Assembly: GCF_012913485.1 (NCBI RefSeq)
Contig: NZ_CP051774.1
Location: 3,720,001-3,784,000, forward strand
Reading direction: 5' to 3'
Source of the DNA: Luteolibacter luteus
GTDB lineage: Bacteria; Verrucomicrobiota; Verrucomicrobiia; Verrucomicrobiales; Akkermansiaceae
Length of the DNA: 64,000 nt
The translations under genes were made by a program, and so were the position numbers. Shown piece by piece: positions 1-64,000 of this stretch (its first letter is position 1; the number at the start of each line of letters is the position of its first letter). The notes below the pieces were generated by a model. The model did no database searches. It was not told where the DNA came from and was given only the letters and a program-made list of their open reading frames with translations.

Positions 1-1597
1 CACCCACGCGCGGATTTTCACCCACCAGCATGCCCTCGTAGACGGCATCGCCAGGGGCGACGAAGAGCACGCCCCGGTCTTCAAGCATCTGGAGCGAGTA
101 AGGAGTGGCAGCTCCTGAATCCATCGAGACCAGCGTGCCAGTCGTGCGGTTCTGGATTTCGCCCGCGTGTGGAGCGTATTCCTTGAAGAGGTGGCTCATG
201 ATGCCGTGGCCGGAGGTCAGGTTGACCAGCTCGGTTTCGAAGCCGATCAGGCCACGAGTCGGGATATTTGCCTGGATGAAGACGCGGCCGCTGGCCTCGG
301 TGTCCATGTGCTCCATCATGCCCTTGCGGTTCATGAGGATCTTCAGGATCCCTTGGGTGTAGTCGCCGGGAGCTTCCACATAGAGTGTCTCGAAGGGCTC
401 AAGCACCTTGCCTGCTTCATCGCGGCGGAAAATCACCACCGGGCGGGAGACGAGAACCTCGAAGCCTTCGCGGCGCATCTGTTCGACCAGCACGGCGATC
501 TGCATGGCACCGCGGGCGGAGACGTTGAAGACGCCGGAGGTGTCGGTGTCTTCGACGGTGATGGAGATGTTGGTCTTCAACTCGCGCATCAGGCGATCGC
601 GGATGGCGCGGGAGGTCACATGCTTGCCTTCCTTGCCGGCCAGCGGGCCGTCATTGATGGAGAACTGCATCGACACGGTTGGAGGGTCGATTGCGACGAA
701 GGGAAGCGGCTCTTGATCTGCGGAACCTGCGAGGGTCTCGCCGATATTCACGTTCTCGATGCCAGCGGCGACGCCGACGATGCCACCGGCGCTGCAGCCT
801 TCCGAGTCGGTGGTCGCCAGACCGGAGTAGCTGAAGGTCTTCATCACCTTCGATTGCGTCTTGGTGCCGTCCTCGCGGAGCAGCCAGACGGTGTCGCCTT
901 TTTTCACGCTGCCACCGAGGACCTTGCCCACCGCGACACGACCCACGTAGTCGTCCCACTCGATGTTAGAGACGAGCATGAGGAAAGGAGCCTCCGGATC
1001 GGCTTTTGGGGCAGGGATGTGCTCGATGATCTTCTTGAGGAGCGGCACGCAGTCCTTCCGCTCGTCATCCGGGTGATCCATGAAGTAGCCGTCGCGGGCG
1101 GAGCCGTAACAGAAGGGAGCATTGAACTGCTCTTCGTCTGCATCCAGGTCGAGCAGCAGCTCCAGCACCTGATCGTGAACCTTCAACGGCGTAGCGAGCG
1201 GGCGGTCGATCTTGTTGACCACCACGATCGGCTTGAGGCCTTCCTGCATCGCCTTGCGGAGCACGAAGCGGGTCTGTGCCTGAGGTCCGCCGGAGGCGTC
1301 CACCACGAGAAGCACGCCGTCCACCATCTTCATCACGCGCTCCACTTCCGCGCCGAAGTCGGCGTGGCCAGGGGTGTCCACGATGTTGATCGTGTAGCCT
1401 TCCCAGTGAATGGAAGTGTTCTTGGCCTTGATGGTGATCCCCTTTTCCTTTTCGAGGTCCATGGAGTCCATGGCACGCTCTTGCTGGGCTTGGTTGTCAC
1501 GGTAGGTTCCGCCGGCCTGCAGGAGTTGGTCCACGAGCGTGGTTTTCCCGTGGTCAACGTGGGCGATAATGGCGAGGTTGCGGATCTTCAAGGACAT
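1..1597 (-). CDS. typA: GTP-binding protein TypA/BipA (partial, 3' end outside window)
   Basis: Ribosome-associated translational GTPase of the TypA/BipA family. The minus-strand protein begins [20 protein letters not shown], with the P-loop form [10 protein letters not shown], then the G3 motif DTPGHADF and G4 NKID, followed by the EF-G-like domains. It runs off the left edge, so the C-terminal domain is missing from the window. The ATG at 1597 is chosen because the family begins a few residues before the P-loop. Family members bind the ribosome under stress and help 50S assembly; nothing in the neighbourhood refines that role. A long plus-strand frame over this gene is its antisense shadow. 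Confidence 0.95.
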
Positions 1598-1805
1598 GGC
1601 GCGGCGGGGCCCTGGACAAGGGCGGGGCGGGGCTATGGACGCTTTTCCCCGAATTGGCAAGGGGGAAGCATGTGACGTTCCAGCCGCCGAAGGAAGTCAA
1701 GAGGCACAAAAGGTGCGGGATCCGCGCAATTTTCCGGATTCGGAAGGGCGGCTACCGGAACCCGAGGTTTCCCCCGGGCTCCGGCGGCAAGTCACGAGGG
1801 CCTTC

Positions 1806-2708
1806 TCAAGGGCTCACGCCCGGGAAGGCTGCCACGACGAACTCCGAAGTGACGGGCAGGGCACCGCCATCTTGGACGAAGATGCGCCATTTTCCGTCCG
1901 TGTAGCGCACCCCCAGCGATTCATCGACGTTCTTCGGGGCGGCCTCGGTGAATACGTGCTGGATGAAAAGGACGGCATCCGGCTTCCCATCGGTGAGGGG
2001 ATTGGTGATGACGGTTTCACTTCCGGTGGTATTGGCCGCGGCGGCGGTGTGGCGGAACGAGATGGGAGCCTTTGCCACGGCAAGGTTGGTAACGTCCGCG
2101 ATATGGTAGGTCGACACAGTTTGAGCCTGTCCGTTTTCTTGGAAAAGGGCCCATCTCGCCGAGCTTTGCGGTGCACGCGAGCCCGCCGGGATGTAGAAGA
2201 GACCCATCACGTTACGCTGCATGCCAGGTTGCAAGGTCGGGTAAGGATTGCACATGTGGGTCGCCAGAAGCCTCGCTTGCGCGTTGTTCTTCTGGATGGT
2301 GAAGAACGCCAGATTCCCGTCCAGATTCGCAGGTCCCACGCCGACCGGTTTGGTAGTCGGCAGGATCATGACGTTGAAATTCGCGTTCGCGGGGATGTCC
2401 TCGCCATCCTCGTTCACGATCTGCCATTTCTTGAACAGATTGCTGTAAAGCACTCCGACCGGATGGGGATTGGCGACGCCGGTCGAATATTGGGTAATGA
2501 CCGGGCGAAGAGTGGATTTTCCGTTCAGTGCCGGATGTTCCAAGGTGAGCAGGCTACCGGATGTATTGCTCGGGGCAGAGGTGAAGCGATAGATCTTCGC
2601 TGCAGCTCCAGCTGCCGTCGCCGGAGAGGCTGTGAACAGCAGGCAGGCCAAGGCGAACGGGACGAGCCCGGAGGACAACCATGAAGGAAGAGTAGGATGT
2701 AATTTCAT
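1806..2708 (-). CDS. secreted protein with DUF7452-like repeats
   Basis: About 300 residues. An N-terminal signal peptide (hydrophobic stretch LVPFALACLLFTASPATA) implies export. The mature part has internal repeats of the pattern N-P-L/A-x-x-G-K/N ... HPVGV/SLGV-x-Y ... KW-x-I-x-x-x-D-G, clearest near residues 55-115 and 210-295, with a weaker middle copy. This resembles the DUF7452 family as I remember it, whose function is unknown. The ATG at 2708 gives a clean signal peptide. An in-frame TTG at 2729 lies just downstream of GGAAGG and could be the true start, adding seven residues. It has its own intergenic spaces on both sides and looks monocistronic. Confidence 0.7.
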   Translation of the reverse strand: MKLHPTLPSWLSSGLVPFALACLLFTASPATAAGAAAKIYRFTSAPSNTSGSLLTLEHPALNGKSTLRPVITQYSTGVANPHPVGVLYSNLFKKWQIVNEDGEDIPANANFNVMILPTTKPVGVGPANLDGNLAFFTIQKNNAQARLLATHMCNPYPTLQPGMQRNVMGLFYIPAGSRAPQSSARWALFQENGQAQTVSTYHIADVTNLAVAKAPISFRHTAAAANTTGSETVITNPLTDGKPDAVLFIQHVFTEAAPKNVDESLGVRYTDGKWRIFVQDGGALPVTSEFVVAAFPGVSP

Positions 2709-2877
2709 AAATCGCGGATTACGCCGCAAAGGCCTTCCTATGTGGAAGTTATGACTCGGGTCAATACCCTTGTTTTTTGAAACCGAGCGGGTTTCTGCGA
2801 CGGATAAGGTTGTCGGGAATTCGATCCGACGAGCCGTAAATTTCGTTTTGAACAGGCCGGGTGAACCGGGTCGCGAT

Positions 2878-3486
2878 TTACGCCGGCCAAGCCATCATCG
2901 CCTGATCTGCAACTCCTTTCAGGTCCTCGTAGGTCGCTCCGCTGGCCGACTGCACGGACATGCCTTGGACGACCGCGGAGATATAGCGGGCCAGGCGGAA
3001 AGGATCCACCTCGGTGGAAAATTCCCCCGCTTGCTTCGCCTGCTCAAAGCGCCGCGCCATCGTTTCGAATGTTCCGCTCCGCAGGGAAATCAGCTGATTC
3101 TTTACCGCTGCAGCCTCGTCGCCACAGACCAGTGCTCCTTGGATGGTCAGGCAGCCCCCCGGATTCGCCGGGTTTCCTAGCACCCAAGCCGCACCATCGA
3201 GGAGCTTTTCCGCCACTTCCTTTGCGGTCGGCGCTTCAAAAGCCTTGGGAATATAGGCTCCCGGGCCTGTTGAATATCGATCTAGGGCCTTGCGGAAGAG
3301 GGCCTCCTTGTTTCCGAAGGCTGCATAGAGGCTCGGCTTGTTGATTCCCATCGCCTCCGTGAGGTCGGTCATCGAAGTTCCCTCGTATCCCTTCGCCCAG
3401 AAGACGCGCAGCGCCTTCTCCAAGGCCTCATCAGGATCAAACTCCCGTGGACGGCCCATTGAGGATGAGGGTCTGCGAACTTCCAT
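2878..3486 (-). CDS. TetR/AcrR-family transcriptional regulator
   Basis: A 202-residue one-component repressor. The N-terminal HTH is recognisable (about residues 15-60: DEALEKALRVFWAKGYEGTS, then the recognition segment GINKPSLYAAFGNKEALF). The C-terminal half is a typical variable ligand-binding domain ending in an interface-like helix. A second in-frame ATG at 3459 (MGRPREF) is also plausible because many family members start with GRPREFD. It is divergent from thioredoxin across a 141-bp gap holding a perfect inverted repeat, so it may regulate itself and possibly that gene. Ligand unknown. Confidence 0.88.
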   Translation of the reverse strand: MEVRRPSSSMGRPREFDPDEALEKALRVFWAKGYEGTSMTDLTEAMGINKPSLYAAFGNKEALFRKALDRYSTGPGAYIPKAFEAPTAKEVAEKLLDGAAWVLGNPANPGGCLTIQGALVCGDEAAAVKNQLISLRSGTFETMARRFEQAKQAGEFSTEVDPFRLARYISAVVQGMSVQSASGATYEDLKGVADQAMMAWPA

Positions 3487-3498
3487 ACTTGGCGGTAA

Positions 3499-3520
3499 AA
3501 AACTCCCTTGACGGAGTTTT
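3499..3520. promoter_or_regulatory. perfect 8-bp inverted repeat between tetR and trxA
   Basis: AAAACTCC, a 6-nt spacer, then GGAGTTTT. It is centred about 24 bp upstream of the regulator ATG at 3486, and on the plus strand it contains TTGACG, which could serve as a -35 box for the thioredoxin gene. Position and symmetry fit a TetR operator. It could also be a small bidirectional hairpin, though neither adjacent gene ends here. Confidence 0.45.
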
Positions 3521-3627
3521 GTCCATATGTTACATCAATACCGTTCGTTACAAAAGTCTCGGGTGAGAAACTTCCGGCCCTTCGGCCGCAGGCGCTACCT
3601 CCCGGGCGAACACAACCAGGTAAAACC

Positions 3628-3945
3628 ATGAAAGCCATTGCGCTTACCACTGAGTCCTTCGATGCCGCCATCTCCGGCACGACGCAGCCCGTCCTCGTCG
3701 ACTTCTGGGCCGACTGGTGCGGTCCCTGCAAAATGATTGGCCCGGTCGTCGAGGAGATCGCTGCAGAAAACGAGGGAAAGGCCCTCGTGGCGAAAGTGGA
3801 TATTTCCGATAATATCGAGCTCGCCCGACGCTTTGGCGTCCAAGCGATCCCGACGCTGATTATCTTCAAGGACGGCAAACCGGTGAATGTCTTCCGCGGC
3901 CTGCAGGACAAGCGCGTCCTGACAGAGGCTCTAGCGGCAGCATGA
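3628..3945 (+). CDS. trxA: thioredoxin
   Basis: A 105-residue cytoplasmic thiol-disulfide oxidoreductase of standard length. The active site WCGPCK has Cys31 and Cys34; the preceding strand VLVDFWADW and the cis-proline loop QAIPTL (Pro74) are intact. The upstream in-frame extension to 3508 is rejected because the fold starts at MKAIALTTESF and the ATG at 3628 gives the normal family length. No signal peptide. It is divergent from a TetR regulator, so the shared intergenic region probably holds its promoter. Confidence 0.95.
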   Translation: MKAIALTTESFDAAISGTTQPVLVDFWADWCGPCKMIGPVVEEIAAENEGKALVAKVDISDNIELARRFGVQAIPTLIIFKDGKPVNVFRGLQDKRVLTEALAAA

Positions 3946-3974
3946 GCCCCTAGCTTGGAATGAAAGGTGGACTT

Positions 3975-4025
3975 CAGCCCGTGCGAGCGCAGGGTCGCCG
4001 CGCGGGCTGATGACCGCCTTTTTTG
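3975..4025 (+). terminator. probable terminator after trxA
   Basis: An 11-bp stem (3975-3985 with 3999-4009, one G-T pair) around a 13-nt loop, with a run of seven Ts at 4019-4025. The T-run starts about 10 nt after the stem, which is further than ideal. Confidence 0.5.
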
Positions 4026-4037
4026 TCTCTGATCCCG

Positions 4038-5249
4038 ATGAATGACCTTGGCAAAGGTAGCCGCTCGCTGCTGCCCATCTTCCTTCTTTCCGCGGCGGGC
4101 TTCACGGTGCTAACCACGGAATTCATTATCGTGGGTCTGCTTCCCGCGATGGCCCGTGATCTCCGCGTAAGCGTCCCCACTGCGGGGCTGCTGGTGACGC
4201 TCTTCGCCTTTACCGTAGCGGCGGTCGGACCGCCGCTGACGGCCTTTGCTTCGCGCTTCGAACGGAAGCGGCTTTTCGTCGCGACCTTGGTGCTCTTCTC
4301 GGTTTCCAATTTGTTGGCCGCGCTATCTGCGAATTTCGGCGTGATGGCCTTCGCCCGGTTTATCCCGGCGGTAATGCTGCCGATCTTTTGGGCACTGGCG
4401 AGTGAGACCGCGGTCCAGATCACCGGCCCGGAGAAGGCAGGGAAGGCGATCTCGATGGTCTCCTTTGGCGTGGTGGCGGCAACCATCTTCGGCATTCCGA
4501 TCGGGACCTTGGTGGCGGATGCCTTCGGCTGGCGGGTGGCTTTCGGAAGTCTTGCCGCCTTGGCCTTCGCGAAAGCAGCACTCTTGTTCTTCTTCCTGCC
4601 AAGCATGGCCGGAAAAAAGGAGGAGGCCTCCGTCTTGAAGCAGATGAGTATTCTGCGAGATCCGATGATCGCGGGGCACGTGTTGCTTTCCCTGCTGGTT
4701 TTTGCAGGGATGTTCACTTCCTACACCTATCTGGCCGATATCCTTGAGCGACTTGGTCATTTTGATGGGGCCACGGTGGGCTGGATCCTCATGGGCTTCG
4801 GCGGGATGGGCCTGCTGGGGAATTGGCTCGGGGGCCGTTTAGTGGATCGCAGCGCCTTGGGAGCCTCGATTACCTTCTCGATCCCGATCGCCATCGCCAT
4901 GATCTCGGTGGTTCCGGTGGTGCAGTCTTTTGGTTGGCTAGCGGTGGTGCTTGGCATCTGGGGCACAGCTCAAGCAGCGCTTTTTACGGTGTCGCACGTC
5001 CGCGTGATGAAGTCGGCTTCCGCCAATGCAGCCCTCGGGGCTTCGCTGAATATCTCTGGTGCCAATATGGGCATCGGCTTGGGTGCGATGGTTGGGGGCC
5101 GCGTCATTGACCATTATGGCCTGTCTTTTGTCGGGTGGGCTGCCGCAGGAGTGGTCGGCATCGCGGTGATTCTTTCGGTCGTCCTCATGTTCGCCCGCCG
5201 GTCGAAGGAGTGCCCCGCCGGGATCGTCGAGTGTAGCGGTGGGCTTTAA
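4038..5249 (+). CDS. MFS transporter, AraJ/DHA1-like efflux permease
   Basis: A 403-residue inner-membrane protein with about 12 hydrophobic segments. TM1 carries FTVLTTEFIIVGLLPAMA, the T-E-F-[IVM]-x-x-G-L-L-P signature of the AraJ/YdhP/NepI drug and sugar efflux subgroup. The loop after TM2 (SRFERKRL) matches the MFS A-motif region in degenerate form. The ATG at 4038 is preferred over the TTG at 4023 because the latter lies inside the T-run of the upstream hairpin. Substrate cannot be read from sequence. The following methyltransferase starts 51 bp downstream on the same strand and may be cotranscribed. Confidence 0.87.
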   Translation: MNDLGKGSRSLLPIFLLSAAGFTVLTTEFIIVGLLPAMARDLRVSVPTAGLLVTLFAFTVAAVGPPLTAFASRFERKRLFVATLVLFSVSNLLAALSANFGVMAFARFIPAVMLPIFWALASETAVQITGPEKAGKAISMVSFGVVAATIFGIPIGTLVADAFGWRVAFGSLAALAFAKAALLFFFLPSMAGKKEEASVLKQMSILRDPMIAGHVLLSLLVFAGMFTSYTYLADILERLGHFDGATVGWILMGFGGMGLLGNWLGGRLVDRSALGASITFSIPIAIAMISVVPVVQSFGWLAVVLGIWGTAQAALFTVSHVRVMKSASANAALGASLNISGANMGIGLGAMVGGRVIDHYGLSFVGWAAAGVVGIAVILSVVLMFARRSKECPAGIVECSGGL

Positions 5250-5300
5250 GTGCTTCGGACCGTCACTTGCATCCCCGCCCATCGGGGCCATCGTCGCCGC

Positions 5301-6107
5301 ATGTCGGACGACGCGGACTTTGCTACGAACATCAAGCGCTTCACGGGTTTCGCCGGTCACTACGACGCCTTTCGCCCGACTCTGCCCGAAGCGCTCTCAG
5401 GCCTGCTGCTCGAAGTCGCCCGCGCTCATAAAAGCAGCACTGTCGTCGATCTTGGCAGCGGCACCGGTCTCTCCACCCGCTACTGGAGCGGGAAGGTAAG
5501 GGAAGTCATCGGCATCGAACCCACCGATGCCATGCGTGAGGAAGCGGAACGTCACGGCGGGGCAGGCGTTTCTTATCGTCGCGGCTTTTCCCATGACACC
5601 GGACTTCCCGATGGGAGTGCTTCGATCGTGGTGTGCTCGCAGGCGCTGCACTGGATGGATCCGCAGGGGACTTTCAAGGAGGCGAAGCGTATCCTTAGGC
5701 CGGGAGGTGTTTTCGCGGCCTGCGATTATGATTGGCCGCCGGTTACGGGAGTCTGGGAACTCGATCAAGCCTATCAAGCCTGCGACCAGCGCGGTCGTGA
5801 AATGGAACGGGCACACGCCCTTTCCGAAGGCATCAAGTTTCAAGAGAAGTCCGGCCATCTGGATCGCATGAGATCGAGCGGAGCCTTTCGTTGGACACGT
5901 GAGGTTCTACTCCATCACGAGGAACAGGGAGACGCAGCGCGCCTTGTGGGGCTGCTCTTCAGCCAAGGCAGCGTGCAGACCGTGCTGAAAGCCGGTTTCA
6001 ACGAAGCTGATATGGGCATCGATCGTTTCCGCGAGCTTGCGACCGCTCTCATGCCCCAGGCCAAGCGATGGCTGTGGTGCTCGCGCGTGAGGATCGGTGT
6101 TGTCTGA
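5301..6107 (+). CDS. class I SAM-dependent methyltransferase
   Basis: A 268-residue soluble protein. Motif I (VVDLGSGTGLST), an acidic residue ending strand 2 (GIEPTDAMREEAE), motif post-I/II (ASIVVCSQALHWMD) and the motif III region (KRILRPGGVFA) are all in order. The pattern QALHWMD resembles the small-molecule methyltransferase group related to yeast Tmt1 and UbiE-like enzymes; the acceptor is unknown. The start at 5301 (MSDDADF) is chosen because the upstream in-frame residues are arginine-rich and not family-like. It ends directly before the convergent DUF5069 gene. Confidence 0.82.
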   Translation: MSDDADFATNIKRFTGFAGHYDAFRPTLPEALSGLLLEVARAHKSSTVVDLGSGTGLSTRYWSGKVREVIGIEPTDAMREEAERHGGAGVSYRRGFSHDTGLPDGSASIVVCSQALHWMDPQGTFKEAKRILRPGGVFAACDYDWPPVTGVWELDQAYQACDQRGREMERAHALSEGIKFQEKSGHLDRMRSSGAFRWTREVLLHHEEQGDAARLVGLLFSQGSVQTVLKAGFNEADMGIDRFRELATALMPQAKRWLWCSRVRIGVV

Positions 6108-6108
6108 G

Positions 6109-6552
6109 CTAGCTCCACCGCACCGGCCGTCCTTCATCGAGATCGATGAAGTCGAACATCGTCAGTGCCGCGTCCTCCGGAAATCCGGATTCCGCCAACC
6201 GAAAATGCACGCGTGCAGCGGTTGCATCGCGCCAGCCGAGCTTCATCATGAAGCCGTTCCAAACTTCGATCTCCTCGCCGGAAGGCTTCCGGCCTTTCTC
6301 GAAGGCCCATTCCAAAATCTCCTCATCGCTTCCGCCCTTCAGCACGCGTGCTTCCAGGGCGCTGTAATCAATCCCGAGAAAGGAACAGCAGCGCTGATCA
6401 AAGCCACCCTTGATTCCCCGGACCTCTGCCCAGAGCGGCGGCAGCGCGGCCTTCGAATCGAGGCGGATCTTATCCAGCATCCGACCGAAGTGGACGAAGC
6501 CACTCACCTGATCGTAGGGACTGCGGAGACCGGGGATGAGAGTCGCACTCAT
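6109..6552 (-). CDS. DUF5069 domain protein (paralogue 1)
   Basis: A 147-residue soluble protein without signal or membrane segments. It has the family pattern: an N-terminal LIPGLRSPYDQVSGFVHFGRM, then a centre with FLGID and EEILEW, and a C-terminal MFDFIDLDEGR. It is a clear paralogue of the protein at 14132-14578, which shares LxRMLDK, xGID and EILEWxxxxxxKP. The family is widespread in Verrucomicrobiota, function unknown. The ATG at 6552 is preferred over the track start at 6729 because the upstream extension is low-complexity and outside the domain. Confidence 0.75.
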   Translation of the reverse strand: MSATLIPGLRSPYDQVSGFVHFGRMLDKIRLDSKAALPPLWAEVRGIKGGFDQRCCSFLGIDYSALEARVLKGGSDEEILEWAFEKGRKPSGEEIEVWNGFMMKLGWRDATAARVHFRLAESGFPEDAALTMFDFIDLDEGRPVRWS

Positions 6553-6827
6553 GGGCGCCGCCAAGCTTCGTGGGGCCATTGCACGAGTAAAGCCGGATTG
6601 AGCGGTGGCCGGCTCCGATCTCCGCGGTAAGAACGGAGGAAAGAGAAAAATCACATCGGAGGCCTGCCCTCTCCGTGTCCCCCCCGGGCCGGTGTAGGGC
6701 AGGCGCACCGATGAATCTGTGCAAAGCATGCCCTATCTATCAAAAAAGATCTATCAGGCCCGGCGATGATTGTTAGCAGTGGGTAAACCCCGATGTCATT
6801 GTAGTGGAATGCACTACGTGAGGGGAG

Positions 6828-7496
6828 TCAGGTCGTCGGATGGTCCAGTTTCCAAGCAATTGCCTTTCTTAAGAGCTCGGAGGCGTCCTTTAGTTCCAAC
6901 TTATCCTTAATTCTCGCGCGATAAGTTTCGATCGTTTTCACATCGACTCCCAGTTGCTCCGCGATCTGCCGTGTGCCGAAGCCCTGTCCCACCAGATCGA
7001 AGACCTGGAGTTCCCGGTCCGTGAGCAGCTCGAATGAAATTCCGGGGGTTGTCTTGGGCTTTCCGACCATGCGGGAAAGCATCTCCGCGGAGAGGGCCTC
7101 GCTCAGGAAGACCTTGCCATCCAGTACCTGGCGGATGGCTTCCAAGATCTTGCGGGTGGCTTCCTGTTTGGTGATGTAACCATGGGCCCCGGCGCGGATC
7201 ACCCGCTCTGCATAAAGGTTCTCCTCTTGCATCGAGACCACCAGGACCCGGACATCCGGATACATCACCCGCAAGTCCTTGATCAGATCCAAGCCGTTCG
7301 AGCGACGGAGCGAGAGATCGACAATCGCCAGCGTCGGGGCCTCCTTGCCGATCAATTCGAGAGCACCGGCACGATCCTCCGCCTCGCCGCAAACTTTCAT
7401 GTCCGCCTCGCGGTTGATCACTTCCGCGAGCCGTTCGCGGACCATCGGATGATCGTCCACGATCACGATGCGAACGACGGATGAGGACTCACTCAT
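6828..7496 (-). CDS. NarL/FixJ-family response regulator
   Basis: A 222-residue cytoplasmic DNA-binding regulator. The receiver domain has the acidic pocket (Asp14, Asp15), phospho-acceptor Asp60 in AIVDLSLR, Ser88 and Lys110 (HGYITKQEA). The C-terminal LuxR-type HTH carries LTDRELQVFDLVGQGFGTRQ, followed by QLGVDVKTIETYRARIKDKL. The start MSESSS at 7496 overlaps the end of the upstream histidine kinase by 8 bp, a typical translationally coupled pair. It is the last gene of a long minus-strand run that includes the LRR kinase. Confidence 0.95.
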   Translation of the reverse strand: MSESSSVVRIVIVDDHPMVRERLAEVINREADMKVCGEAEDRAGALELIGKEAPTLAIVDLSLRRSNGLDLIKDLRVMYPDVRVLVVSMQEENLYAERVIRAGAHGYITKQEATRKILEAIRQVLDGKVFLSEALSAEMLSRMVGKPKTTPGISFELLTDRELQVFDLVGQGFGTRQIAEQLGVDVKTIETYRARIKDKLELKDASELLRKAIAWKLDHPTT

Positions 7497-8595
7497 GGTC
7501 AGGGGAATCATGGTTGGAAACGCAGCGCACGATCACGCCGCGGCCATTATTGGGGGCGATCTCCAGTTTTGCTCCGATGGCTTTCGCACGATATTCCATG
7601 ATGTGCAACCCCATGCCCAGCCCGGAGCGGGCTTCGGCTTTCATGCCTTTCCCGTTGTCACGGATCCTGAGGTCGAACGAGTCGATCGAGGATTCGAATT
7701 CGATGTCGAGTTCGCTGGCGTCTGCATGCTTCAGGGTATTGTTCACCGCCTCTTGGGCGATGCGGTAAAGTTGGACCGCTGTTCCTTCACTCAGGGCGGA
7801 TGGCAGTTCCGCGACGCTTACCGAGCAGCGGAGCCCAGTGCGCTTGGAGGCTCCGTTTGCAAGCGCCAGCAAGGCGGTCTCAAGCCCCTCTTCATCGAGC
7901 CGCACCGGATAGAGCCCTTTGGCCACGTCGCGGGCCTGCGTGATCGCATCATCGATAAGCCCCACGATTTCCGTGGCGTCACCCGACTCGGTGCTGCCCT
8001 GTTCCTCCAGCTTGCGCTGTAGCATGCTGGTGGAGAAAGCAGTGGCGACCAGATGCTGGCAGAGGCCGTCATGGATGTCCTGGCCGATGCGGGCTTGTTC
8101 GGTCTCGCGGATTTCCAGGATGTGATTTTCCAGCTTCAGTCGCTCCCGGACTTCCGCCTGGAGGCGCGCGGTGCGGTCCCGCACGCGGGCTTCCAGCGAG
8201 TCATTGAGCGAGCGCAGGGAATCGACGAGCCGGACGACGATGAGCAGCACGCCCAGACGAAGTGCCGCGTTGGCGAAGGGCAAATACATGGGCGTCCCCG
8301 GCCTCTCGGTGATGATGTCCGCATTCAGGGAGACCAGGCAGGCGAGAACCGCGCAGGCAAGGGCGGCTCTCCAGCTCGCATGGCGGCTCACGTAGAGCAC
8401 GGGAAGCAGGTAGAAAAAGGCGCTGCCGAGTTGCGGCGTGATCACCATATCGACCGAGCCGATGCCCAGGATGATCAGGGTCCCGATGAGAACGGCGAAC
8501 CACTGCGGTGGAGCTTTCCAAAAGGAGGCGGATGGTTTCGGGGGTTCCTGGGAAGCAGCCATCGGGAGCAATCCGGCCGGGGAAGTCGTTGCCAT
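7489..8595 (-). CDS. membrane histidine kinase, NarX/DesK-like (HisKA_3)
   Basis: 368 residues. The N-terminal region (about 30-128) has four to five hydrophobic segments and little periplasmic sequence, so it probably senses a membrane-associated or intracellular cue. A coiled coil (about 128-165) leads to the HisKA_3 dimerisation motif with phospho-acceptor His175 (QDIHDGLCQHL). The HATPase domain has an N box (EAVNNTLKHA), G1 DNGKGM and G2 GLGMGLHIM. The ATG at 8595 lies 8 bp after the stop of the LRR kinase, and the 3' end overlaps the response regulator. Cognate partner: the regulator at 6828. Confidence 0.92.
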   Translation of the reverse strand: MATTSPAGLLPMAASQEPPKPSASFWKAPPQWFAVLIGTLIILGIGSVDMVITPQLGSAFFYLLPVLYVSRHASWRAALACAVLACLVSLNADIITERPGTPMYLPFANAALRLGVLLIVVRLVDSLRSLNDSLEARVRDRTARLQAEVRERLKLENHILEIRETEQARIGQDIHDGLCQHLVATAFSTSMLQRKLEEQGSTESGDATEIVGLIDDAITQARDVAKGLYPVRLDEEGLETALLALANGASKRTGLRCSVSVAELPSALSEGTAVQLYRIAQEAVNNTLKHADASELDIEFESSIDSFDLRIRDNGKGMKAEARSGLGMGLHIMEYRAKAIGAKLEIAPNNGRGVIVRCVSNHDSPDHE

Positions 8596-8603
8596 AGAAC
8601 ACT

Positions 8604-9899
8604 TCAAATCGGCCCCGAAGGCAATCCGAATGCACCTAGCAAGACTGTGATCTCCGGGAATCCGGGTCGTCTGGCGACCTCCGGATCCATGCAATGCCGG
8701 ACGAGGTCCCGCAGTTCTTCCGGCGCCTTGCTTCCTTCCCAGCGCTCCAGCAGTTCCTCAAGCAGGCAGCCGAAGGCGCGGACTTCCAGCTTCTCTGCCA
8801 GGCGATCCGTTCTGCCGTGAAAGGTAGCCGCGCCGAAGTCGCCCAGCAGTGCATGACCTTCCTCATCCCGCAGAATATTGTGAGCATAGAGGTCGCCATG
8901 CATGATGCCCTTCGCGTGCAAGGCTCGCGCGGCCTCCGCGATGCCTCTGGCGATCTTCAGGAGAACGGAAGGCGGAAAGCGGATGTCCTCCGCATATACG
9001 TCCCGCGTGCAGCTTTGGAAATCCGGCGGGCCCGCCAGATTCGTGAAGCCGCCTCCGATCCATTCCATGACCAGGCCGGAAGCGTCTTCCGGATGTGACG
9101 CAAGTTCCGCGATCACCGGCACCAGATGAGGATGTGCGCCGGCGGCGAGACAGGCGGCCTTTTCACTGGCGGGCAGGCCATCGCTTGTCATCTCGCCCTT
9201 GAAGATCTTCACGGCGACATGGCGGCTGCCGTTTTGCCATCGGGCTCGCGAAATAACTCCGGAGGCTCCTTCGCCAAGCTTCTCCATCAGTTCCAACTCA
9301 TCCCAGGCGATCGAACCGGCGCGGCTGCCTGTTGCGTCCGCGGCCACCGGATTCCCCGAGTAGGCCAGCCAAGAGAGCTTCGGAAGATGAAAGAGCCAAT
9401 CGGGCAGCACTTCGAACTGGTTCGCGGCGAGCCGGATCAATTCGAGGTTCACGCAGCGCGCCATCTCTTCGGGCAGACGACTGAGGCGATTGCCCGCAAG
9501 CATCAGCTTTTGCAGTGGCAGGCACTTCCCGATGGAGGAGGGGAGTTGCTCGATCCGGTTGTCGGTAAGAATGAGCCAACGCAAGGAGGGAGGCAGCGAA
9601 GCTTCATCCACCCGTGCGATCCGGTTCGACTTGAAACCGAGCATTTGCAGCGAGGGCAAGTTGCCGATCACATCGGGTAAATGCTCGAAGTTGTTCTGAG
9701 AGCAAAAGAGAATGCGGAGCTTCTTGAGCCGAGCCAAGTCCTGCGGGAGATCATGCAGGCAATTGCCAGAGAGGTTCAGGATCTCGAGCGTCTCTGCGAG
9801 CTCGAAGATCTCCGGAGGGATTTCAGTGAGACCGCAGGAGAGATCCAGGCGAGTGGCACCGGCAAGCTGGCCGTTGCGCACTTGTGCCAGCGTGTCCAT
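8604..9899 (-). CDS. leucine-rich-repeat Ser/Thr protein kinase
   Basis: 431 residues, apparently cytoplasmic. Residues about 15-185 form seven or so leucine-rich repeats of the L-x-x-L-x-L-x-x-N-x-[IL]-x-x-LP type. Residues about 200-430 form a Hanks-type kinase: glycine loop GEGASG (209-214), Lys231 in VAVKIF, catalytic loop HGDLYAHNIL (His334, Asp336, Asn341) and DFG at 354. The key residues are present, so it should be active. The usual Arg of HRD is Gly, making it a non-RD kinase. The gene sits 3 bp after the thioesterase and directly before the two-component pair, suggesting joint expression with it. Confidence 0.9.
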   Translation of the reverse strand: MDTLAQVRNGQLAGATRLDLSCGLTEIPPEIFELAETLEILNLSGNCLHDLPQDLARLKKLRILFCSQNNFEHLPDVIGNLPSLQMLGFKSNRIARVDEASLPPSLRWLILTDNRIEQLPSSIGKCLPLQKLMLAGNRLSRLPEEMARCVNLELIRLAANQFEVLPDWLFHLPKLSWLAYSGNPVAADATGSRAGSIAWDELELMEKLGEGASGVISRARWQNGSRHVAVKIFKGEMTSDGLPASEKAACLAAGAHPHLVPVIAELASHPEDASGLVMEWIGGGFTNLAGPPDFQSCTRDVYAEDIRFPPSVLLKIARGIAEAARALHAKGIMHGDLYAHNILRDEEGHALLGDFGAATFHGRTDRLAEKLEVRAFGCLLEELLERWEGSKAPEELRDLVRHCMDPEVARRPGFPEITVLLGAFGLPSGPI

Positions 9900-9902
9900 C
9901 GT

Positions 9903-10349
9903 TCAAAGGATGGCGACAAAGGTGCCTTCGAAGCTCGCGCAGGTCTGGCCGTCCTCGTCCATTGTCACATGCAATTTGATGCGCGCCTTGCCGGTACGCT
10001 CGAACTTCTTCCGGAACGAAGCGATGGCCGAAGCGCCAGGGCGTTTGCAGGTCGCGACGATGTCACCCTTCACCGGATGGCGATAGTCCATCTCGCTCTT
10101 CCTCACCACGATGTGCGCCTCGCGATTGCCGAGCTCCAGCCATAGCGTGCTATAGCCTGCGAGTGTGGCAATCGCGACAAGGCTGCCGCCGAAGGCGGTG
10201 CCGAGGTGATTGTGATTCACCTCCAAGGGTGCGCTCAGCACCAGCTTCTCCTCATCGTAGGTATCCACGCGGACACCCATCGTCTTGGTGATGGGGATTT
10301 GCTGGTGAAGGAAAGCTTCGGTCTCCTTCAGGCGCGCTTCATCCTTCAT
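9903..10349 (-). CDS. hotdog-fold thioesterase (YiiD C-terminal-like)
   Basis: A 148-residue soluble protein resembling the C-terminal thioesterase domain of YiiD/FabY-type proteins (PF09500). Visible features are the helix LHQQIPITKTMGV, strands VLSAPLEVNHNHLGTAFGGSL (the hot-dog helix with N-x-x-G-T-x-F-G-G), YSTLWLEL and the final sheet. The ATG directly abuts the TGA of rpiB. It most likely hydrolyses an acyl-CoA or acyl-ACP, or acts in initiation of fatty-acid synthesis; the substrate cannot be told from sequence. Confidence 0.85.
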   Translation of the reverse strand: MKDEARLKETEAFLHQQIPITKTMGVRVDTYDEEKLVLSAPLEVNHNHLGTAFGGSLVAIATLAGYSTLWLELGNREAHIVVRKSEMDYRHPVKGDIVATCKRPGASAIASFRKKFERTGKARIKLHVTMDEDGQTCASFEGTFVAIL

Positions 10350-10778
10350 TCACTCGTCCAGTTGTTGGATCCGCGCGAGGTGTCTGCCGCCTTCGAAGGC
10401 CGTGGCAAGGAAGACGTCCACGATTTCGAGAGCGGTCTCCAAGGGCATCATGCGCTCGCCGAGCGAAAGGACGTTCGCGTTGTTGTGCAAGCGGGTGAGC
10501 CGTGCGGACTCGGTATTCCAGCAGAGGCCGCAGCGCACCCCCTTGACGCGGTTGGCGGCGATCGCCTCGCCATTGCCCGAACCGCCTAGCACGATCCCGC
10601 GCTCGTATTCGCCGCGCGCCACCGCTTCCGCCACGGGGCGAATAAATTTCGGATAGTCCACCGAAGCCTCGGAGTCCGTGCCGAAGTCCGCGACCTCATG
10701 GCCGGCGTTCTTCAGGTGCGCGATGATCTCCTGCTTGTAGTGGTAGCCCGCGTGATCGGAACCGATGGCGATTTTCAT
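10350..10778 (-). CDS. rpiB: ribose 5-phosphate isomerase B
   Basis: A 142-residue RpiB/LacAB-family isomerase interconverting ribose 5-phosphate and ribulose 5-phosphate in the pentose phosphate pathway. It has the substrate loop IGSDHAGYHYKQEI, the signature GIVLGGSGNGEAIAANRVKG, CWN (Cys at the catalytic position) and HNNANVLSLGER. The catalytic motif is GGSGNG where many homologues have GGTGxG or GGSGxG. The ATG at 10778 is chosen over 10802 because family members begin MKIAIGSDHAG. It lies 13 bp after the phosphatase gene, in the same run. Confidence 0.95.
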   Translation of the reverse strand: MKIAIGSDHAGYHYKQEIIAHLKNAGHEVADFGTDSEASVDYPKFIRPVAEAVARGEYERGIVLGGSGNGEAIAANRVKGVRCGLCWNTESARLTRLHNNANVLSLGERMMPLETALEIVDVFLATAFEGGRHLARIQQLDE

Positions 10779-10791
10779 GATCGGAAGGGAA

Positions 10792-11472
10792 TCAATGTCC
10801 ACCCCACCACTTCGAGAGGCAAGCGCTGGCGATGTCGGGGATCGCGAGGCCGGACTCCGAGTAGTGGGAGCTATCGTTGAAGAGCATCAGGCGCGCGCGG
10901 ACCGGATCCTTGAAGTCCACGATGTTCAGCGCGGCCGGGTCTTGGTCGAGGTTGTCCCGGTAGCGGCGGGGGTCGAAGCCTAACAGAGAGCTGAGAAGCA
11001 GGCGGATCGTCGCCTTGTGGGAGACCACGATCACCGGCTTGCCTTGGTGGCGCTTCACGATGTCCAGCAGGGCAGGCAGGGCCCGTGCGGTAACCTCGAG
11101 TCCGCTTTCGCCACCCTCAGGCGCGAAGGTGTAGGGATCCTGGTCCCATGCAGCCGCTTCGGCGGGATATTTGTCTTCCACTTCCTGGCGGGTGAGTTGC
11201 TCCCAGTGGCCGTGGGAAATTTCGCGGAGGCCTTCGCGGGCCTGAACCCCGATGTTGTGCGGGCTCGCCAGGATGCGGGCGGTTTCCATCGTGCGTCCGA
11301 GGGGCGAAGCGTAAACGGCATCCACGGGAATGAGGCTCAGTCGTTCAGCCAAGCGGCTTACTTGGCCGCGGCCTTCGTCGGAAAGCTCCACATCGGTAGC
11401 ACCGGCGAAGCGGTCTTCCGCGGTCAGGACCGTCGCCCCGTGGCGGATCAGGAAAATGCGCGTGATGGACAT
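10792..11472 (-). CDS. histidine phosphatase (phosphoglycerate-mutase-like)
   Basis: 226 residues of the branch-1 histidine phosphatase fold. FLIRHGAT carries the phospho-accepting His, YASPLGRTMETA the second Arg, EISHGHWE the acid and VVSHKATIRLLL the second catalytic His. This pattern fits CobC/GpmB/PhoE-like enzymes; the short size and independent setting do not favour glycolytic GpmA. The ATG at 11472 (MSITRIFLIRHG) is preferred, since the longer frame overlaps the neighbouring hydrolase. The substrate may be a sugar phosphate, given the adjacent rpiB, but this is inference. Confidence 0.88.
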   Translation of the reverse strand: MSITRIFLIRHGATVLTAEDRFAGATDVELSDEGRGQVSRLAERLSLIPVDAVYASPLGRTMETARILASPHNIGVQAREGLREISHGHWEQLTRQEVEDKYPAEAAAWDQDPYTFAPEGGESGLEVTARALPALLDIVKRHQGKPVIVVSHKATIRLLLSSLLGFDPRRYRDNLDQDPAALNIVDFKDPVRARLMLFNDSSHYSESGLAIPDIASACLSKWWGGH

Positions 11473-11521
11473 GCCCGGGAAGGAAGGCATTTCCTTCCCG
11501 GGATGGCAATCCGCGAGGGCC

Positions 11522-12160
11522 TCATACATGAGGCGCCCAAGCCTCCAGCTGGCTGCCCAGCCACTGGATCTCCTCGGGAAAGACCGTGTGGTCATAGCCC
11601 CGGAAAATCTGCTTGGTGAGGTCGGTGCCGGAGGCCGCAAGGATCTCCGCGCTTTCCTCCACGAAAGGCAGGGGAATGTGGGCGTCATTCTCGGCGCAGG
11701 CGATGAGGACTGGCGTTCCTTGCAGGTCGGCCTTGGCGCGCGGAGTCTTGAGCGGGCCGATCAAGGCGCTGCTCATCCCTGCGATGAAGCCATAGCGGCG
11801 AGGATTGCGGAGGGCATACTCGAGCGCGAGGCAGCCGCCCTGCGAAAAGCCGGCGATGCCAATTCTCTCGTGCGGAATGCCTGCGGCGTGGATATCGGAC
11901 ACCAGCTTGTCAATGAGCTCCAGCCCGCTGCTCAGCCACGGTTCATTCTCTTGGAGCGGCACGAAGAAGCGCTGCGGATACCAAGTGTGTCCCTGGGCTT
12001 CCGGCGCCAACACCGCGAGGCCCTGAGAGGGAAGATAGCTCGCCAATCCGGCGATGTCTTCCGCATCGGCCCCACGGCCGTGGATCAGGATCAGGGCGGC
12101 CTGTGCCTTGTTGAGCGGGGTGCCGCGTTTCAGAGTCCGGCTTGGATCGTGAAGAGTCAT
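11522..12160 (-). CDS. MhqD-like phospholipase/carboxylesterase (alpha/beta hydrolase)
   Basis: 212 residues, a single alpha/beta-hydrolase domain. The oxyanion HG motif (LILIHGRGADAEDI), nucleophile elbow GFSQGG (Ser106), Asp159 (CAENDAHIP) and His191 (YDHTVFPEE) form a complete triad. The set matches the MhqD/YpfH family. It starts 7 bp after the ring-cleaving dioxygenase gene; in Bacillus subtilis the MhqR regulon likewise includes the hydrolase MhqD and the dioxygenase MhqO, for quinone and electrophile stress. No MhqR-type regulator is seen here. Confidence 0.88.
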   Translation of the reverse strand: MTLHDPSRTLKRGTPLNKAQAALILIHGRGADAEDIAGLASYLPSQGLAVLAPEAQGHTWYPQRFFVPLQENEPWLSSGLELIDKLVSDIHAAGIPHERIGIAGFSQGGCLALEYALRNPRRYGFIAGMSSALIGPLKTPRAKADLQGTPVLIACAENDAHIPLPFVEESAEILAASGTDLTKQIFRGYDHTVFPEEIQWLGSQLEAWAPHV

Positions 12161-12167
12161 GGTCGTA

Positions 12168-13118
12168 TCAGGCGAAAGTTTTGGCGGCTTGCAACTGAGG
12201 CAGGATCGCCTCAATGCGCGGGCGCAGTTCGGTGAATTGTTTCGGCAGCTTCAGGCCGGTGCCAAGTGCTTCCGGGGCCTCATCCACGGCGAAACCGGGT
12301 GTCTCGGTGGCGATCTCAAAGAGGATGCCGCCGCGCTCGCGATAGTAGATGGAGTGGAAGTAGTCGCGGTCCATTACCGGGGACACATGGTAGCCTGATT
12401 TCTCAAGTTCACTCTGCTTGGCGAGTTCCGTTTCGTCATCCGGCACGCTCCAGGCGATGTGGTGGATGGTGCCGGAGCCGCCGGTACCGCGGGCGACCTT
12501 GCTGTCTTCGATCACGTCCGCGTAATGGCCAGAACCACCGGGACCTGCTTCGAAGCGGGCGCGGTTGCCCTCACGCTTGACGAGGCGGAAGCCCATCTCG
12601 ATCGAAAGCAGCCCTTCGGTCGGCGAGGCGAAGCCGACGGTGAGTTCCGCCGTATGCAGGCCACGCAGGGCATGCTCTTCCGGGATACCCGGAGCAGTCC
12701 ATCCGCTACGGGCATCATCGCCCACCTCGACGATCTCGACGGGGATGTCATCGGGATCTGCCAAGGACAACACTTCCTCGCCGAAGCGGCTCTTGCGCTC
12801 CACTGCGACTCCATTCCGCTGCAGGCGCTCGGTCCAATAGTCGAGCGATCCTGCGGGTGCCGAGAATACCAGCGCGGTGGTCTGGCCGCTGCCGCGGCGT
12901 CCGCGGGCTTCGTGGCCCGGCCAGTAGAAGAAGGTGACAATGCTGCCCGGCGAGCCCTTCTCATCCCCATAGTAAAGGTGGTAGGCGGAGGGATCGTCGA
13001 AGTTCACGGTCTTCTTCACCATGCGCAGACCCAGCAACCCCGCGTAGAAGTCGATATTCCGCTGCGGATCGCTGGCGATGGCGGTGACGTGGTGGATGCC
13101 GGTGATTTCTCGTTTCAT
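12168..13118 (-). CDS. MhqO-like ring-cleaving dioxygenase (glyoxalase/VOC fold)
   Basis: 316 residues built of paired VOC modules. GIHHVTAIASD at the N-terminus (His9/His10), TIHHIAWSV in the second half and GILFEIATE near the C-terminus supply the likely metal ligands (two His, one Glu). Length and motifs match MhqO/MhqA, which cleave hydroquinones in an Fe-dependent way. It is the first gene of a minus-strand run, with the hydrolase 7 bp downstream; the divergent Ohr gene upstream also handles electrophiles and peroxides. A shared 151-bp intergenic region probably holds both promoters. Confidence 0.88.
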   Translation of the reverse strand: MKREITGIHHVTAIASDPQRNIDFYAGLLGLRMVKKTVNFDDPSAYHLYYGDEKGSPGSIVTFFYWPGHEARGRRGSGQTTALVFSAPAGSLDYWTERLQRNGVAVERKSRFGEEVLSLADPDDIPVEIVEVGDDARSGWTAPGIPEEHALRGLHTAELTVGFASPTEGLLSIEMGFRLVKREGNRARFEAGPGGSGHYADVIEDSKVARGTGGSGTIHHIAWSVPDDETELAKQSELEKSGYHVSPVMDRDYFHSIYYRERGGILFEIATETPGFAVDEAPEALGTGLKLPKQFTELRPRIEAILPQLQAAKTFA

Positions 13119-13269
13119 GATTGGCTGAGACTATCGCTCGGAACGGTTTTGGGGAAATGCCTGCTTTAGTGACTGAGCATGCCGAACGCGTATGCCTCCG
13201 CGGACGTCATGGCCCCTTGCATGATCCCGGAATGCCGCTACATCCTCCGGTGTTATCTCCACACTCACC

Positions 13270-13692
13270 ATGAAAGTGCTCTATACAACTGAAGCCACCT
13301 CCACCGGTGGACGCGAAGGCAGCTCCAAGACCGCGGATGGCGTGCTCGCCGTGACCCTCTCCACGCCGAAGGAACTCGGTGGCGCCGGTGGTCCGGGCAC
13401 CAATCCCGAGCAGCTCTTCGCCGCAGGCTACTCCGCCTGCTTCCTCGGTGCGCTCAAGTTCGTCGCTGGCAAGGCGAAGATTCATATTCCTGCCGAGGCC
13501 ACCGTGACTGCCAAGGTTGGCATCGGGCCGCGCGATGATGAGAAGGGTTTCGGCATCGAAGCCGAGTTGATCATCAATGTTCCCGGCTTGGACCGCGATC
13601 AAGTGAAGGACCTTGTCGATCAAGCGCACATCGTTTGCCCGTACTCCGATGCGACGCGCGGCAACATCCCGGTGACGCTGACCGTCGCCTGA
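13270..13692 (+). CDS. ohr: organic hydroperoxide resistance protein (Ohr/OsmC family)
   Basis: A 140-residue thiol peroxidase that reduces organic hydroperoxides. Ohr-type features: TGGREG with Arg15, [19 protein letters not shown] with Glu47 and peroxidatic Cys57, and [14 protein letters not shown] with resolving Cys123. The full-length domain and TGGR motif distinguish Ohr from OsmC proper. No OhrR (MarR-type) regulator is adjacent. It is divergent from the MhqO/MhqD genes, giving a small oxidative and electrophile-stress locus, and is closed by a strong terminator. Confidence 0.94.
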
Positions 13693-13710
13693 TTTGCTCG
13701 TTTTGAGAAG

Positions 13711-13740
13711 CGCCCGGTAGCCACCGCTGCCGGGCGTTTT
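13711..13740 (+). terminator. intrinsic terminator of ohr
   Basis: An 11-bp stem (13711-13721 with 13726-13736, one G-T pair) with a 4-nt loop CACC, followed directly by TTTT. GC-rich stem 20 bp after the ohr stop. Confidence 0.88.
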
Positions 13741-13795
13741 CCGTTTGTGGAAGCTCGATTTCGCCGTCACTGACGATGGAAAGCTCTGAAGAAAT

Positions 13796-13834
13796 CCGCC
13801 TGTTATGCCTGTTAAAACAGGGAAAATAACAGGT
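13796..13834 (-). repeat. dispersed intergenic palindromic repeat, copy 1
   Basis: A 39-nt element; on the minus strand it contains CCTGTTATTTTCCCTGTTTT, then an AACAGG core, ATAACAGG and CGG. CCTGTTA pairs with TAACAGG, and an inner CCTGTT pairs with AACAGG, so it can form nested hairpins. It matches the copy at 39635-39673 with about four mismatches and one 1-nt gap. Confidence 0.7.
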
Positions 13835-13980
13835 GGGAGGGAAGCCGAATATCTCCCATCGGACTCCCAACATTGGACGTTGGAGCGAGGGGGGCCGGGC
13901 AGAGCGGAACGGTTTGTAGAAATCATGCTGAAGGAAAGCTTCGAGCATGCGGGATACGGCTTTCTACTGCCAACCGGGGT

Positions 13981-14018
13981 AAAAAATGAACCGCCGTCCC
14001 GGAATGCGGAACGGCGGT
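13981..14018 (-). terminator. intrinsic terminator of the RND efflux/DUF5069 run
   Basis: An 8-bp perfect stem (13990-13997 with 14011-14018) with a 13-nt loop. On the minus strand it is followed, after four bases, by six Ts (13986-13981). It lies about 115 bp beyond the DUF5069 stop at 14132. Confidence 0.7.
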
Positions 14019-14131
14019 CCATGCAATCGCGCTGTTTACAGGAGCGCAGGTCTCTTCCGCCGCAGGTAGCGGCTCAGGAAGGTCGATAGAAGGATGTGAA
14101 TCATTGAAGCGGGAGGTCAGGGTAGTGGGGC

Positions 14132-14578
14132 TCAGGCTTTGCCGCCGAAGCTCACGTAGTCATCAAGGTCGAGGAAATCCGCCAGGCCGCGGATATCCTC
14201 GCGGGTGGTGGTCAGCTTGCCGATGGCCTCGGCATACCAGCCGAAGGTTTCCGCATCGCTATCGATGCCGCGCGTTTCGTGGAAGGTGCTCCATTGGGCG
14301 ATCTCCCATTGTTCGCGGGGCTTCTTCGCGTTGGCTTCGATCCACTCCAGGATCTCGCCATCGCCCTTGCCGGTGGAGACCTCGTTCTTCAGCTCCTCGG
14401 CATCGATGCCGACGAAGTTGAGGAAATACTGATCGAGCGGACAGTTGTAGTGATACTCGCCGTTTTTGCCGGCGATGGTCGCGCGACACTTGTCCAGCAT
14501 GCGCGGGAGGATCAGGTAGCGGCCCAGACGGGTGCGGACACTGCGGGGCGGACGTTGGGTGAGGTCGATGGTGCTCAT
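14132..14578 (-). CDS. DUF5069 domain protein (paralogue 2)
   Basis: A 148-residue soluble protein. It has LTQRPPRSVRTRLGRYLILPRMLDKC at the start, NFVGIDAEEL and GEILEWIEANAKKP in the centre and DFLDLDDYVSF at the end, matching DUF5069 and the paralogue at 6109. It is the last gene of the minus-strand run that includes the outer-membrane channel (27-bp gap), so it may be cotranscribed with the efflux system. Nothing in the protein suggests a transport role. Confidence 0.8.
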   Translation of the reverse strand: MSTIDLTQRPPRSVRTRLGRYLILPRMLDKCRATIAGKNGEYHYNCPLDQYFLNFVGIDAEELKNEVSTGKGDGEILEWIEANAKKPREQWEIAQWSTFHETRGIDSDAETFGWYAEAIGKLTTTREDIRGLADFLDLDDYVSFGGKA

Positions 14579-14605
14579 GTTGTTTGTGATAAAAGCGGGG
14601 GATGA

Positions 14606-15985
14606 TCACCAGCCGCCACCGAGTGCCTTGTAGAGGCCGACGGCATTGGTCAGGCGCGCGAGGCGGAGATCGATGAGGATCTGGCGCGCCGCATAGAGGT
14701 CCTGATGGGCGTCCAGCACTTCGAAGTAGCTGTCCACGCCTTGCTTGTAGCGGGTATCGGCGAGGTCGAAGCGACGCTGCTGTGCTTCCACCAGGCCCTC
14801 GTAAGCCTTGATGCGCTCGTTCAGGCCGGAACGGGCCGCGAGGCCATCGGACACTTCGCGGAAGGCGTTCTGGATCGACTTCTCGTATTGGGCGATGCCG
14901 ATCTGCTTGCGCACCTCCGCCACTTCCAGGTTCGCCTTGTTATAGCCGCCATCGAAGATCGGCACGCTGACCTGCGGTGCGAATGCCCAGGCACTGCTGC
15001 CGCTCTGGAAGAGATCGCCGAGGCTGCGGCTGGCTGTGCCCGCACTGCCGGTGAGGGTGATGCGCGGGAAGAAAGCTGCACGTGCCGCGCCGATGTTCGC
15101 ATTTGCGGCGCGCAGGTTGTGTTCCGCTTCGAGGATATCGGGACGGCGGGTGAGCAGATCGGACGGCACGCCTGCCTTGATGTCCGCTACCAATCCCTGC
15201 TCCAGACTGCGACCGCCCGGGAGGCTGACCGGCAGGGAACTGCCGGTCAGGAAGACCAGCGCGTTCTGTGTCCGGGAAAGCAGCTGGCGATAAGTTGCGA
15301 GGTTCGCCTTCGCCGTCTGCACTTGGATCTCCACGGATCGCGAATCGAGCTCCGAGACATCACCGGCATCGAGGCGTCTCTTGGTGAGGTCATAGGTCTG
15401 GCTCACCGCATGCAAGGTGCTTTCGGAGAGCTCGATCTGCTCCAGCAGCGCGCGCTCCGTGAAGTATTGGCTGGCGATTTCCGCCACCAGCGAGATCTGC
15501 ACGCCCACGCGGGCCGCATCGCTCGCGAAGAATCCCTGCAGCGCGGCGTGGTTCAGACTGCGCACGCGCCCGAAGAGGTCGAGCTCGTAGGACACGATGC
15601 CTACCGAGACATCGTAGTTCCGGGACTCGACCGCCGTCCCCCCGGTGACGGTCGAGCCCGGTGTCCGCTGTCGTGAGCCGGTAGCAGACAAATCGATTTG
15701 AGGGAACAACGCGCTACGGGAGATGCCGTACTGGGCACGTGACTGTTCCACATTCAGGGCAGCCACCCGCAGGTCGCGGTTGTTCTCGAGGGCAGTGCTT
15801 ACGAGCTTCTTCAGGCGTGGATCGGTGAAGAAGGACTTCCAGTCCAGCGTGGCGGAGGCCGAGCCGCTGCCATTTCCGGAAAAGCTCACCGGGACGACTT
15901 CGACGCCGGGCTTCTCCAGCGAAGGCTCAAGGTTGCAGGAGGTAAAGAGGGCTGCGGAAAGCAGCAAAAGACGTGACGTTTTCAT
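14606..15985 (-). CDS. outer-membrane efflux lipoprotein (TolC/OprM/NodT family)
   Basis: 459 residues. A lipoprotein signal with Cys at about position 17 (LLLSAALFTSC, a relaxed lipobox) is followed by the two repeated outer-membrane-efflux domains. Typical motifs are LDWKSFFTDPRLKKLVSTAL, NRDLRVAALNVEQSRAQY, SYELDLFGRVR, TRRPDILEAEHNLRAANANI and RYKQGVDSYFEVLDAHQDL. It should form the trimeric exit duct for the RND pump 49 bp upstream in the same run. Confidence 0.94.
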   Translation of the reverse strand: MKTSRLLLLSAALFTSCNLEPSLEKPGVEVVPVSFSGNGSGSASATLDWKSFFTDPRLKKLVSTALENNRDLRVAALNVEQSRAQYGISRSALFPQIDLSATGSRQRTPGSTVTGGTAVESRNYDVSVGIVSYELDLFGRVRSLNHAALQGFFASDAARVGVQISLVAEIASQYFTERALLEQIELSESTLHAVSQTYDLTKRRLDAGDVSELDSRSVEIQVQTAKANLATYRQLLSRTQNALVFLTGSSLPVSLPGGRSLEQGLVADIKAGVPSDLLTRRPDILEAEHNLRAANANIGAARAAFFPRITLTGSAGTASRSLGDLFQSGSSAWAFAPQVSVPIFDGGYNKANLEVAEVRKQIGIAQYEKSIQNAFREVSDGLAARSGLNERIKAYEGLVEAQQRRFDLADTRYKQGVDSYFEVLDAHQDLYAARQILIDLRLARLTNAVGLYKALGGGW

Positions 15986-16034
15986 GGGGACTTTGAAATG
16001 GGGCCGGCGCCTTGCCGGCCCGTGGTTTGGTTTA

Positions 16035-19000
16035 TCAGTGAGCTTCGATGACGGCGGGCGCTTCGACCGCTCCCGGCTTCGGCTTCTTCGAGCCGATCCG
16101 CTCCAGGATCACGTAGAAGATCGGCGTCAGGAAGAGGCCGAAGACCGTGACCCCGATCATCCCGGCGAAGACCGCAACACCCATGGCTTGGCGCATTTCG
16201 GCACCGGCACCGGTGGCTGCCACCAGAGGATAGACACCTGCGATGAAGGCGATGGAAGTCATCAGGATCGGGCGCAGGCGGAGGCGGGCCGCTTCGACGG
16301 CGGACTCCACGATGCCCTTGCCTTCTTCCCGCAGCTTCACCGCGAACTCCACGATCAGGATCGCGTTTTTCGCTGCCAGGCCGATCAGCACGATCAGGCC
16401 GATCTGGGTGAAGATGTTGTTGTCACCATCGGTTGCCCACACACCGGCCATGGCGGAGAGCAGGGCCATCGGCACGATCAGGAGCACCGCGAAGGGGAGG
16501 CGGAAGCTTTCGTACTGCGCGGCTAGTACCAGGAAGACCAGCAGGATACTGATCGGGAAGACGAGCATCCCGGTGTTACCCGCCAGGATCTTCTGGTAGG
16601 TCAGGTCCGTCCAGTCGAGTGCCATGCCCTTGGGCAGGGTTTCCTTCGCCACCTTTTCCATCAGCGCCTCGGCTTGGCCGGAGCTGTAGCCGAGAGCCGG
16701 GCCACCGTTGATTTCCGCGGCCGGATAGCCGTTGTAGCGCATCGCGCGTTCCGGGCCGTAGGTCTCCTTCACGGTCAGCACGGAGCCCAGCGGGACCATC
16801 TGGCCATTGCCGTTGCGGGTCTTCAGCTTGGCGATGTCTTCCGCATTGCTGCGGAATTCCGCGTCCGCTTGTGCGACCACCTGGTAGGTGCGGCCGAAGC
16901 GGTTGAAGTCGTTCACGTAGAGCGAACCCAGGTTTACCTGCATCGCCTCGAAGATGTTGTTCAAAGGGATGCCCTGTTGCTTTGCCTTCGCGCGATCCAC
17001 GTCGGCTTCCAGTTGCGGCACGTTCACCGTGAATCCCGAGAAGGCCCCTGCGAGTCCTGGCGTGGAGTTCGCCTTGCCGACCAGAGCTTGGGTCGCGTTG
17101 TAGAGCTCGTCGTAGCCCATGCCCGCGCGGTCTTCCACATAGAGCTTGAAGCCGCCCGTGGTGCCGAGGCCGTTCACCGGCGGCGGCGGGAAGACGGCCA
17201 CGAAGGCGCCTTGGATCGAGCTGAATTCCTTCTGAAGCTGGTCCGCGATCTCCTTGCCGGAGAGGCCGGGGCCCTTGCGCTCCTCGAAAGGCTTCAGGTT
17301 CACGAAGGCAATGCCGGCGTTCGGGCTATTGGTGAAGCCGTTGATCGAGAGGCCGGGGAAGGCGATGGAATCGGACACGCCCGGATGCTTCAGCATGATG
17401 TCACCCATCTTGCGGATCACTTCATCGGTGCGTTCCAGCGAAGCTCCTTCCGGAAGCTGGGCGAAGGCTACCAGGTATTGCTTGTCCTGCGCAGGCACGA
17501 ACCCCGAAGGCACCTTCTTGAAGATGTCATAGGTGACGAAGAGCAGGCCGACATAAACCAGCAGCGCGATCGCTCCACGGCGAACCAAGCGGCTCACGCC
17601 ATTTGAATACTTGTTCGAAGACCATTCGAAGAAGCGGTTGAAGGGGCGGAAGAACCAGCCCAGCGACTTGTCCATGATCCGCGAGAGGCGGTCTTTCGGC
17701 GCATGGTGATCCTTCAAGAGCAGGGCGCTCAGGGCGGGCGAGAGGGTCAGCGAATTAAAGGCGGAGATGATCGTCGAGATCGCAATCGTGATCGCGAACT
17801 GCTTGTAGAACTGGCCGCTGAGACCCGTGATGAAAGCGGTCGGGATGAACACCGCGGACAGTACCAGCGCCGTCGCCACGATAGGGCCTGTCACTTCCCG
17901 CATCGCGCGTTTCGTCGCCTCGAAGGGTGAGAAACCGAGCGCGATATTCCGCTCCACGTTCTCCACCACCACGATGGCGTCGTCCACCACGATGCCGATC
18001 GCCAGCACCAGGCCGAAGAGCGAGAGCGCATTGATCGAGAAGCCAAGCATGTGCATGACCGCGAAGGTGCCCACCAGTGAGACCGGCACCGCGGCCAAGG
18101 GAATGATCGAGGCCCGCCATGTCTGGAGGAACAGGATCACGACCAGCACCACCAGCACGATGGCCTCCAGGAGCGTGTGCACCACCGCCTTGATCGAGTG
18201 CCGGACGAACACGGTCGGGTCGTAGGCGATCTGGTATTCCAAGCCTTCCGGGAAATCCGCGGAGAGCTTCTTCATCGTCTCGCGCACCGAGTTCGACAGC
18301 GCGATCGAGTTCGAGCCGGGCAACTGGAAGATCGGGATAGCCACCGCGGTCTTGTTGCTCAGCAGCGAGCGCAGCGCATACTCCGAAGCGCCGAGTTCAA
18401 TGCGGGCGACATCGCGCAAGAGCACACGCTCCCCGCGATCGCCAATCTTCAGCACGATCTCGCCGAACTCCTCCTCCGTCACCAGACGGCCCTTGGTATT
18501 GATCAGCAGCTCCGTGTCGGAGCTTCCGGGATTCGGTTGCTGGCCGATCGCGCCGGCAGCCACCTGCACGTTCTGCTCGCGGATCGCATTGACCACATCC
18601 CCTGCGGTCATGCCACGCGCGGCCACCTTGTTCGGATCCAGCCACACGCGCATCGCGTAGTCACCGGAACCGAAGAGCTGCACTTGGCCGACACCGGGCA
18701 AACGGGTCAGCACGTCGCGGACCTGCAGTGTCGCGTAGTTGCGGACGAAGATATCGTCATAGCGGCCATCAGGTGAGAGCAAGTGCACCACCATCGTGAG
18801 GTCCGGCGAGCTCTTTACCGTGGTCACTCCGATGCGGCGGACTTCCTCGGGGAGCTTTGGCAGGGCCTGCGCCACGCGGTTCTGCACCTGCACCTGCGCC
18901 ATGTCCGGATCGGTGCCGAGCTTGAAGGTGACGGTCAGGGTCATCACGCCATCGCTCGTCGCCTGGGAGAACATGTAGATGGAGTTCTCGACGCCGTTGA

Positions 19001-19211
19001 TGGCTTGCTCGAGCGGTGTGGACACCGTCTCGGCGATGGTTTTCGGGTTTGCACCCGGATAGCTCGCGCGGACCACCACGGTGGGCGGGATCACCTCGGG
19101 GTATTCGCTGACGGGCAGCTTCCAGAGGGCGATCGCACCGACCAGGAAGATCACGATCGATAGCACGCCCGCGAAGATGGGACGTTTGATGAAGAAGTCG
19201 GAAAAGTTCAT
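16035..19211 (-). CDS. RND efflux pump, HAE1 (AcrB/MexB-like)
   Basis: A 1058-residue inner-membrane transporter of normal AcrB length, with MNFSDFFIKRPIFAGVLSIV at TM1. TM4 holds the proton-relay acids in AIGIVVDDAIVVVEN, and the periplasmic loops include the porter and docking domains (GVGQVQLFGSGDYAMRVWLD). The C-terminal half repeats the fold (NAILIVEFAVKLREEGKG). The ATG at 19211 is preferred over 19265 as the family starts just before the first membrane helix. It works with the fusion protein upstream and outer-membrane lipoprotein downstream to expel lipophilic compounds; the substrate is not predictable. Confidence 0.96.
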   Translation of the reverse strand: MNFSDFFIKRPIFAGVLSIVIFLVGAIALWKLPVSEYPEVIPPTVVVRASYPGANPKTIAETVSTPLEQAINGVENSIYMFSQATSDGVMTLTVTFKLGTDPDMAQVQVQNRVAQALPKLPEEVRRIGVTTVKSSPDLTMVVHLLSPDGRYDDIFVRNYATLQVRDVLTRLPGVGQVQLFGSGDYAMRVWLDPNKVAARGMTAGDVVNAIREQNVQVAAGAIGQQPNPGSSDTELLINTKGRLVTEEEFGEIVLKIGDRGERVLLRDVARIELGASEYALRSLLSNKTAVAIPIFQLPGSNSIALSNSVRETMKKLSADFPEGLEYQIAYDPTVFVRHSIKAVVHTLLEAIVLVVLVVILFLQTWRASIIPLAAVPVSLVGTFAVMHMLGFSINALSLFGLVLAIGIVVDDAIVVVENVERNIALGFSPFEATKRAMREVTGPIVATALVLSAVFIPTAFITGLSGQFYKQFAITIAISTIISAFNSLTLSPALSALLLKDHHAPKDRLSRIMDKSLGWFFRPFNRFFEWSSNKYSNGVSRLVRRGAIALLVYVGLLFVTYDIFKKVPSGFVPAQDKQYLVAFAQLPEGASLERTDEVIRKMGDIMLKHPGVSDSIAFPGLSINGFTNSPNAGIAFVNLKPFEERKGPGLSGKEIADQLQKEFSSIQGAFVAVFPPPPVNGLGTTGGFKLYVEDRAGMGYDELYNATQALVGKANSTPGLAGAFSGFTVNVPQLEADVDRAKAKQQGIPLNNIFEAMQVNLGSLYVNDFNRFGRTYQVVAQADAEFRSNAEDIAKLKTRNGNGQMVPLGSVLTVKETYGPERAMRYNGYPAAEINGGPALGYSSGQAEALMEKVAKETLPKGMALDWTDLTYQKILAGNTGMLVFPISILLVFLVLAAQYESFRLPFAVLLIVPMALLSAMAGVWATDGDNNIFTQIGLIVLIGLAAKNAILIVEFAVKLREEGKGIVESAVEAARLRLRPILMTSIAFIAGVYPLVAATGAGAEMRQAMGVAVFAGMIGVTVFGLFLTPIFYVILERIGSKKPKPGAVEAPAVIEAH

Positions 19212-19357
19212 CGGAGTCAGGAGGACTGGGAATTCAAAAGAGGGCTCACCTCTGCGAACGGGCACGACGGGCCCGGTCCGCCCCGGGACCGCGAGGACAC
19301 TTGCCTCGCAGCTCCTTCCGGGGCGGCTTGTTGTACGATTTTGTTAGGGCCTGCGGC

Positions 19358-20578
19358 TCAGTTCACGGCCACGGCCGGATCCACGATCATGCCGGCGGTC
19401 ACGCGCTGGAGGCCGTTGACGATCACGCGGTCGCCATTCTGGATTCCCTCGCGGATCACCCGCTTGCCATTCAGCACGGGGCCGAGCTTCACGGTGCGGT
19501 AGGCCACGGTGTTGTCCGCGGCGACGGTCAGCACGAACTTCTGGCTCTGGTTCGTGCCGATCGCGCGTTCGCTCACCATCAAGGCGGGCGCGGGCGAGCT
19601 AACGGGCAGCCTCACGCGGGCGAAGAGGCCGGGAACCAGCGACTCATCGGCATTCGGGAAGACCATGCGGTAAACCAATGTGCCGGTGGCGGCGTCGACG
19701 CGGTTGTCGGCGGACTCGATATAGCCTTGGTGCGGGAAGCCCTTCTCATCGCCGACCTGCATTTCCACGATCACCTTTCCGTCTTGCGACGCGATGTTTC
19801 CTTCGCGGCGCAGGCGGTCAAAGGTCAGCGAGGTCGTCTCATCCACGTCGGCATACACATACACGTCGCCGGTTGAGACGATGGTGGTCAGCAAGCTCGC
19901 GCCGCCCGGATTGCCGGAGACGAGATTGCCTGCGGTCACCAGTTCGCGGCTCACCTTGCCGCGGATCGGGGCGCGTACCACGGTGTATTCGAGGTCGAGC
20001 TTGGCGGTGGCCAGTGCTGCTTCCGCGGATTGCAGTTCGGTGCGGGCTTCGGCGAGGCGGGAGTTCCGCGTTTCCGATTCCTCGACGGAGACGGCGCGTG
20101 CAGAGACCAGGCCGGCGGTGCGCTTGGCTTCGCTTTCGGCGATGCCGACGCGGACCTTTGCCCGCTCGACCGCGGCCTCTGCCAGATCGGCCTGCGCCTT
20201 GTACCAGCGCGGGTCGATGCGGAAGAGGATCTGGCCTTTTTCGACGATCTGTCCGGCCTTCATCAGCACTTCATCGATGTGCCCGGAAACCCTCGGCCGG
20301 ATCTCGACCGTCTCGCGGGCGTCTACCCGACCGAGGAGTTCACGATGATCGGTGACCGTCTGCTGCTCCACCGGAGCCACGGTGACTTGGGGCAGGGGAG
20401 CGGAGACTTCTGCGGCCGGCTTGCTTTCAGCGGCGAAAGCCTGCGGCACGTAGTGGAAACCCACGGCCAAGGCACCGATGCCGAAAAGCATCATGATCAG
20501 CCGGGTGTGGAAGCGGGAAGCCGGGATATCCTGATCCTCGGGCAAGCGTTCTTCCGTTTCTTCTTCTGGAGTGTTCAT
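19358..20578 (-). CDS. RND membrane fusion protein (AcrA/MexE-like)
   Basis: 406 residues. An acidic cytoplasmic start is followed by one membrane segment (about 27-47) rather than a lipoprotein signal. Then come the lipoyl/barrel-sandwich motif VEIRPRVSGHIDEVLMKAGQ, an alpha hairpin (AQADLAEAAVERAKVRVGIAE), the returning half YTVVRAPIRGKVSRELVTAG, the beta barrel and the membrane-proximal domain. It links the pump to the outer-membrane duct. A palindrome shared with two neighbouring promoters lies only 9 bp upstream of the ATG. Confidence 0.94.
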   Translation of the reverse strand: MNTPEEETEERLPEDQDIPASRFHTRLIMMLFGIGALAVGFHYVPQAFAAESKPAAEVSAPLPQVTVAPVEQQTVTDHRELLGRVDARETVEIRPRVSGHIDEVLMKAGQIVEKGQILFRIDPRWYKAQADLAEAAVERAKVRVGIAESEAKRTAGLVSARAVSVEESETRNSRLAEARTELQSAEAALATAKLDLEYTVVRAPIRGKVSRELVTAGNLVSGNPGGASLLTTIVSTGDVYVYADVDETTSLTFDRLRREGNIASQDGKVIVEMQVGDEKGFPHQGYIESADNRVDAATGTLVYRMVFPNADESLVPGLFARVRLPVSSPAPALMVSERAIGTNQSQKFVLTVAADNTVAYRTVKLGPVLNGKRVIREGIQNGDRVIVNGLQRVTAGMIVDPAVAVN

Positions 20579-20586
20579 GGAGGTAG

Positions 20587-20602
20587 TTGACTGAATAGTA
20601 AA
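20587..20602. promoter_or_regulatory. candidate TetR operator A (before the fusion protein gene)
   Basis: TTGACTGAATAGTAAA, an imperfect palindrome 9-24 bp upstream of the fusion-protein ATG. It shares the pattern TTGAC(T/C)-n5-(A/G)GTAAA with sites at 21412 and 22085, all preceded by the bases TAG. Confidence 0.7.
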
Positions 20603-20630
20603 GATTTAGGCCCGAAAAAATACGCAGTAT

Positions 20631-21389
20631 TCATCGGAGGCCTCCGGAGATGGTGAACGTCTCTCCTGTGATCCATGACGAATCGGAGGAGGCGAGGAAG
20701 ACAGCGGCTCCTGAAATATCTTCGGGTTGTCCAAGTCGGCCGAGCGGAGTCTGGGATTCGATGTGGGCTCTCATCTCACCTTCGGCGAAGCCAGCGCTTT
20801 GGACGCCTTCGGTGATGGTCATGCCGGGGTTGATGGCATTCACGCGGATCTTGCGGGCTCCGAGCTCGGCGGCCAGCGAGCGGGTCAGTGCGTCGACTGC
20901 ACCTTTGGTCGCGCTGTAAACGGAGGCGCCGGGGAATCCCTTGTTGGCCACCACGGAGCTGATGTTGATCACGCTGCCGCCTTCAGCAGGAAAGAGTGCC
21001 GCCGCCTCCTTCGTCGCGAGGAGGAGGCCGAGGACGTTCAGGTTGAAGTGCCAGTTGAAGTGCTCGGGGGTGATTTCCTCGATCGGCGCGAAGCCATAGA
21101 CGCCGGCGTTGTTCACCAGGACATCGAGGCGTCCGAATTCCTTCTTGGTCTCGCTGAAAAGGCGGGCCACGTCGTCCGGCTTGGAGAGGTCCGCGTGAAC
21201 GGCGATCGCCTTGCCACCGGCGCCCTTCACTTCGGCGACCACGCGGTCCGCGCCTTCACGGCTGGAAGCGTAGTTCACGACCACTGCGGCACCTTCCGCG
21301 GCGAGATCCTTTGCGATGGCCGCGCCGATGCCCTTCGAGGCTCCGGTAACGACAGCGACTTTTCCTTCGAGTTTCTTCTTTGCACTCAT
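20631..21389 (-). CDS. SDR-family oxidoreductase (FabG-like)
   Basis: A 252-residue classical short-chain dehydrogenase. It has the NAD(P) motif TGASKGIGAAIA, NNAG, catalytic Ser in INISSV and YSATKGA with the Tyr/Lys pair. The Arg/Ser-rich strand-2 region (NYASSREGAD) favours NADPH. Close to FabG/glucose-dehydrogenase-like SDRs; its substrate is unknown. It lies between the TetR gene and the efflux genes, with its own copy of the presumed operator, so it is probably induced together with the pump and may modify the inducing compound. Confidence 0.9.
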   Translation of the reverse strand: MSAKKKLEGKVAVVTGASKGIGAAIAKDLAAEGAAVVVNYASSREGADRVVAEVKGAGGKAIAVHADLSKPDDVARLFSETKKEFGRLDVLVNNAGVYGFAPIEEITPEHFNWHFNLNVLGLLLATKEAAALFPAEGGSVINISSVVANKGFPGASVYSATKGAVDALTRSLAAELGARKIRVNAINPGMTITEGVQSAGFAEGEMRAHIESQTPLGRLGQPEDISGAAVFLASSDSSWITGETFTISGGLR

Positions 21390-21411
21390 GGATTCAAACG
21401 GGCGTTTATAG

Positions 21412-21427
21412 TTGACTGACTAGTAAA
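21412..21427. promoter_or_regulatory. candidate TetR operator B (before the SDR gene)
   Basis: TTGACTGACTAGTAAA, imperfect palindrome 23-38 bp upstream of the SDR ATG. On the minus strand it abuts TATAAA, a good -10 box, so a bound repressor would cover the promoter. Confidence 0.75.
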
Positions 21428-21455
21428 GAAAGTGGCCAAAAAAAGGGAGGAGCCG

Positions 21456-22070
21456 TCACGGAGCCTTGGCGGCAGCGGCTGCTCCGAGGAAATCCATGAC
21501 GATTTCCGGGAGGATCCGCAGGGGCTCGAGGCTGTTCTGGATGCGGGCTTCGGTGAGGCTACCCTCGTAGAGGGTGTAAACCGCCTTTGCCTTGATCAGG
21601 GCATCACCGGGACCTACCGAGCCTTCTGCTTGGGCGTCGCGGATTGCGGATTCGAGGTAGCGGACGAGGCGACAGAGCGTCTCCTGGACTTTCGCCCGGA
21701 TCGGCTCGTTTTGTGTGCAAACCTCGGAACCCAGTGAAAAGCAAGGGCATCCGAGAATCTGGCCGTCTTTCTCGAGCATCTCCTTCTGGCAATCGTAGGA
21801 CGACTGCATCATCAGGCGGATCCGCTCCAGTGGGGGATTCGAGGCCGAGAACATGGCGTCGAACTTCGGCTTCATCTCGGATTGCCAGTCCTCTTCGAGG
21901 GCGGCGACCGCGAGATCAGCCTTGGATTCGAAGAAGTAGTAGAAGCTACCCTTCTTGACCCCGGCTTTTTCGCAAATGGCGTCAATCGTCACGACCCCGT
22001 AGCTGTGTTCCCAGATCAAATCCTGGGCAGCTTCGAGGAGTCGTTGCTTGGCGTCGCTTTTGCGTCCCAC
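21456..22070 (-). CDS. TetR-family regulator of the adjacent efflux module
   Basis: A 204-residue repressor. N-terminal HTH: AKQRLLEAAQDLIWEHSYGV, then TIDAICEKAGVKKGSFYYFF with the recognition helix KKGSFYYFF. The C-terminal part resembles TetR_C domains of the AcrR/YcdC-like group and contains several Cys (QILGCPCFSLGSEVC), which could sense electrophiles. GTG at 22070 (MGRKSDAKQRLL) is preferred, since the longer frame from 22106 would translate through the operator-like palindrome at 22085. It is first in the minus-strand order tetR, SDR, fusion protein, pump, outer-membrane protein. Confidence 0.88.
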   Translation of the reverse strand: MGRKSDAKQRLLEAAQDLIWEHSYGVVTIDAICEKAGVKKGSFYYFFESKADLAVAALEEDWQSEMKPKFDAMFSASNPPLERIRLMMQSSYDCQKEMLEKDGQILGCPCFSLGSEVCTQNEPIRAKVQETLCRLVRYLESAIRDAQAEGSVGPGDALIKAKAVYTLYEGSLTEARIQNSLEPLRILPEIVMDFLGAAAAAKAP

Positions 22071-22084
22071 GCCGGAAGAGATAG

Positions 22085-22100
22085 TTGACCATTTGGTAAA
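22085..22100. promoter_or_regulatory. candidate TetR operator C (before tetR)
   Basis: TTGACCATTTGGTAAA, a good palindrome 15-30 bp upstream of the GTG start of tetR. It matches sites A and B in its outer bases, which fits autoregulation. Confidence 0.7.
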
Positions 22101-22204
22101 CAACAAGAGGAAATTTTCGAAATCTGTCCCTCGGGGACTCTAACGACGGATCCGGGACTGAAAGATTGAGATGAGCCAAGCAGCCGTTTTGAATCCGCGG
22201 CACG

Positions 22205-23404
22205 ATGCCTGTAGCCCTCGAACCTTTGCCCCAGCACCGAGCCTTGGTGGACTGGATCCGGACCCGCGAGCCCGAGGTTTGGGCGTGGTATTCCGATGCC
22301 GAGCGTCTCACGCAGGACGCCGAGGAGGTCAGGCTCTCGCTGCTGCGCGATTCCTACCGGATGGACGCGGAAGGGCATCCGGAGCTCTTCGCGGAGATCG
22401 GTGCGGCGCAGGCGGCGCTGGGTCTGGAGGGGATCAAGGTCCACGCCTATCAGGCTCAGGGCCAGATCGGCCCGAATGCGGCCATTTGCTATCTGCCGGG
22501 TGAGGCTCACCTCATTTTCTCCGGCCCCATTCTCACGCTGCTTTCGCCGATCGAGCTCCGGGCGGTGATCGGCCATGAGCTTGCGCACTACCTTCTCTGG
22601 CAGATGGAGGAGGGTGCCTATTATTTGGCGGACCGGATCCTGCATCAGTCCGCGGCTCATCCCGAGGCGAAGTCCAGCCATGGCCAGAGCGCGCGCTTGT
22701 GGAGCCTGGCGACGGAGCTCTTCGCGGATCGTGGAAGCTATCAGGCCGCAGGGTGCCTCGACACTGCGGTTGCGAGCCTGGTGAAGACCTGTACCGGTCT
22801 CGCCCAGGTCAGCGGCAAGAGCTACTTGGGACAAGCAGCGGAGATCTTTTCGAAGTCAAAGCCGAAGACCGAGCAGCTGACTCATCCGGAAACCTACATG
22901 CGGGCCTTTGCGCTGAAACTGTGGGTGGAGGACGAAGCCGATCTGGAGACCGCCGTCGCCCGCATGCTTGAGGAAAGCGATGGCCTGGATGATCTGGATC
23001 TGATGCAGCAGGCGAAGCTCGCCATGCTCACCCGGCGTTTTCTTGGAGATCATCTTCGCCCGGCATGGTTCCGGAGCGAGGCGGCGCTGGCTCACGCGAA
23101 GCTCTTCTTTCCCGACTTCTCGCTTGGTGAAGAAACGGACGAGGCGCTGCCCGCCGATTTGTTAGAGCTCTCGAAGGCGCGTCGGGAGTATCTCTGCCAG
23201 GTGATGCTCGATTTCTGTGCGGTCGATCCGGAGTTGGACGAGCTGCCGCTCGCCGCGGCCGTCGAGCGCGCGAGAGCAATGGAATGCCTGGGCCACTTCG
23301 AGAAGATCGCAGCGAAGGAACTGAAGGTGAAAGCCAAGGATCTGAAACGCCTCAAGGAAACCGCCTCTGAAATTCTCACCGCAGCCTCCGCAGCCAAGTC
23401 ATGA
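22205..23404 (+). CDS. M48-family zinc metallopeptidase
   Basis: A 399-residue protein without signal peptide or clear membrane segments. The zinc motif VIGHELAHYLL gives His124, Glu125 and His128, and the third ligand is probably Glu171 in TELFADRGSY (the E-x-x-x-D/A-D-R pattern of M48). The C-terminal 150 residues are helical and lack known motifs. Unlike HtpX or BepA it looks cytoplasmic. Its TGA overlaps the ATG of the giant helicase gene (ATGA), so the two are translationally coupled and probably work together. Confidence 0.82.
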   Translation: MPVALEPLPQHRALVDWIRTREPEVWAWYSDAERLTQDAEEVRLSLLRDSYRMDAEGHPELFAEIGAAQAALGLEGIKVHAYQAQGQIGPNAAICYLPGEAHLIFSGPILTLLSPIELRAVIGHELAHYLLWQMEEGAYYLADRILHQSAAHPEAKSSHGQSARLWSLATELFADRGSYQAAGCLDTAVASLVKTCTGLAQVSGKSYLGQAAEIFSKSKPKTEQLTHPETYMRAFALKLWVEDEADLETAVARMLEESDGLDDLDLMQQAKLAMLTRRFLGDHLRPAWFRSEAALAHAKLFFPDFSLGEETDEALPADLLELSKARREYLCQVMLDFCAVDPELDELPLAAAVERARAMECLGHFEKIAAKELKVKAKDLKRLKETASEILTAASAAKS

Positions 23405-26400
23405 CCGATAGCCCTTTTCTCCGCTTTCTTGAGCATGGTGCCGGTCAGGGCGGCTTTGAAGTCGATGATGTCCTTGCCGCGGTCTTGCCGCTGATGCGGG
23501 AAGTCGCTGCGATCCATGAAGCAGGAAGGGTTGCCCCTTTGCGCGGCCTGTCTTCACTGGTCGTCCATGAAGAACGCGCCCTCGGGCTTTCATCCCCCGA
23601 CGGAATCGAGCCATCCTCGAATGCCGCGAAGGTCTATCAGCTCCTCGCGCCGGTTGGTCACGGGATTCAGGTGATCGGCGGGACGCGCCGTGAGTCGGAG
23701 GACATGTGGGTCACAAAGGTGTCCAACCTTGATGTCGGCTCGGGGGACGAGGAGATCACAAAGCCGCTTTACCTTCCCGGATACGTCACGTGGGAGCACG
23801 CCATCGGTCACCATGACGAGCTGACTGATATTCACTCGCTGGGCTTGCTGCTGGCCAGCCTTGCCTGCGGGCTCGATTTCTCGGATCGCGACGAGTTGGA
23901 GAAGTTCGCGAATCATCGCAAGAACCTGTTCGCTCTCGCTCCACGCCTTCATCCGGTGGTTTCGGCGCTGATCGTCTCGATGACCGAGCTGCATCGCGGC
24001 AAGCGGGCTCAAGATCTGAGCTCGTTGATCCGGCAACTGGAGAACTACCGGGGCCAGCCGGTGGATACCGATGTATTCGCCCTGCCCGGCCTCGAGTCCG
24101 CGACGAAGAGCGGCCGCCGGAAGATCATCCAGACCCATCTCCGCGATCGTCTCTTCGAGGTTTCGCGCCGGAATCGCCTGCTTTATTTCAAGAGCTCCCA
24201 GACCACGCTCAATCTCACCCATGCGAGCGTGCCGCTGGTGCTCGATTATCGCAATATCCAGCCGGACCAACTGCTCTTCTGGCATGAAGGCGTGGCTGCG
24301 GAGCTGGGCTCCGGGAAAGCGCTCCCCTTGCAGAAATGGCTGCGTCTTGAGGAAGCGCCTTACTTGCCCGGACAGCTCGACAAGCTGATCAGCGAGGCGC
24401 GCCGCAGTCGTGCGGAATATGGCTTCTCGCAGCTTCGTCTCGTAATTGCCTTCCTGCGTTGGAACAATCTCAAGGAGAGCCCGAACGAGCGCATCCACTC
24501 GCCTCTCCTGCTCCTCCCCGTGGAGTTGGTGAAGAAGAAGGGCGTAAAGGATCATTACACGCTCGAGCCGCAGGGCACGGAAGCGGAGGTAAACCCGGCG
24601 CTGCGCCATTATCTGAAGCAGCTCTACGACCTCGATCTACCCGTGATGGTGGATCTGCGCGAGACGAGCTTGGCTGCCTTCCATGAGAAGGTGAAGGCGC
24701 TCATCCATGCCACCGAACCGGGTGTCACTCTGGAGCTTTCGGACAAGCCGAAGATCCAGTTGATCCACGAGCGAGCGAAGCAAAGTCTCGATCAATACCG
24801 TCGCCGCATGGCGCGACAGGCCCGTCGCGTGAATCGAAGCGGCAGCTTGGACTATAGTTACGATCGCTCGGATTTCCGGCCGCTTGGATTGCAGATGTTC
24901 CAGCGTCTGGTGCTGCCCGCGCCCTTGCCGCTGCGGGAGATGGCAGGTGCTCCGCCACGGCCCCGCACGCCCTTCATGGTGCCTCCGGCGGAGGCCACGG
25001 TGACGGACCGCCAGATGTACGCGCTGGTGGAGGAGGCGGAAGGGAATCCCTATTCGTGGGAGTTCGATCTCTGTGCGGTGACGCTCGCGAACTTCAATTA
25101 TCGCAAGATGACCCTGGTGCGCGACTACGCGAACCTCATCGAACACGACACGCCGAACGCCGCTTTCGACCGGGTTTTCTCGATCGAGCCCAAGGCCATC
25201 GAACCGGAATCCGCACCATCTCTTCCACCCTCGGATCAGCATCTCATCATCGCGGCGGATGCCACCCAGATCGGAGCGATCGCCAAGGCGCGCCGTGGAG
25301 ACAGCCTGATCATCCAAGGGCCGCCGGGAACCGGTAAATCCCAAACGATCACGAATCTCATCGCGGACTATGTGGCGCGTGGACGGCGAGTCCTTTTCGT
25401 GTGCGAGAAGCGCGCTGCGATCGATGTCGTTTTCCACCGCCTGCGCCAGCAGGGCTTGGATGAGCTCTGCTGCCTGATCCACGATTCGCAGACGGACAAG
25501 AAGGAGTTCATCCTGAATCTCAAGCAGACCTACGAGCAATGGCTCGCGGCTGGAGATGAAAATGGCCAAGGCGAAGCCATGCGTGCGGCGGCTCTGCGCG
25601 CGATGGATGCCGAGCTCGCGGCGCTGGAGAAATATCTCGCACAGATTCACTCGGTGCCTGCGGGATCGAATGCCACGGCGAACGAGTTGCTGCAGCGCTT
25701 GATCGAGATCCGCGGGATCCATGATGGACAGGCCTGTCCGCCTCTGGATGCCGTCGCGGAAGAGCGGCTGCCCGATTTTAAGCAGTGGCAGGAGCACGGC
25801 GAGAGCGTGATCCGCCTCGGAGAGGTGCTGCGTGATCTCGGGGCGTCCTCGGTGTTTGCCCTTCATCCGATGCGTTGGCTCGGCGAGCCGGTCATTACCC
25901 GTGATCATCCTCTGGAAGGCCTCGCAGGCAGCTTCGACGAGGTGGAACGGAAGCTCGATGATCTCGATGATGCGCTCCAGCAGACCGGCCTGCCGGCGGA
26001 GCACTGGGATACGCTGGCCGAGATCGGGCAACTGCTAGGGTTCGCCAACCGGTTGCTGCCACTGGCAGAGCGGGGATTGCTTGGCTTGTTAGATAGCAGC
26101 AGCGAACGCCACGCAGAGTTCGTGAAGCTCGTCGGGGATTACCAGGCGAAGCGCCAGCATCTTGAAGCAAAGCGGACCAAGACGGCGAATTGGACCGACA
26201 AGCTTCCGCCGGAGGACACGGCCAATGCGCTGGCTCTCGCGCCGAAGCTTCAGGGCGTCTTCAAGTTTCTCAATCCTGCGTGGTGGAGATTGCGAAAGGT
26301 TCTCAATGCCCGGTACGATTTCTCAAAGCACGCCGTCGCTCCGGCTTGGGAGCAGATTCTCTCCGATCTTTCTGCCGAGCACGCCGCCGCGTCCGGCCTT

Positions 26401-28860
26401 GCGGAGCTTGAGGGGCGATGCACCCGGGAATTTGCGAGCGCTGACCCGGCAGCCCTTCATGCCGATCTAAAGCTTCTCGCTGATCCCTCCGCGCCACCCG
26501 CTGTCATCGCTCTGAAGAGCCAGCTGCTCTCTTCGGATCAAGGCCCGGCCTTGGTCAAGATGCTTGCCTCCCTCAATTCCAGCTTCCAAGTGCTGGAGCG
26601 GGACTTGAAGGAACTCATCGACCATGCGGAAGGAAGCAGCCTCTCCGTCCTTGCGGCCGCGGTGCGTGAGATGCGGGAGGAAATGGATAGTCTCCCCGAA
26701 TTGCTTCCGGCCCTTCGCGATCTGGCTGCTGCTCCGGAATCCCTGCGCCGTTCCGTGCGGGAGTTTCCCTTCACCTCGGAAGAGTTTGAGGCCGCCTGTG
26801 CGCGCAAGACCCTCGAGGCACTCTATCGCGAGGACCGCATGCTTCAGCGCTTCGATTGCCACGTGCTTCAGCAGAAGCTCGATCGTCTGGCAGCCGCACA
26901 TCGCCAATGGCTGGAGCACAATGCCGCTTGGATCCGCGGCCAAGTGAGACGCCGCTTTGTCGAGCACGTCCAGCTTGCGAACCAATCGGCTACGGTGCTT
27001 TCGGCGGACCAGAAGCTCTTCAAGAAATCCTACAGCGCCGGTCGCCGCGAGCTGGAGCACGAGTTCGGCAAGACGATGCGCTACAAGTCGATCCGCGATC
27101 TCGCCGCCGGCGAAAGCGGGGAGGTGGTCCGCGACCTCAAGCCGATCTGGCTGATGAGCCCGCTCTCCGTTTCGGACGCGCTGCCGATGGAGCCTGATTT
27201 GTTCGATGTCGTCATCTTCGACGAAGCGAGCCAGATCCCGGTGGAAGATGCGGTGCCCGCCGCCTACCGCGCGCCGCAGGTCATTGTCGTGGGTGACGAA
27301 ATGCAGCTTCCACCGACGAGCTTCTTCAGCAGTGGCAGCGATGCCGAGGACGAGATCACCGTCGAAGAGGAAGGTGAGTCCGTCAGCGTGCTCATGGATG
27401 CCGATAGCTTCCTCACGCAATGCGCGCGGAATCTGCCCAGCACCTTGCTCGCGTGGCACTACCGCAGCCGCTATGAGTCGCTCATCAGCTTCAGCAATGC
27501 GGCTTTCTATGGGGGCGAGCTCTACACCATCCCTGACCGCCAGATGGCGCTTGATGACAAGGCGGAACTGCTCGTGGAGAGCCCCATGGAAGCTGCCGAA
27601 CTCGTTCCCGCGATCCTCGGGCGCCCGATCAGCTACATCCGCTGCTCGAAGGCTCCGTATATCGATCGCCGCAATCCCGCCGAAGCCGCCGTGGTCGCCC
27701 AGCTTGTCCGCGAGCTCCTCGTGTCAGGAAACAAGCTTAGCATCGGTGTCGCCGCCTTCAGCGAAGCCCAGCAGGGAGAAATCGAATCCTCCTTGGAATC
27801 CCTGGCCAAGGAGGACAGTGCTTTCGGCACGCTTCTTGAAGCCGAGTATGTCCGTGAAGAAGACGACCAATTCTGCGGGCTCTTCGTGAAGAACCTCGAG
27901 AACGTTCAAGGCGACGAACGCGATATCATCCTCATGTCCGTTTGCTACGCGCCCGATACCGATGGGAAGATGCGGATGAACTTTGGTCCCATCAACCAGC
28001 GCGGCGGCGAGAAGCGTCTCAATGTGATCTTCAGCCGCGCCCGCCACCACATGGTGCTGGTGAGCAGCATCGGCCATCAGCAGATCACCAACGACTACAA
28101 CGACGGCGCCCGAGCACTGCGGAACTTCCTCCACTACGCCGAGAGCCTTTCCCGTGGCGAGCCCGCCGCTGCCCGCCAGGTGCTGGATGGCCTCAATCCC
28201 CTCAAGCGCAAGTCCCTCGCCTCCGCAGCCACCGGCAGCGCCATCGCCGGACAAATCGCCGGCGCCCTCAAGCGGCGCGGCTGGTCTGCCGATACCGATG
28301 TCGGCCAGAGCCGCTTCCGCTGCGATGTCGCCGTCCGCGAACCGGGCGCGGATCGCCATCAACTCGCCATCCTCATCGAAGGAACACGCACGACGAATGT
28401 CCTCGAGCACTTCCACACTCGTCCGGGCATCCTCCGCGCCTTCGGCTGGCAGGTCGTCTTGGTGGTCGCGAAGGATTGGTGGCACGAGCCCGAAGCCGTG
28501 CTCACCCGCATCGAACGTCTGCTCCGCCGCGAGATTGCGGAGGAGGAAGAAACCATTATCGAAGAAGAACCTCAGCCTTCACCCGTAGCGCCTCCCGCAT
28601 TGGAGCCGCCCGTGACTCCCGGGCCTCCATCTCTTCCCGCCCCAAGCACCCTAGGCCGCCGCTTCGAGTTTACCGAGGGCAACTCCCGGAAATTCTGGGC
28701 CGTCGCGCAAGAGGGCGCCTCGCTCGTGGTCCGCTTCGGCCGTATCGGCACTACCGGACAGGTTCAAACGAAGACCTTCGCCGATGAACCGCGAGCCCAG
28801 CGTGAAATGAACAAGCTCATCACCGAGAAGACAGGAAAGGGCTACGTCGAAGTGAGCTAG
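23401..28860 (+). CDS. giant DUF4011/SF1 helicase with kinase-like N-terminus, nuclease-like and WGR domains
   Basis: 1819 residues. About 20-220: kinase C-lobe-like segment (REVAAIHEAGRV, then TDIHSLGLLLASL), lacking an N-lobe and the HRD and DFG motifs. About 240-600: DUF4011-like region starting RLFEVSRRNRLLYFKSSQT. About 615-1560: SF1 (COG1112/UPF1-like) helicase with Walker A GPPGTGKS (Lys646), Walker B VVIFDEAS (Asp1274, Glu1275), GDEMQLPP, motif V ENVQGDERDIILMS and motif VI RLNVIFSRARHH. About 1610-1715: a Vsr/DUF559-like endonuclease fold (FRCDVAV, AILIEG, then WQVVLVVAKDWW). 1750-1819: WGR domain (VVRFGRIGTTGQ). The architecture recalls antiphage helicases such as Mokosh type I, but no PLD nuclease is present. 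Confidence 0.85.
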   Translation: MTDSPFLRFLEHGAGQGGFEVDDVLAAVLPLMREVAAIHEAGRVAPLRGLSSLVVHEERALGLSSPDGIEPSSNAAKVYQLLAPVGHGIQVIGGTRRESEDMWVTKVSNLDVGSGDEEITKPLYLPGYVTWEHAIGHHDELTDIHSLGLLLASLACGLDFSDRDELEKFANHRKNLFALAPRLHPVVSALIVSMTELHRGKRAQDLSSLIRQLENYRGQPVDTDVFALPGLESATKSGRRKIIQTHLRDRLFEVSRRNRLLYFKSSQTTLNLTHASVPLVLDYRNIQPDQLLFWHEGVAAELGSGKALPLQKWLRLEEAPYLPGQLDKLISEARRSRAEYGFSQLRLVIAFLRWNNLKESPNERIHSPLLLLPVELVKKKGVKDHYTLEPQGTEAEVNPALRHYLKQLYDLDLPVMVDLRETSLAAFHEKVKALIHATEPGVTLELSDKPKIQLIHERAKQSLDQYRRRMARQARRVNRSGSLDYSYDRSDFRPLGLQMFQRLVLPAPLPLREMAGAPPRPRTPFMVPPAEATVTDRQMYALVEEAEGNPYSWEFDLCAVTLANFNYRKMTLVRDYANLIEHDTPNAAFDRVFSIEPKAIEPESAPSLPPSDQHLIIAADATQIGAIAKARRGDSLIIQGPPGTGKSQTITNLIADYVARGRRVLFVCEKRAAIDVVFHRLRQQGLDELCCLIHDSQTDKKEFILNLKQTYEQWLAAGDENGQGEAMRAAALRAMDAELAALEKYLAQIHSVPAGSNATANELLQRLIEIRGIHDGQACPPLDAVAEERLPDFKQWQEHGESVIRLGEVLRDLGASSVFALHPMRWLGEPVITRDHPLEGLAGSFDEVERKLDDLDDALQQTGLPAEHWDTLAEIGQLLGFANRLLPLAERGLLGLLDSSSERHAEFVKLVGDYQAKRQHLEAKRTKTANWTDKLPPEDTANALALAPKLQGVFKFLNPAWWRLRKVLNARYDFSKHAVAPAWEQILSDLSAEHAAASGLAELEGRCTREFASADPAALHADLKLLADPSAPPAVIALKSQLLSSDQGPALVKMLASLNSSFQVLERDLKELIDHAEGSSLSVLAAAVREMREEMDSLPELLPALRDLAAAPESLRRSVREFPFTSEEFEAACARKTLEALYREDRMLQRFDCHVLQQKLDRLAAAHRQWLEHNAAWIRGQVRRRFVEHVQLANQSATVLSADQKLFKKSYSAGRRELEHEFGKTMRYKSIRDLAAGESGEVVRDLKPIWLMSPLSVSDALPMEPDLFDVVIFDEASQIPVEDAVPAAYRAPQVIVVGDEMQLPPTSFFSSGSDAEDEITVEEEGESVSVLMDADSFLTQCARNLPSTLLAWHYRSRYESLISFSNAAFYGGELYTIPDRQMALDDKAELLVESPMEAAELVPAILGRPISYIRCSKAPYIDRRNPAEAAVVAQLVRELLVSGNKLSIGVAAFSEAQQGEIESSLESLAKEDSAFGTLLEAEYVREEDDQFCGLFVKNLENVQGDERDIILMSVCYAPDTDGKMRMNFGPINQRGGEKRLNVIFSRARHHMVLVSSIGHQQITNDYNDGARALRNFLHYAESLSRGEPAAARQVLDGLNPLKRKSLASAATGSAIAGQIAGALKRRGWSADTDVGQSRFRCDVAVREPGADRHQLAILIEGTRTTNVLEHFHTRPGILRAFGWQVVLVVAKDWWHEPEAVLTRIERLLRREIAEEEETIIEEEPQPSPVAPPALEPPVTPGPPSLPAPSTLGRRFEFTEGNSRKFWAVAQEGASLVVRFGRIGTTGQVQTKTFADEPRAQREMNKLITEKTGKGYVEVS

Positions 28861-28875
28861 GCCCGCCCCGCTCCA

Positions 28876-30873
28876 TCACTGCACGATTTCCTGCGGCGCA
28901 TCCGGCAGCGCATCGATGAAGAGCCTGCCGTAGCGCTTCGTCAGGATCCGGTTGTCGAGAATGCACACCAGACCGTGATCCTTCGCCGTGCGGATCAGGC
29001 GGCCCACCCCTTGGCGCAGCTTCAGGATCGCCTCCGGCACCGAGTATTCCATGAAGGGATTTCCGCCTTCCGCCTCCAGCGCTTCGAGGCGCGATTGGGT
29101 GAGCGGATGATCCGGCACCGCGAAAGGCAGCCGGGTCACGATCACATTCGAGAGCGTCTCACCCGGCACGTCGACCCCGGTCCAGAAGCTATCCGTGCCG
29201 AAGAGGATGCTGTCCACATCCCGGCGGAATTCCTCCACCATCCGGTGCCGCGGCATGCCGTCGCCCTGCACCAGCAGGCGCCAGCCCTTCTTCTCGAAAT
29301 GGCTACGCAGCTTGTCCGCCGCATCACGCATCGTGCGATAGCTCGTGAAGAGCACGAAGGCCTTCCCCTCGCTGAATTCCACTGCCGTGCGGATCGCTTC
29401 CACCAGAGCCTTCCCATACTGGGGACTCGTCGGCTCCGGCATATTCTTCCAGATGCAGATCTTCATCTGCTTTTGGAAATCGAAGGGGCTGCCAATGCAC
29501 AGCGCCGGCACATCGTCCGCGCCCACCCGGCCGCGGAACCAGCCGAGCTCCGGATCGCCCACGCCCAGCGTCGCGCTGGTCATCACGCAGGACTTTCCGG
29601 GCGCGAAAAGGAGCGGCTTCAGCTTGTCCGCCACCCGGATCGGTGCGGCGTGCAGGGAAAACAGGCTCTCATCGCGGCCCGAGCGCTCGATCCAGTGGAC
29701 ATGGTCGTCACCGCTCTGGTCGAGGAAGCAGCCGATCGCCCCATGAGTCTCGCGCAGCTTGCGAGAAGCATCTTGGAGCTCGGCGCGCGTCGTCTCGCTT
29801 TCCACATCCGCCGCCAGTGCATCGATCTCCTGCCAGAGACGGCGCAGCGGTTCAGCCGCGGAATTCGGCACCAGTTCCGGCTCGCGGACCCGCCATTCCT
29901 TCGAGTATTCGCCGAAATGCGCGGCGTGGCCCAGATTGCCGAAAAAATCATCGGCTGATTTCAGCGCCTCCTCCACCGCGTTCATCACCGAGGCCTTCCG
30001 GAAAGAGCGGAGGATGCCCTTCTTGGTCCTCGGATTGTAGAGCCGCTGGAGGTCGAAGCGCATGCCCGCCTGGCTCACACGGAGGCCCAGTTGGATCGCC
30101 GCCACCTGCTCCAGCGTGTGCGCCTCGTCGAGGACCGCGAAATCGTTCGGAAACAGGAAACCCGAGGGCTTCTCCTCCTCGAAAGTATCGCCGGTATTCA
30201 GCAGCGCGAAGAAGAGCGTGTGGTTGACCACGATCAGGTTCGCATCCGCCGCTGCCTTCCGGGCTTCTTGGAAGAAGCAATTTCCCCGCGGACCGCAGTA
30301 GCGGGCGGTGCAGACATGAGGCTCCGAGCAGACCTGCAGCCACACCTTCATCGAGGGGCTGAAATCGAGATCGCTCAAGGTCCCGTCCTTCGTGCCCTCC
30401 GCCCAGCGGCGGATCTGCTCCAGCTCGTCGTTCTCCGTCGAAGTGAAAAGGTCGCCGGATTGCTCGAAGGCCCGCTTCAAGCGCGCCGGGCAGAGGTAAT
30501 TTTGCCGCCCCTTCAGAAGCACCGCCGGCAGCTCCTCGCCGAGCAGCTTGCGGACGATCGGAATGTCCTTCCGTACCAGCTGCTCCTGCAGATTGATCGT
30601 GTGGGTGGAGATGATCGCTTTTCGCCCCGTTTGCAGGGAGTACTTGGAGGCGGGTAGCAGGTAGGCCAAGGACTTGCCAACCCCGGTGCCTGCCTCCGCG
30701 ACGAGGCAGCGTTTCTCCACCAGTGCCTCCGCGACCGCGACCGCGAGCTGTTGTTGCTCAGGCCGGAACTCGAAGTCCCGGGAGCGAGCGAGGCTGCCGC
30801 CGTTCGAGAAAGCCAGACCGATTTCCTCCACGAACGCGTCGGGCAGCGGCTGTCCCTCGAGGGCGGAAATCAT
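28876..30873 (-). CDS. ATP-dependent DNA helicase, DinG/YoaA (XPD-like)
   Basis: A 665-residue SF2 helicase. Motifs: Q-motif region FEFRPEQQQLAVAVAEAL, Walker A AEAGTGVGKSLAY, DEAH (AVLDEAHTLEQ), SATLG and the final GVGRLIRT. Four Cys between motifs Ia and II (YLCPARL, HVCTARYCGPRGNC) are placed to bind the XPD-type 4Fe-4S cluster. Such enzymes unwind 5'-3' and resolve R-loops or damaged forks. The ATG at 30873 (MISALEGQ) fits the family better than the track start at 30912. It is convergent with the giant helicase (15-bp gap) and divergent from the LptF/G gene. Confidence 0.93.
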   Translation of the reverse strand: MISALEGQPLPDAFVEEIGLAFSNGGSLARSRDFEFRPEQQQLAVAVAEALVEKRCLVAEAGTGVGKSLAYLLPASKYSLQTGRKAIISTHTINLQEQLVRKDIPIVRKLLGEELPAVLLKGRQNYLCPARLKRAFEQSGDLFTSTENDELEQIRRWAEGTKDGTLSDLDFSPSMKVWLQVCSEPHVCTARYCGPRGNCFFQEARKAAADANLIVVNHTLFFALLNTGDTFEEEKPSGFLFPNDFAVLDEAHTLEQVAAIQLGLRVSQAGMRFDLQRLYNPRTKKGILRSFRKASVMNAVEEALKSADDFFGNLGHAAHFGEYSKEWRVREPELVPNSAAEPLRRLWQEIDALAADVESETTRAELQDASRKLRETHGAIGCFLDQSGDDHVHWIERSGRDESLFSLHAAPIRVADKLKPLLFAPGKSCVMTSATLGVGDPELGWFRGRVGADDVPALCIGSPFDFQKQMKICIWKNMPEPTSPQYGKALVEAIRTAVEFSEGKAFVLFTSYRTMRDAADKLRSHFEKKGWRLLVQGDGMPRHRMVEEFRRDVDSILFGTDSFWTGVDVPGETLSNVIVTRLPFAVPDHPLTQSRLEALEAEGGNPFMEYSVPEAILKLRQGVGRLIRTAKDHGLVCILDNRILTKRYGRLFIDALPDAPQEIVQ

Positions 30874-30973
30874 GCGGACGGCATTTGCACCGGGGAGCGG
30901 CCCCCCTGCCAAGCACCAAACCGGCGATCTTTACAAACCGCCAATGCATCGCATGCTCCCGCCCAGTCCTGCC

Positions 30974-32323
30974 ATGCCGCGCATCCTCGTTCCCATGCTG
31001 CTTGCCCTCGGCGGCGCGCTCCTAGCCCTGAAGGTGGGCCCTGCCGAGCAACAGCAAGTCTGGGATCAATTGAGCAATTTCCCGGACGTTCAGGCAGAGG
31101 CCCACTCGCTCCGGCCCGTGATTGCGGTGGCGCTTTGCTTTCTCCCCGCGCTGGGCGGGCTCTTCTACGCCATGGGCGGCACGCTGGCCCGCTATGTGAG
31201 CCGGCAGTTCCTGATGATTTTCCTGATCTGCGTGGCGGGGCTTTTCGTCATCTGGATGATTTCCGATCTCGGGGACAATCTGGACGATCTGAAAAACAGT
31301 CCCAGCCCTTCGCAGTTCGCGGTGCAGCTCTATGGGGCGCGGCTGCCGGAGATCGCAGTAATGTTGCTGCCCTACTCGCTGCTGCTTTCGATTCTCTACT
31401 GTCTGGGCAAGCTTTCGCGCTCGCGCGAGATCGTCGCGATGATCCAGACCGGTCGCGGCCTCGCCCGGCTCACGGCTCCCTTCCTGGTGGCCGGAGCCCT
31501 CGCCGGGCTGCTCTGCGCGGGCCTGAATTACCAGTGGGCACCCGCCGCGGTGGCGAAGGAGAATTCGATCCTGCGGAAGGCCCGGGGCCAAGATGGCGTG
31601 GCAGAGCCGAATATCCGCTATCGGAATATCCCCGCACGGCGCCTCTGGATGGTGGGCGCTTTCCCGCCTGATTACCAGAAGGGCGCCCCGCTTTCCGATG
31701 TCACGGTGATCCAGGAGCGTCCGGATGGCTCCTTGGAGAGCATCCTCACCGCCAAGCGCGCGTCCTGGTCTCCGATGCTCCGCGATTGGAAATTCTACGA
31801 GGTCCGGAAACAGGTCATCAAATCCGAGGGATCCCGGCCGGTATTCGAGCAAGGCATTCCGGATCCGCTGGTGATCACCGGCTGGAACGAGGTGCCGACC
31901 CAGATCATCCGTCCCGGTCTACCCGCCGTGCAACTGGGTATCCCGGATTTGAATGACTGGCTGGAGTCGAATCCTGATGGTGCCTGGGCGAACCGCGGCG
32001 GTCACTTGACCCAGTGGCACTATCGCTGGGCCCAGCCCTTCAATTGCCTGATTGTGGTGCTGCTGGCGACGCCGCTCGGCGTGGTATTCTCGCGCCGGGG
32101 GACCAGCGGCGGCGTGGCCATGGCGGTTTTCCTCTGCGCCGGGATGCTCTTCGTTTCCAATATCTTCCTTAGCTTGGGAGATTCCGGGCACCTCCGGCCC
32201 GGCTGGGCGGCCTGGCTGCCGAACCTCCTTTTCGGGAGCTTGGCCGTTTACCTCTTCCAGCGGCGCTTGGCGGGTCGTCCGATTTACCAGACACTCCGGA
32301 AGTTCATTCCCGCCGAGGCTTGA
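30974..32323 (+). CDS. LptF/LptG-family lipopolysaccharide export permease
   Basis: 449 residues. The YjgP/YjgQ fold has six TM helices, with LARYVSRQFLMIFLICVAGLFVIWM as the canonical first helix, the coupling region SRSREIVAMIQTGRG, a beta-jellyroll periplasmic domain (about 210-340) and the C-terminal helices FNCLIVVLLATPLGVVFSRRG. It should form part of the LPS-transport ABC complex. Before the canonical TM1 there is an extra stretch of about 75 residues with two hydrophobic segments, longer than usual LptF/G. ATG choices at 30944 and 30953 are also possible. No partner LptF or LptB is in the window. Confidence 0.88.
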   Translation: MPRILVPMLLALGGALLALKVGPAEQQQVWDQLSNFPDVQAEAHSLRPVIAVALCFLPALGGLFYAMGGTLARYVSRQFLMIFLICVAGLFVIWMISDLGDNLDDLKNSPSPSQFAVQLYGARLPEIAVMLLPYSLLLSILYCLGKLSRSREIVAMIQTGRGLARLTAPFLVAGALAGLLCAGLNYQWAPAAVAKENSILRKARGQDGVAEPNIRYRNIPARRLWMVGAFPPDYQKGAPLSDVTVIQERPDGSLESILTAKRASWSPMLRDWKFYEVRKQVIKSEGSRPVFEQGIPDPLVITGWNEVPTQIIRPGLPAVQLGIPDLNDWLESNPDGAWANRGGHLTQWHYRWAQPFNCLIVVLLATPLGVVFSRRGTSGGVAMAVFLCAGMLFVSNIFLSLGDSGHLRPGWAAWLPNLLFGSLAVYLFQRRLAGRPIYQTLRKFIPAEA

Positions 32324-32368
32324 AGCCGACGCCCTTTCCGTTTCCGCTTTCCGCGTTCCGATTCCCCA

Positions 32369-33169
32369 ATGGCCCTTCAAGAATCCTGGCATATCCGCTC
32401 CCGCGGTCGATCCTGCGCTGCCACCGAGCGCCCTTTCGAAGACGGCGAGAAGATCATGACCGCGCTGTTTCCGGACCCGGAATCCTCCGGCTACCTACGG
32501 AAAGATTATTGCTTGGATGCTTGGAAGGCGCGGACGGCGGAGGACGAGAAGCCGCTTTCCTTCTGGAAGACGGTCTATCACGCGCCGGTCGTGGGTGAGA
32601 AACCGGACGCCTTCAAGAAGGAGAGCCCGGAGGAGCTGCTCCGCCGTCTGGTGGAGGAGGAGGAAGATCATACCGAGAATGTCCGCTACATCCTGGCGGT
32701 CATGCTGGAGCGCCAAAAGGTTCTCCGGGAAACCGACACCCAGCGCACGCCATCCGGCATCCTGCGCGTCTACGAACACCGGAAGCAGGGCGACCTCTTC
32801 ATCGTGCGTGACCCCGATATTCCGCTCAGCCAGGTGGAGAAGGTGCAGGAGGAAGTGGTGATGCTGCTCGAGACCGGTGGCCGGATTCCCGATCCGGAAG
32901 AAATCGCCGCGGCGGAAACTCCCGCGGAGGTCGAAGCATCCGCGCCTGCGGAAGCGGTGTCCGAGACTGAGGTTGAGGCTCAAGGAGCGGGTAATGAAGA
33001 GGAGCCAGCCCCGCCTGACGAAGAAATCTCCCGTGGTGAGCCGGATCAGGAAGACGCCGGGGACGAGCTCATCGTGGACGGGGAAAGCGTCGATGCAGAG
33101 CTCGCGGCTGCCGAGGAGATCCTTCCAGATGTGGAGTCCGATTACGTGGCTTCCAACGAGGAGGAGTGA
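32369..33169 (+). CDS. conserved protein with acidic C-terminal tail, function unknown
   Basis: 266 residues, soluble. The first 160 residues form a conserved-looking domain: SWHIRSRGRSCAATERPFEDGEKI, then YLRKDYCLDAW, then an Arg/Glu-rich helical part with YILAVMLERQKVLRE and a small beta unit (LRVYEHRKQGDLFIVRDPDI). The C-terminal 100 residues are low complexity and strongly acidic (runs of E, A and P). The Cys/W/R pattern resembles a family I associate with Verrucomicrobiota and Planctomycetota but cannot name. It begins 46 bp after the LptF/G gene and is probably in its transcript. Confidence 0.72.
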   Translation: MALQESWHIRSRGRSCAATERPFEDGEKIMTALFPDPESSGYLRKDYCLDAWKARTAEDEKPLSFWKTVYHAPVVGEKPDAFKKESPEELLRRLVEEEEDHTENVRYILAVMLERQKVLRETDTQRTPSGILRVYEHRKQGDLFIVRDPDIPLSQVEKVQEEVVMLLETGGRIPDPEEIAAAETPAEVEASAPAEAVSETEVEAQGAGNEEEPAPPDEEISRGEPDQEDAGDELIVDGESVDAELAAAEEILPDVESDYVASNEEE

Positions 33170-33212
33170 GCGGTGCAAAACGCACTGCATATTGCACCTA
33201 ACAGGGCTGCGG

Positions 33213-33244
33213 GACGCCCCCTTGGAGGGCGCATTTTCCCTTTT
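33213..33244 (+). terminator. weak intrinsic terminator
   Basis: A short CGCCC/GGGCG stem (33215-33219 with 33227-33231) followed by ATTTTCCCTTTT. It lies 45 bp after the acidic-tail gene. The stem is short, so this is tentative. Confidence 0.4.
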
Positions 33245-33361
33245 GGCATGGGGTGCGGCGGACTAACTGTTTGATGATTAGCACCCGTATTCGGGTGGCA
33301 TGGCCTTTGCGAGAGAAGGGGCAAGAAGGGAGCGCCCCTCGCTCCTGAAATTTGCAAAGCC

Positions 33362-34402
33362 ATGAAGACTCCGATTCTCTTCCGCGCCACCCGCTGGATG
33401 ATTCTGGCGGCCGCCGTCGGCCTCGCCAGCGCCACTCCGGAATTCGGCCCGCAGGGCGATTCCGATACCGCCGATTTCATCGAAATGGATGTGAAGGCCG
33501 ACAATCGCATGATCGGTTCAAAGGTGGAAGTCGCCGTTGAGAACGGCATCGCCACGCTTAACGGGACCGCTATTTCCCTAGAGCAGACGGAGCGTGCCGC
33601 GGCCCGCGCCATGGCCACCGCCGAGATCCGCGCGGTGGTGAATCGCCTCCGGATCATCGATCCGGTCGCCAAGGATGCCGTTCTTGCCGAACGGGTTCAG
33701 CAGCGGCTTTCCAAGAGCGAAGCGATCGATGCCTCGCGCATCCGGGTGATTGTGGATGGCCGGAAGGCCACCTTGGCCGGGCAGGTGGGAAGTTGGGACG
33801 AGCAGGAGCTGGCTCGCGAGATCGCCACGGAAATTCCCGGATTGAAGGAGATCAGCAATCGCTTGGAAGTGACCTTTGATACGGTCCGCACCGACTCCGC
33901 CATCAAGGCCCAGATCCTCCACATGGTTCACGACGATCCGCTGTGCCAAGGCATCACGATCGACGTGAAGGTGAAGGATGGCGTGGTTAGCCTCGGCGGC
34001 GAGGTGGGCAGCCCGGGAGAAAAAGACCAGCTGGTCCACCGCTCCCATGTCACCGGTGTCACGGAAGTCTGGGCGGACGACATCATGGTGAATCGCGATC
34101 TCGCGATGGAGGGCATGAATGGAAAGATCACGAAGCCGTCCGATACCCTGCGGGTCTTGGAGGATGCTTTCGCCGCGGATCCGCGCCTGAAGGGTGCCGA
34201 TATCCAGGCTTCCGCCGCAGGTAACCAAGTCACGCTTACCGGTACCGCTCCGAATGATGAGGCGCGCGCTGCTGCTGAATCCACGGCCCGCGGGATCCCG
34301 GGCGTGATGATCGTTGCGAATGAGGTTCGCGTCGCGGGTGGTGTCAGCCAACCCACTGCTGCTATTTCGAAGGACCAACGTCTGGCCACGGTGGTCGAGT
34401 AA
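33362..34402 (+). CDS. periplasmic multi-BON-domain protein (OsmY-like)
   Basis: 346 residues with a signal peptide (MILAAAVGLASATP). At least three and probably four BON domains follow in tandem, each with a V-x-V-x-x-G-x-x-[TS]-L-x-G core: VEVAVENGIATLNGTAISLEQ (about 55-75), IRVIVDGRKATLAGQVGS (about 127-145), IDVKVKDGVVSLGGEVGS (about 200-218) and IQASAAGNQVTLTGTAPN (about 280-298). BON proteins such as OsmY bind phospholipid or protect the envelope under stress. The gene is single, ending in a convergent hairpin. Confidence 0.88.
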   Translation: MKTPILFRATRWMILAAAVGLASATPEFGPQGDSDTADFIEMDVKADNRMIGSKVEVAVENGIATLNGTAISLEQTERAAARAMATAEIRAVVNRLRIIDPVAKDAVLAERVQQRLSKSEAIDASRIRVIVDGRKATLAGQVGSWDEQELAREIATEIPGLKEISNRLEVTFDTVRTDSAIKAQILHMVHDDPLCQGITIDVKVKDGVVSLGGEVGSPGEKDQLVHRSHVTGVTEVWADDIMVNRDLAMEGMNGKITKPSDTLRVLEDAFAADPRLKGADIQASAAGNQVTLTGTAPNDEARAAAESTARGIPGVMIVANEVRVAGGVSQPTAAISKDQRLATVVE

Positions 34403-34426
34403 ACCGATCGAGTTTCGACGCGGAAT

Positions 34427-34462
34427 CAGGCGATCGCTGGGAGGCGGTCGCCTGTTTCGTTT
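34427..34462 (+). terminator. intrinsic terminator of the BON-protein gene
   Basis: An 11-bp stem (34427-34437 with 34444-34454, one G-T pair) with a 6-nt loop, followed by TTTCGTTT. It reaches the end of the convergent membrane-protein gene. Confidence 0.75.
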
Positions 34463-35858
34463 ATGCGGGGAAGTCTTGGAATTCCATTTCTTGAACCGCG
34501 CCCTGCTCGCCCCTTCCTTCGGCGAGGCGGGAGAAGGCTTCGACGTCCTCCTCCATGCGTTTCCCCAGTTCCTCCACGCTTCCCAAGACAAGGAGTGGTG
34601 TGGACCGCAGCCGGGCGAAGTGAGCTTCCGCAATCTCCGGTAGGGATCCGGAGGCCTCTAACCAATCATGGTCGTCCGGGACTACGGAGCCCGCGGCTGC
34701 CGACGAGGTAAAGAAACTGCGCCCGTCCTCTCCCCATGCACGGAAATGTACTCCGTGACTTTCGTGGAAGACATGCCCTGCGGAAACGCGGGTTACATTC
34801 AGCCCGGCGAAATGTCGCCAGTCCGGAGAAACATAAAATACCCACTCCGTACGCATCTCGCCCTGTGGAGAGTCGATCCGGGTTGCGAGGATCAGGGGCC
34901 ATTCCCCGAGCCGGGTACTGGAGCTTTCACGTTTCCACCTCGCTAGGAGATCCGGATCCGCCTCGGCCAAAGGGAGCGTGACCCGTTCGCTGATGTGAAA
35001 GCCGAGGCGCGCGACCGGAGCTAAGGGCTTCAAATTCGAAAGGGTGGATCGAAGGGCTTTTCCCAAGTGCCATTTCTTCCCCGGCAAGGCCGGATTCAGC
35101 GACTTCCGGTTCAGGTAATAGGTGTAAACCTTGCGCATCCGTTTGCCCGGGATCGGAGCCATCGACTTGGCTGCAAACTCGGCCAGCGATTCCATCGGCA
35201 CACCTTTGAGATACAGCCACCCGTCGCGGTAGAGGGTGCAGTTCAGTCCAAGTTTGAAGCCGCCACAGGCGACCGAGGCGATCATGAGCGCAAAGGAAAT
35301 GGCCAAGGCGGGCAGGAGCCATGTGAACACGGCATCGATGTCCAGTCCGCGGCGTCCTACATGGTGGGGGACGGTTACCATCACGGCCAAGAAGGTGGCC
35401 CCCAATAGCAGGAGCCCGGACGTGAGGAGTCGTTTTGAAAGGGCTCTCCTGCGAGAGCGCTTGCGCAGCGTTTCCACCGGCACGAAGCCCCAGATCATCG
35501 TGTTGATGGTCTTTGCGAAGCGGGAGACGATGGCCATGGCGACAGCCGCCGAAACGATGCCGACCGTCCATCGGATCCCTTCATCCACGATCCCGGACGT
35601 TCCTTGGATCCAGCCGACGATGAGGAGGGCCGGAAGTAGGGATGCGGTCATGGCTTTGTGTCCGCCTGCCAAGACATTGAAGCGATAGAATGCCGGTGTC
35701 AGGAGGCTGCCCCTGCCTTCAAGGGTCACGGGTGGTAGCAGTGTTCCCGGACGTACCAGCAGGTAGTCACCGCTCACGCTCCAGCTATTGGAAGCTTCGG
35801 TCTTTTCAGCCGCCTCCTCGACCGGTGCCTGATAGGGATTGTGGGAATCTCCGGCCAT
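34461..35858 (-). CDS. membrane protein of unknown family, starts MAGDSHNPYQAPV (paralogue 1)
   Basis: 465 residues. After the N-terminal NPYQAPV motif (cytoplasmic) and a short beta-like domain (SGDYLLVRPGTLLPPVTLEG), there are four to five hydrophobic segments between about residues 65 and 205. A central motif RDGWLYLKGVPMESLAEFAAKS follows, then a soluble C-terminal half of about 250 residues. It shares order and motifs with the protein encoded 8 bp upstream (NPYxxPV, LLPPVxLEG, RDGWxYLxGV), so the two are a tandem duplication. I do not recognise the family. Confidence 0.72.
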   Translation of the reverse strand: MAGDSHNPYQAPVEEAAEKTEASNSWSVSGDYLLVRPGTLLPPVTLEGRGSLLTPAFYRFNVLAGGHKAMTASLLPALLIVGWIQGTSGIVDEGIRWTVGIVSAAVAMAIVSRFAKTINTMIWGFVPVETLRKRSRRRALSKRLLTSGLLLLGATFLAVMVTVPHHVGRRGLDIDAVFTWLLPALAISFALMIASVACGGFKLGLNCTLYRDGWLYLKGVPMESLAEFAAKSMAPIPGKRMRKVYTYYLNRKSLNPALPGKKWHLGKALRSTLSNLKPLAPVARLGFHISERVTLPLAEADPDLLARWKRESSSTRLGEWPLILATRIDSPQGEMRTEWVFYVSPDWRHFAGLNVTRVSAGHVFHESHGVHFRAWGEDGRSFFTSSAAAGSVVPDDHDWLEASGSLPEIAEAHFARLRSTPLLVLGSVEELGKRMEEDVEAFSRLAEGRGEQGAVQEMEFQDFPA

Positions 35859-35866
35859 CCTCGTTT

Positions 35867-37138
35867 TTAGATCGGCATCGGTGGGGGAGTGGCGCGTGGC
35901 CTGGCTTCAGCGGGATACTCCGGAAGCTCCATGATCTCGATGGGTGACTGGAGCCCCGCAGCTTCGGAGGCCGCGTATTGTTCCTCGGTTTCCGCGTCGA
36001 GGAGACCGTAGAGCTCCTCATTGCTCTGGATGGAGATTAGCGGCCGGTTTCCCACGTGGGCCATATGGCGGTCGAGCAGGCGTAGGAGCTTCCCTTTGGC
36101 GATGATCCGGTCGACCCGCGGTGATTCGATCGGAAGGCAGGGCGGGGTAATGGTCTGGATGCATCCGTCCGCAGTCCATGAGCGGAAGATGATCTGTCTC
36201 GCGCTTGAGACGGTGCGGCCGAGTGAAAAGCGTCGTATTGCCAAGGTCAGGCTCCGCTTCCCGTCCGGCGATAGTAGGAGCAGTGATTCGATCCCCATGG
36301 AGCCGCTGGGCAGGTGCAGGGTCTTGGCGGAGACCGCGCGCCACTGCGCCAGCTCGGTGCCTTCGCTTTCCTTCTTCCATTGCTCGATCAAGGCGGGATC
36401 CGCCGATTCCGGGGAGCGGCGGGCTTCTTCCGAATAGTGCAGGTGGAGGCTTTCCAGAGCTGGCGATCGGCGCGCCTTCATGAATGCGACGACCAGGATC
36501 GTCACGGGATTGAAGCGCTTGTGCTGGATTAGGGAGAAAAAGGGCAAGCGATGGCCGAAGAAGCGGAAGGTCTTCCGCTTCACCATGACCGGCGTCTCAT
36601 GGGAGCGCGCGGAAAAGCGGGTCAGGGATCGGGGCGATACGCCACGCAGGTAGAACCACCCGTCGCGAGCTCCGTGACAGCGTACGTCCGTTGGCAGCTT
36701 ATCCCAGACAATGGCCACGATCAAAGCTACTAACCCGATGATCAGCACCAGCTTCCCCAAGGCAATCGCAGGGGCCATATGGCTCGGGAGTTGGTCACTC
36801 GCCATTCCTCCGAGAAACAGCAGGAAGCCGAATAAGGTCAGTCGGGTGATCCATTGCCTGCGTTTCACGCGCTTCTCGAAGGAAGCTACAGACGCATAGC
36901 CGCGGAATCTCACCCGCGCGGGCGAACCATTCCGGCGGCTGTTCCCTTGGAAGTGGGTGTGGACAACGGGTGTCAGCAATCCGCCGCTGCTATCTCCCTC
37001 AAGGTCCACGGGAGGCAGGAAGGCATTATGCCGCACCGCCAGAAAGCCATCTACCACGCACCAGAGGTGCGTCTGGGGAGGCGTGCTGCCGACGTCTTCC
37101 ACCGGCGGGGCATAGGGATTGACCGCCTTCTCGGCCAT
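35867..37138 (-). CDS. membrane protein of unknown family, starts MAEKAVNPYAPPV (paralogue 2)
   Basis: 423 residues, same plan as its downstream neighbour: NPYAPPV motif, VDGFLAVRHNAFLPPVDLEG, then only two or three clear membrane helices (about 100-165), RDGWFYLRGVSPRSLTRFSARS, and a soluble C-terminal half. The helices are fewer and the two paralogues are well diverged, which suggests an old duplication. It ends in a proline-rich tail. It sits 4 bp after the EVE-domain gene; no function is implied by this. Confidence 0.72.
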   Translation of the reverse strand: MAEKAVNPYAPPVEDVGSTPPQTHLWCVVDGFLAVRHNAFLPPVDLEGDSSGGLLTPVVHTHFQGNSRRNGSPARVRFRGYASVASFEKRVKRRQWITRLTLFGFLLFLGGMASDQLPSHMAPAIALGKLVLIIGLVALIVAIVWDKLPTDVRCHGARDGWFYLRGVSPRSLTRFSARSHETPVMVKRKTFRFFGHRLPFFSLIQHKRFNPVTILVVAFMKARRSPALESLHLHYSEEARRSPESADPALIEQWKKESEGTELAQWRAVSAKTLHLPSGSMGIESLLLLSPDGKRSLTLAIRRFSLGRTVSSARQIIFRSWTADGCIQTITPPCLPIESPRVDRIIAKGKLLRLLDRHMAHVGNRPLISIQSNEELYGLLDAETEEQYAASEAAGLQSPIEIMELPEYPAEARPRATPPPMPI

Positions 37139-37142
37139 GTCC

Positions 37143-37607
37143 TCAGGGCTTCCAGCCGGCGAGCTTGCAGACGTGCTTGAAGTGCTTGGTCTCTACCGGG
37201 GTGATGGAGAGGCGCGTGCCTTTCTGAAGCACGACCATGCCTTCCAGTGCGGCATCCTCCTTGAGCTGCTGCAGGGTCACCAGTTCGGGAAACTTGGTCA
37301 CGAAGTCGAAGTCCACGAGCATCCAGCGCGGGTTCTCCTTGGTCGATTTCGGGTCGTGGTATTCCGACTTCGCGTCGAACTGGGTCGGATCGGGATAAGG
37401 CTCGCCCGCGACCTTCGCCACGCCCGCCACGCCGGGTGGCACGGTGCTGGAATGGTAAAAGAGCGCGAGATCCCCGGGCTTCATGTCATCCCGCATGTAG
37501 TTCCGCGCCTGATAATTCCGGACGCCGCTCCACGGCTCCCGCTTTGCCTTTTGCAGGTGATCGATGGAAAAGACGTCGGGCTCGGATTTGATCAGCCAAT
37601 AGCGCAT
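37143..37607 (-). CDS. EVE (PUA-like) domain protein
   Basis: 154 residues making one EVE domain, a PUA-related fold that binds modified bases in nucleic acids. Visible are MRYWLIKSEPDVFSIDHLQ, WSGVRNYQARNYMRDDMKPG, DLALFYHSS, GVAKVAGEPYPDPTQFD and the final SITPVETKHF. Prokaryotic EVE domains are reported to recognise modified cytosines and modified RNA bases. The ATG at 37607 is the usual family start. The gene leads the two unknown membrane proteins with only 4 bp between. Confidence 0.92.
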   Translation of the reverse strand: MRYWLIKSEPDVFSIDHLQKAKREPWSGVRNYQARNYMRDDMKPGDLALFYHSSTVPPGVAGVAKVAGEPYPDPTQFDAKSEYHDPKSTKENPRWMLVDFDFVTKFPELVTLQQLKEDAALEGMVVLQKGTRLSITPVETKHFKHVCKLAGWKP

Positions 37608-37681
37608 GGGCCGGGAGACTAACAAGTTCCGGCGGACAGGCAAGAGGACGCCGAAGCCATGCTCCCTCCCGTGACGGGGAC

Positions 37682-37714
37682 AAAAAAGCGGCGTGGTCCG
37701 GAGACCACGCCGCT
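37682..37714 (-). terminator. strong intrinsic terminator of the MFS gene
   Basis: A perfect 12-bp stem (37687-37698 with 37703-37714) around the 4-nt loop CGGA. On the minus strand it ends in a run of Ts (37687-37682). It lies 40 bp after the MFS stop. Confidence 0.93.
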
Positions 37715-37754
37715 GATGCGAATTGCAGGGATTTCGAATGGGGAGGAAATCCGA

Positions 37755-39356
37755 TCAAGGGGCCGGGGCGGCAACACCACCCGAAGCTTGTTCCGGAGTG
37801 ATCTTGATGACCTTGTAACCGCCGATAGCCTTGAAGTAGATCAGCAGAAGCAGATAGATCAGAGCCATCGCAGCCGGGATGAAGGAGTCCGCCTTGAGCG
37901 TCTTGCGGTCACCCGCGATGCTGGCCTCGGAGAGGATCTTCTGTTCCGGCGTGCGTTCTTCCGGCTTGGCGGATTGGGCAGCGGAGAGCTTCGTGCCATC
38001 AAGGCCATAGACGCTCTCGGCGAAAAGGAACTTCGATTCCTTCTGAGCCTTGTTGGCTTCATAGACGGTCGAGTCCACCTGCTTGAGGTGCTCCGCGGTG
38101 AAGCGGTCCTTCGCGTAGCCAAGACCGGGGCTGCCGATCAGGCCCATCGACATCATGCCGATGCCACCCATGATCGACATCGCGATCGCGCCGGTGCGCG
38201 GGAAGCGGTCACCCACCACGGCGAGCATGGTTGGCCAGAAGAAGGTCTTGCCGAGGGCATAGACACCAAGGGCCAGAAGAGCGCCGGCGAAGGTCGTGAT
38301 GCCGCTGACAAGGTTGAGGCCGACGACGCCGAGGATCGAGCAGATCAGCAGGAGGCCGATCGGGGAAATCTTCAGCTTGCTTTCGATGAAGTGAGCCGAG
38401 AAGCGCAGGATGAACATCAGCGCCGAGGTGAAGACGAAGAGCTGCTTGCCTTGCTCCGGCGTCAGGATGTTACCGGTGATGTTCTGGATCCAGCCGTCGG
38501 TGCCCAGCTCAACGGAGCCGACCAAGGCATGGGTGATGAAGAGAACGAAGAGAAGAAGCGAGCCGATCGAGAAGCTCGTGATGACGCCCACGGCGATGAG
38601 GATTGCACCGCCAATGCCCCAGGCGACGCCGGGGTTCAGGCCCATGGCATCCTTGAAGAAGAGGACGAAGAGGAATGCGATGGTGGCACCGCCGAGGATA
38701 CCGACCTCCTTGAACATTTCGCCAAGCTTGAGGCCCTTCTCCACCGCTTCGGATTTCGGGAAGGATTGTCCCAGGAACGCAACCCCGTAGAGGATCGTCG
38801 GGATCAGGAAGAGACCGAGCTGGATCTTCCAGCTGACCTCCTGAGCACCCAAGGTCCATCCGATCAAGCCACCCACGACCATGCCGGCAGGCCAGGAAGC
38901 GTGAAGGATGTTCAGGTAATGAGTGCGGTTGTTCGGGAAAAGTGTCGCCACCAGCGGGTTGGCCACGGCTTCAAGCGTGCCGTTCGCAAGGCCGAAGACG
39001 AAGGTGCCCCAGTAGAGATACTTGTAAGCCGTTTCCTGAGTCTGTCCCTCGTGCGCGGCGAAGGTGATCAGCGCGGACGCGATGTGGAAAACGAAAGCGG
39101 CGAGAACCAACTTCCCGTAACCAATCTTGTCGACGATGACGCCGCCGATCACGATGCCGAAGCAGAAGCTGGTGAAACCGGCGCCGCCGATGTCCCCGAG
39201 CTGGGTGCCGGTGAAACCGAATTCTTTCGCCCAGTTGGCAAGGATACCACCCCGGACGCCGAAGCCGATGCCGGCGGCAAGGATGGCGAGGAATCCGGCC
39301 CACAGGAGCCGCTTGGCATTATGAGCGATGGGTTGATCGCTTAGTGTTGTCGTCAT
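37755..39356 (-). CDS. MFS transporter with C-terminal insertion
   Basis: A 533-residue inner-membrane protein. N-terminal helices carry [21 protein letters not shown] and the loop DKIGYGKL (MFS A-motif position). The second half has [25 protein letters not shown]. Between the penultimate and last helices lies a long soluble insertion of about 110 residues ([20 protein letters not shown] onward). The loop [19 protein letters not shown] recalls sugar-transporting MFS members of the FucP type, so sugar uptake is one possibility, but this is not certain. It is a single gene with its own terminator. Confidence 0.85.
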
Positions 39357-39634
39357 GGATTTCTTGGGAAGTAGAGGGGCTGTCTAACGGTCAAATTTTC
39401 CCATGGCAAGCATGCGGAATGGCAGCGGGGAACGGATTTCCCGCAGAATTCCTTTCGGCGATGTCGCAATCATCCTAGGTCACCCGAAGTGGGGACAGGC
39501 GCCGCTTGGCAGTAGATCGAGACCGCGGGTCCCGGCTATGACGTTTCCGTGGAAAATCCGCGGACCAGGCATTTCATTCCGACATCCGATCGTGGGCGAT
39601 CGATGGCCGGCCTGTGCTTCTCATCCGCAGGTCC

Positions 39635-39673
39635 ACCTGTTAATTTCCATGTTTTTATCAGGCGTAACAGGCG
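39635..39673 (+). repeat. dispersed intergenic palindromic repeat, copy 2
   Basis: Begins ACCTGTTAATTTCCATG and ends CAGGCGTAACAGGCG. Relative to copy 1 (13796, minus strand) there are about four mismatches and one inserted base in 39 nt. Inverted CCTGTTA/TAACAGG ends are conserved. Confidence 0.7.
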
Positions 39674-39732
39674 AGGCGGAGCCCGGATTACGGGCCGGTT
39701 CTCCGGCGAGGATGCGATCGGACCTGGACAAA

Positions 39733-39765
39733 GAAAAAGCCCGGCTCCCTGTCGGGAACCGGGCT
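39733..39765 (-). terminator. intrinsic terminator of ilvC
   Basis: Stem AGCCCGG (39738-39744) with CCGGGCT (39759-39765), and an inner TCCC/GGGA pairing. On the minus strand it is followed by TTTTTC. It lies 18 bp after the ilvC stop. Confidence 0.88.
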
Positions 39766-39782
39766 CTTGGGAAAGCGGATGC

Positions 39783-40832
39783 TTACTTGGAGGAAGAGAT
39801 GTAGCTCGCCTGGGCAGCACCCTTCTTGAGCTTCTTCTGCTTGATCCAGCTCATGGTGGAGCGGAGCTTCTCACCGGTCTTCTCGATCTGGTGGGCGGCT
39901 TCGGCCTTGCGGATGGCATTGAACTTCTTGTAGCCGCCGGTGGTGGCTTCGGCGATCCACTCTTTGGCGAACTTGCCGGATTCGATCTCCTTGAGCTGCT
40001 TGGCCATGCGCTTCTTGACGCCGGCGTCGATGATCTTCGGTCCCACGGAGACGTCACCCCACTCGGCGGTCTCGGAGATCGAGAAACGCATTCCGGCGAT
40101 GCCAGACTCGTTCATGAGATCGACGATGAGCTTCAGCTCGTGGAGGCACTCGAAATAGGCCATCTCCGGCTGGTAGCCGGCTTCGACAAGCACTTCGAAG
40201 CCTGCCTTGACGAGGGCGGAAGCGCCGCCGCAGAGCACGGTTTGCTCGCCGAAGAGGTCGGTCACGGTTTCCTCACGGAAGTTGGTCTCGAACACACCGG
40301 CACGGGTGCAGCCGACGCCGCGAGCCCATGCGAGGGCGATGTCCTTGGCCTTGCCGTCGGCATCGTTGTGCACGGCGATGAGGCCGGGAACACCCTTGCC
40401 ATCGACGAATTGGCTGCGGACCGTGTGGCCCGGGCCCTTCGGAGCGACCATGATGACGTTGACGTCCTTCGGTGCTTCGATGGTCTTGAAGTGAACGGCG
40501 AAGCCGTGGGAGAAGAGGAGGGTCTTGCCCTTGGTGAGGTTCGCGGCGATGTCCTTGTTGTAGACGCCGGCGATCTTGGTGTCCGGGACGGCGACGAAGA
40601 TCACGTCGGCGGCTTTGACAGCCTCAGCGGTGTCCATGACTTGGAAGCCAAGCTTCTTGGCGACTTCGCGGGACTTCGACTTCGGGTAGAGGCCGATGAC
40701 GACCTTCAGGCCGCTGTCCTTGAGGTTGAGGGCGTGGGCGTGGCCCTGGGAACCGAAGCCGATAACGGCGAGGGTCTTCTTCTTGAGCGGCGTGAGGGAC
40801 GCGTCCTTGTTCGTGTAGATCTTCGCGGCCAT
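39783..40832 (-). CDS. ilvC: ketol-acid reductoisomerase (class I)
   Basis: 349 residues, NADPH-dependent enzyme of valine, leucine and isoleucine synthesis. It has the Rossmann motif [19 protein letters not shown], the loop LYPKSKSR for the NADPH phosphate, then [17 protein letters not shown] and the C-terminal knotted domain with [19 protein letters not shown] and SETAEWGD, which bind the two Mg ions. The length fits the short class I. It stands alone without ilvB/ilvN and is divergent from a secreted thioredoxin-like gene. Confidence 0.97.
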
Positions 40833-41056
40833 GGCGATAGGTGGTCTGATGATGAACGCCGGAGCCTCCTAGCCGCGGCGGGCGGACAAGCTGGACGCTT
40901 GATTACAAAGGGTCAAGCGCGCGCTTCGCGGCGGAAAGCCTGATTGCTCACGGAGAATCCGGCCTTCGTCACAGGCACCTTGGGTTGTAGAGAGGATAAA
41001 GGATGCTCCCGCCGCGTCATGAAATCGTGGCCGAAACCCCATCCATCCTTTATCCC

Positions 41057-42010
41057 ATGCCCGCTATCCCGCTTCTCCCAAGAGTTGCCGCCATCCTCGC
41101 ACTCGCAGTCTCATCCGTCGTGGCTGCCGACTGGTCCAGCGATTACGAAGCTGCCCGGAAGCAAGCCGCGACGGAGAAGAAAGATCTCCTGATCGACTTC
41201 ACCGGCTCCGATTGGTGCACCTGGTGCATCAAGCTTCGCCAAGAGGTTTTCGAGCAAGCGCCCTTCGAAGCCGGCGTGAAGGACCGCTATCTTTTGGTCG
41301 AGCTCGACTATCCGAAGGACAAGTCACGCCTGACCGAAGCGGTCGCGAAGCAGAATGAAGAACTGCTGAAGAAATATCCGATCAAGAGCTATCCCAGCAT
41401 CCTGCTCTGTGATGCCGATGGAAAGCCCTTTGCAGTCACGGGATATCAGCCCGGCGGCCCGGAGGCCTACCTGAAGCATCTGGAAGAATTGCAGGCGCGA
41501 AAGGTGGCGCGGGACAAAGGTCTCGCCGACGCGGGATCCAAAACCGGAGTGGAGAAGGCGAAGCTGCTGATTGGCACGCTGGAAGGCATGCAGCTGTCCC
41601 CGGAGATGCTTTCATCTTGGTACGGCGACGTTGCCACCCAGATCAAGGAAGCCGACCCGGCGGACGAGACCGGCTTTGCAAAGCGCGAGGCGACCCAAGC
41701 GGCCTTCGCGGGCTACATGACGAAATTGATGGAGCTCCGCGCGAAGCAGGATCTGGAAGCAGTGGCGAAGCTCGTGGAGGAAACTTTGGCAAATCCCCTC
41801 GTGAAGGGAGAAGTGCGCACCCAGGTCTACGGACATCACGCGGGCACCCTCGCCTACGCGGGGAAGAAGGATGAGGCGATCAAAGTCCTCCAAACTGCCG
41901 TCAAGGACCCGGACGCGGAACCTGGCCGGAAGGAGTTGGAGGATTTCATCAAGATCCTGGAGCGCGAGAAGGCGGGCCTGCCCCCCGTGGCTCCGGAAAA
42001 GAAAAACTGA
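41057..42010 (+). CDS. secreted thioredoxin-like protein
   Basis: 317 residues. A signal peptide (LPRVAAILALAVSSVVAADW) leads into a Thioredoxin_7-type domain with LIDFTGSDWCTWCIKLRQEVF (CxxC = Cys-Thr-Trp-Cys) and the cis-Pro loop IKSYPSILLCDADG. The C-terminal half is helical, TPR-like (about 165-300), ending in a Lys-rich tail. It is likely a periplasmic thiol oxidoreductase. The start at 41057 is chosen to give a compact signal peptide. It is convergent with aroD, with a single base between the two stop codons. Confidence 0.85.
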   Translation: MPAIPLLPRVAAILALAVSSVVAADWSSDYEAARKQAATEKKDLLIDFTGSDWCTWCIKLRQEVFEQAPFEAGVKDRYLLVELDYPKDKSRLTEAVAKQNEELLKKYPIKSYPSILLCDADGKPFAVTGYQPGGPEAYLKHLEELQARKVARDKGLADAGSKTGVEKAKLLIGTLEGMQLSPEMLSSWYGDVATQIKEADPADETGFAKREATQAAFAGYMTKLMELRAKQDLEAVAKLVEETLANPLVKGEVRTQVYGHHAGTLAYAGKKDEAIKVLQTAVKDPDAEPGRKELEDFIKILEREKAGLPPVAPEKKN

Positions 42011-42011
42011 T

Positions 42012-42725
42012 TCAGATCCGCTCGAGTTCCGCGATGCCCCGTTTCAGCAATTCCGCGCTCCATTGGCCGGGTGCCGTCGGGGCATCGCCGATAAAACCGT
42101 AATTTAGCACCGAGCCATATTGGGCACACAGCAGCCGGGAGACGGGTGCCAGCGGCCCCATCCCCATCAGCGAAAGCGGAATGCCCTCCACGGATTTTAG
42201 AAGCCCCGCCAGCTTCGCCACGTCATCCGCGGTATGCATTCGCACCGCCGCCTTGAAGCAAGCGGCGCCGGCTTTGACGGCCTGCTCCGCCATCGGGGGA
42301 ATCCTTGCAAATGTGTCCGCAAGTCCTTGGAAATCATGAAAGGATGCTACCCAAGGGATCTCCTCGGTTTTCATCCGGGAAAGGATGCCGCCCAAGTCCC
42401 CCGCGGATGCCAGTTCGACATCGACAAGAGCTGCGTCGGGCAAAATTTTTTCCAGCAACTTGATGCGCTCCCCGACTCCTAAATTGCCTGCACCACCCTC
42501 CGCCGCGATCCGGGCCGTGAAGAGCAGGGGGATGCCTTCCAGATGTGCCCAGGGGCGAGTGCTTGTTAGGATGCCCTCCGCCTCCAACAGGTCCATGCGG
42601 ATTTCCACCACGTCGCAAGCCTCGCGAGCGGCCGCAAGGCTTGTATTTCCGAGGCTTTTCGCGTTTCCGAAGCTCCCCACGACCTTTGGTTGGGAGGGGT
42701 TCAGGAGGGCTGGCGCGCGGCTCAT
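42012..42725 (-). CDS. aroD: 3-dehydroquinate dehydratase, type I
   Basis: 237 residues of the class I (Schiff-base) enzyme of the shikimate pathway, converting 3-dehydroquinate to 3-dehydroshikimate. Visible: EIRMDLLEAEG (Glu41, Arg43, Asp45), SFHDF (His130), CFKAAVRM with the Schiff-base Lys158, and the final LMGMGPLAPVSRLLC with GSVLNYGFIG. It stands alone, with no other aro gene nearby. Confidence 0.93.
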   Translation of the reverse strand: MSRAPALLNPSQPKVVGSFGNAKSLGNTSLAAAREACDVVEIRMDLLEAEGILTSTRPWAHLEGIPLLFTARIAAEGGAGNLGVGERIKLLEKILPDAALVDVELASAGDLGGILSRMKTEEIPWVASFHDFQGLADTFARIPPMAEQAVKAGAACFKAAVRMHTADDVAKLAGLLKSVEGIPLSLMGMGPLAPVSRLLCAQYGSVLNYGFIGDAPTAPGQWSAELLKRGIAELERI

Positions 42726-42886
42726 GGGAGCAGCAGAAACGCCGCTTCACCAGACTGTCAACCTTGCCCGTCGATGCTCCGCAGTTTCGTTGTAAATACC
42801 TGACGGATTTTTCTCCGCCAACGTGAGGATTTCTCTGGTCAATCCCCGGAGCCATTCCCTAGTTCTCCAAAAACCAAAAGCCCACC

Positions 42887-43522
42887 ATGAAACATCGTTT
42901 CGCATCCATCCGTAGGTCGGCGCTAGCTTCCGTAGCCGCGTCCGCAGCCGTTCTTTCTCTTCTCACTGCGACCGCGAACGCGCAGGGCAAGGGCGAGGTT
43001 AGCAATGTCACCTTCGACAATATCCCTTCTCCGGAAGTCCAGTCCGGCAAGGCCAAGGCCTTCAAGCCGAAGGATTGGCTCGAAGTGGAAGCCGGTATCA
43101 AGATCCCGGCGGCCAATGCCGAGCAGAAGAAGGCGGGCTTCATCAATCAGGTGACCGTCAAGTGGTACGTCGCCGTCAAGAACCCGGAAGGCAAGGGTGT
43201 GATCAAGCTGTCCAAGACGATCAATCACATCAACGTGCCGATCGATGAGGAGATTTTCAGCTCGGTTTACATGTCCCCGAGCGCGCTCAAGCGCCTGACC
43301 GGATCCGACAAGGCCAGCAAGGGCGCCGTGGAAGCCGTCGGCGTCGAAGTGCTGGTGGATGGCGAGAAGGTCGCCCAGTCCGCTGTGAAGCAGAAGGAAG
43401 GCTGGTGGAATGCCGGCAGCCTCTCCGATCAGAGCGACAAGTTCCCGCTTCTGAACAAGGACGAGACTCCTTTTGCAATGCTCTGGTACGATCGCTACGC
43501 CGAGATCCAGAAGGAGCGCTAA
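42887..43522 (+). CDS. Amuc_1102-like secreted protein of the pilus-associated cluster
   Basis: 211 residues with a signal peptide (SALASVAASAAVLSLLTATANA). The mature protein is a predicted beta-sandwich with WLEVEAGIKIP and VTVKWYVAVKNPEG, then a W-rich end (EGWWNAGSL, FAMLWYDRYAEI). By position and size it corresponds to Amuc_1102 in Akkermansia, an Ig-like-fold protein of the same cluster. It is the first gene of the block, 162 bp from divergent aroD; the downstream PilM gene follows after 61 bp. Homology is judged mainly from synteny. Confidence 0.78.
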   Translation: MKHRFASIRRSALASVAASAAVLSLLTATANAQGKGEVSNVTFDNIPSPEVQSGKAKAFKPKDWLEVEAGIKIPAANAEQKKAGFINQVTVKWYVAVKNPEGKGVIKLSKTINHINVPIDEEIFSSVYMSPSALKRLTGSDKASKGAVEAVGVEVLVDGEKVAQSAVKQKEGWWNAGSLSDQSDKFPLLNKDETPFAMLWYDRYAEIQKER

Positions 43523-43583
43523 TTTTTCCTGCCTCCCCCGGAATCCCAGCGTCAAAAAATCCCGTTTTTTCCCTTAGCCCGTC

Positions 43584-45446
43584 ATGGCTGATTCACAGTC
43601 CTCAATTGCTCTAAACATCGGCTCGCAGCGCGTGAGCATGGCCGTGTTCGAACCGTCGAAAAACGGTGTCGTTCTCAAGGCTTACGACAGCGAGACCATC
43701 CTGGCCGATCCGGCTACCGAAGTGACCCGTCCGGCACAGGTAGCTTACGCGATCAGCCAGCTTGCCCAAAAGCTCAAGGCAGGCCGCTCGAAGGCCCGCT
43801 ACTCCGTCGCGGGTAGCTCGGTCTTCACGCGTTTCGTCAAGCTGCCGCCGCTCGGTGACGACGATATCGAGCAGCTTGTCACCTTCGAAGCCCAGCAGCA
43901 CGTGCCCTTCCCGCTGGATGAAGTGGCATGGGATTACGAGATTCTGGAAAGCGCCGGGGAAAAGGAAGTGGTCATCGTTGCCATCAAGGCCGATGCGCTG
44001 GATGAGCTGAACGAGTCCGTGACTTCGACCGGTCTGAGCACCGCCGAAGTCGACGTGGCTCCGATGGCGCTCTACAATGCCTTCCGTGCAGCCTATCCGA
44101 GTGTTTCCGATCCGGTTCTCTTGATCGACATCGGTGCGAAGACCAGCGATCTGCTCTACATCGAGGGCAAGCGCTTCTTCACCCGTAGCGTCGCGATGGG
44201 CGGCGTGGCGATCACCACCGCGATCTCCAAGGAATATGGTGTGCCCTTCGGCGAAGCTGAAGCTCACAAGACGCAGAGCGGTCTCGTCGCCCTCGGAGGC
44301 GGCCACACCGAGCAGCTGGATGAAACGACCGCTGCGCTGGCGATGACCATCCGCAATACGCTCGGCCGTCTGCCTGCGGAAATTGCCCGCACGACGAACT
44401 ACTATCGCAGCCAGCACGGTGGAAATGCCCCGAAGCTGGTGGTTCTCGCTGGTGGCGGTGCCAACCTGCCTTACACGAAGGAATTCTTCGAAGAGAAGCT
44501 GCACCTGCCGGTGGAGTTCTTCAACCCGGTGAGCGCCGTTTCCGTGGGCAAGGGCGTCGACACCGACAAGCTCGGTCGCGAGGCGCACCTCATGGGTGAA
44601 CTCATCGGCCTCGGTCTCCGTAGCGTCGGCAAGTCCGCGATCAACATTGACCTCGTTCCGACCAAGGTTCAGGCGGCCCGCACCGCGGACAAGCAGAAGC
44701 CTTTCTTCATCGGTGCCGCAGCGCTGTTCCTCGGCGGTCTGGCCGCATGGGGCCTGCTGAACACCCTTGCCGCCGGCAAGGCGCAAGAGGAGACCAAGAA
44801 TCTCGTCGAGCAGAAGGAGAAGCTGGAAAGCGTCGCGAATCCGATTCAGACGCTCTTCAAGAAGGAAGACAGCCTTGTTGCGCTGGCCAACCAGTACACC
44901 GGAGCTGAAGACGACCGGACCTTCTGGTTGGATCTCCTCCAAGAGGTGAAGGCTGCCATGTCCAGTGACTCCGTGTGGATCACCGATCTGGAGCCGCTGT
45001 TTGACTACAATCCGACGGACAAGGGCAAGCCAGGCAAGTCGATCGTGAAGGGTGAGTTCTACTCGACGAACTACGGCACCTCCGCCCTTGAAAGTGTCAA
45101 GGTGGATGTGCCCGTGGCCCGCGGCCAGAAGGCGGCGGATGTGCCCGTGGTGACCCCGACTGCCAATGCAGTCCGCATCCGTGGTTTCTGGCGCGACAAT
45201 CCGCGCGCTGGCAACCTTGTTTACGATCTCCTGAAGAAGCTGCGCGCAGAGCCGCAGCACTTCAAATTCGAGGCCATGACCGTTCCTCAGAAGGACGCGA
45301 AAGGAAAAGTACAGGGTAAGGCGGAACTGGTTGAGCTGAAGGACGAGCAGATCGTCAAGCAGCTTGAAAGCGCCCCGGCAGCGGAAGATTTCGCTGCGCC
45401 CTTCGAGCTGATTATCCCGCTGTCCCGCGAGGTTCCCATCAAGTGA
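43584..45446 (+). CDS. PilM-PilN-like fusion (Amuc_1101-like)
   Basis: 620 residues. Residues 1-365 form a PilM actin-like ATPase: ALNIGSQRVSMAVF, VLLIDIGAKTSDLLYIEG (about 179) and VVLAGGGANLPYTKEFF (about 287). Residues about 373-396 are a membrane helix (PFFIGAAALFLGGLAAWGLL), followed by a coiled coil and a periplasmic ferredoxin-like part as in PilN. In type IV pilus systems PilM and PilN are separate proteins; here they are joined, so cytoplasmic ATP-binding and inner-membrane anchoring sit on one chain. The next gene follows after 28 bp. Confidence 0.9.
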   Translation: MADSQSSIALNIGSQRVSMAVFEPSKNGVVLKAYDSETILADPATEVTRPAQVAYAISQLAQKLKAGRSKARYSVAGSSVFTRFVKLPPLGDDDIEQLVTFEAQQHVPFPLDEVAWDYEILESAGEKEVVIVAIKADALDELNESVTSTGLSTAEVDVAPMALYNAFRAAYPSVSDPVLLIDIGAKTSDLLYIEGKRFFTRSVAMGGVAITTAISKEYGVPFGEAEAHKTQSGLVALGGGHTEQLDETTAALAMTIRNTLGRLPAEIARTTNYYRSQHGGNAPKLVVLAGGGANLPYTKEFFEEKLHLPVEFFNPVSAVSVGKGVDTDKLGREAHLMGELIGLGLRSVGKSAINIDLVPTKVQAARTADKQKPFFIGAAALFLGGLAAWGLLNTLAAGKAQEETKNLVEQKEKLESVANPIQTLFKKEDSLVALANQYTGAEDDRTFWLDLLQEVKAAMSSDSVWITDLEPLFDYNPTDKGKPGKSIVKGEFYSTNYGTSALESVKVDVPVARGQKAADVPVVTPTANAVRIRGFWRDNPRAGNLVYDLLKKLRAEPQHFKFEAMTVPQKDAKGKVQGKAELVELKDEQIVKQLESAPAAEDFAAPFELIIPLSREVPIK

Positions 45447-45474
45447 TTCAAAACCCTATTACCACGCCTCGAAA

Positions 45475-46512
45475 ATGAGCTGGATTCAGGAAAACCGTTT
45501 CGCCGCCGGTCTTGGCGGCATCACCCTCGTCGCTGCCGGGGGGCTGATCTTCTGGGCAGTCTCCGGAAGTTCCAAATATAACAAGGCCAAGGAAGACTAT
45601 GCGGCGGCCGTGACGGCCGTGGATAGCATGGAGGGCGGCAAGCTCTACCCGAACGATGCCAATCTGAAGGCCAAGAAGGCCGCCGTGGAAGACTACGACA
45701 AGGGTGTCCAAGCGATGCAGAAGGCCTTCGATGCCTATCGCACGCCGACTCCTGCGAATGTCGAACCGGACGCCTTCAACGAAGCCTTGCGCAAGGCCAA
45801 GGATACCGCCGCCGCGGCGTTCGAAGCCTCGAAGACGGAGCTTCCACCCGAGTTCTTCCTCGGCTTCGAAAAGTATACCACCTCTCCGGTGAAGCGGGAG
45901 GCCACTGGCATCCTTAGCTTCGAAATGGAGGCCTTGAGCCAGCTTGCCGCCAACCTCGCGGAGGCCGCTCCGACGAAGTTGCTGAACATCTACCGCGAGT
46001 CGCTTCCGGAAGAAGATGGCAAGGCCTTCGATGCCAAGGGCAAGAGCTTCCGCACCCTGCCGATCGAAATCTCCTTCAACGGCAACGAGGATTCCGTCCG
46101 CAAGTTCCTTTCGTCCTTGGACGATTCCGGAAAGCACTACTTCCTGGTCCGTTCGATGCGTATCTCGAACGAGAAAGCGAAGGCACCGACCGCTGCTGAC
46201 GGCAACTTCAAGGCAGAAGAGGCCGATGGTGGAGCCGCGCCCGCCGCTGGCGGTGCCGCTGCAGATCCCTTCGGTGGTGCCGGTGGTTTCGTATTGCCAG
46301 GTGAGGAGCCGGCGGCCCCTGCGGCCGATCCAGCTGCCGCCACTCCGGCAGCCCCTGCCGCTGCGGCGGGTGGCGACGGTGTGATCCTTCAACAGGTGCT
46401 CGGTTCGGAGAAGATCAATGCCTTCTTCCGCATCGACATCGTCCAATTCCTTCCTGACTCGGCCTCGGCTGGCGGCAAGCAACCTTCCAAGGAAGCTGCA
46501 TCCAACAAGTAA
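45475..46512 (+). CDS. Amuc_1100-like membrane-anchored protein
   Basis: 345 residues: MSWIQENRFAAG, one N-terminal membrane helix (about 8-30), a coiled-coil stalk and a C-terminal alpha/beta part. Motifs align with Amuc_1100 of Akkermansia as I recall it: LSFEMEALSQLAANLAEA, PIEISFNGNEDSVRKFL, YFLVRSMRISNEK and the last strand INAFFRIDIVQF. An Ala/Pro/Gly-rich insert of about 55 residues (about 245-300) precedes the final strand. The layout resembles PilO. Amuc_1100 is the envelope protein linked to host TLR2 signalling. Confidence 0.87.
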   Translation: MSWIQENRFAAGLGGITLVAAGGLIFWAVSGSSKYNKAKEDYAAAVTAVDSMEGGKLYPNDANLKAKKAAVEDYDKGVQAMQKAFDAYRTPTPANVEPDAFNEALRKAKDTAAAAFEASKTELPPEFFLGFEKYTTSPVKREATGILSFEMEALSQLAANLAEAAPTKLLNIYRESLPEEDGKAFDAKGKSFRTLPIEISFNGNEDSVRKFLSSLDDSGKHYFLVRSMRISNEKAKAPTAADGNFKAEEADGGAAPAAGGAAADPFGGAGGFVLPGEEPAAPAADPAAATPAAPAAAAGGDGVILQQVLGSEKINAFFRIDIVQFLPDSASAGGKQPSKEAASNK

Positions 46513-46527
46513 TCAAAACCCACCGTC

Positions 46528-47580
46528 ATGTCCAAGCTTCCTAAAAACTTCGAAAAGATCCTGGTGGGAGTCGCAGGCGTAGCCGCCCTCGGATGCGCTG
46601 CACTCGGTTTCATGAACTTCAGCGCGGTCGGTACTGACTTCGCTCACCAGTTGAAAGGCAATGGCGCGAAGGATCCCACGATCCCTCAGGCCACGGCGAC
46701 CACCAAGGCGACCAATTCCCTCACCTCCAATCGAGTCTTCGAAAAGAGCGAGGATTCGGCAGGTCGCGCGGTGAACCTCTTCATTGGCGTCCCGCTGTTT
46801 GCCAATAAGAACAATCCGAACGTTCCCGTCGACCCCTTCAAAGGCGATGCGATTCATCCTCCGATTCCGAACAAATGGTGGATCGACAATGGGGCTGATA
46901 TGACCTTCGCCAACTCGCCGTCGCGTGACGATGACAACGATGGTTACACCAACTTGGAAGAGTTCGAGGCCAAGACCAAGCCGACGGATCCGAAGAGCGT
47001 TCCGCCGCTCATCGACAAGCTGGTCTTCGTGAAGGACGAATCCACGATGTGGTATGTCCAGTTCGGCTTCGAGTCGGAAGGCAAGTGGTCGCCGCGTTTC
47101 ACCGGTCTTACCTTCGATAACAAGCGCCTCCAGAACAAGGTCAGTGCCCTTGAGATGATGAGCCCCGGCGACACCTTCTTCAAGGATGGTGCCATGGCGA
47201 ACCGCTTCAAGTTCACCGGAATGATCGAGAAGGAGATCACCAGTGCGAAGACAAAGCTGACCCAGAACGTCAAATTCGCTCAGTACGAAGATCTGAAGGA
47301 GAACAAGAAGGGCGAGAAGTACGAGTCCCAGGCTAACCTGCCGGAGGCTGAACTCCAAGCCAACGCCTACTACGACCGCACCGCGGTGCTTGATCTCAAG
47401 GCGATCGGATTTGAAGGCAAGGAGTTCAAGGTGGAAGAGCGGACCAAGTTCGCGCTGCCGCCGGATGCTCCGGAAAAGAACTACACCCTGAAGAAGGTCA
47501 CTCCGGGCTCCATCGAGGTCGAGTACACCGACGCCCAGGGCCAAACCCAGACCAAGGAAATTGCCAAAGGCACACCTTGA
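46528..47580 (+). CDS. Amuc_1099-like membrane-anchored protein
   Basis: 350 residues with one N-terminal membrane helix (about 11-33) and a large exported part. A calcium-loop-like motif DDDNDGYTNLEEF occurs at 134-146. The C-terminal half is beta-rich with FALPPDAPEKNYTLKKVTPG and ends IEVEYTDAQGQTQ, which recalls PilP-type domains that dock on the secretin. It sits 15 bp after the Amuc_1100-like gene and 72 bp before the secretin. Identification rests on order and architecture. Confidence 0.8.
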   Translation: MSKLPKNFEKILVGVAGVAALGCAALGFMNFSAVGTDFAHQLKGNGAKDPTIPQATATTKATNSLTSNRVFEKSEDSAGRAVNLFIGVPLFANKNNPNVPVDPFKGDAIHPPIPNKWWIDNGADMTFANSPSRDDDNDGYTNLEEFEAKTKPTDPKSVPPLIDKLVFVKDESTMWYVQFGFESEGKWSPRFTGLTFDNKRLQNKVSALEMMSPGDTFFKDGAMANRFKFTGMIEKEITSAKTKLTQNVKFAQYEDLKENKKGEKYESQANLPEAELQANAYYDRTAVLDLKAIGFEGKEFKVEERTKFALPPDAPEKNYTLKKVTPGSIEVEYTDAQGQTQTKEIAKGTP

Positions 47581-47652
47581 TCCCAATTCAACCCGTTTTT
47601 GAAAAAATCGCTTCCCAACCGCCGCTCAGACCGGCAGAACACAGCCCCAACC

Positions 47653-50277
47653 ATGCAAAAAACGCCAATGCACCGTACCTGCAGCACAGCCGCCGCCTTG
47701 ATGGCCGTGGCCGCCGTGATGCCGGTCACCCTGACGGTTGCCAACGCCGGTGAAGGATCCGGTGGGGGCAGCTACAGCGGTCTCGCCCAAAAGGAAATGA
47801 TCCGCCGCCAGAATGCGGTCGCCCAGTCGGACCAGCTCCGTGACGAAGGTCGCGAAGCCTATGCCAAGGGTGATTACAAGCAGGCCGTGGATAAGTACAA
47901 GGAAGCCCTCCAAGTGCTGCCGGATGCTCCGATGGTCCAAGACCGCCGGACTTACCTGATCCAGCTTCTTGCCGACGGCTCCGGTGCCCTTGGCGAACAA
48001 TATCGCAAGGTTGGCAAGTATGAAGAAGCGCGTCAGCTCGCTTCCGACGTGCTCGCGGCTGATCCGAACAATGCCGAAGCCAAGCGCCTCAACGAGTATC
48101 TGGATGATCCGATCCGCACGAATCCGGCTCTGACCTACGAGCACACGGAGAACGTGGACAAGGTGCGTCGCCTGCTCTACACCGCCGAAGGTGCCTACAA
48201 CTTGGGCAAGTATGACGAATCCGGTCGCTTCTACGAGGACGTCCTCCGTCTCGACCCTTTCAACAAGGCAGCCCGCCGTGGCATGGAGCGCGTGGCTCAG
48301 GCCAAGGCTGACTACTATCGCGCCGCTTACGATCACACCCGCGCCGAGCTTCTCGCGCAGGTCGATAAGGCATGGGAGCTTTCCGTCCCGCCGATCATCA
48401 GCGAGAATCTGGATTCAAACAACCAGACGCCAGGCGTTACCACCGGTGCGACCTACATCCTGAAGAAGCTCGAATCGATCGTCATCCCGATGATCTCCTT
48501 CGACGACACTTCGGTTGAAGAAGCCATCGACTTCCTTCGCGCCCGCTCGATCGAGCTGGACACCGGTGAGATCGACCCGACCAAGAAGGGCATCAACTTC
48601 GTGATCCGCAAGCCCCGCTCCGGTGGCAGCGGCGATGCCGCCCTTGATGCTGATGCCGCAGGTGGTGGCCTAGGTGCCGCTCCGGATCCAGGTTCGCTGC
48701 GCATTCGCGAGCTGAACCTCCGCAACGTGCCGCTCGCCCAAGCGCTGAAGTACATCTGCGACCAGACCAAGCTCCGCTACAAGGTGGATGACTTCGCCGT
48801 GACCCTGGTGCCTGCCACCGAGACCGACGAAGATCTCTTCACCAAGAGCTTCCGCGTCCCGCCGGACTTCCTCAGCCGTCTTGGCGGTGGTTCCTCCGAA
48901 GGTGGTGAAGCCGGTGGTGAGGATCCATTCGCTACCGATGGTGGCGGCACTGGTCCGAAGGCACTCGCCCCGCGCAAGAGCGAAACCGAACTCCTCACCG
49001 CCAACGGTGTGAAGTTCCCGGAAGGCTCCTCCGCGAAGTTCTTCTCCGGCAGCTCCACGCTGCTTGTGCGCAACACCCCGACCAACCTCGACCTCATCGA
49101 GCAGATCGTTGAGCAGGTTGCCGGTGATGCACCGCGCCAGGTGAAGATCTCGACCAAGTTCGTTGAAATCTCCCAAGAGAACACCGACGAACTCGGCTTC
49201 GACTGGATCGTTTCTCCGTTCGGCCTTTCCGCGAACTCCGTCTTCCTTGGTGGTGGCACGGTGGGCAGCGGCCAGACCCGCACCAACGCCGACTTCATCG
49301 GCACCGTGGATGGCGTGAACATCCCGGGCGTCCCGGCTGCCACGGGCACGAATGTCACCGACATCGTGACTGGCGGTCTCCGCAGCGGCGACGGCGCGAT
49401 CAACCGCAACAACATCGATGCGGTCCTCAACAACCCGAACCGCACGGCCCAGAGCGTGAGCCCGGCACCGGGTATCGCAGCCCTGACCGGTCTGTTCTCC
49501 GACGGCCAAGTCCAGCTCATCATGCGCGGTCTCGCGCAGAAGAAGGGCACCGACCTGATGACCGCTCCGAGCGTGACCGCCCGTTCCGGTGAAAAGGCGA
49601 TGATCGAAATCATCCGCGAATTCATCTACCCGACCGAATACGAGCCCCCGGAACTTCCGAACTCCATCGGTGGTTCGGTGAGCGGTGGCGACCTCGGCCT
49701 GGGCGGTAACAGCGGTATCTTCCCGGTGACCCCGGTGACCCCGACCTCGTTCGAAACCCGCAACACGGGTGTCACGCTCGAGATCGAGCCGACCCTCGGT
49801 GGCAACGACTTCACGATCGACCTGCGCTTCGCGCCGGACATCGTCGAGTTCGAAGGCTTCGTGAACTACGGCAGCCCGATCCAATCGCCGGCGACCGACT
49901 TCCTCGGCAACCCGACGACTGTGACCATCACGGAAAACCGGATCGAAATGCCGGTGTTCTCCAGCCGTCGCGTGACGACCGCTCTGACCATCTATGACGG
50001 CTACACGGTGGCTGTCGGTGGCCTGATGCGCGAAGACGTGCAGACGGTGGAAGACAAGGTGCCGGTCTTCGGGGACATCCCGGTGATTGGCCGCCTCTTC
50101 CAGAGCAAGGCTGAGAACCGCATCAAGAGCAACCTGATCATCTTCGTGACCGCGCAGATCATCGACGCCACCGGTCGTCCGGTGCGCGGCGGCGACGCCC
50201 TGCCGGCCGCTGGTGGCACTGCCGAGCCGCTCCCTGTGGGTGGTGGCGAAGGCGTCCTGCCTCCGCTTGGCAACTAA
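47653..50277 (+). CDS. secretin (GspD/PilQ-type, Amuc_1098-like) with TPR N-terminus
   Basis: 874 residues. A signal peptide (MAVAAVMPVTLTVANAG) precedes TPR-like helices (about 45-235: EGREAYAKGDYKQAVDKYKE, then LGKYDESGRFYEDVLRLDP), N-domains and a C-terminal secretin channel. The secretin signature YTVAVGGLMREDVQTVEDKV, then FGDIPVIGRLFQS, lies at about 785-818. ATG at 47653 is preferred to TTG at 47599. It should form the outer-membrane ring of the pilus-like machine, with the upstream membrane proteins as its inner platform. The gene ends at a strong terminator, the end of the operon. Confidence 0.93.
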   Translation: MQKTPMHRTCSTAAALMAVAAVMPVTLTVANAGEGSGGGSYSGLAQKEMIRRQNAVAQSDQLRDEGREAYAKGDYKQAVDKYKEALQVLPDAPMVQDRRTYLIQLLADGSGALGEQYRKVGKYEEARQLASDVLAADPNNAEAKRLNEYLDDPIRTNPALTYEHTENVDKVRRLLYTAEGAYNLGKYDESGRFYEDVLRLDPFNKAARRGMERVAQAKADYYRAAYDHTRAELLAQVDKAWELSVPPIISENLDSNNQTPGVTTGATYILKKLESIVIPMISFDDTSVEEAIDFLRARSIELDTGEIDPTKKGINFVIRKPRSGGSGDAALDADAAGGGLGAAPDPGSLRIRELNLRNVPLAQALKYICDQTKLRYKVDDFAVTLVPATETDEDLFTKSFRVPPDFLSRLGGGSSEGGEAGGEDPFATDGGGTGPKALAPRKSETELLTANGVKFPEGSSAKFFSGSSTLLVRNTPTNLDLIEQIVEQVAGDAPRQVKISTKFVEISQENTDELGFDWIVSPFGLSANSVFLGGGTVGSGQTRTNADFIGTVDGVNIPGVPAATGTNVTDIVTGGLRSGDGAINRNNIDAVLNNPNRTAQSVSPAPGIAALTGLFSDGQVQLIMRGLAQKKGTDLMTAPSVTARSGEKAMIEIIREFIYPTEYEPPELPNSIGGSVSGGDLGLGGNSGIFPVTPVTPTSFETRNTGVTLEIEPTLGGNDFTIDLRFAPDIVEFEGFVNYGSPIQSPATDFLGNPTTVTITENRIEMPVFSSRRVTTALTIYDGYTVAVGGLMREDVQTVEDKVPVFGDIPVIGRLFQSKAENRIKSNLIIFVTAQIIDATGRPVRGGDALPAAGGTAEPLPVGGGEGVLPPLGN

Positions 50278-50304
50278 GCGATCCGGTTTCGATAATCATC
50301 ACGA

Positions 50305-50336
50305 CGGGCGGAAGGGTAACCTTCCGCCCGTTTTTT
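50305..50336 (+). terminator. intrinsic terminator of the secretin operon
   Basis: A perfect 11-bp stem (50305-50315 with 50320-50330), loop GTAA, followed by six Ts. 27 bp after the secretin stop. Confidence 0.95.
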
Positions 50337-50413
50337 ATTGCTGTGGGAAAGGGGGGCAGCCCTTCGCGGAATTCTGGGTTGTCGGCGGCAAGCGGGGGCG
50401 CTTCGTTGGGCGC

Positions 50414-52351
50414 ATGCATGTCTTTGGCCTGAGTGGTGGTGTCGCCAGCGGGAAATCCACCGCCTGTCGCCTCATTGCCCGCTTGTGTCCGGAGGCGGTG
50501 ATTTTCGACGCAGACGCCTGTGTCCATGTGCTTCTGGCCGGCGACGCGGTGGTGGCTGATGCAATTGCGGCGCGCTTTGGAACCGGAGTGATCCACGCCT
50601 CCGGCGGGGTGGATCGCGCTGCCCTGAGGGGGCAGGTTTTCGGGGATTCCGCTGCGCGCAAGGATTTGGAAGCCATTCTGCACCCGAGGGTTCGCGAGGA
50701 ATGTCTTGAATCTTTGGATTCCGCCCGCAGAATAGGGCGGTCCTTGTTCGTTGCGGATATTCCGCTCCTCTTCGAGAACGGGTTCGACTTTGGTCAGGAG
50801 CGAAACCTCCTGGTCGCGGCCGCTACCGCGACACGGCGCAGGCGCTTGCGAGAGCGGAACGGCTTCGACGATGCCACCATCGATTCCATTTTCGCGGCGC
50901 AGATGCCTCAGGAAGAAAAGCTCCGCTTGGCGGATCACGTCTTCTGGAACGAAGGACCTGCCCCTGCTTTGGAAGCCCAATTGCGACGCTTCCTCCATTT
51001 CCACGCTATCATGAGCGACGACGATACCAAGCTCCCCGAGCTTCCCGCCAACGAGACGACTCCTTCCGCAGCCGTGCAAGAAGCTGCCCCGGTGCCCCAG
51101 ACCATCGATATCAATGCTTTCCGCCTGAAGTCTTTGGCGGAGCTTCTTACGATGGCGGAGGCCGTCCCTGCCAAGATTACGGTGGGTGCTCCGAAAACCC
51201 AGTTGATCTTCGAGCTGCTTAGCTTTTACGCGAACGAGGGTGCAACGCTGGTTGGCGAGGGAATCGTCGAGCAAGCCAAGGAAAACTACGCCATGCTGCG
51301 TGATCCGGCGCGAAGCTTCCGCACTTCTCCGGACGATCTCTACATCAACGGACACCTGCTCCGCGATCACGGCCTGCGTGCCGGCCATCGGGTCAAAGTT
51401 CGGATCCGCGCCCCCCGTGATCGGGACAAGTATCTTTCCGCGACGGAGATTCTCGAGATTGAGGGGATTCCCGCCGCCGAATTCAAGGTCCCGAAGGAAT
51501 TCGACAAGCTGACACCGCTTTTCCCCGACCGGCGTATCGTCCTTGAGGGAGAAGGTCCGGAAGCTGTAAGCGTGCGGGTTCTCGATCTCGTGGCTCCGCT
51601 CGGCAAGGGCCAGCGGGGTTTGATCGTGGCTCCGCCCCGCGGCGGCAAAACGATTCTTCTGAAGCAGATTGCGAAGGCCATCCGAAAAAACCATCCGGAG
51701 ATCGAACTCATTGTGGTTCTGCTGGATGAACGGCCCGAGGAAGTGACCGACTTTGAGGAAACCGTGGGAACAACGGTCTATGCTTCCACCTTCGATGAGG
51801 CCCCCCGCCGTCATGCTCAGGTGGCCGATTTGGTGATCGAGCGCGCCCGGCGCCTGGTTGAGCAGGGGAAGGATGTCGTCTTGCTGCTGGACAGCCTTAC
51901 GCGTCTTGCCCGGGGCCACAATTCCGCCTCGCAAGGCGGTCCGATTGGAAGCGGTGGTGTCAGCCCCGTCGCCCTTCAGAAATCCCGCAAGTTCTTTGGC
52001 AACGCCCGCAACGTCGAGGAGGGTGGTAGCCTCACGGTCCTCGCGACCGCGTTGATCGAAACGGAGAGCCGGATGGACGACGTGATTTTCGAAGAGTTCA
52101 AGGGCACGGGCAACATGGAAGTCCGCTTGGATCGCGAGCTTGCAGAGCGTCGCGTTTTTCCGGCGATTCACATTCCTCAGAGCGGTACCCGCAACGATGA
52201 CCGTCTCTATCACCCCGACGAGTTCGTCAAAGTCCTGGACATCCGCCGGCAGCTTGCCCAATTGCCCGTGGGGGATGCCATTGAGACGCTGCTGAAGAAC
52301 CTCCGCGCGACCAAGTCCAACGCAGAATTGCTGCTTCGGGGCTTGCGTTGA
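50414..52351 (+). CDS. dephospho-CoA kinase - transcription terminator Rho, single reading frame
   Basis: 645 residues in one uninterrupted frame. 1-199 is CoaE (last step of CoA synthesis): [14 protein letters not shown] with Lys14, [19 protein letters not shown] and [11 protein letters not shown]. From Met200 ([13 protein letters not shown] at 51011) comes complete Rho: [20 protein letters not shown] in the RNA-binding domain, P-loop APPRGGKT (Lys412), [12 protein letters not shown], and [19 protein letters not shown]. No stop codon lies between, and no ribosome-binding site is seen before the ATG at 51011. Either a true fusion protein is made, or Rho is also started internally. Confidence 0.88.
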
Positions 52352-52482
52352 TGGAGTTTGCGTGACATAGCATTCACGATGCATTCAGCAGCGGGCACGG
52401 CGCTCCATGAAGATGCCGTGAAGAACTTGCTCGTGCCGAGAATCTGCTTGTCAAAGCGGGGGTGCGCGGGAAAGTTCGACCC

Positions 52483-54126
52483 ATGGAAACCCACCGGATT
52501 CTAGCCGCCGCGGTCGCCACAATTGCCCTCAGTCCTGCGGCAAACGCGGACGTTGCGATGGCACTTTCGGCGAATCGTACGTATACTCAAACAAATGCTT
52601 TCAACCTCAATTTCGAGGGTGGGGAGCTTGATCTTCTTTTTGTCGATGGTGCCTACGCCATCGATGCCATTTGCCCTCGAAATGGCTCCGCTGTTTTCTA
52701 CAATCCGACTGAAATCCCCCCTTGCCAGATTGGTGCGACCGGGTTCGTGACTTCAGGTGACTTGAATGGAGACGGTGTCCGCGATGACAGCTCCTATTGG
52801 TCGATCACGGAGATTCAGGGGGCCCAGGCGGTGGAGCCCTCGCGGCCTGAGCTGGTGCAGCTTTACGCAGCGCCGCCATCGAAGCTTCCGCGCCCGTTGG
52901 ATGCTTTCCGCGACGAGACCACGGTGGTGTTCTACAACATTCGCACTCCCAATGTTTCGCAGTTCGACCTGACGCAGTACCACATGGAGCGTATCTACGG
53001 TCCGGGTACCGGCGATCTCCGCCGCATGAACGAGGAAATCGTGACGGGTCAGTATGTCTTCACTTTCCCGCGTATCACCATGCCGGACCAAAATCCGGTG
53101 GCTTATGCGGTGACGATCACTCCCTCCCTCAATGCCTTGGATCCTTCCAACCGCACTCAGGCAGGTTTCCGTTTCACCACGGGCTCTTGGAACAACGAGT
53201 ACTATCAGATGGATCCCCGTCTGATCAATCGGATCCGCTGGACCGGCAATGACCGCACCATCGTGCGCGCCGGAGACCAGATGTATTTCTCGATCTTGGA
53301 TTCCGCCGAAGACGCGATCGTGTTCCCACCTACCGTTCCGGAAAACCCGGTGCGTTTGGCAAACCCGACGGTTCAGGCCTACAACATGCCCCCGTTCTTC
53401 TTCGTGGTGGGTGATGAAGGGGTGATGAACCTGGAATACAATCGCTTCCTCCGGAGCAGCGGCGTGAGCTTTGATGGCTCGGATCGCGACTTCCGTGCCA
53501 AGGTGCTCTTCGTGGATACCTATGGCGGTTACTCCCAGACGGCGCTTCCAGCCGGGACTTCCAAGCGGGATCGCTCGCCCACTGGCGATGCAGACCACGA
53601 TGGGATGACCAACGCGGAGGAATACGGGTTCCAGCAGCTCACCAACGAGCACATCAACGCTTCGGCCAAGGCTCAATACGCAGGCACTGGCACCTACCAC
53701 AGCTTGGTTTCGACGGTTCCGGAGCCGATTTCCGATCCGACCCGCAAGCCCGACGGCCCGGTTGGCCCGAGGCTGGAGGAGAACTTCATCGTGATGGATG
53801 TGCCGATCCGTCCGCGCACCGGCAACACGGTCAAATACGAGTTCCAATTGTGGGTTGATGGCAAGAAGCCGGGCAAGAAGAAGTCCAGCAAGCTCAACAT
53901 GAACGACTACGATCTCGATCTTGTTACCGAGACCCAAACTAACACCTACACTGTTCAATACTACACGATTGACCCGCTCACGCTCCAGCGTGTTTACGGT
54001 CAGGCCGATGTTTCGGTGGATGTCGAGGTGCAGAAGTACGTGCTGCGCAGCAAGGAACCGGTGCTCGATCCGTTGGCCGAACTTCCTGACATCCGGGTCA
54101 AGGTGAACCCGGGCACTCTGAAGTGA
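52483..54126 (+). CDS. secreted protein with calcium-loop motifs, function unknown
   Basis: 547 residues. Signal peptide (RILAAAVATIALSPAANA), then a beta-rich body with no recognised domain. Two EF-hand/TSP3-like loops are seen: SGDLNGDGVRDDSSYW (about 89-104) and TGDADHDGMTNAEEYGF (about 367-383). A basic stretch GKKPGKKKSSK lies near 465. The calcium loops resemble that of the Amuc_1099-like protein nearby, and the protein is on the same strand but beyond coaE-rho. The ATG at 52483 gives the compact signal peptide. Confidence 0.72.
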   Translation: METHRILAAAVATIALSPAANADVAMALSANRTYTQTNAFNLNFEGGELDLLFVDGAYAIDAICPRNGSAVFYNPTEIPPCQIGATGFVTSGDLNGDGVRDDSSYWSITEIQGAQAVEPSRPELVQLYAAPPSKLPRPLDAFRDETTVVFYNIRTPNVSQFDLTQYHMERIYGPGTGDLRRMNEEIVTGQYVFTFPRITMPDQNPVAYAVTITPSLNALDPSNRTQAGFRFTTGSWNNEYYQMDPRLINRIRWTGNDRTIVRAGDQMYFSILDSAEDAIVFPPTVPENPVRLANPTVQAYNMPPFFFVVGDEGVMNLEYNRFLRSSGVSFDGSDRDFRAKVLFVDTYGGYSQTALPAGTSKRDRSPTGDADHDGMTNAEEYGFQQLTNEHINASAKAQYAGTGTYHSLVSTVPEPISDPTRKPDGPVGPRLEENFIVMDVPIRPRTGNTVKYEFQLWVDGKKPGKKKSSKLNMNDYDLDLVTETQTNTYTVQYYTIDPLTLQRVYGQADVSVDVEVQKYVLRSKEPVLDPLAELPDIRVKVNPGTLK

Positions 54127-54166
54127 GTCGCGGGCATCTTCCGTGATGCGGGATTTTGAATTCGAC

Positions 54167-54205
54167 AAAGGCTCCGGAGTCCGCAATCAGGGCTCCGGAG
54201 CCTTT
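54167..54205 (+). terminator. probable intrinsic terminator
   Basis: A 12-bp perfect stem AAAGGCTCCGGA (54167-54178) with TCCGGAGCCTTT (54194-54205), and a 15-nt loop. It lies 40 bp after the secreted-protein gene. The T-run is only three Ts inside the stem. Confidence 0.65.
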
Positions 54206-54238
54206 CGTCATGCCTGAATCAGGGCTCCCCCCAGGGTC

Positions 54239-55312
54239 ATGTCATCGCTTCCTTTGGTCAACGACACGCAAGGTCTCGTATCGTTGCTTTCGCGCCCTTC
54301 TTCCGATGCCGTCTGTGCCATCGATACGGAGGCCGATAGCTTGCATCGCTATCGGGAGTCGCTGTGCTTGGTGCAGTACTCCTGTGGCGGCGAGAATGTC
54401 CTCATCGACCCGCTTTCCATCGAGGATTTGAGCCCGCTCGGGGATTTCCTCGCCAGTCGGGTGGTCTGGATGCATGGCGCGGATTACGACATGACCATGC
54501 TCCGCCGCAGTTTCTCGAAGCTGCCTTCGGTGGTGTATGACACCCAGATCGGAGCGCGGCTTCTGGGCGTCCGGCGCTTTGGTTTGGCGGATCTGGTGGA
54601 GCTTTATTTCGGCGTTACCCTGTCGAAATCCTCCCAGAAGGCGGATTGGGGCAAGCGCCCGCTTTCCGCCAAAATGATGGAGTATGCGCTCAATGACGTG
54701 TGCTATCTCCTGCCGATGGGCGAGAAAATCACGGATCTCCTGAAGGAAAAGGGGCGCTTCGAGTGGTTCGTCGAGAGCTGCGAGGCCGCCCGCCTGAAGG
54801 TCTTGGAGCGCGATGAGACTCGTGGCGAGCCTTGGCGGATCCAAGGGTCCGGCCGTTTGGATCGCTCCGGCCTGAATTTCCTGAAATCCCTCTGGGAGTG
54901 GCGGGATGCCGAGGCCTCTTCCTGGGACCGTCCGTCCTTCATGGTGGTGACGAACCGCCAGCTCATTGATTGGAGCCAGGCGCTCGCTGGCGGGAAGAAG
55001 ATCGAAATCCCTCCTCACTATCGTCCGGAGCGTCGCAAGCGCCTTACAGAGGTGCTGGACGCCGCGCGTTCGCGCAATGCGGACGAATGGCCGGAGAAGC
55101 CCCGTGGCCTGCGCCGCCGCCGTGATTCCGATTTCGATGCCCGGGTGGCACGCTTGATCTCGGCGCGGGACGCCAAGGCGGCAGAATTGGACATCGATTC
55201 CTCGCTGATTGCGCCCCGTTCGATCATCGAATCCATTGCGGATGGAGAGGTTCAGCCAGCTGATGTTTTGCTCAAGTGGCAGTTGTCATGCCTCTCGTTA
55301 GACGGGGTCTAA
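54239..55312 (+). CDS. rnd: ribonuclease D
   Basis: A 357-residue 3'-5' exoribonuclease for tRNA and small-RNA maturation. The DEDD exonuclease has Exo I AIDTEAD (Asp29, Glu31), Exo II HGADYDM (Asp84) and Exo III YALNDVCYL (Tyr149, Asp153), giving DEDDy type. The C-terminal part (about 205-280) is an HRDC-like domain (LDRSGLNFLKSLWEWRDAEA). Length matches E. coli RNase D. It stands alone, upstream of gyrB. Confidence 0.93.
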   Translation: MSSLPLVNDTQGLVSLLSRPSSDAVCAIDTEADSLHRYRESLCLVQYSCGGENVLIDPLSIEDLSPLGDFLASRVVWMHGADYDMTMLRRSFSKLPSVVYDTQIGARLLGVRRFGLADLVELYFGVTLSKSSQKADWGKRPLSAKMMEYALNDVCYLLPMGEKITDLLKEKGRFEWFVESCEAARLKVLERDETRGEPWRIQGSGRLDRSGLNFLKSLWEWRDAEASSWDRPSFMVVTNRQLIDWSQALAGGKKIEIPPHYRPERRKRLTEVLDAARSRNADEWPEKPRGLRRRRDSDFDARVARLISARDAKAAELDIDSSLIAPRSIIESIADGEVQPADVLLKWQLSCLSLDGV

Positions 55313-55389
55313 AAGTGTGACTTCTAAGTTCCTGTGAATCAGCCGGTTAATCGGCGGTTTTCAGGGTGGAAAATATGCCGGTTTTTTAA

Positions 55390-57981
<2,592 letters not shown>

Positions 57982-58047
57982 TCTTCCCGGACGTTCTTCT
58001 GATTTTCACTGACCTCTGATCCCCGATCACCGGCCGACCCCGACCCC

Positions 58048-60681
58048 ATGTCTCAGGAATCCATCAAGCCCATCAACGTAGCCGAGGAACTCTCGAACTC
58101 CTTCCTGGAGTATTCGATGTCCGTGATCATTTCGCGGGCGCTTCCCGACGTCCGTGACGGCCTCAAGCCTTCCCAGCGGCGCGTGCTTTACGCGATGCGC
58201 CAGCTTGGAGTGACCCCGGGCAAAGCCCACGTGAAGTGCGCCAAGATCGTCGGTGAGACGATGGGTAACTTCCACCCGCACGGTGACCAATCGATCTACA
58301 CGACGCTCGTGAACATGGGCCAGCCGTGGTCGATGCGCGAGATGCTGGTCGACGGCCAGGGTAACTTCGGCTCGGTCGAAGGTGATGCGGCGGCGTCCAT
58401 GCGTTATACCGAGGCCCGGCTTCATCCGCTCGGCATGGCGATGATGGAAGACCTCGACAAAGACACGGTCGACTTCCAGCCGAACTACGACGGTTCGCAG
58501 GATGAGCCTTCGGTTCTGCCCTCCGCGTTCCCGAACTTCCTCGTGAACGGCGGCACCGGCATCGCCGTCGGGATGGCCACGAACCTGGCACCGCATAACC
58601 TCGGCGAGGTGATCGACGGGATTTGCGCGCAGATCGACAATCCCGAGATCACGCTGCCGGAGCTGATGCAGTATATCAAGGGGCCGGACTTCCCGGTTTC
58701 CTGTGAAATCCGTGGGATCCGCGGGATCGAAGAGTACTTCCGCACCGGCCGCGGCTCCATGCGCCTCCGGGGCAAAGTGGAGATCGAGGAAAATGAGAAC
58801 GGCAAGTCGTTCATCGTCATTCGCGAGGTCCCGTACGGCGTTAATCGCGCCGTGCTTCAAGAGCGCATCGCGGAGCTGGTGAACGAGAAGACCCTCACCG
58901 GTATCTCCGGCATGCGTGACCTCTCCGATGAGGAGACCCGGATCGAGATCGAGCTGAAGCGCGATGCCCGCCCGCAGGTGGTGGTCGCCCAACTCTTCAA
59001 GCTTACCGCGCTGGAGACCTCCTTCAGCGTGAACATGCTGGCGATTCACAAGAACCGCCCTAAGCAGCTTTCCCTCAAGGAGGCGATTGACGCCTATATC
59101 GAGCACCGCCGCGAGGTGGTGATCCGCCGCACCCGCTACCTTTTGGGCAAGGCCGAAGAGCGTGCGGAATTGCTGGAAGCCTTCCTGCTGGCCCTCGGTC
59201 ACCTCGATGACTTCATCAAGATCATCCGCGACTCGAAGAATCGCGATGAAGCACGCGAGCGGCTTGCCGCCTACAGCTTCACGACCGCGACTGCGGAGGG
59301 TCTCGGCATCTTGATTCGTTCTCAAGCCGCGGTGCAGGGGGATCGCTATGTCTTCAGCGAGCGCCAGGTGAATGCGATCCTGGAGCTGCGCCTCTATCAG
59401 CTCACCGGTCTGGAGCGTGACAAGGTGAAGGGCGAGTACGACGAGGTCCTGGAGACCATCAAGGACCTGCTCGATATCCTTGCCCGCGAGGAACGCGTGC
59501 TGAACATCATCAAGGACGAGCTGCGCGTCATCCGCGAGAAGCACGCGACGCCACGGAAGTGCCCGATCCTTGCGGAAGCGGGCGAGATCGCCATGGAAGA
59601 ACTCATCGCCAACGACGCGATGATCGTGACCCTTTCCCACCGCGGCTATATCAAGCGCACTCCTGCCAGCGAATACCGCCTACAGGGACGTGGCGGCAAG
59701 GGCCTCAAGGGCATGGAGACGAAGGCCACCGGCAAGGACGAGGCGGACGACTTCATCGAGCACCTCTTCAGTGTCCAGGCGCACGATTACCTCCTGTTCT
59801 TCACGAACACCGGTCGGGTTTACGTCCAGCGAGTCTACGACCTGCCGGAAGGTTCCCGCACCTCCACGGGTCGCAGCATCAAAAATGTGCTCGATCTCAA
59901 GCCGGAGGAGAAGATTGCCGCGCTCCTGCGCCTCGAGCGTGCCACGGACGACAATGGCAACGACATCACCTTCCGTGAGGACGCCGGCTATGTGTTCTTT
60001 GCGACCCGCAGCGGCAAGGTGAAGAAGACGGCACTCAATGACTTCCGCAACTACCGCAAGGCCGGTCTCACCGCTATCATCCTTGAGGAGAACAACGAGC
60101 TCATCGGCGTGCGCCTCACTTCCGGTTCGGACGAGATCGTGCTGGTGACCCATGAGGGGATGAGCTTGCGCTTCCACGAGGACGATACCCGCTCCATGGG
60201 GCGGGCCTCGGCGGGCGTGATGGGTATCCGTCCTGTGGAGAACGACTTCGTGGTGGGCCTTGCCTTGGTGACCGAAGGGTCTACCTTGCTGGTGGCTTCC
60301 GAGAACGGCTTGGGCAAGCGCACCTCATTCGAGGAGTACCGCAAGCAATCCCGCGGCGGTAAGGGCATCATCACCATGAAGGTCACGGAGAAGACCGGCC
60401 CGGTCGTCGGTGCCGTCACCGTGACCGATGCGGATGAGCTCATGCTCATGACCTCGACCGGCCAGAGCATCCGCATTCGGGTGAACGAGATTCGCGAGAC
60501 GGGCCGCAATGCTCAAGGCGTGAAGCTCCTGACCCTGAAGGAAGGCGAGAAGCTTCAGGATATTTCCCTGGTCATCCCGGATGGCGAAGACTCCCCCGGT
60601 GAGGGCGGTGAAGGTGCTGTTGGCGAGGCGGAGGAGGGCGGAGACGCTGCTTCCGAAAGCCCGGCCGATAGCGGCGAGTAA
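58048..60681 (+). CDS. gyrA: DNA gyrase subunit A
   Basis: 877 residues. Catalytic Tyr120 in AASMRYTEARL, full breakage-reunion domain and C-terminal wrapping domain with GyrA-box LQGRGGKGLKG and a second, QSRGGKG. An acidic tail closes the protein. In the quinolone-determining region the sequence HPHGDQSIYTT places Gln81 where E. coli has Ser83, and Thr85 where it has Asp87, both usual sites of drug-resistance changes. The gyrase identity is supported by the GyrA-box and linkage to gyrB. Confidence 0.96.
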   Translation: MSQESIKPINVAEELSNSFLEYSMSVIISRALPDVRDGLKPSQRRVLYAMRQLGVTPGKAHVKCAKIVGETMGNFHPHGDQSIYTTLVNMGQPWSMREMLVDGQGNFGSVEGDAAASMRYTEARLHPLGMAMMEDLDKDTVDFQPNYDGSQDEPSVLPSAFPNFLVNGGTGIAVGMATNLAPHNLGEVIDGICAQIDNPEITLPELMQYIKGPDFPVSCEIRGIRGIEEYFRTGRGSMRLRGKVEIEENENGKSFIVIREVPYGVNRAVLQERIAELVNEKTLTGISGMRDLSDEETRIEIELKRDARPQVVVAQLFKLTALETSFSVNMLAIHKNRPKQLSLKEAIDAYIEHRREVVIRRTRYLLGKAEERAELLEAFLLALGHLDDFIKIIRDSKNRDEARERLAAYSFTTATAEGLGILIRSQAAVQGDRYVFSERQVNAILELRLYQLTGLERDKVKGEYDEVLETIKDLLDILAREERVLNIIKDELRVIREKHATPRKCPILAEAGEIAMEELIANDAMIVTLSHRGYIKRTPASEYRLQGRGGKGLKGMETKATGKDEADDFIEHLFSVQAHDYLLFFTNTGRVYVQRVYDLPEGSRTSTGRSIKNVLDLKPEEKIAALLRLERATDDNGNDITFREDAGYVFFATRSGKVKKTALNDFRNYRKAGLTAIILEENNELIGVRLTSGSDEIVLVTHEGMSLRFHEDDTRSMGRASAGVMGIRPVENDFVVGLALVTEGSTLLVASENGLGKRTSFEEYRKQSRGGKGIITMKVTEKTGPVVGAVTVTDADELMLMTSTGQSIRIRVNEIRETGRNAQGVKLLTLKEGEKLQDISLVIPDGEDSPGEGGEGAVGEAEEGGDAASESPADSGE

Positions 60682-60690
60682 AGATCACGG

Positions 60691-60891
60691 ATGAGCGTCA
60701 TGAAGATCGCAGTCATTGCTGCGATCTTCATGGCTCCGCTCTTTTCAGCGGCGGAGCGGCCGAATGTGCTGTTCATCGCGGTCGATGACCTGAGGCCATG
60801 GCTGGGCTGCTATGAGGGTCTAGAGGTATCGCCGAACATCGATCGCCTAGCCGCGAGCGGGCGGCTCTTCAACCGTCACTACGTCCTGTAG
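60691..60891 (+). pseudogene. truncated sulfatase remnant
   Basis: 66 codons. Signal-like [19 protein letters not shown] is followed by [20 protein letters not shown], a metal-binding sulfatase N-terminus with two Asp, then [19 protein letters not shown], and a TAG at once. The catalytic Cys-x-Pro-Ser-Arg, expected about 6-10 residues later, and the rest of the ~450-residue enzyme are absent. Downstream sequence is a different gene. It looks like a decayed or fragmented sulfatase gene, 9 bp after gyrA. Confidence 0.8.
60700..60731 (+). other. perfect 13-bp inverted repeat in the sulfatase remnant
   Basis: ATGAAGATCGCAG (60700-60712), 6-nt loop, CTGCGATCTTCAT (60719-60731). It begins 19 bp after the gyrA stop and could form a strong hairpin at the end of the gyrA message. 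No T-run follows. Confidence 0.7.
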
Positions 60892-60991
60892 AACGGCCAA
60901 GGAAGGCGCGGGATGGGCATTTGAAGGATAGTTGAGAAATTTCCCCGGCAAAAACCGAGCCGCGGCGGATATATCTTCCCAGCCGTCCATC

Positions 60992-61648
60992 ATGCATCAT
61001 TCCCGGTATCGTCTCTTGTGGTTCGCTCTAGCCCTTGTGTTGATAGGAATCTGCTTTCGTGGCGTGGAGTCCAAGATCACAGGGCGGGCTCGCGATTCGA
61101 GCGGCAGCGCGCAGCGCGCGATCGTGCCTGCGGCAGGAGCCGGCGCGGGTTCAACGGGCCAGGATAAAGCGGGGCGATCACGCGAGTCGAAAGCTCTGGC
61201 CAAGCTCCGCTCGCTCTTGAAGGTGCGTGAAGGCGAACTGGCGATGATTCGAATTCCTGCGAGGTTGGAGGATGCGAGATCGGAAGATTCTTCTGTGGTG
61301 CCCCCCGGGGAGGTTGATCTGCCGACGATCTCCCACGTGGCGAACATTGAGCAATTTTGCAAGGACTTGGAAGCTGGGGTGAGCCAGGAAGATTTGATCG
61401 AAGGTGCGGTGAAAGCGGCGGAGGGATCCTTCGAATGGCGGTCGACCGACCTTGAAATCAAGGGTCAAGGCCTGGTTAATTCCAATGAGGAGACGACCTT
61501 GATGCTGAACCTCCGCCTCGGGAATACGGAGATGGTGACCACCTTCACGGCGAAGGTTGGCTCGATGTTCGTGATCTATCCCGCGGGTGGAGTTGGGGAC
61601 TCCGTTTTGATGGTGGTGGGTGGGCAAGGGGCGGCTGATTCCCCTTGA
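60992..61648 (+). CDS. membrane-anchored protein, function unknown
   Basis: 218 residues. One N-terminal membrane helix (about 7-24, LLWFALALVLIGICF), then a low-complexity, Ser/Gly/Ala-rich linker, and a C-terminal domain (about 120-215) with hydrophobic beta strands: ISHVANIEQFCKDLE, TLMLNLRLGNTEMV and FVIYPAGGVGDSVLMVVG. I recognise no family. The ATG at 60992 places the helix at the start. Confidence 0.6.
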   Translation: MHHSRYRLLWFALALVLIGICFRGVESKITGRARDSSGSAQRAIVPAAGAGAGSTGQDKAGRSRESKALAKLRSLLKVREGELAMIRIPARLEDARSEDSSVVPPGEVDLPTISHVANIEQFCKDLEAGVSQEDLIEGAVKAAEGSFEWRSTDLEIKGQGLVNSNEETTLMLNLRLGNTEMVTTFTAKVGSMFVIYPAGGVGDSVLMVVGGQGAADSP

Positions 61649-61966
61649 TGGGGTTGGAGGGCTGTCCCGATAATTTACTATAAATGTAGTAGATGAATGC
61701 TGCTGCTGTGTGGCGGGTAATGTCATTTTCTGATTCCGGGCATGGATGGTGAGTCATAGTGGAGGGGCCATCTTTCATTGGTGTTTTGCTGAAAAGGGTC
61801 GGGTTTCCGTGTCTTTCAGCAAATTTCGCTGCCGGTATGCGGCGTTTCATTGGATCCCTCCGGTTTCATGAATGGCCGGCATGGCATACGGAATTGTCAC
61901 TTCTCTTGTAATGAATTGGTAGGTCGGGCACGTATGTTGCTCCCGTAACGGCGACCTCACCCCAAC
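61649..61966. other. 318-bp intergenic region
   Basis: No gene is seen. A small TACTA/TAGTA inverted repeat lies at 61676-61691. Otherwise nothing recognisable. Confidence 0.55.
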
Positions 61967-62356
61967 ATGCCGATGAACACACGATACGAGTCGATGCCTT
62001 TCCCTGACTCAACTTCGGTTGCCCCTGAGCTGGAGTTCGAAGATGCTTGGGATGTGGAAGCCGTCTCTGCCCTGATCCGCTCAAAGTGCGATCATGGAGA
62101 GACGCCCGCATTCCTCTTCGTAGGCCGAAAAGAAGCCGGACTCCTGCGAGAGCATCTCGCGGAAGTCTTCGGCACGGATGCTGTCGCCACCCTCCATGAT
62201 ACCTATTACATGGGTCTGGAAGTGGTGGAGATCGAATGCGACAGCTTCGTCTTTGCCGGTGGCCGCAAAGTCGTCCGGACCCTGCAGGATCCCATTTCAC
62301 GGAGGCCCGAGTGGCGCGACCGCCAAGTCGATGCGCTCTGGCAATTCCGCATCTGA
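61967..62356 (+). CDS. small protein of unknown function
   Basis: 129 residues, no signal or membrane segment. The core (about 47-115) reads as a small alpha/beta unit: AFLFVGRKEAGLLREHLAEV, TDAVATLHDTYYMGLEVVEI and SFVFAGGRKVVRTLQDPISR. The family is not recognised. A start two codons later (61973) is possible. It is a single gene between unknown and pckG. The frame looks real by length and balanced composition, but support is moderate. Confidence 0.55.
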   Translation: MPMNTRYESMPFPDSTSVAPELEFEDAWDVEAVSALIRSKCDHGETPAFLFVGRKEAGLLREHLAEVFGTDAVATLHDTYYMGLEVVEIECDSFVFAGGRKVVRTLQDPISRRPEWRDRQVDALWQFRI

Positions 62357-62552
62357 TTTTCCCCTCCCATCTTGGGCGGCCAGCGCCCCATCCGTCGTCA
62401 CGGCGGGCGGGGCGACGGCGGCCCGATCGGGAAAAGGGGGGCAGCAGTTTCGATCAAGGGAAGGACCGATTCCGGTCAAATCTCCGCAGATGCTGCCCAT
62501 TCTAGCTGATTGAATTGAACAATGCGCGCCGACTGCTTCTGATAGCACGGAT

Positions 62553-64000
62553 ATGAGCGCTCCCGTTCGTCACGCCGAACTTCTCGCCTGGGTCGAGGAG
62601 ATGACTGCCCTGTGCCAGCCTGATCATGTTGAATGGTGCGATGGCTCCCAGGAAGAATGGGATCGGCTCTGTGAACTACTCGTCGAGAAGGGCACCTTCA
62701 CTCGGCTGAATCCGGAGAAGCGCCCGAACTCCTTCCTCGCTCGCTCGGCACCATCCGACGTCGCCCGCGTCGAGGATCGCACTTTCATTTGCTCCCGCCG
62801 GAGGGATCTAGCAGGTCCGACGAATCACTGGATGGAGCCTTTCCAGATGAAGACGCTGCTTCTCGGGAAATTCGGCGGCTCGATGAAGGGACGGACCATG
62901 TATGTGGTGCCGTTCTGCATGGGCCCGCTCGATTCACCGCTGGCGAAGATCGGCGTGCAGGTCACGGATAGCGCGTACGTCGCAGTGAATACCCGCATTA
63001 TGGCGCACATGGGCAGGCGCGTGCTGGATCGCTTGGAAGCCGAAGCGAGCGGCGAGATCGCCTCCAAGCGGGATGGCCATGGCCGCTTCATTCCCTGCCT
63101 TCATTCGATCGGCGCACCCCTTCAGCCGGGACAGCAGGATGTGCCGTGGCCCTGTGACGAAGAGAAATACATCGTCCACTTTCCGGAATCGCGTGAGATC
63201 TGGTCATATGGCTCCGGCTACGGCGGCAATGCCCTGCTCGGCAAGAAATGCCTCGCCCTGCGGATCGCCAGCAACATCGCACGCGAGCACAACTGGATGG
63301 CAGAGCACATGCTGATCCTCGGCCTTGAATCTCCGAAGGGGGAGAAGACCTACGTGACCGCTGCTTTCCCCTCTGCCTGCGGAAAGACCAATCTGGCGAT
63401 GATTGTTCCTCCGCAGACCTATGCCGAAGCCGGCTGGAAGACGACCATTGTCGGGGATGACATCGCATGGTTGTGGCCGCATGAGGACGGAAGGCTGCAT
63501 GCGATCAATCCGGAGACAGGTTACTTTGGCGTGGCTCCCGGGACTTCCTACGAGACCAATCCGATCGCGATGGAGTCGATGAAGGAGAACACCATTTTCA
63601 CGAACGTCGCGCTGACCGATGACGGCGATGTCTGGTGGGAAGGCCTCAGCAAGGAGGCCCCCGCCCATCTCATTGATTGGCAGGGCAAGGACTGGACGCC
63701 GGATTGCGGGCGTCCTGCGGCCCATGCGAATGCGCGCTTCACCGCGCCCGCCAGCCAATGTCCGACGATTGACCCGGAGTGGCAAAATCCCGAGGGAGTT
63801 CCCGTTTCCGCGATCATCTTCGGCGGACGCCGCCCGAATACAATGCCGCTGGTCTATCAGGCCTTCAATTGGTCGCATGGCGTCTATGTCGGCGCCACCA
63901 TGGGCTCGGAGGTCACCGCCGCGGCGATCGGCCTGAAAGCCGGGGTGCGCCGCGATCCCTTCGCGATGCTTCCTTTCACCGGCTACAACATGGCGGACTA
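62553..64000 (+). CDS. pckG: phosphoenolpyruvate carboxykinase, GTP-dependent (partial, 3' end outside window)
   Basis: The first 482 codons are in the window; the gene runs off the right edge. GTP-type PEPCK makes PEP from oxaloacetate in gluconeogenesis. Visible: [51 protein letters not shown], the P-loop [14 protein letters not shown] with reactive Cys276 and Lys278, [21 protein letters not shown] and [16 protein letters not shown]. The ATG at 62553 gives the usual N-terminus. It is the last gene of the window. Confidence 0.95.

Follow-up and report, generated by a model that had tools for sequence, protein, structure and literature searches.

An M48 metallopeptidase coupled to a DUF4011-family helicase in Verrucomicrobiota, a candidate immune module adjoining type XIII-like retrons in two genomes

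Genes at the locus

The window, by which we mean the whole 64,000-nucleotide stretch analysed here, comprises bases 3720001-3784000 of the 6.41-Mb single-contig genome of Luteolibacter luteus. Its forward strand carries an M48 metallopeptidase gene (22205..23404; 399 aa, ATG start) and a DUF4011 SF1 helicase gene (23401..28860; 1819 aa, ATG start; Pfam, PADLOC), joined by a four-base ATGA stop/start overlap (23401..23404), exactly as a preliminary description of this DNA had placed them. These are no chance frames: at 11 other loci both genes have relatives with open frames, the helicases there being 42-78% identical to that of the window; at one of the 11 (L166) the contig runs out shortly before the stop codon of the helicase. 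The locus is chromosomal, and the pair has a GC content like that of its surroundings. Neither Rfam, at gathering score, nor a tRNA scan gave a match in the window. A DinG-like neighbour (28876-30912) was considered as a third component and rejected, a homologue being present in all eight of eight genomes, four of which are without the pair.

The 399-aa protein matches Peptidase_M48 (PF01435) at E 7e-7 (29.7 bits against a Pfam cut-off of 20.3) and has the HExxH and E...D ligand motifs of family M48. Inspection places the zinc-binding motif HELAH at residues 124-128 (22574..22588, forward strand) and the E...D motif at 171-175, within an ELFADR motif at residue 171. The peptidase is predicted to be soluble, as had been proposed, because none of its 19-residue windows exceeds a Kyte-Doolittle value of 1.48. 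It has no PADLOC match, and no NCBIfam model matches it above cut-off. A PDB profile search with the M48 alignment returned nothing meaningful, and an AlphaFold model built on four sequences reached a pLDDT of 63.9, with no PDB fold match at E 0.001. A TerB domain at its C-terminus was suspected by eye and rejected (hhalign 4.4%, hmmsearch below threshold).

The large protein contains, in order, a kinase C-lobe-like segment (aligned residues 124-227; 23770..24081), DUF4011 (250-405; 24148..24615; Pfam 6.7e-19), the N-terminal part of an SF1 helicase (AAA_11, 620-697; 25258..25491) with the Walker A motif GPPGTGKS (25318-25341), the C-terminal helicase part (AAA_12, 1344-1556; 27430..28068), an MTES_1575/Vsr-like nuclease domain with eroded motifs (1618-1706; 28252..28518; Pfam 2.5e-11) and a WGR domain (1754-1818; 28660..28854; Pfam 4.2e-18), all on the forward strand and both helicase parts assigned by Pfam. 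The helicase motifs QGDERD and RLNVIFSRA are intact in the AAA_12 part. With DUF4011, a Walker A/B core and MTES_1575 in this order it belongs to the DUF4011 SF1 helicase-nuclease superfamily, and in the PDB its profile matches UPF1-like helicases (SEN1, SMUBP-2, UPF1) and a WGR protein. The preliminary list of domains thus holds for DUF4011, helicase, nuclease-type domain and WGR, and has to be reduced for the kinase. Of the 20 kinase matches in this genome, 15 were set against a profile of ten homologous N-termini, which gave a probability of 90.3% (hhalign, E 1.4e-6; TerB control 0.4%). The alignment covers the C-lobe only, HRD and DFG are absent by inspection, Pfam gives no match at E 0.1 and the AlphaFold model of this part has a pLDDT of 39.6. 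The segment looks like a pseudokinase remnant. One of the 20 kinase matches, to a Ser/Thr kinase, lies in the window itself (8808-9293, minus strand, inside a 431-aa ORF).

Distribution and specificity of the pair

We found 12 loci with the pair, spread over two classes and four families of Verrucomicrobiota, the phylum covered by the deep search, and in addition three proteins in which a sister M48 domain is joined to a related DUF4011 helicase. The pair loci, in families f1, f4, f13 and f68, are those of the window, G110, G273, G561 (on the contig of the named locus L008), G559, G185, G011, G410, G657 (locus L149) and G586, together with the named MAG loci L009 and L010; M48 identity falls to 34.5%. 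The suspicion that the genes might be neighbours only in close relatives is thereby answered. Nor do they behave as a universally conserved core: within the genus of the window M48 is present in 6 of 18 genomes, in one of them fused.

In its class the window peptidase (P0001) matched six of 285 genomes: in five, counting that of the window, over the full length, and in the sixth within a 1902-aa frame. An M48 profile (A1) matched 51 of 387 genomes of the phylum at E 0.001. Five of these matches are strong (< 1e-80), in the window genome, G110, G185, G188 and G410, the last belonging to another class than the window genome; the remaining 46 are at 2.6e-14 or weaker. Three of 200 genomes from the family of G188 matched (G188, G586 and G657), while the 288 genomes from the class of G410 gave six matches at 1e-8, strong only in G410 itself. 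A scan with P0001 of one genome per species gave three named loci, in Verrucomicrobiaceae (two) and Verrucomicrobia MAGs.

At all 12 pair loci the helicase gene lies downstream of the M48 gene on the same strand. The M48 stop reads ATGA in ten of them (in G586 the helicase start codon is not fixed), the overlap at L149 is of 8 bases, and at L009, where M48 ends in TAA, there is none. This sole pair locus without overlap has a 190-aa ORF between the two genes (L009 5216-5788). M48 and helicase identities rise and fall jointly (r 0.97 over 21 pairs among seven loci), as expected for joint descent. WGR is found in 11 of the 12 pair helicases, that of G410 being without it.

All 15 M48 proteins of the clade are linked to a DUF4011-type helicase. 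At E 0.001 DUF4011 itself is present in 38 of the 285 class genomes, in 37 of them above cut-off. Seven of the 38 belong to the M48 set, namely G000, G110, G273, G185, G011, G188 (fusion) and G141 (no M48); beside the other 31 DUF4011 loci no M48 was found in the stretch fetched (A1 profile, E 0.5), several of these controls ending at contig ends and one (L082) having no recognised helicase frame. By these counts the coupling is real, conserved and specific. G141 carries an orthologous helicase (L081 8576-14227), with WGR and without M48 nearby or, at E 0.001, in the genome, a natural experiment on whether the helicase can function by itself.

Fused proteins and their phylogeny

Fusion proteins of about 1900 residues, with N-terminal M48 and C-terminal helicase and nuclease region, occur in G188, in G586, which has both the pair and a fusion, and in G893, a member of the genus of the window. 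In the G188 fusion M48, DUF4011, AAA_11, AAA_12 and MTES_1575 are all above their Pfam cut-offs; WGR is absent from all three. A TerB profile matches the fusion P0003 at residues 311-406 (14.5 bits; E 1.8e-6 for a one-sequence search), and a TerB-like part is likely, from this match, to lie between M48 and DUF4011. Just downstream of the G586 fusion is a 42-residue fragment with a stop (G586:C9:82903-83031, L148 about 5903-6031), 62% identical to the M48 part of the fusion and perhaps a partial duplicate.

The M48 tree places pairs and fusions on one side of a branch (100/99) and seven generic M48s on the other; the seven are the only weaker matches fetched for this tree, and none has a DUF4011-type helicase neighbour in the stretch fetched. 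In the helicase trees the fusions do not fall within the pair clade but lie closer to helicases without M48, and trees holding pair and fusion helicases together are disfavoured (AU p 0.021 with one fusion, 0.032 with three). This is moderate evidence, given the long branches in the helicase trees, for two separate couplings of M48 with a helicase.

An eroded nuclease beside an intact protease

We compared the nuclease region of 16 M48-linked proteins (12 pair, one lone and three fused) with that of 18 other DUF4011 helicases, in which the typical motif is D...E-x-D-G-x-x-Y-H...RDR. None of the 16 M48-linked proteins has the Glu, which 13 of the 18 comparison helicases carry, and none has the first R of RDR, which all 18 carry, so that the intact motif of an Hhe-like active nuclease is absent from the M48-linked set. 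The first Asp (D1) has become Pro in three of the 16. Acidic residues are left at D1 in 13 of 16 and at D3 in 16 of 16, for which reason the losses fall short of proving that activity is gone, and the domain is still recognised by Pfam as MTES_1575 in three proteins scanned. Such erosion is not unique to M48-linked proteins: in a sister group without M48, five of seven members no longer have the Glu. By comparison all 15 M48 proteins of the clade retain HExxH and the E...D motif (171-175) of the peptidase. With key nuclease motifs lost, the ancestral nuclease domain has probably given way to the protease as effector. The idea of a sense-and-cleave design, raised in the preliminary description, gains indirect support from this pattern of eroded nuclease and intact protease motifs.

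Cassette and flanking genes

The pair loci of the window, G110 and G273 have one flank in common, which contains an RND efflux operon together with a 216-aa gene for a putative regulator, and differ on the other side; inheritance of the pair is thus partly vertical. In the congener G219, which is without the pair, the flanks of G273 meet with one base between them. The left-hand alignment of the two genomes breaks off no more than two bases from the helicase stop (93% identity over 1222 bases), and the right-hand one begins 54 bases before the peptidase start (81% over 1212 bases). The stretch missing in G219 is 6.7 kb and contains no genes but these two, and from this empty site the pair comes or goes as one 6.7-kb cassette; loss in G219 and gain in G273 are both compatible with it.

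No M48 relatives were found in plasmids or viral contigs, nor in phages, for which the query was a divergent homologue (P0004). In phages the helicase (P0002) gave one partial match, with MT836269.1, where the matched region is that of a DUF4011-type helicase. Its core has relatives on 439 plasmid records, all of which cover less than 80% of it.

We found no defence island around the window. PADLOC matched a few of 64 neighbour proteins from eight loci, one being a SWIM protein at L009, and a further 26 neighbour proteins include, among the matches listed, a SWIM protein in G586 and a HerA-like protein near the G893 fusion. Those neighbours that can be named are mostly ordinary, such as ketol-acid reductoisomerase, a thioredoxin-like protein and RND efflux genes, with GreA beside a fusion. 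In the form proposed, the association with defence genes is not borne out: the window lies outside a defence island and the nameable neighbours of pair loci are mostly ordinary. Not anticipated in the preliminary description, two pair loci run into a type XIII-like retron and one fusion adjoins a DNA methylase and an HNH nuclease. This last set, in one direction beside the G586 fusion (L148 537-5681), consists of an N6 DNA methylase, a protein with two GHKL ATPase domains, a small protein (response regulator-like by eye) and a PtuB-like HNH nuclease, and may be an undescribed restriction-like set. In the wider DUF4011 family a DUF3320-annotated helicase lies by type I-E cas genes on the Salinibacter ruber plasmid pSR118 (L175 4945-10110), one of two regions opened. 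DUF4011 on its own does not signify defence, since according to PMC10250203 a DUF4011 gene belongs to the core genes of all the P. aeruginosa isolates studied there.

In the open PMC literature we found no combination of DUF4011 with WGR and no published account of ProA or of ProA with DUF4011. Nor did we find there a description of an M48-helicase pair of this kind, and the reports on retrons and WGR do not touch on this pair.

Linkage to type XIII-like retrons

Two of the 12 pair loci, L009 and G586, from distant genomes, are linked to a retron. Both have on one strand M48, helicase, a further protein and one of SWIM_XIII type, then an msr-msd-like RNA and a type XIII-like reverse transcriptase (RT), complete in G586 and with only its start seen at L009; we take the PADLOC label XIII (WGR_XIII, SWIM_XIII, RT_XIII) to mean retron type XIII. 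At L009 the further protein, of 628 aa, starts 3 bases after the helicase stop, and the SWIM protein (SWIM_XIII 2.6e-134, PADLOC) overlaps it by ATGA; in G586 the corresponding protein begins 102 bases after the helicase and is followed by a SWIM protein matching SWIM_XIII at 4.4e-141. The G586 reverse transcriptase matches RT_XIII at 1.3e-129 (PADLOC), its best PDB match being the retron Ec86 RT (2.3e-36). At L009 only the start of an RT is in the sequence seen, an ORF beginning MLGFLKRLFMPKRNVSRLSVEGDD after the RNA, like the G586 RT start by eye. Identities between the two loci are 43% for M48, 49% for the helicase, 43% for the protein before SWIM and 57% for SWIM, a similar divergence of all genes, as expected if the unit was inherited together.

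The RNA between SWIM and RT is conserved; in G586 fully complementary 14-nt arms close it. At L009 a repeat finder gave no arms of 11 or more, and the predicted fold has in the same place a bulged closing stem of different sequence; the inner hairpin is identical in the two. Stability z values are -4.75 (G586) and -3.68 (L009), and none of 200 shuffles was as stable in either. Rfam gave two matches on this stretch, both far below gathering score. Two congeners of the window genome, G893 (L171 7364-13970) and G219 (L172 5730-12310), have type XIII-like retrons of their own, in which a perfect inverted repeat of 20 nt lies between SWIM and RT.

The units of G893, G219 and a Methylobacterium plasmid consist of WGR-HEAT, SWIM and RT, with no M48 or DUF4011 helicase in the stretch searched. 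The window WGR is 40% identical to WGR_XIII over 67 columns (tblastn, 38% over 107 residues, 8.7e-5). The helicase profile matches the G219 WGR-HEAT protein at 1.7e-6, a match that presumably runs through WGR. Where the pair is present, then, it is the helicase that bears WGR, and the protein ahead of SWIM is without it. A HEAT identity for that protein was suggested by eye and dropped (no Pfam or PADLOC match; hhalign to WGR-HEAT 0.5%), so that replacement of the WGR-HEAT subunit is argued from position and WGR.

No retron parts were found near the other ten pair loci, and a SWIM homologue is absent from nine of the ten pair genomes searched (those other than L009 and L010), the window's included. 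At the window no RT or SWIM lies near the pair, which therefore forms no type XIII retron in the sense of RT_XIII and an RNA by the accessory genes.

Interpretation

The pair is probably a little-known immune module, which most likely senses nucleic acid and cuts protein. More specifically, we read M48 and helicase as one antiviral module, probably acting by abortive infection, with the helicase as sensor and the protease as effector. We hold this reading at even chances, because no defence setting surrounds the window. The DUF4011-SF1 helicase would be sensor and motor, binding foreign or damaged nucleic acid, with WGR helping to grip DNA and ATP hydrolysis marking the binding as real. The M48 peptidase would be held inactive in complex with the helicase and then released or opened, so as to cleave a host or phage protein and stop infection. 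In some lineages, where the module adjoins a type XIII-like retron, the retron would be the guard that releases it. We infer the antiviral function, and with it the complex, its trigger and substrate and this order of events; what the sequences show is the coupling, the fusions, the cassette behaviour, the state of the protease, helicase and nuclease motifs and the retron linkage in two genomes.

A bolder form, which we put forward tentatively and regard as somewhat doubtful, makes of M48 and the pseudokinase-DUF4011-helicase-WGR sensor an exchangeable immune module, found alone, fused or at the WGR-HEAT place of a type XIII retron, where the retron would guard a proteolytic effector. The ancestral nuclease would have been swapped for a protease, perhaps twice, given that the fused helicases stand outside the pair clade.

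Repair of DNA-protein crosslinks or stalled complexes would equally call for a protease and a helicase in one operon or one polypeptide: the helicase would meet a protein roadblock on DNA and the attached metallopeptidase would digest it. SPRTN/Wss1 is the model for such digestion of DNA-bound roadblocks, and WGR domains occur in DNA-damage proteins. The peptidase has a weak SprT-like match (7.4e-5; 23 bits against a cut-off of 25.6), and the neighbours at several loci are ordinary. The metal ligands, HExxH...E...D, are however those of M48, whereas the SprT site uses a third His. Patchy presence in the genus, the nearness of the helicase to defence models and the retron linkage also speak against repair, which we consider unlikely. 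It is a little less probable again that the helicase-nuclease is the effector, as in Hhe-like proteins, and that M48 only matures, activates or turns it over. The nuclease domain that Pfam still recognises and the acidic residues kept at D1 and D3 would suit such a role, but Glu and the R of RDR are gone from every M48-linked protein and Pro replaces the first Asp in three, while three genomes have protease and helicase in one polypeptide, and the protease motifs are intact throughout the clade.

Much the same low probability attaches to a cellular stress or regulatory protease system that has no antiviral role and whose helicase descends from a defence family. A chromosomal locus with one flank common within the genus, a GC content like its surroundings and the failure to find a mobile element carrying M48 among plasmids, phages and viral contigs are what such a system would lead one to expect. 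The cassette with its empty site, the fusions and the retron linkage are not, nor are the many plasmid-borne relatives of the helicase core, even if partial. We return to the sensor helicase with a protease effector as the preferred reading. If it is true, a metallopeptidase effector is added to the DUF4011 helicase family, effectors are exchanged on one sensor scaffold, and there is a handle on type XIII retrons through the canonical WGR-HEAT subunit and what replaces it. What makes the locus of interest is that a metallopeptidase is repeatedly and specifically coupled with a defence-family helicase, together with the retron form.

Comparison with known systems

The closest PADLOC models to the helicase are those of defence proteins, PDC-S37 (4e-209), Hhe (5.5e-89) and MkoA (8e-38), and NCBIfam anti-phage ProA (NF058533) matches at 1e-209. 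Its supposed kinship with antiphage helicases is upheld to this extent, but it falls below the equivalog cut-offs of both ProA and Hhe. With PDC-S37 and ProA it shares a DUF4011-family SF1 helicase and a C-terminal nuclease domain (matching stretches 537-1724 and 545-1732, respectively), yet at 699.6 bits against the ProA cut-off of 1500 it is not a member. Hhe, a single protein, likewise has DUF4011, SF1 helicase and Vsr-like nuclease; the window helicase reaches 452.7 bits against a cut-off of 2000 (NF042953) and is no member of this family either. The window system adds the M48 gene, the pseudokinase segment and WGR, and its nuclease motifs are eroded.

Mokosh type I, in which an active kinase domain is combined with a helicase, has a related helicase core (MkoA 128 bits, MkoC 74 bits), but the match is weaker than those to PDC-S37 and Hhe, and the window protein, with a C-lobe remnant lacking HRD and DFG in place of a kinase, is not of this type. 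Type XIII retrons are approached at L009 and G586, where the pair precedes SWIM_XIII and an RT (or RT start), and in the window by the resemblance of its WGR to WGR_XIII; the window pair differs in having no SWIM or RT nearby, and the units of G893, G219 and Methylobacterium in having no M48 or DUF4011 helicase. Lastly, Hachiman (HamAB) is likened to the module by logic, with no membership claimed: its effector is a nuclease, and PMC12278908 describes a sensor helicase that first restrains the effector and later activates it.
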